10,832 bases of DNA, taken from NCBI GenBank assembly GCA_937942405.1, contig CALDEN010000404.1:1-10832 (forward strand), in the 5' to 3' direction. The notes under the pieces were generated by a model. That model had not been told where the DNA came from, made no database searches, and was given only the letters and a program-made list of their open reading frames with translations. A program made the position numbers and the translations under genes. Every line of letters starts with the position of its first letter. Position 1 is the stretch's first letter. This DNA comes from an uncultured Saprospiraceae bacterium (lineage in GTDB: Bacteria; Bacteroidota; Bacteroidia; Chitinophagales; Saprospiraceae). Positions 1 to 10,832 of the stretch are shown here, one piece after another.

Positions 1-3000
1 ATCACTTTAAAGTATTTTTCAAAATCTTGGTTGAAGCATTTGGCGATATAGGTTCCCGCTGGATATTGTTCTATAGATATTGTGGCCTTAGATTCTGACT
101 CTGAGATAGAGGTGCTATGTATGGTCTTTCCTAGGTTATCATAAACCTGAATAGTGACATTTCCAGTAATTGTAAAATTTTGATCAAGTTCTATTACAAT
201 ATTTCCCATGGTAGGATTAGGATATACTTTTATGTTGCTAGGAGATAGATCGTCGACGCTTATGGTTATATCTGCTTCTATGGTAACGACTTCTTCATAA
301 ATACATACAGGATCACTGGAGTCTCTAACGACAACCATATAATCACCCGAAGGTAGATTTTCAAAAACATTGGAGGATACAAATGTTTGTCCACCATCTA
401 TGCTATACTCATACGGTTCTATTCCATTAAAAGCATTGATTGTAAGGCTTCCGTCTGCTAGCTGATTATTACTGGCATTTGATGTGGTGATGTCTGCATT
501 GAGAAAACATATGTTATCACCTATACAGAAATCTTCTGTGGCTTGCCCTCCAAAATCGCCACTATTATATACGAGCGTTTCGCCATTTGCATCTAGGATA
601 GAAAAGTTACCCATCCCATACGAACAGCAGATGCCATCATTGTAAGTATCATTTACGAGTAGTGTAAAGCATGTATTGTCAGCTACACAGATTTCTTTGG
701 TATAAACTTCTACAGTGGGTGTGAGATTGTCAAAGTCTATAATCTCGTTTGTAACAGAGTTAAATAATAACCAAGAAGTCTCTTCAGGGTAGTCATCTGT
801 ATTTATCAGTAATGTAACAAATGTAAAATCCGACTCTAGATCTGTTGTAATGGATGACATGTTGTTGCCTGATACGGCATCTTGTTGATTATTTATATCA
901 GCCAGATTAAGCGTAATTATGTTTCCGGTTTCTTGTAGATTTTCTGTGACTATTATCGGTATTTCTACTTCCTCTGAGTAGGGAATTCCAAAATCATAAT
1001 TAATGGTCTCCACGAGTACGCCATTAGAGATCACTTCTATGATCGTGTTACTAAAGGTATTCTCTCCTAAGTTTTTAATGGTGGCTAGGACCTCTACCAC
1101 GGAGCCACATTTTATTTCACCAAGTTCAGCAGTGATACTTCCTTCTAGAGCATATAGTTTGCTGATGGTCGTCAATAGTGTATCGTTGGGACTATACCCG
1201 TCTGATATGTGAGTGACTGCCGCACCTACCTGATAATCGCCGATGACAGAAAAATCTTGCGGAAGTGTAAATGAATACTCCCCAGTACTTTGTGGAGCTA
1301 GCTCGTCTGTTACAGTTATCGTCTCCACTGCCTGACCATCGACTAGTAGTGAGATTTCAAAATCCTTCATGTCTCTTAAGCCTCTATTTACAATTTTGGC
1401 AGTCACTATTTCAGCATCCGTTAGTGTAGATGAGCTTTGTGGATTGGAGATTTCCTCCACAGCTAGATCAAAATTAGACTTGATATCAGCCCAGAATGAT
1501 ACCCAAGGTCTTGCTTGTTTGATGATCATCTTATCCTCTGCGGTGACCTTGTATTCGATATCCATACCGAATCCTTCGGCTCCGACTACATTGTATAATA
1601 TTTCAAATTCATCATGTATTACTTTGAGGTAATCTCTCATGAGATCTAGGTACTCTTCGCTCATTACGAGTTCTCCGTTAGGCACTAGATTTGAATTTCT
1701 TAATACAAAATAGCCTTCGGCAGGATCTTGATTTAAAAGAATTTCTTCAGGTATGGAATTTTCATCGGGATTTGTAATTAGTGATTCTCCTACTTGTGTA
1801 TTTAGATAGAAAGTATTATCTGTCGAGTATATCGGATCTAAACTTACTCCTACACCATTGGACTTTTCCTCTTGATAGTTGGGGTGACAGAGTAAACCCA
1901 TCGCAGCGATATAGTGGTCTACTCTATAGAAATCTCTTTCTTCAAAGGCTCTAAAATTCCAGATACTTGCATACACTTGTTTGACAGATTTAGAGATATG
2001 ACCTTCGTCTAGATACTGAGTCTTAGAAGTATATAGCCCGGCACCACTAAATCCAGGTAAGTCTTCATTATTTGTACTAGATCTAACCCGTACTGCGGTT
2101 CCTTCTGGAAAGGCATCATGCATGTCTTGAAGATCATCGAGCATCCACTGAGGCATATTTGCAGCTCTGATCTCTTTTCTAAAATCACTAAGGTCTTCTA
2201 TCCGCGTCTCTAGATCGGTAATAAACATCGGGTCACTGATCATCTCTTCTACCTTTTGGTAAAAACCATTGAACTTCATGAATTCGTCATAGTAATAAAA
2301 AGGGATACCGAATCCGTCAGGAATGGTTCCTTCTGGAAAACCAAAAGTCCGCATAGTAGCTACATTAGAACACTTAGCTCCGAATGCCGTAGACATTGTA
2401 AAATCGATTTCGTCTAATGGGAGTATCTCCGTCTGTGTAAGATCTCTGTCTGGAATCTGCTCCTCAGTCGGGCGTAATTTATCGAACCAGTCATTAACCT
2501 CATCCAGTGTGGCTTCTCTTATTTCGTATCTATCTTGTTCTACTTTATAGTATATGTACTTTCCGATGAGAGAAGCGATCGAGTCCACAGCTAAAGGTTC
2601 ACGTATATATGCATTAGGTACATCGTCTTGTATGGCACGTAGGTTTACATGAGATAACGGTGTTTGGATGACGGATGTAATTATACCACCTACACGTGGC
2701 AATGAATTAGGCAGTACATCATAGATAACGATATCTCGTGATCCTGGATTTTCGTCCAGTTGCATCTGTCTAAAATATCCAAAACCTTCCGCTTGGTGGA
2801 ATGGTAAAAAATCTACATCTGAAAATATGTCAGACTCTAGATCTACGGTGATTCGTGAATCTACAAAGTCGTCTTTGTAAATATTTTGATAATCGTCTTC
2901 ACCGACATCTGCTATAAAATGCTTAAAGTTGTTTTGTAGATAGGGCATATTAGCAGCCAATAGTTCAAATGTCCGCTGTGTATGTGTAAATGTAAATGAG

Positions 3001-3701
3001 CTCCCAAATGAATAGTTCATCGAGTAAGTTCCTATTACGCCCGATGGTAATATCTCATTGGGGTTGTATACGATCTCACCTGTAACCGTATTATCGGAGT
3101 TACTGAGATTAAGTGTAGCGATAAAATCGGCATGTATATAATGTGTCTTGCTATTTACAAAGTATACTTCTGGATTGTCTGAATCTTGATTAACGATTAC
3201 AAATTTTACAAACTCTTGATTATTTAGAAATGGAGCCCAAGGGATATTATTATTTATAACTCCCAGTTCGGAGTAGATCTCGTAGCTGTTTATAGATGTA
3301 GTGCCGTCCAGGAAAGAAATCGGGTCGGCATAGTTTAAAGGCGATTGTGTAGGTAAGTCATTAAATTCTGTAATATCATCTACACCATCACCGTCCGTAT
3401 CATCGGGATCAGCAATACTATGTGCTGTTATCTTATAGCTGGTAACAGGAAATGCAGCCAGTGGCTCAGAAACATACATCGTACCATCCACACCCAGGGT
3501 CATGGAAGTTATCGACTCATAAGCTAGATCAGGGGCATGTCGAGCGGTAAGAAGATAATACTTGTCAGCATCCCCGTCTATTTCTAACTGAACTTGTCCA
3601 TAAGTATTTACATCATAGCTCAGAATAGGAACATTCTGTGCAAAACAGAAATGATAAAAACATATTAAAATCAGGACTAGGTAAAATTTTGCTTTGATCA
3701 T
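1..3701 (-). CDS. Secreted PEP/pyruvate dikinase-like (glucan water dikinase-like) protein with T9SS sorting domain, 3' end cut by window edge
   Basis: The frame is open from ATG at 3701 down to the window edge: 1233 full codons plus two bases, no stop. Order: signal peptide (residues 1-22, ending CFA before QN); calcium-binding-type Asp repeat D98-PDDTDGDGVDD; phosphohistidine swivelling domain with TPLSHVNLRA (H351); ATP-grasp domain of the PPDK N-terminal type (about 430-735) with GAKCSN (K443), VRVRSSTNNED (R540), an ASIWNFRAFEERDFYR segment near 578, D714/E716 and QARPW (729-733). CARDB-like beta repeats follow from about 745. A Cys-rich module (about 960-1060, with DYPEETSW and NDGICCSYG) is of a kind common in secreted Bacteroidota enzymes. 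Then come a SprB-like segment and a T9SS type A sorting domain starting at KVYPNP (K1158). Only a few residues should be missing. The family normally transfers phosphate from ATP through the histidine. No PEP-binding barrel is visible, so the architecture resembles glucan water dikinase. The exported location makes the real reaction unknown. Its link to the sugar locus is unproven. Confidence 0.9.
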   Translation of the reverse strand, partial: MIKAKFYLVLILICFYHFCFAQNVPILSYDVNTYGQVQLEIDGDADKYYLLTARHAPDLAYESITSMTLGVDGTMYVSEPLAAFPVTSYKITAHSIADPDDTDGDGVDDITEFNDLPTQSPLNYADPISFLDGTTSINSYEIYSELGVINNNIPWAPFLNNQEFVKFVIVNQDSDNPEVYFVNSKTHYIHADFIATLNLSNSDNTVTGEIVYNPNEILPSGVIGTYSMNYSFGSSFTFTHTQRTFELLAANMPYLQNNFKHFIADVGEDDYQNIYKDDFVDSRITVDLESDIFSDVDFLPFHQAEGFGYFRQMQLDENPGSRDIVIYDVLPNSLPRVGGIITSVIQTPLSHVNLRAIQDDVPNAYIREPLAVDSIASLIGKYIYYKVEQDRYEIREATLDEVNDWFDKLRPTEEQIPDRDLTQTEILPLDEIDFTMSTAFGAKCSNVATMRTFGFPEGTIPDGFGIPFYYYDEFMKFNGFYQKVEEMISDPMFITDLETRIEDLSDFRKEIRAANMPQWMLDDLQDMHDAFPEGTAVRVRSSTNNEDLPGFSGAGLYTSKTQYLDEGHISKSVKQVYASIWNFRAFEERDFYRVDHYIAAMGLLCHPNYQEEKSNGVGVSLDPIYSTDNTFYLNTQVGESLITNPDENSIPEEILLNQDPAEGYFVLRNSNLVPNGELVMSEEYLDLMRDYLKVIHDEFEILYNVVGAEGFGMDIEYKVTAEDKMIIKQARPWVSFWADIKSNFDLAVEEISNPQSSSTLTDAEIVTAKIVNRGLRDMKDFEISLLVDGQAVETITVTDELAPQSTGEYSFTLPQDFSVIGDYQVGAAVTHISDGYSPNDTLLTTISKLYALEGSITAELGEIKCGSVVEVLATIKNLGENTFSNTIIEVISNGVLVETINYDFGIPYSEEVEIPIIVTENLQETGNIITLNLADINNQQDAVSGNNMSSITTDLESDFTFVTLLINTDDYPEETSWLLFNSVTNEIIDFDNLTPTVEVYTKEICVADNTCFTLLVNDTYNDGICCSYGMGNFSILDANGETLVYNSGDFGGQATEDFCIGDNICFLNADITTSNASNNQLADGSLTINAFNGIEPYEYSIDGGQTFVSSNVFENLPSGDYMVVVRDSSDPVCIYEEVVTIEADITISVDDLSPSNIKVYPNPTMGNIVIELDQNFTITGNVTIQVYDNLGKTIHSTSISESESKATISIEQYPAGTYIAKCFNQDFEKYFKV

Positions 3702-4011
3702 ACTGTTTCTTTTATGCAATAATGGGGTATTAAGATAAATATCCATCCATTTAATTCATACGTGAATAATTGGTATATGGTTGGTTTATATCCTTAAATT
3801 AAAGGACAAACCTTAAAACTAGGCATAAATCCCAGATTTAAGAGACTTTACACTTTAGGACGACACTTGAGGTGGGAATCAAAGCTGAAAATATATCGCT
3901 TAGTAAGTATCGTTGCACTTTATCATTGCTTATCTAAGAGTCGGCCTTTTAGACATCAATAATCTATTGAGAGGTACTTCGTAACCATATTTATTGTTTC
4001 AGTCTGAGTAG
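3702..4011. other. Intergenic gap between regulator gene and secreted dikinase-like gene
   Basis: These 310 bases hold no convincing open frame on either strand. They should contain the promoter of the minus-strand gene beginning at 3701 and the 3' end of the regulator transcript. I see no T-tract terminator after the regulator stop. The only hairpin near it is a weak 6-bp AT-rich one (TCAATA and TATTGA arms, 3956-3970). No clean Bacteroidota promoter (TTG then TAnnTTTG) is present. The nearest minus-strand match, TAAGGTTTG, has one base too many between TA and TTTG, and overlaps the inverted repeat listed separately. No tRNA or other RNA gene is apparent. Confidence 0.6.
3783..3812. repeat. 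Imperfect inverted repeat upstream of the secreted dikinase-like gene
   Basis: The arms are GGTTTATATCCTT (3783-3795) and AAAGGACAAACC (3801-3812). They pair as GGTTT with AAACC and TCCTT with AAGGA, apart from a small bulge (ATA against C). The repeat lies about 80 bases before the ATG at 3701. It could be an operator for that gene or a 5' leader hairpin. On the minus strand it contains a near-match to the Bacteroidota -7 element. Function is inferred from position only. Confidence 0.4.
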
Positions 4012-5028
4012 TTAGTTATTGTTTAATGTTCGGATGGAATCTAGCTCTACAAGTCTAGTTTCTATCTCTAGGTGTCTGTTATTTGATTTTTCTTTATGGA
4101 TTTGTTGGATTAATAGATTGCAGGCCTTTTTACCCATTTTGCTTCCGGAGTCTTTGATAAAGCTGGTTTTGGGGAAAGTGAGATGAGGATAGAAACCGTC
4201 ACTTATGGAAATTAATGAGATATCTTGTGGTATCCGCTTTCCAAATTTCATTAAACTAAAATGAACCTTGGCTAATATTTCGTCAGACATAGAAAATATG
4301 GCAGTTATTTTTTGATTGTGTTGTAGTATTACAGGCAGTATAGAATCTAGTTCTGAGATATTTACTACAGTTATGATATTTTCTTTTTGGCATTTTTCTT
4401 TGTGATTTTCATGGGCATTGATAAAACCTTTTACGCGTTCGTTTGTGATCGCAATGTCAGGGTTCCCAAAAATCCCCAATATATGTTTGTGTCCATTCTT
4501 TAATAAATGATCTACTGCAGAATAAGAGGCACTTACATTATTTATAGAAACAGAAGGGAATTCACTATTTCGTACTATTTTATCTAGCACTACTGTTTTA
4601 ATATCTGCCATTTGTAGAGACTTTAGATGATCTAGATTACGGGTTTCATATGATGGGCTGATTAAGACACCCTCTACAGCCCATTTGATGCATTGTTGGA
4701 CAATCTTTTTTTCTCTTTTGAGCTTATCTTTTGATATAAAAACAAATAGAGAATATTCCGTACGGTATAAGTATTCATTGATTGCATTAATCATACTGGG
4801 TATATAGAACATATTGATCTCTGGGATGATCAATGCAATAAGGTTTGATTTTTTATTTCTAAAAAAAGAAGAATGAAGATTGACAGAATAGTTAAATTTT
4901 TCTGCGGTTTCTTTTACTCTAGTTTTTGTTTTTTCGCTGATGTCTGGGTGATCCGATAGAGCTCTAGAGATGGTAGAGGGAGATAATTGCAGCATTTTTG
5001 CTAAATCTCTGATTGTGATTCTCTTCAT
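4012..5028 (-). CDS. LacI/GalR-family transcriptional regulator
   Basis: This 338-residue protein has the usual length and layout of LacI-family regulators. A helix-turn-helix covers residues 4-24 (ITIRDLAKMLQLSPSTISRAL), followed by the hinge-helix region with DHPDISEKTKTRVKETAEKFNY. A periplasmic-binding-protein-like effector domain runs from about residue 62 (NLIALIIPEINMFY) to the end, with the typical LLKNGHKHILGIFGNP and RVKGFINAHE segments and a SISDGFYPHLTFPKTSF stretch near the C terminus. The ATG at 5028 opens directly into the helix-turn-helix, which fixes the start. It is divergent from the TonB-dependent receptor gene, with 115 bases between the starts, the standard position for a local regulator that binds the shared control region. 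The effector is unknown; from the neighbouring transporter and glycosidase I infer sucrose or a related alpha-glucoside, or a breakdown product. Repressor or activator cannot be decided from sequence. Confidence 0.95.
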   Translation of the reverse strand: MKRITIRDLAKMLQLSPSTISRALSDHPDISEKTKTRVKETAEKFNYSVNLHSSFFRNKKSNLIALIIPEINMFYIPSMINAINEYLYRTEYSLFVFISKDKLKREKKIVQQCIKWAVEGVLISPSYETRNLDHLKSLQMADIKTVVLDKIVRNSEFPSVSINNVSASYSAVDHLLKNGHKHILGIFGNPDIAITNERVKGFINAHENHKEKCQKENIITVVNISELDSILPVILQHNQKITAIFSMSDEILAKVHFSLMKFGKRIPQDISLISISDGFYPHLTFPKTSFIKDSGSKMGKKACNLLIQQIHKEKSNNRHLEIETRLVELDSIRTLNNN

Positions 5029-5046
5029 TCCTACTAGTTTTCAACA

Positions 5047-5070
5047 GCAACCCGTTGCGGTACGGGTTGC
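5047..5070. promoter_or_regulatory. Candidate LacI-family operator with an extra half-site
   Basis: Bases 5047-5058 read GCAACCCGTTGC, a GCAA-N4-TTGC palindrome with the same half-site spacing as PurR-type operators of the LacI family. A further half-site in the right-hand orientation (GGGTTGC) ends at 5070. An alternative reading is one larger inverted repeat: GCAACCCGT (5047-5055), a 6-base spacer, ACGGGTTGC (5062-5070), 9 of 9 matching. It is GC-rich in an otherwise AT-rich gap. It lies 18 bases before the regulator ATG and 73 before the receptor ATG, so it could control both genes. As RNA the 9-bp form could instead fold in the regulator leader. Confidence 0.6.
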
Positions 5071-5083
5071 GTAAATATAAGAT

Positions 5084-5101
5084 TCAAATTTTAATATTTG
5101 A
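5084..5101. promoter_or_regulatory. AT-rich inverted repeat, possible overlapping divergent promoters
   Basis: TCAAAT (5084-5089) and ATTTGA (5096-5101) form a perfect 6-bp inverted repeat around TTTAAT. On the plus strand it contains AATATTTG, one mismatch from the Bacteroidota -7 consensus TAnnTTTG, with a TTG at 5067-5069 as a loosely spaced -33. On the minus strand it contains AAAATTTG, also one mismatch away. The site could therefore hold the -7 elements of both divergent genes. Both matches are weak and the plus-strand spacing (23 bases) is longer than usual. Confidence 0.3.
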
Positions 5102-5143
5102 TTATTAGTTTCATGTTTTTGAAATACACTAACTATTTAAATT

Positions 5144-7780
5144 ATGAAAAACAAAATTCTACTAATGTTGCTTTTTGCAATATTTTCTACAATTTCATCT
5201 TTTGCCCAAATAACACTAAAGGGTAATGTAGTAGATGATGATGGGACTGCCTTAATTGGAGTATCAGTACTCGACAAGACTTCTAATAATGGTACAATAA
5301 CGGACCTAGACGGAAATTTCGAACTGTCTGGTTTAACTGAAGGATCTACAGTAAGATTATCTTATGTAGGATATGCTTCTCAGGAAATAACATTGACATC
5401 AGATGCAATGCAGACCGTCAACCTCATAATGGGTTTAGATGCAATGGGTTTAGATGAAATAACAGTAACTGGAACAGCTAATCCACGATCTAAGCTTAAG
5501 TCAAGTGTATCAATCACTACTTTAAGAACGGATGATATTGCTTTTTCTACCCCTAGAACGACTGCGGAGATATTTAGAACGATACCTGGTATCAGATCTG
5601 AATCTTCTGGTGGAGAAGGAAATACAAATATTGCGGTAAGAGGAATTCCTATTTCTGCCGGAGGATCTAAGTACCTACAGTTACAAGAGGATGGATTGCC
5701 GATATTTATGTTTGGTGATATCGCATTTGCAACATCTGATATATTCTTAAGAGCAGATCAGACGATCAGCCGTATTGAGGCGATCAGAGGTGGTTCTGCT
5801 TCTACTATGTCGTCTAACTCTCCTGCAGGAATTATAAATTTTATCAGTAAGACTGGAGAAGTTGAAGGAGGAAGTGTTGCAACTACTTTTGGTTTAGATT
5901 ATAATTCAGTAAGAACTGATTTTGAATACGGGGCACCTATCGGAAATGGATTAAGTTTCCACGTTGGTGGGTTCTATAGATCAGGAGAAGGTATCCGAAA
6001 TGCAGGTTATACTGCAAACAAAGGTGGACAGTTAAAAGCAAACTTGACAAAAAGATTTGATAATGGTTACGCCAGAGTTTATTTCAAAACTTTGAATGAC
6101 AGGACTGCTGCTTATATGCCTATGCCTGCTCAAGTATCTGGTACTAATGCGGACCCAGTTTGGGAAAACGTAAGTGCTGATGATGGTTTTGATATTACAA
6201 AGGACACTCCTCATAGTGTCAACCTACAATCGGATTTCGGGATAGGATCATATGGACAGAGAAACAACACTGACTTTGCCGATGGAATGCATCCTAAATC
6301 TAATTCTGTAGGAGCTGAATTTTCTTTCGATATCGGTAACGGATGGAATCTTAAGAATAAAACAAGATATGCAATGAATTCTGGTAGATTCATTTCTCCA
6401 TTTCCATCTGCTTTTGGAACAACTGCGGATATGCTAGGAACCGTATCTGGAGCAACAGGTTTAGATCTTACGGACGCTTCATTAACATACGCACATAATG
6501 GTGAAGCATTTACAGGTGATCTTTTACAAGTCATTCACTCGTTTAATACTGAGCTTGATAATTTCGATAACCTAATGAGTGACTTGAATTTATCTAAGAC
6601 CTTTGATGATAAATTTACTATTAACGCAGGTTTGTTTAAAGGAAATCAAAATATAGAAATGTCGTGGCTTTGGAACTCTTACTTAATGGAAGTGAAAGGT
6701 GACAATGCTGGTTTGGTAGATATTACCCTAGCTGATGGAACTCCTGCTAGTTCTAGCGGTCAGTTTGCATATGGGGTACCTGTATGGGGTAACTGTTGTC
6801 AACGAGGATATAATCTGAACTATGATATAGTAGCACCATATGCTTCTGCAGAAGTTGTGGTTACGGATGCATTTACTGTAGATGCGAGTTTAAGATGGGA
6901 TTTTGGTACAGTAACTGGTTTTGGTTCAGGTCCATCGGTAGGGCCATTGGATGTTAACAACGATGGATCTATAAGTACGATAGAAGAAAATGTAGCTGTA
7001 ATCGATCATGCTAAGAAAAACGTAGTAGACTATGATTATGACTATGTTTCTTATTCTTTAGGTGGTAATTATGCACTGAGTAACTCACAGGCAGTTTTTG
7101 CTAGATTCAGTCAGGGAGCTTCGCCTAAGGCGGATAGAGCAGTAGATCCAGGATCTTCTCTTTTATCTCTCGGAAATCCTAAAGATGTAATTCAACAAGC
7201 AGAACTAGGATGGAAATCTAGATTTAAATCAGGAGGCTTATTTGTAACGGCTTTCTATGCAGCGACAACCGAGGAGGGTGGTTTTGAAGCCACTACTCAA
7301 AAAGTAATCGAGAACGATTATTCTGCTATCGGATTAGAGCTAGAAGGATCATATGCGATTAGTGACTTTGGATTGAGAGGAGCACTTACTTACACTAAAG
7401 CGGAGATTCTAGATAACGAGGCTGGAGATAGACCTACTGCTGGGAATACACCTAGAAGACAACCAGATCTTATGTATAGCATAATGCCTAGTTACACTGT
7501 AGGAAACCATATGCTAGGACTAAGTTTAGTCGGACAGTCTAAATCGTTTGCCCAAGATGGTAATGAGCTTGTAATGCCAGGTTATATGGCGGTTAATGGT
7601 TTTGTTTCTTTTGGAATTACAAAGGGACTTTCTTTATCTATAAACGGTAACAATCTTTTAGATACGATTGGAATTACGGAGTCAGAAGAAGGTGCAATTA
7701 CAGAAGGTCAAATAAATTATCTAAGAGCTAGATCTATTACAGGTAGATCAGTATCTGGAACTTTGAGATATCAATTTTAA
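5144..7780 (+). CDS. TonB-dependent outer-membrane receptor with carboxypeptidase-regulatory-like N-terminal domain, no SusD partner
   Basis: This 878-residue protein would import a ligand, probably an oligosaccharide or disaccharide, across the outer membrane using TonB energy. Residues 1-22 are a signal peptide (ending SFAQ). Residues 23-100 are a CarboxypepD_reg-like domain (LKGNVVDDDGTALIGVSV, then GNFELSGL and YVGYASQEITL). A TonB-box/plug start, DEITVTG, begins at 104. The plug has FRTIPGI, NIAVRGIPI and SRIEAIRGGSASTMSSNSPAG. The rest is a 22-strand-type barrel closing with SGTLRYQF and a terminal Phe. At about 878 residues it is shorter than typical SusC, and no SusD gene follows, so it resembles stand-alone sugar receptors such as the Caulobacter maltose type. 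A canonical EF-hand loop (D603 to E614) and a vicinal Cys pair (C551, C552) sit in putative surface loops. It is the first plus-strand gene after the shared control region, so regulation by the divergent LacI-type protein is likely. The substrate is inferred from neighbours. Confidence 0.95.
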   Translation: MKNKILLMLLFAIFSTISSFAQITLKGNVVDDDGTALIGVSVLDKTSNNGTITDLDGNFELSGLTEGSTVRLSYVGYASQEITLTSDAMQTVNLIMGLDAMGLDEITVTGTANPRSKLKSSVSITTLRTDDIAFSTPRTTAEIFRTIPGIRSESSGGEGNTNIAVRGIPISAGGSKYLQLQEDGLPIFMFGDIAFATSDIFLRADQTISRIEAIRGGSASTMSSNSPAGIINFISKTGEVEGGSVATTFGLDYNSVRTDFEYGAPIGNGLSFHVGGFYRSGEGIRNAGYTANKGGQLKANLTKRFDNGYARVYFKTLNDRTAAYMPMPAQVSGTNADPVWENVSADDGFDITKDTPHSVNLQSDFGIGSYGQRNNTDFADGMHPKSNSVGAEFSFDIGNGWNLKNKTRYAMNSGRFISPFPSAFGTTADMLGTVSGATGLDLTDASLTYAHNGEAFTGDLLQVIHSFNTELDNFDNLMSDLNLSKTFDDKFTINAGLFKGNQNIEMSWLWNSYLMEVKGDNAGLVDITLADGTPASSSGQFAYGVPVWGNCCQRGYNLNYDIVAPYASAEVVVTDAFTVDASLRWDFGTVTGFGSGPSVGPLDVNNDGSISTIEENVAVIDHAKKNVVDYDYDYVSYSLGGNYALSNSQAVFARFSQGASPKADRAVDPGSSLLSLGNPKDVIQQAELGWKSRFKSGGLFVTAFYAATTEEGGFEATTQKVIENDYSAIGLELEGSYAISDFGLRGALTYTKAEILDNEAGDRPTAGNTPRRQPDLMYSIMPSYTVGNHMLGLSLVGQSKSFAQDGNELVMPGYMAVNGFVSFGITKGLSLSINGNNLLDTIGITESEEGAITEGQINYLRARSITGRSVSGTLRYQF

Positions 7781-7832
7781 AAAAATAGTTTTTTATCTAG
7801 TTTTTTCATATGTGAACATTGTTACTTCACAA

Positions 7833-7868
7833 TCGCTATTAGGGTCAACACCCTAATAGCGAATTTTT
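7833..7868 (+). terminator. Strong hairpin terminator after the TonB-dependent receptor gene
   Basis: TCGCTATTAGGGT (7833-7845) pairs perfectly over 13 bp with ACCCTAATAGCGA (7850-7862) around a CAAC tetraloop. A T5 tract follows at 7864-7868. This is the layout of an intrinsic terminator, 52 bases after the receptor stop. Because the same-strand sugar genes continue only 78 bases later, it probably separates two transcripts or acts as a partial terminator that makes receptor mRNA more abundant than the downstream genes. Confidence 0.85.
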
Positions 7869-7877
7869 CAAATAGGA

Positions 7878-7908
7878 GTATTGGACATAAATGATCATTT
7901 CACAATAC
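7878..7908. promoter_or_regulatory. Nested palindrome upstream of the GH100-like gene, possible operator
   Basis: AAATGATCATTT (7889-7900) is a perfect 12-base palindrome. It is flanked by a second inverted pair, GTATTG (7878-7883) and CAATAC (7903-7908), slightly off-centre (5 and 2 spacer bases). It lies after the terminator and 38 bases before the TTG start, where a promoter for the downstream three genes is expected. TAAATTTA at 7911-7918 is one mismatch from the -7 consensus TAnnTTTG, but no well-spaced TTG precedes it. It does not resemble the GCAA-N4-TTGC site upstream of the receptor. Confidence 0.4.
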
Positions 7909-7946
7909 AGTAAATTTATTATCATCATAAAAATTGAATCTAAAGA

Positions 7947-9089
7947 TTGAAAGCTCATTACAAACTTGATTATTGGGAATCTAATTCTTTAGAATTGTTA
8001 AGGAGAGCGACTACCCCTAATGGGATAAAAGCATCTTGTACAGACATTACAAATTATGGTTCTGTATTTACCCGTGATGCTGTAATGGCTGGAATAGCAG
8101 GTCTATTGTATGGGGACACCGTAGTTATAAACGGAATGAAGTCTACCGTAGAAATGTTGTTTAAGACTAAAGGACCGCAAGGTCAGATCGCTTCAAATTT
8201 CAAAATGGTCCATGATGAAGTAGAACATATAAGTTATGGAACTTTAAGCCCAAAAATAGATTCGGCCACTTGGTACCTTGTTGCGATAGGTTTATTAATG
8301 GATAAGGGTATAAAGTATGATCTTGAGTATGTAGAATCTACTATTTTATTGCTAGATGCCTTAGAGTATAATGGCAACGATTTAATGTATATACCTCAGG
8401 GAGGAAACTGGGCCGACGAGTACCCTTACGAGGGATACATTCTTTACGATCAAGTTTTAAGAGCATGGGCTTTAGAGTTACTAGGAAAGCATTTTAAAAA
8501 TGAAACATGGAGCCTTAAATCTGGGGCCATAAAAGAAAAAATTAAAGCTAAGTATTTCAACAAATCGAAAGGATATTACAATTGTACATTCAGGCCATCA
8601 GGAGTAAATGATACATTTGATTTCGCTGCTCATAATTTGTTGGGATTATTGGATTCTCAAATCGAGAGTAAAGAGTATACAAGGTCATTGGATTGGATAA
8701 CAGATAAATTTTTAAGTAAAGGAAATTTGCCCGGTGCTTTTTATCCTGTAATAGATGAGGAACATCCCAAATGGGGATTACTATCTAATTTTCATTTATT
8801 TGATTTTAAGAATAAACCTCACCATTATCACAACGGCGGCATATGGTTTATCTGGCTTGGGTGGTTTGCATTAGTATTGCATAAGCATGGTAAGTATGAT
8901 GCTCTAAGTCAGTTATGTGATTTAAGTTTCGATCTGTTAAACAAAGTAAAAGACTTTAATTTCGATGAGTACCTAAGTGCTGATACAAAAGAGCCGATGG
9001 GAACTCAGGAGTTATGTTATACAGCCACCGGTATATTATTTCTTTGCAAAACTGCAAAATCAAAAGATAGTCAAATCGATTTATTATAA
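7947..9089 (+). CDS. GH100-like (neutral/alkaline invertase-like) cytoplasmic glycosidase
   Basis: This 380-residue protein has the look of an (alpha/alpha)6-barrel glycosidase, closest in my reading to neutral invertases (GH100). NYGSVFTRDAVMAGIAGLL (36-54) parallels the plant NYDQVFVRDFVPSALAFL segment. PKIDSATWYLV has D105 where the GH100 catalytic Asp lies in VDSGLWW. GGNWADEYPYEGYILYDQ and NGGIWFIWLGWFALVLHKHGK match conserved helices, and FDEYL places E341 where the second catalytic acid is expected. It is shorter than cyanobacterial GH100 enzymes (about 450-460). There is no signal peptide, so hydrolysis would be cytoplasmic, after import by the neighbouring SUT-like carrier. Likely reaction: sucrose to glucose plus fructose, or cleavage of a related alpha-glucoside. 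Automated pipelines might call it an amylo-alpha-1,6-glucosidase. The start is TTG at 7947: an in-frame TAA lies at 7941 and conserved sequence starts by about residue 8, leaving no room for another start. The kinase gene follows after 3 bases. Confidence 0.8.
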   Translation: MKAHYKLDYWESNSLELLRRATTPNGIKASCTDITNYGSVFTRDAVMAGIAGLLYGDTVVINGMKSTVEMLFKTKGPQGQIASNFKMVHDEVEHISYGTLSPKIDSATWYLVAIGLLMDKGIKYDLEYVESTILLLDALEYNGNDLMYIPQGGNWADEYPYEGYILYDQVLRAWALELLGKHFKNETWSLKSGAIKEKIKAKYFNKSKGYYNCTFRPSGVNDTFDFAAHNLLGLLDSQIESKEYTRSLDWITDKFLSKGNLPGAFYPVIDEEHPKWGLLSNFHLFDFKNKPHHYHNGGIWFIWLGWFALVLHKHGKYDALSQLCDLSFDLLNKVKDFNFDEYLSADTKEPMGTQELCYTATGILFLCKTAKSKDSQIDLL

Positions 9090-9092
9090 AGG

Positions 9093-9743
9093 ATGAAGGG
9101 GACGGATAACATTGAGGAAGAATTTAATTTTAAAGACGAGTATTACCTTTTAGGTAAGGCTCTTTGTGAACGTATTATAGATCATACTAATCATTCTTTC
9201 CAAAAAACAGTTATTGTAATCGGAGGCGAATCGGGATGTGGAAAATCTACTACAGCATTTTGTTTAGAAAAAGAATTGATGGCAAAAGGTTTTAACTGCA
9301 CGACGGTACATATGGATTCTTATTTTATTCTTCCTCCTAAAGATAATCATCAAAATAGGATGGAAAGTCTAAATAACGTAGGACCTCATGAACTGGACAT
9401 GCCATTATTAAATGAGCATATAATCGCTTTTAAATCAAATAAAAAAAACATTACCATTCCTGTGGTAAATTACAGGGAAAATATTTTTTCTGAAAAGGAT
9501 TTAGATTTATCGAATACTGAGGTATTGATAATAGAAGGAGTATATTCTTTTTTGCTAAAAAACATAGATCACAAAATATTTTTAAGCAGAACCTATCGCG
9601 AAACTTTTCAAAACCGTATCAAGCGAACAAGAGAGGATTATGATCCATTGATAGAATTGGTTTTAGAAATAGAGCATAAAATTGTGAGTCCTTTGATTGA
9701 TAAAGCAGATTTTGTAATTGACAAAAACTATTCTATCAAGTAG
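9093..9743 (+). CDS. P-loop kinase of the uridine kinase/phosphoribulokinase family, possible sugar kinase
   Basis: This 216-residue protein has the usual size and motifs of the uridine kinase-like family. Walker A is GESGCGKS (G45-S52, K51). The DSYF motif begins at D75, where uridine kinases bind substrate. A GPHELDMPLLNEHI segment parallels their HP-x-AFD-x2-L region but has EL in place of the usual AF. VVNYRENIF (Y127, R128) matches the Y-x8-R-like lid entry. VLIIEGVYSF (E148) is the Walker B-like strand, and RIKRTREDY is the Arg-rich lid. It starts 3 bases after the GH100-like stop, with AAAGG directly abutting the ATG, so the pair is surely co-transcribed and may be translationally coupled. 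No deoxynucleoside or pyrimidine-salvage gene is nearby. Its place between a sugar hydrolase and a sugar transporter suggests it phosphorylates a sugar product, filling the usual place of a fructokinase or glucokinase, but this is inference. A true uridine kinase cannot be excluded. Confidence 0.8.
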   Translation: MKGTDNIEEEFNFKDEYYLLGKALCERIIDHTNHSFQKTVIVIGGESGCGKSTTAFCLEKELMAKGFNCTTVHMDSYFILPPKDNHQNRMESLNNVGPHELDMPLLNEHIIAFKSNKKNITIPVVNYRENIFSEKDLDLSNTEVLIIEGVYSFLLKNIDHKIFLSRTYRETFQNRIKRTREDYDPLIELVLEIEHKIVSPLIDKADFVIDKNYSIK

Positions 9744-9774
9744 GCACTACTTGTGGAGTTTAATCTAAAATAAT

Positions 9775-10832
9775 ATGTTGAAAAAAACCAAGTTGAGTTT
9801 CTGGCAAATTCTAAATATGAATGTCGGTTTTTTTGGAATTCAATATAGTTTTGGATTGCAACAAAGTGCCGTAACGCCTATTTATGATTTTCTCGGAGCC
9901 GCTCCAGATCAGATTCCATTACTACATCTAGCTGGTCCCGTTACGGGTCTGATCGTCCAGCCGATAATCGGTGCGATGAGTGATAAGACTTGGAGTCCTA
10001 AATTTGGAAGAAGAAAACCGTATTTTTTGATCGGTGCGATATTGTGTAGTCTTACATTATTGGCTTTTCCGTTTAGTAGTTCGCTATGGATGGCAGCAGG
10101 TCTATTATGGATTTTAGATGCGGGAAATAATACGGCTATGGAACCGTATCGAGCCTTAATTGCAGATCAGCTTATAGAGAAACAGCAACCCTTAGGGTTT
10201 CAGATGCAGAGTTTTTTTACGGGCTTAGGCCAAACCTTATCTAATCTATCTCTCTTTATTTTCCCCCTTATCATTATAGGCAAGACAGGATCCTTGCCTA
10301 CATGGGTATATGCCTCCTTTTTCCTTGGTGCGTTTTGTTCCATTGCTTCTATACTATGGAGCATGAGTAAGACCGAGGAAATACCTCCTACAGAAAATGA
10401 GTTAGCTAAGTTGAGAAGTGAGAAACGCAGCGTTTGGGGTCCGTTAGTAGAAATATTCCTAGCTATAAAAGTCATGCCACGTGTAATGTGGCAGTTGGCA
10501 TTGGTTTACTTGTTTCAATGGTATGCACTTTTTTGTTATTGGCAGAATTCATCTAAGAGTATAGCACTCTCTGTGTGGAATGCAACACCTGCCAGTGACG
10601 AGCTAGCTTATAGTCAGGCTGTAAGTTGGTCAGGTCTGGTTAATGGATGGTATAATATTGTTACTTTTTTGGTCGCTTTTATATTAGTAGGATTTGCCAA
10701 TAAATATAAGCCCAAATATGTGCACGCTATTTGTTTGTTAATAGCTGCACTTGGGTTTTTAGCCTTTCCTCATATAGCAGACAAGAATTTGCTTTTCTTT
10801 GCAATAACGGGATTCGGTATTGGCTGGGCTAG
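9775..10832 (+). CDS. GPH/SUT-type sugar (sucrose/maltose) MFS transporter, 3' end cut by window edge
   Basis: The frame is open from ATG at 9775 to the window edge: 352 full codons plus two bases. About nine full membrane segments and the start of a tenth are visible, for example 17-35, 50-68, 83-101, 105-122, 142-162 and 167-185. The loop after segment 2 carries SDKTWSPKFGRRKPYF (S69 to F84), the GRR(R/K)P motif of the GPH and plant SUT families. Segment 4 holds LDAGNNTAMEPYRAL (114-128), closely matching the SUT motif LDxxNNxxxxPxRAL. The last visible residues, FGIGWA, are where family members usually continue into segment 10. It should move a disaccharide such as sucrose or maltose with protons across the inner membrane. 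It lies 31 bases after the kinase stop with no terminator or Shine-Dalgarno sequence seen, so it is probably the third gene of the operon. About 100 or more residues are missing. Confidence 0.88.
   Translation, partial: MLKKTKLSFWQILNMNVGFFGIQYSFGLQQSAVTPIYDFLGAAPDQIPLLHLAGPVTGLIVQPIIGAMSDKTWSPKFGRRKPYFLIGAILCSLTLLAFPFSSSLWMAAGLLWILDAGNNTAMEPYRALIADQLIEKQQPLGFQMQSFFTGLGQTLSNLSLFIFPLIIIGKTGSLPTWVYASFFLGAFCSIASILWSMSKTEEIPPTENELAKLRSEKRSVWGPLVEIFLAIKVMPRVMWQLALVYLFQWYALFCYWQNSSKSIALSVWNATPASDELAYSQAVSWSGLVNGWYNIVTFLVAFILVGFANKYKPKYVHAICLLIAALGFLAFPHIADKNLLFFAITGFGIGWA

Follow-up and report, generated by a model that had tools for sequence, protein, structure and literature searches.

ATP-driven phosphorylation is held to belong inside the cell, and to our knowledge few exported bacterial kinases are known. 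The stretch of DNA analysed here (10,832 nucleotides from an uncultured Saprospiraceae bacterium, hereafter the window) encodes a protein that combines the parts of a dikinase with signals for export, and raises the question whether such an enzyme could work outside the cell. Judged from the sequence, its intact catalytic residues and export signals suggest that it phosphorylates an extracellular target, in a place where enzymes that consume ATP are not expected. We consider it probable, at roughly 0.6, that the window protein is an active dikinase working there. This reading is based on the predicted fold, the domain order, the residues, the export signals and the gene pairing in relatives, from which we infer activity, direction, acceptor, ATP source, fixation and the target of the phosphatase. 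Among the literature matches listed, no title or abstract opening described an exported or T9SS dikinase.

Gene layout and export signals

The gene occupies positions 3..3701 of the reverse strand, on which all features given below are located. It has 1233 visible amino acids, and no stop codon occurs before the contig end, so that the C-terminus is clipped. Residues 1-21 (3639..3701) form a leader peptide ending in CFA before Q22, with a boundary set by eye that fits the Bacteroidetes Q-rule mentioned in PMC5837995. The leader is followed by an FN3-like beta-sandwich (residues 23-100, 3402..3635), an alpha/beta N-terminal domain (residues about 140-290, 2832..3284), a swivelling phosphohistidine domain (residues 294-397, 2511..2822) and an ATP-grasp domain (PPDK_N; residues 422-739, 1485..2438). 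The codon of H351, the expected phospho-carrier, lies at 2649..2651 within the swivel, while the ATP-grasp domain holds K443, R540, D714, E716, Q729 and R731. Towards the C-terminus follow a CARDB domain found by Pfam (residues 745-827, 1221..1469), a SprB-like repeat below cut-off (residues 1072-1106, 384..488) and a T9SS type A sorting domain (residues 1159-1233, 3..227), which matches PF18962 and TIGR04183, both above their cut-offs. A DTDGDGVDD stretch between the leader and the T9SS tail resembles, by eye, a calcium-binding repeat.

The features of T9SS type A cargo are present, namely a leader peptide recognised by eye and a C-terminal Por_Secre_tail detected by Pfam and NCBIfam, in agreement with the signal peptide and T9SS sorting domain claimed in the initial annotation. 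The other five genes of the window are uninformative on function, because only the MFS gene has a counterpart, in one of 80 loci of related proteins (class t1, see below) at E <= 1e-10.

Fold and domain order

In the AlphaFold model of the window protein (mean pLDDT 87) both the swivel and the ATP-grasp fold are present, the absence of which the initial annotation had named as grounds for giving up its proposal. By structure comparison the predicted ATP-grasp matches solved dikinases, with Rph as the best match, and the predicted swivel matches rifampin phosphotransferase; in the profile search, no family matched the swivel of the window protein above its cut-off. The swivel lies N-terminal to the ATP-grasp and no PEP/pyruvate barrel is present, an order that had been proposed from the letters alone and that domain search and model both confirm. 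The protein has the features of PPDK-type dikinases, a PPDK_N fold with its K, R, DxE and Q site and a swivel with a conserved His.

PEP synthase and PPDK share with the window protein the ATP-grasp and swivel folds and the catalytic residues, but have another domain order and a PEP/pyruvate barrel, whereas the window protein is barrel-less and, by its signals, exported. The likeness to Rph and to the two-component small-molecule dikinases HpeHI and PpsAB lies in the phospho-His swivel and, for Rph, in the ATP-grasp structure. A further likeness, described for these dikinases in PMC12167813, is an acceptor domain in the absence of the PEP barrel, to which the candidate acceptor domain of the window protein would correspond. 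These systems differ in that the ATP-grasp either leads the protein or sits on a chain of its own, and in their acceptor domains; they are not known to be exported. The window protein reaches 39.2 bits with the Rph equivalog NF041857, for which the cut-off is 999.

Relatives and conservation of catalytic residues

Of 7998 candidates scored in the protein search, 3499 are relatives at E <= 0.001, and at least 120 of these are close homologues in the window protein's own class (t1). Further exported classes comprise t2 (626-660 aa), t2b (about 810 aa) and t3 (about 970 aa); t2 and t2b are 23-28% and t3 16-21% identical to the window protein. The swivel precedes the ATP-grasp in all four classes. 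Among the matches listed, 115 of 120 homologues carry the PF18962 tail. A hydrophobic leader was recognised by a heuristic, applied to proteins starting with M, in 109/120 t1, 102/115 t2b and 114/119 t3 proteins. The catalytic part is matched in 64 of 395 Bacteroidota genomes, many of these matches being, to judge from their length and the region covered, ordinary PEP synthases. Outside Saprospiraceae the t1 gene is the sole PPDK_N found in 19 of 24 t1 genomes, the completeness of which is not given.

The positions of H351, K443, R540, D714/E716, Q729 and R731 in the initial annotation are correct in the translation. In the alignment all seven residues are kept in 120/120 close t1 homologues among the matches listed. 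The t1 ORFs in loci (n = 82) retain H351 and R540 in 82/82, K443 in 81/82 (one X) and D714, E716, Q729 and R731 in all 81 that are readable. The same seven residues occur in 8/8 t2 proteins and, for t3, in 120/120 of a t3-only alignment and 10/10 rows of a further alignment; in t2b, H, K and R are found in 120/120 and D, E, Q and R in 118/118 readable proteins. E639 is not conserved in t3. The catalytic residues, described as intact-looking from the window alone, are thus invariant across t1, t2, t2b and t3 wherever readable, and none of the readable homologues has lost H351 or the ATP-site residues, a loss that the initial annotation had likewise named as grounds for giving up its proposal.

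In the ATP-grasp tree (50 rows, three t2b rows left out) the exported classes stand apart from Bacteroidota PEP synthases at 100/99; support is 100/100 for t3, 99/97 for t1 and 86/88 for the grouping of t1, t2 and t2b, and this tree and a second one both carry the program's long-branch warning. Two Streptomyces rows sit on a long branch and their placement is unsure. These plasmid PEP/pyruvate-binding proteins (NZ_CP109451.1, NZ_CP108236.1) share with the window protein its three parts and their arrangement, a TPLSH motif and the His of the N-terminal domain, but have no evident signal peptide, and they adjoin an ATP-grasp protein and an MFS transporter.

An exported phosphatase beside t1

The neighbours of t1 were surveyed in the best 80 of 93 loci, taken from named genome records and split by record names into Saprospiraceae/Chitinophagales (36) and others (44), the latter mostly Flavobacteriales, Flavobacteriaceae or just Bacteroidetes. 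The recurrent neighbour is a leader-bearing protein of the histidine phosphatase superfamily (PF00300, E 1e-12 in L064 and 1.1e-10 in L065). Outside Saprospiraceae/Chitinophagales its gene lies at most 1 kb upstream of t1 in 35 of the 40 loci with at least 650 bases upstream; one of the remaining five (L097) has it directly downstream and four (L072, L079, L081, L101) have none. Of 37 phosphatases, 34-37 retain the motifs of the superfamily, and a hydrophobic leader precedes the phosphatase domain in 37/37; by pattern search, 17 show a Q-rule site and four a lipobox.

Beside t1 the phosphatase was found in 0/27 Saprospiraceae/Chitinophagales loci (36 in all), the group of the window itself, and the Saprospiraceae t1 loci showed no conserved neighbours. 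Among 40 t1 genomes, which contain 40 of the 80 surveyed loci, the close phosphatase clade (at least 159 bits) occurs in 20 of the 24 non-Saprospiraceae genomes and weaker relatives (<93 bits) in 10 of the 16 Saprospiraceae genomes. The phosphatase was not found in the window's genome, which is 65% complete. As far as gene neighbourhood can tell, the neighbours of the relatives support phosphate chemistry.

Other readings of the protein

A true GWD/PWD-type enzyme, which would phosphorylate extracellular alpha- or beta-glucan and so make it accessible to hydrolases, in the way that GWD acts on starch granules, is the likeliest alternative, but we regard it as unlikely. In plant GWD and PWD the His swivel lies before the ATP-grasp, and the window protein shares with them this order, a PPDK-family ATP-grasp and the LSHV-type His motif. 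The plant enzymes are plastid-located and carry carbohydrate-binding modules, whereas the window protein has export signals and no Pfam match to a carbohydrate-binding domain at E <= 1, in a library that may not hold the right module. PF22973 (GWD1_pHisD) does not match the window protein itself and matches relatives below cut-off. At E <= 0.01 it has eight matches in the 395 Bacteroidota genomes, all below cut-off; six are t2 or t3 swivels, which speaks for a GWD-type enzyme, and two are stretches with stops. Within 42 aligned members, PF22973 is found at E < 1 in 15 (best 0.011) and PEP-utilizers in 10 (best 0.0018), with bits, where given, below the cut-offs. The resemblance to GWD put forward in the initial annotation is therefore supported in domain order but not in family membership, as PF22973 stays below cut-off and PEP-utilizers is equally weak. 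Since the order is shared by the Streptomyces proteins, order alone is no pointer to glucan. The pairing with a phosphatase seen in relatives is reminiscent of GWD and SEX4 as presented in PMC12892837, a source that also states that no experimental GWD structure is known. However, none of the 30 largest neighbour clusters of t1 loci is glycoside-hydrolase-like (judged by eye on the beginning of one sequence per cluster), and besides the phosphatase no neighbour family occurs in more than 9 of the 80 loci.

It is quite unlikely that the ATP-grasp and swivel fold was reused for binding, as in a pseudoenzyme or adhesin. ATP is scarce outside the cell, and the FN3-like, CARDB and SprB modules of the window protein are common in adhesins, both of which would suit such a role. 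On the other hand, all catalytic residues are kept in t1 and in further exported classes at about 16-28% identity, which speaks for catalysis rather than binding alone, and relatives are found clustered with genes that handle phosphate or nucleotides. Of the two possibilities between which the sequence alone had left a choice, the invariant residues and the partner genes in relatives would thus favour catalysis.

Scavenging of phosphate or nucleotides from extracellular ATP, with phospho-H351 giving up its phosphate to water or through the partner phosphatase, so that AMP and phosphate result, receives only a small share of our confidence. The phosphatase partner outside Saprospiraceae would fit, and several partner-bearing genomes are small (1.2-2.4 Mb) and may be phosphate-frugal, but simpler exported nucleotidases exist, and the presence of a separate and conserved N-terminal domain containing H190 points to an acceptor. 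Although the nearest solved relatives by sequence are recorded as PEP synthases, a relocation of PEP synthase or PPDK to the outside was rejected as highly improbable on account of the reversed order, the missing barrel and the tree.

The N-terminal domain and a proposed mechanism

If the window protein is an active exported dikinase, its alpha/beta N-terminal domain is the candidate acceptor site. P157, Y180, N183, H190, F193 and N213 are common to this domain in t1, t2 and t2b (43-45 of 46 rows), and H190 is also retained in the two Streptomyces proteins. The model of the domain (pLDDT 93.5) had no PDB match at E <= 0.001 in Foldseek, hence none naming an acceptor. Because of this result, and because the VIA rows for the model span mostly model residues 1-78, the alpha/beta part is left without a named fold, which does not make the fold new.

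We propose that the ATP-grasp domain would bind ATP and that H351 on the swivel would receive the beta-phosphate, with release of AMP and Pi. The swivel would then turn to the N-terminal alpha/beta domain, where the acceptor, probably a glycan or a protein at the surface or outside the cell, would take over the phosphate. Export would run via Sec and then T9SS, after which the protein probably stays attached to the surface. In orthologues outside Saprospiraceae the exported histidine-superfamily phosphatase may act on the product, the two forming a writer and an eraser. Against an active surface dikinase stand that neither a phosphatase nor a transporter partner was found in the window's clade, that the swivel is above no family cut-off, and that the N-terminal domain has no PDB match pointing to an acceptor.

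Partners of the other exported classes

More tentatively, and with more doubt than confidence, we suggest that Bacteroidota run extracytoplasmic phosphorylation on exported dikinases of reversed order. One class, to which the window protein belongs, would act at the surface via T9SS, an exported phosphatase serving as its eraser; another would go with DUF4956; for the third, a dedicated TLC/NTT-HEAT transporter would provide ATP outside the cytoplasm, and two hydrolases of beta-lactamase fold would be its working partners. If this is true, extracytoplasmic phosphorylation in Bacteroidota would become directly open to experiment, through an exported dikinase that is widespread, strictly conserved and partnered by phosphatases or nucleotide transporters. 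A role would also suggest itself for the NTT-HEAT transporters, fusions with functions that PMC5381601 calls unknown.

For t2, a DUF4956 membrane protein is encoded by the next gene in 7/7 loci (phmmer; PF16316, E 2e-19 in L121), six of which belong to one genus. CotH kinases have another kinase fold. A CotH-like kinase gene is described beside DUF4956 in Gram-positive Pel loci in PMC7112168; DUF4956 is what these CotH/DUF4956/polyphosphate polymerase loci have in common with t2, a link by neighbour only and not for the t1 class of the window.

In the 12 t3 loci an exported 'YPIDGY' protein directly adjoins t3 in 11, another member of its broad family is present in 10, and a TLC/NTT and HEAT transporter is clustered in nine, one of which shows no more than its C-terminal piece, at the end of a contig. 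In L132, the sole locus with Pfam-tested copies, both exported proteins are Beta-lactamase2 (PF13354) and the transporter matches PF03219 (E 1e-8) and HEAT; the L131 transporter has no PF03219 match at E 0.01, yet is a 365-bit relative. The t3 class is present in 12/395 Bacteroidota genomes (at least 509 bits; next 54). The transporter clade, cut at the gap between 339 and 243 bits, occurs in 10/395 (at least 339 bits), all 10 of which have t3 and which fall into four families (f1, f5, f17, f24); the Fisher p of 2.9e-18 ignores relatedness, so that it overstates independence. When the threshold is relaxed to E <= 1e-6, the transporter query matches 41/395 genomes, namely all 12 with t3 and 29 without, so it is this transporter clade, and not NTTs generally, that accompanies t3. 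The same query matched 0/40 t1 genomes, an empty result that alone is weak but is set against the 41 matching Bacteroidota genomes, and it had no match in the window's genome (G000) or G045. For t3, the transporter offers a possible answer to the question of ATP outside the cytoplasm. Two t3 genomes (G183, G199) are without the close transporter clade, and in G178 the transporter gene lies about 150 kb from t3.

Gene neighbourhood of the dikinase-like gene

Beside the exported dikinase-like gene, profile searches with Pfam and NCBIfam models identified a LacI regulator, a TonB receptor, a GH100 invertase-like protein (PF12899), a protein resembling uridine kinases and an MFS protein that resembles GPH sucrose symporters, all within positions 4012-10830 of the window. 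Together these five genes look like a sucrose-use locus, and the PRK/udk-type kinase in this stretch may act on the sugar.

Related dikinase loci

Among the 395 Bacteroidota genomes searched, the close clade of TLC/NTT-HEAT transporters (matches of at least 339 bits) was carried only by genomes with a dikinase of the exported t3 class, about 970 aa long (10/10). A conserved cluster at L127-L137 combines the TLC/NTT-HEAT transporter, two proteins of the PF13354 (Beta-lactamase2) type and the exported t3 dikinase. The t3 cluster of one genome from the same family as the window, too, includes a leader-bearing histidine-phosphatase gene (L131:16076-16630, minus strand), a single case among 20 loci.

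Genes for the exported t2 dikinase (626-660 aa) and a DUF4956 membrane protein are convergent in all seven loci, L120-L126. A t2b gene and a t1 gene, the latter of the window's own class, stand tail to tail at L052:9131-15453; L056 holds a tandem pair of t1 copies. The t1 gene of L066 comes from a record titled Euryarchaeota archaeon, probably a mis-binned contig.

Outside Bacteroidota, proteins of the same domain order, without evident signal peptide, are encoded on Streptomyces plasmids (L143:5464-7476 and L144:5362-7368), where both adjoin an MFS transporter and an ATP-grasp protein, a group that possibly represents a biosynthetic cluster.
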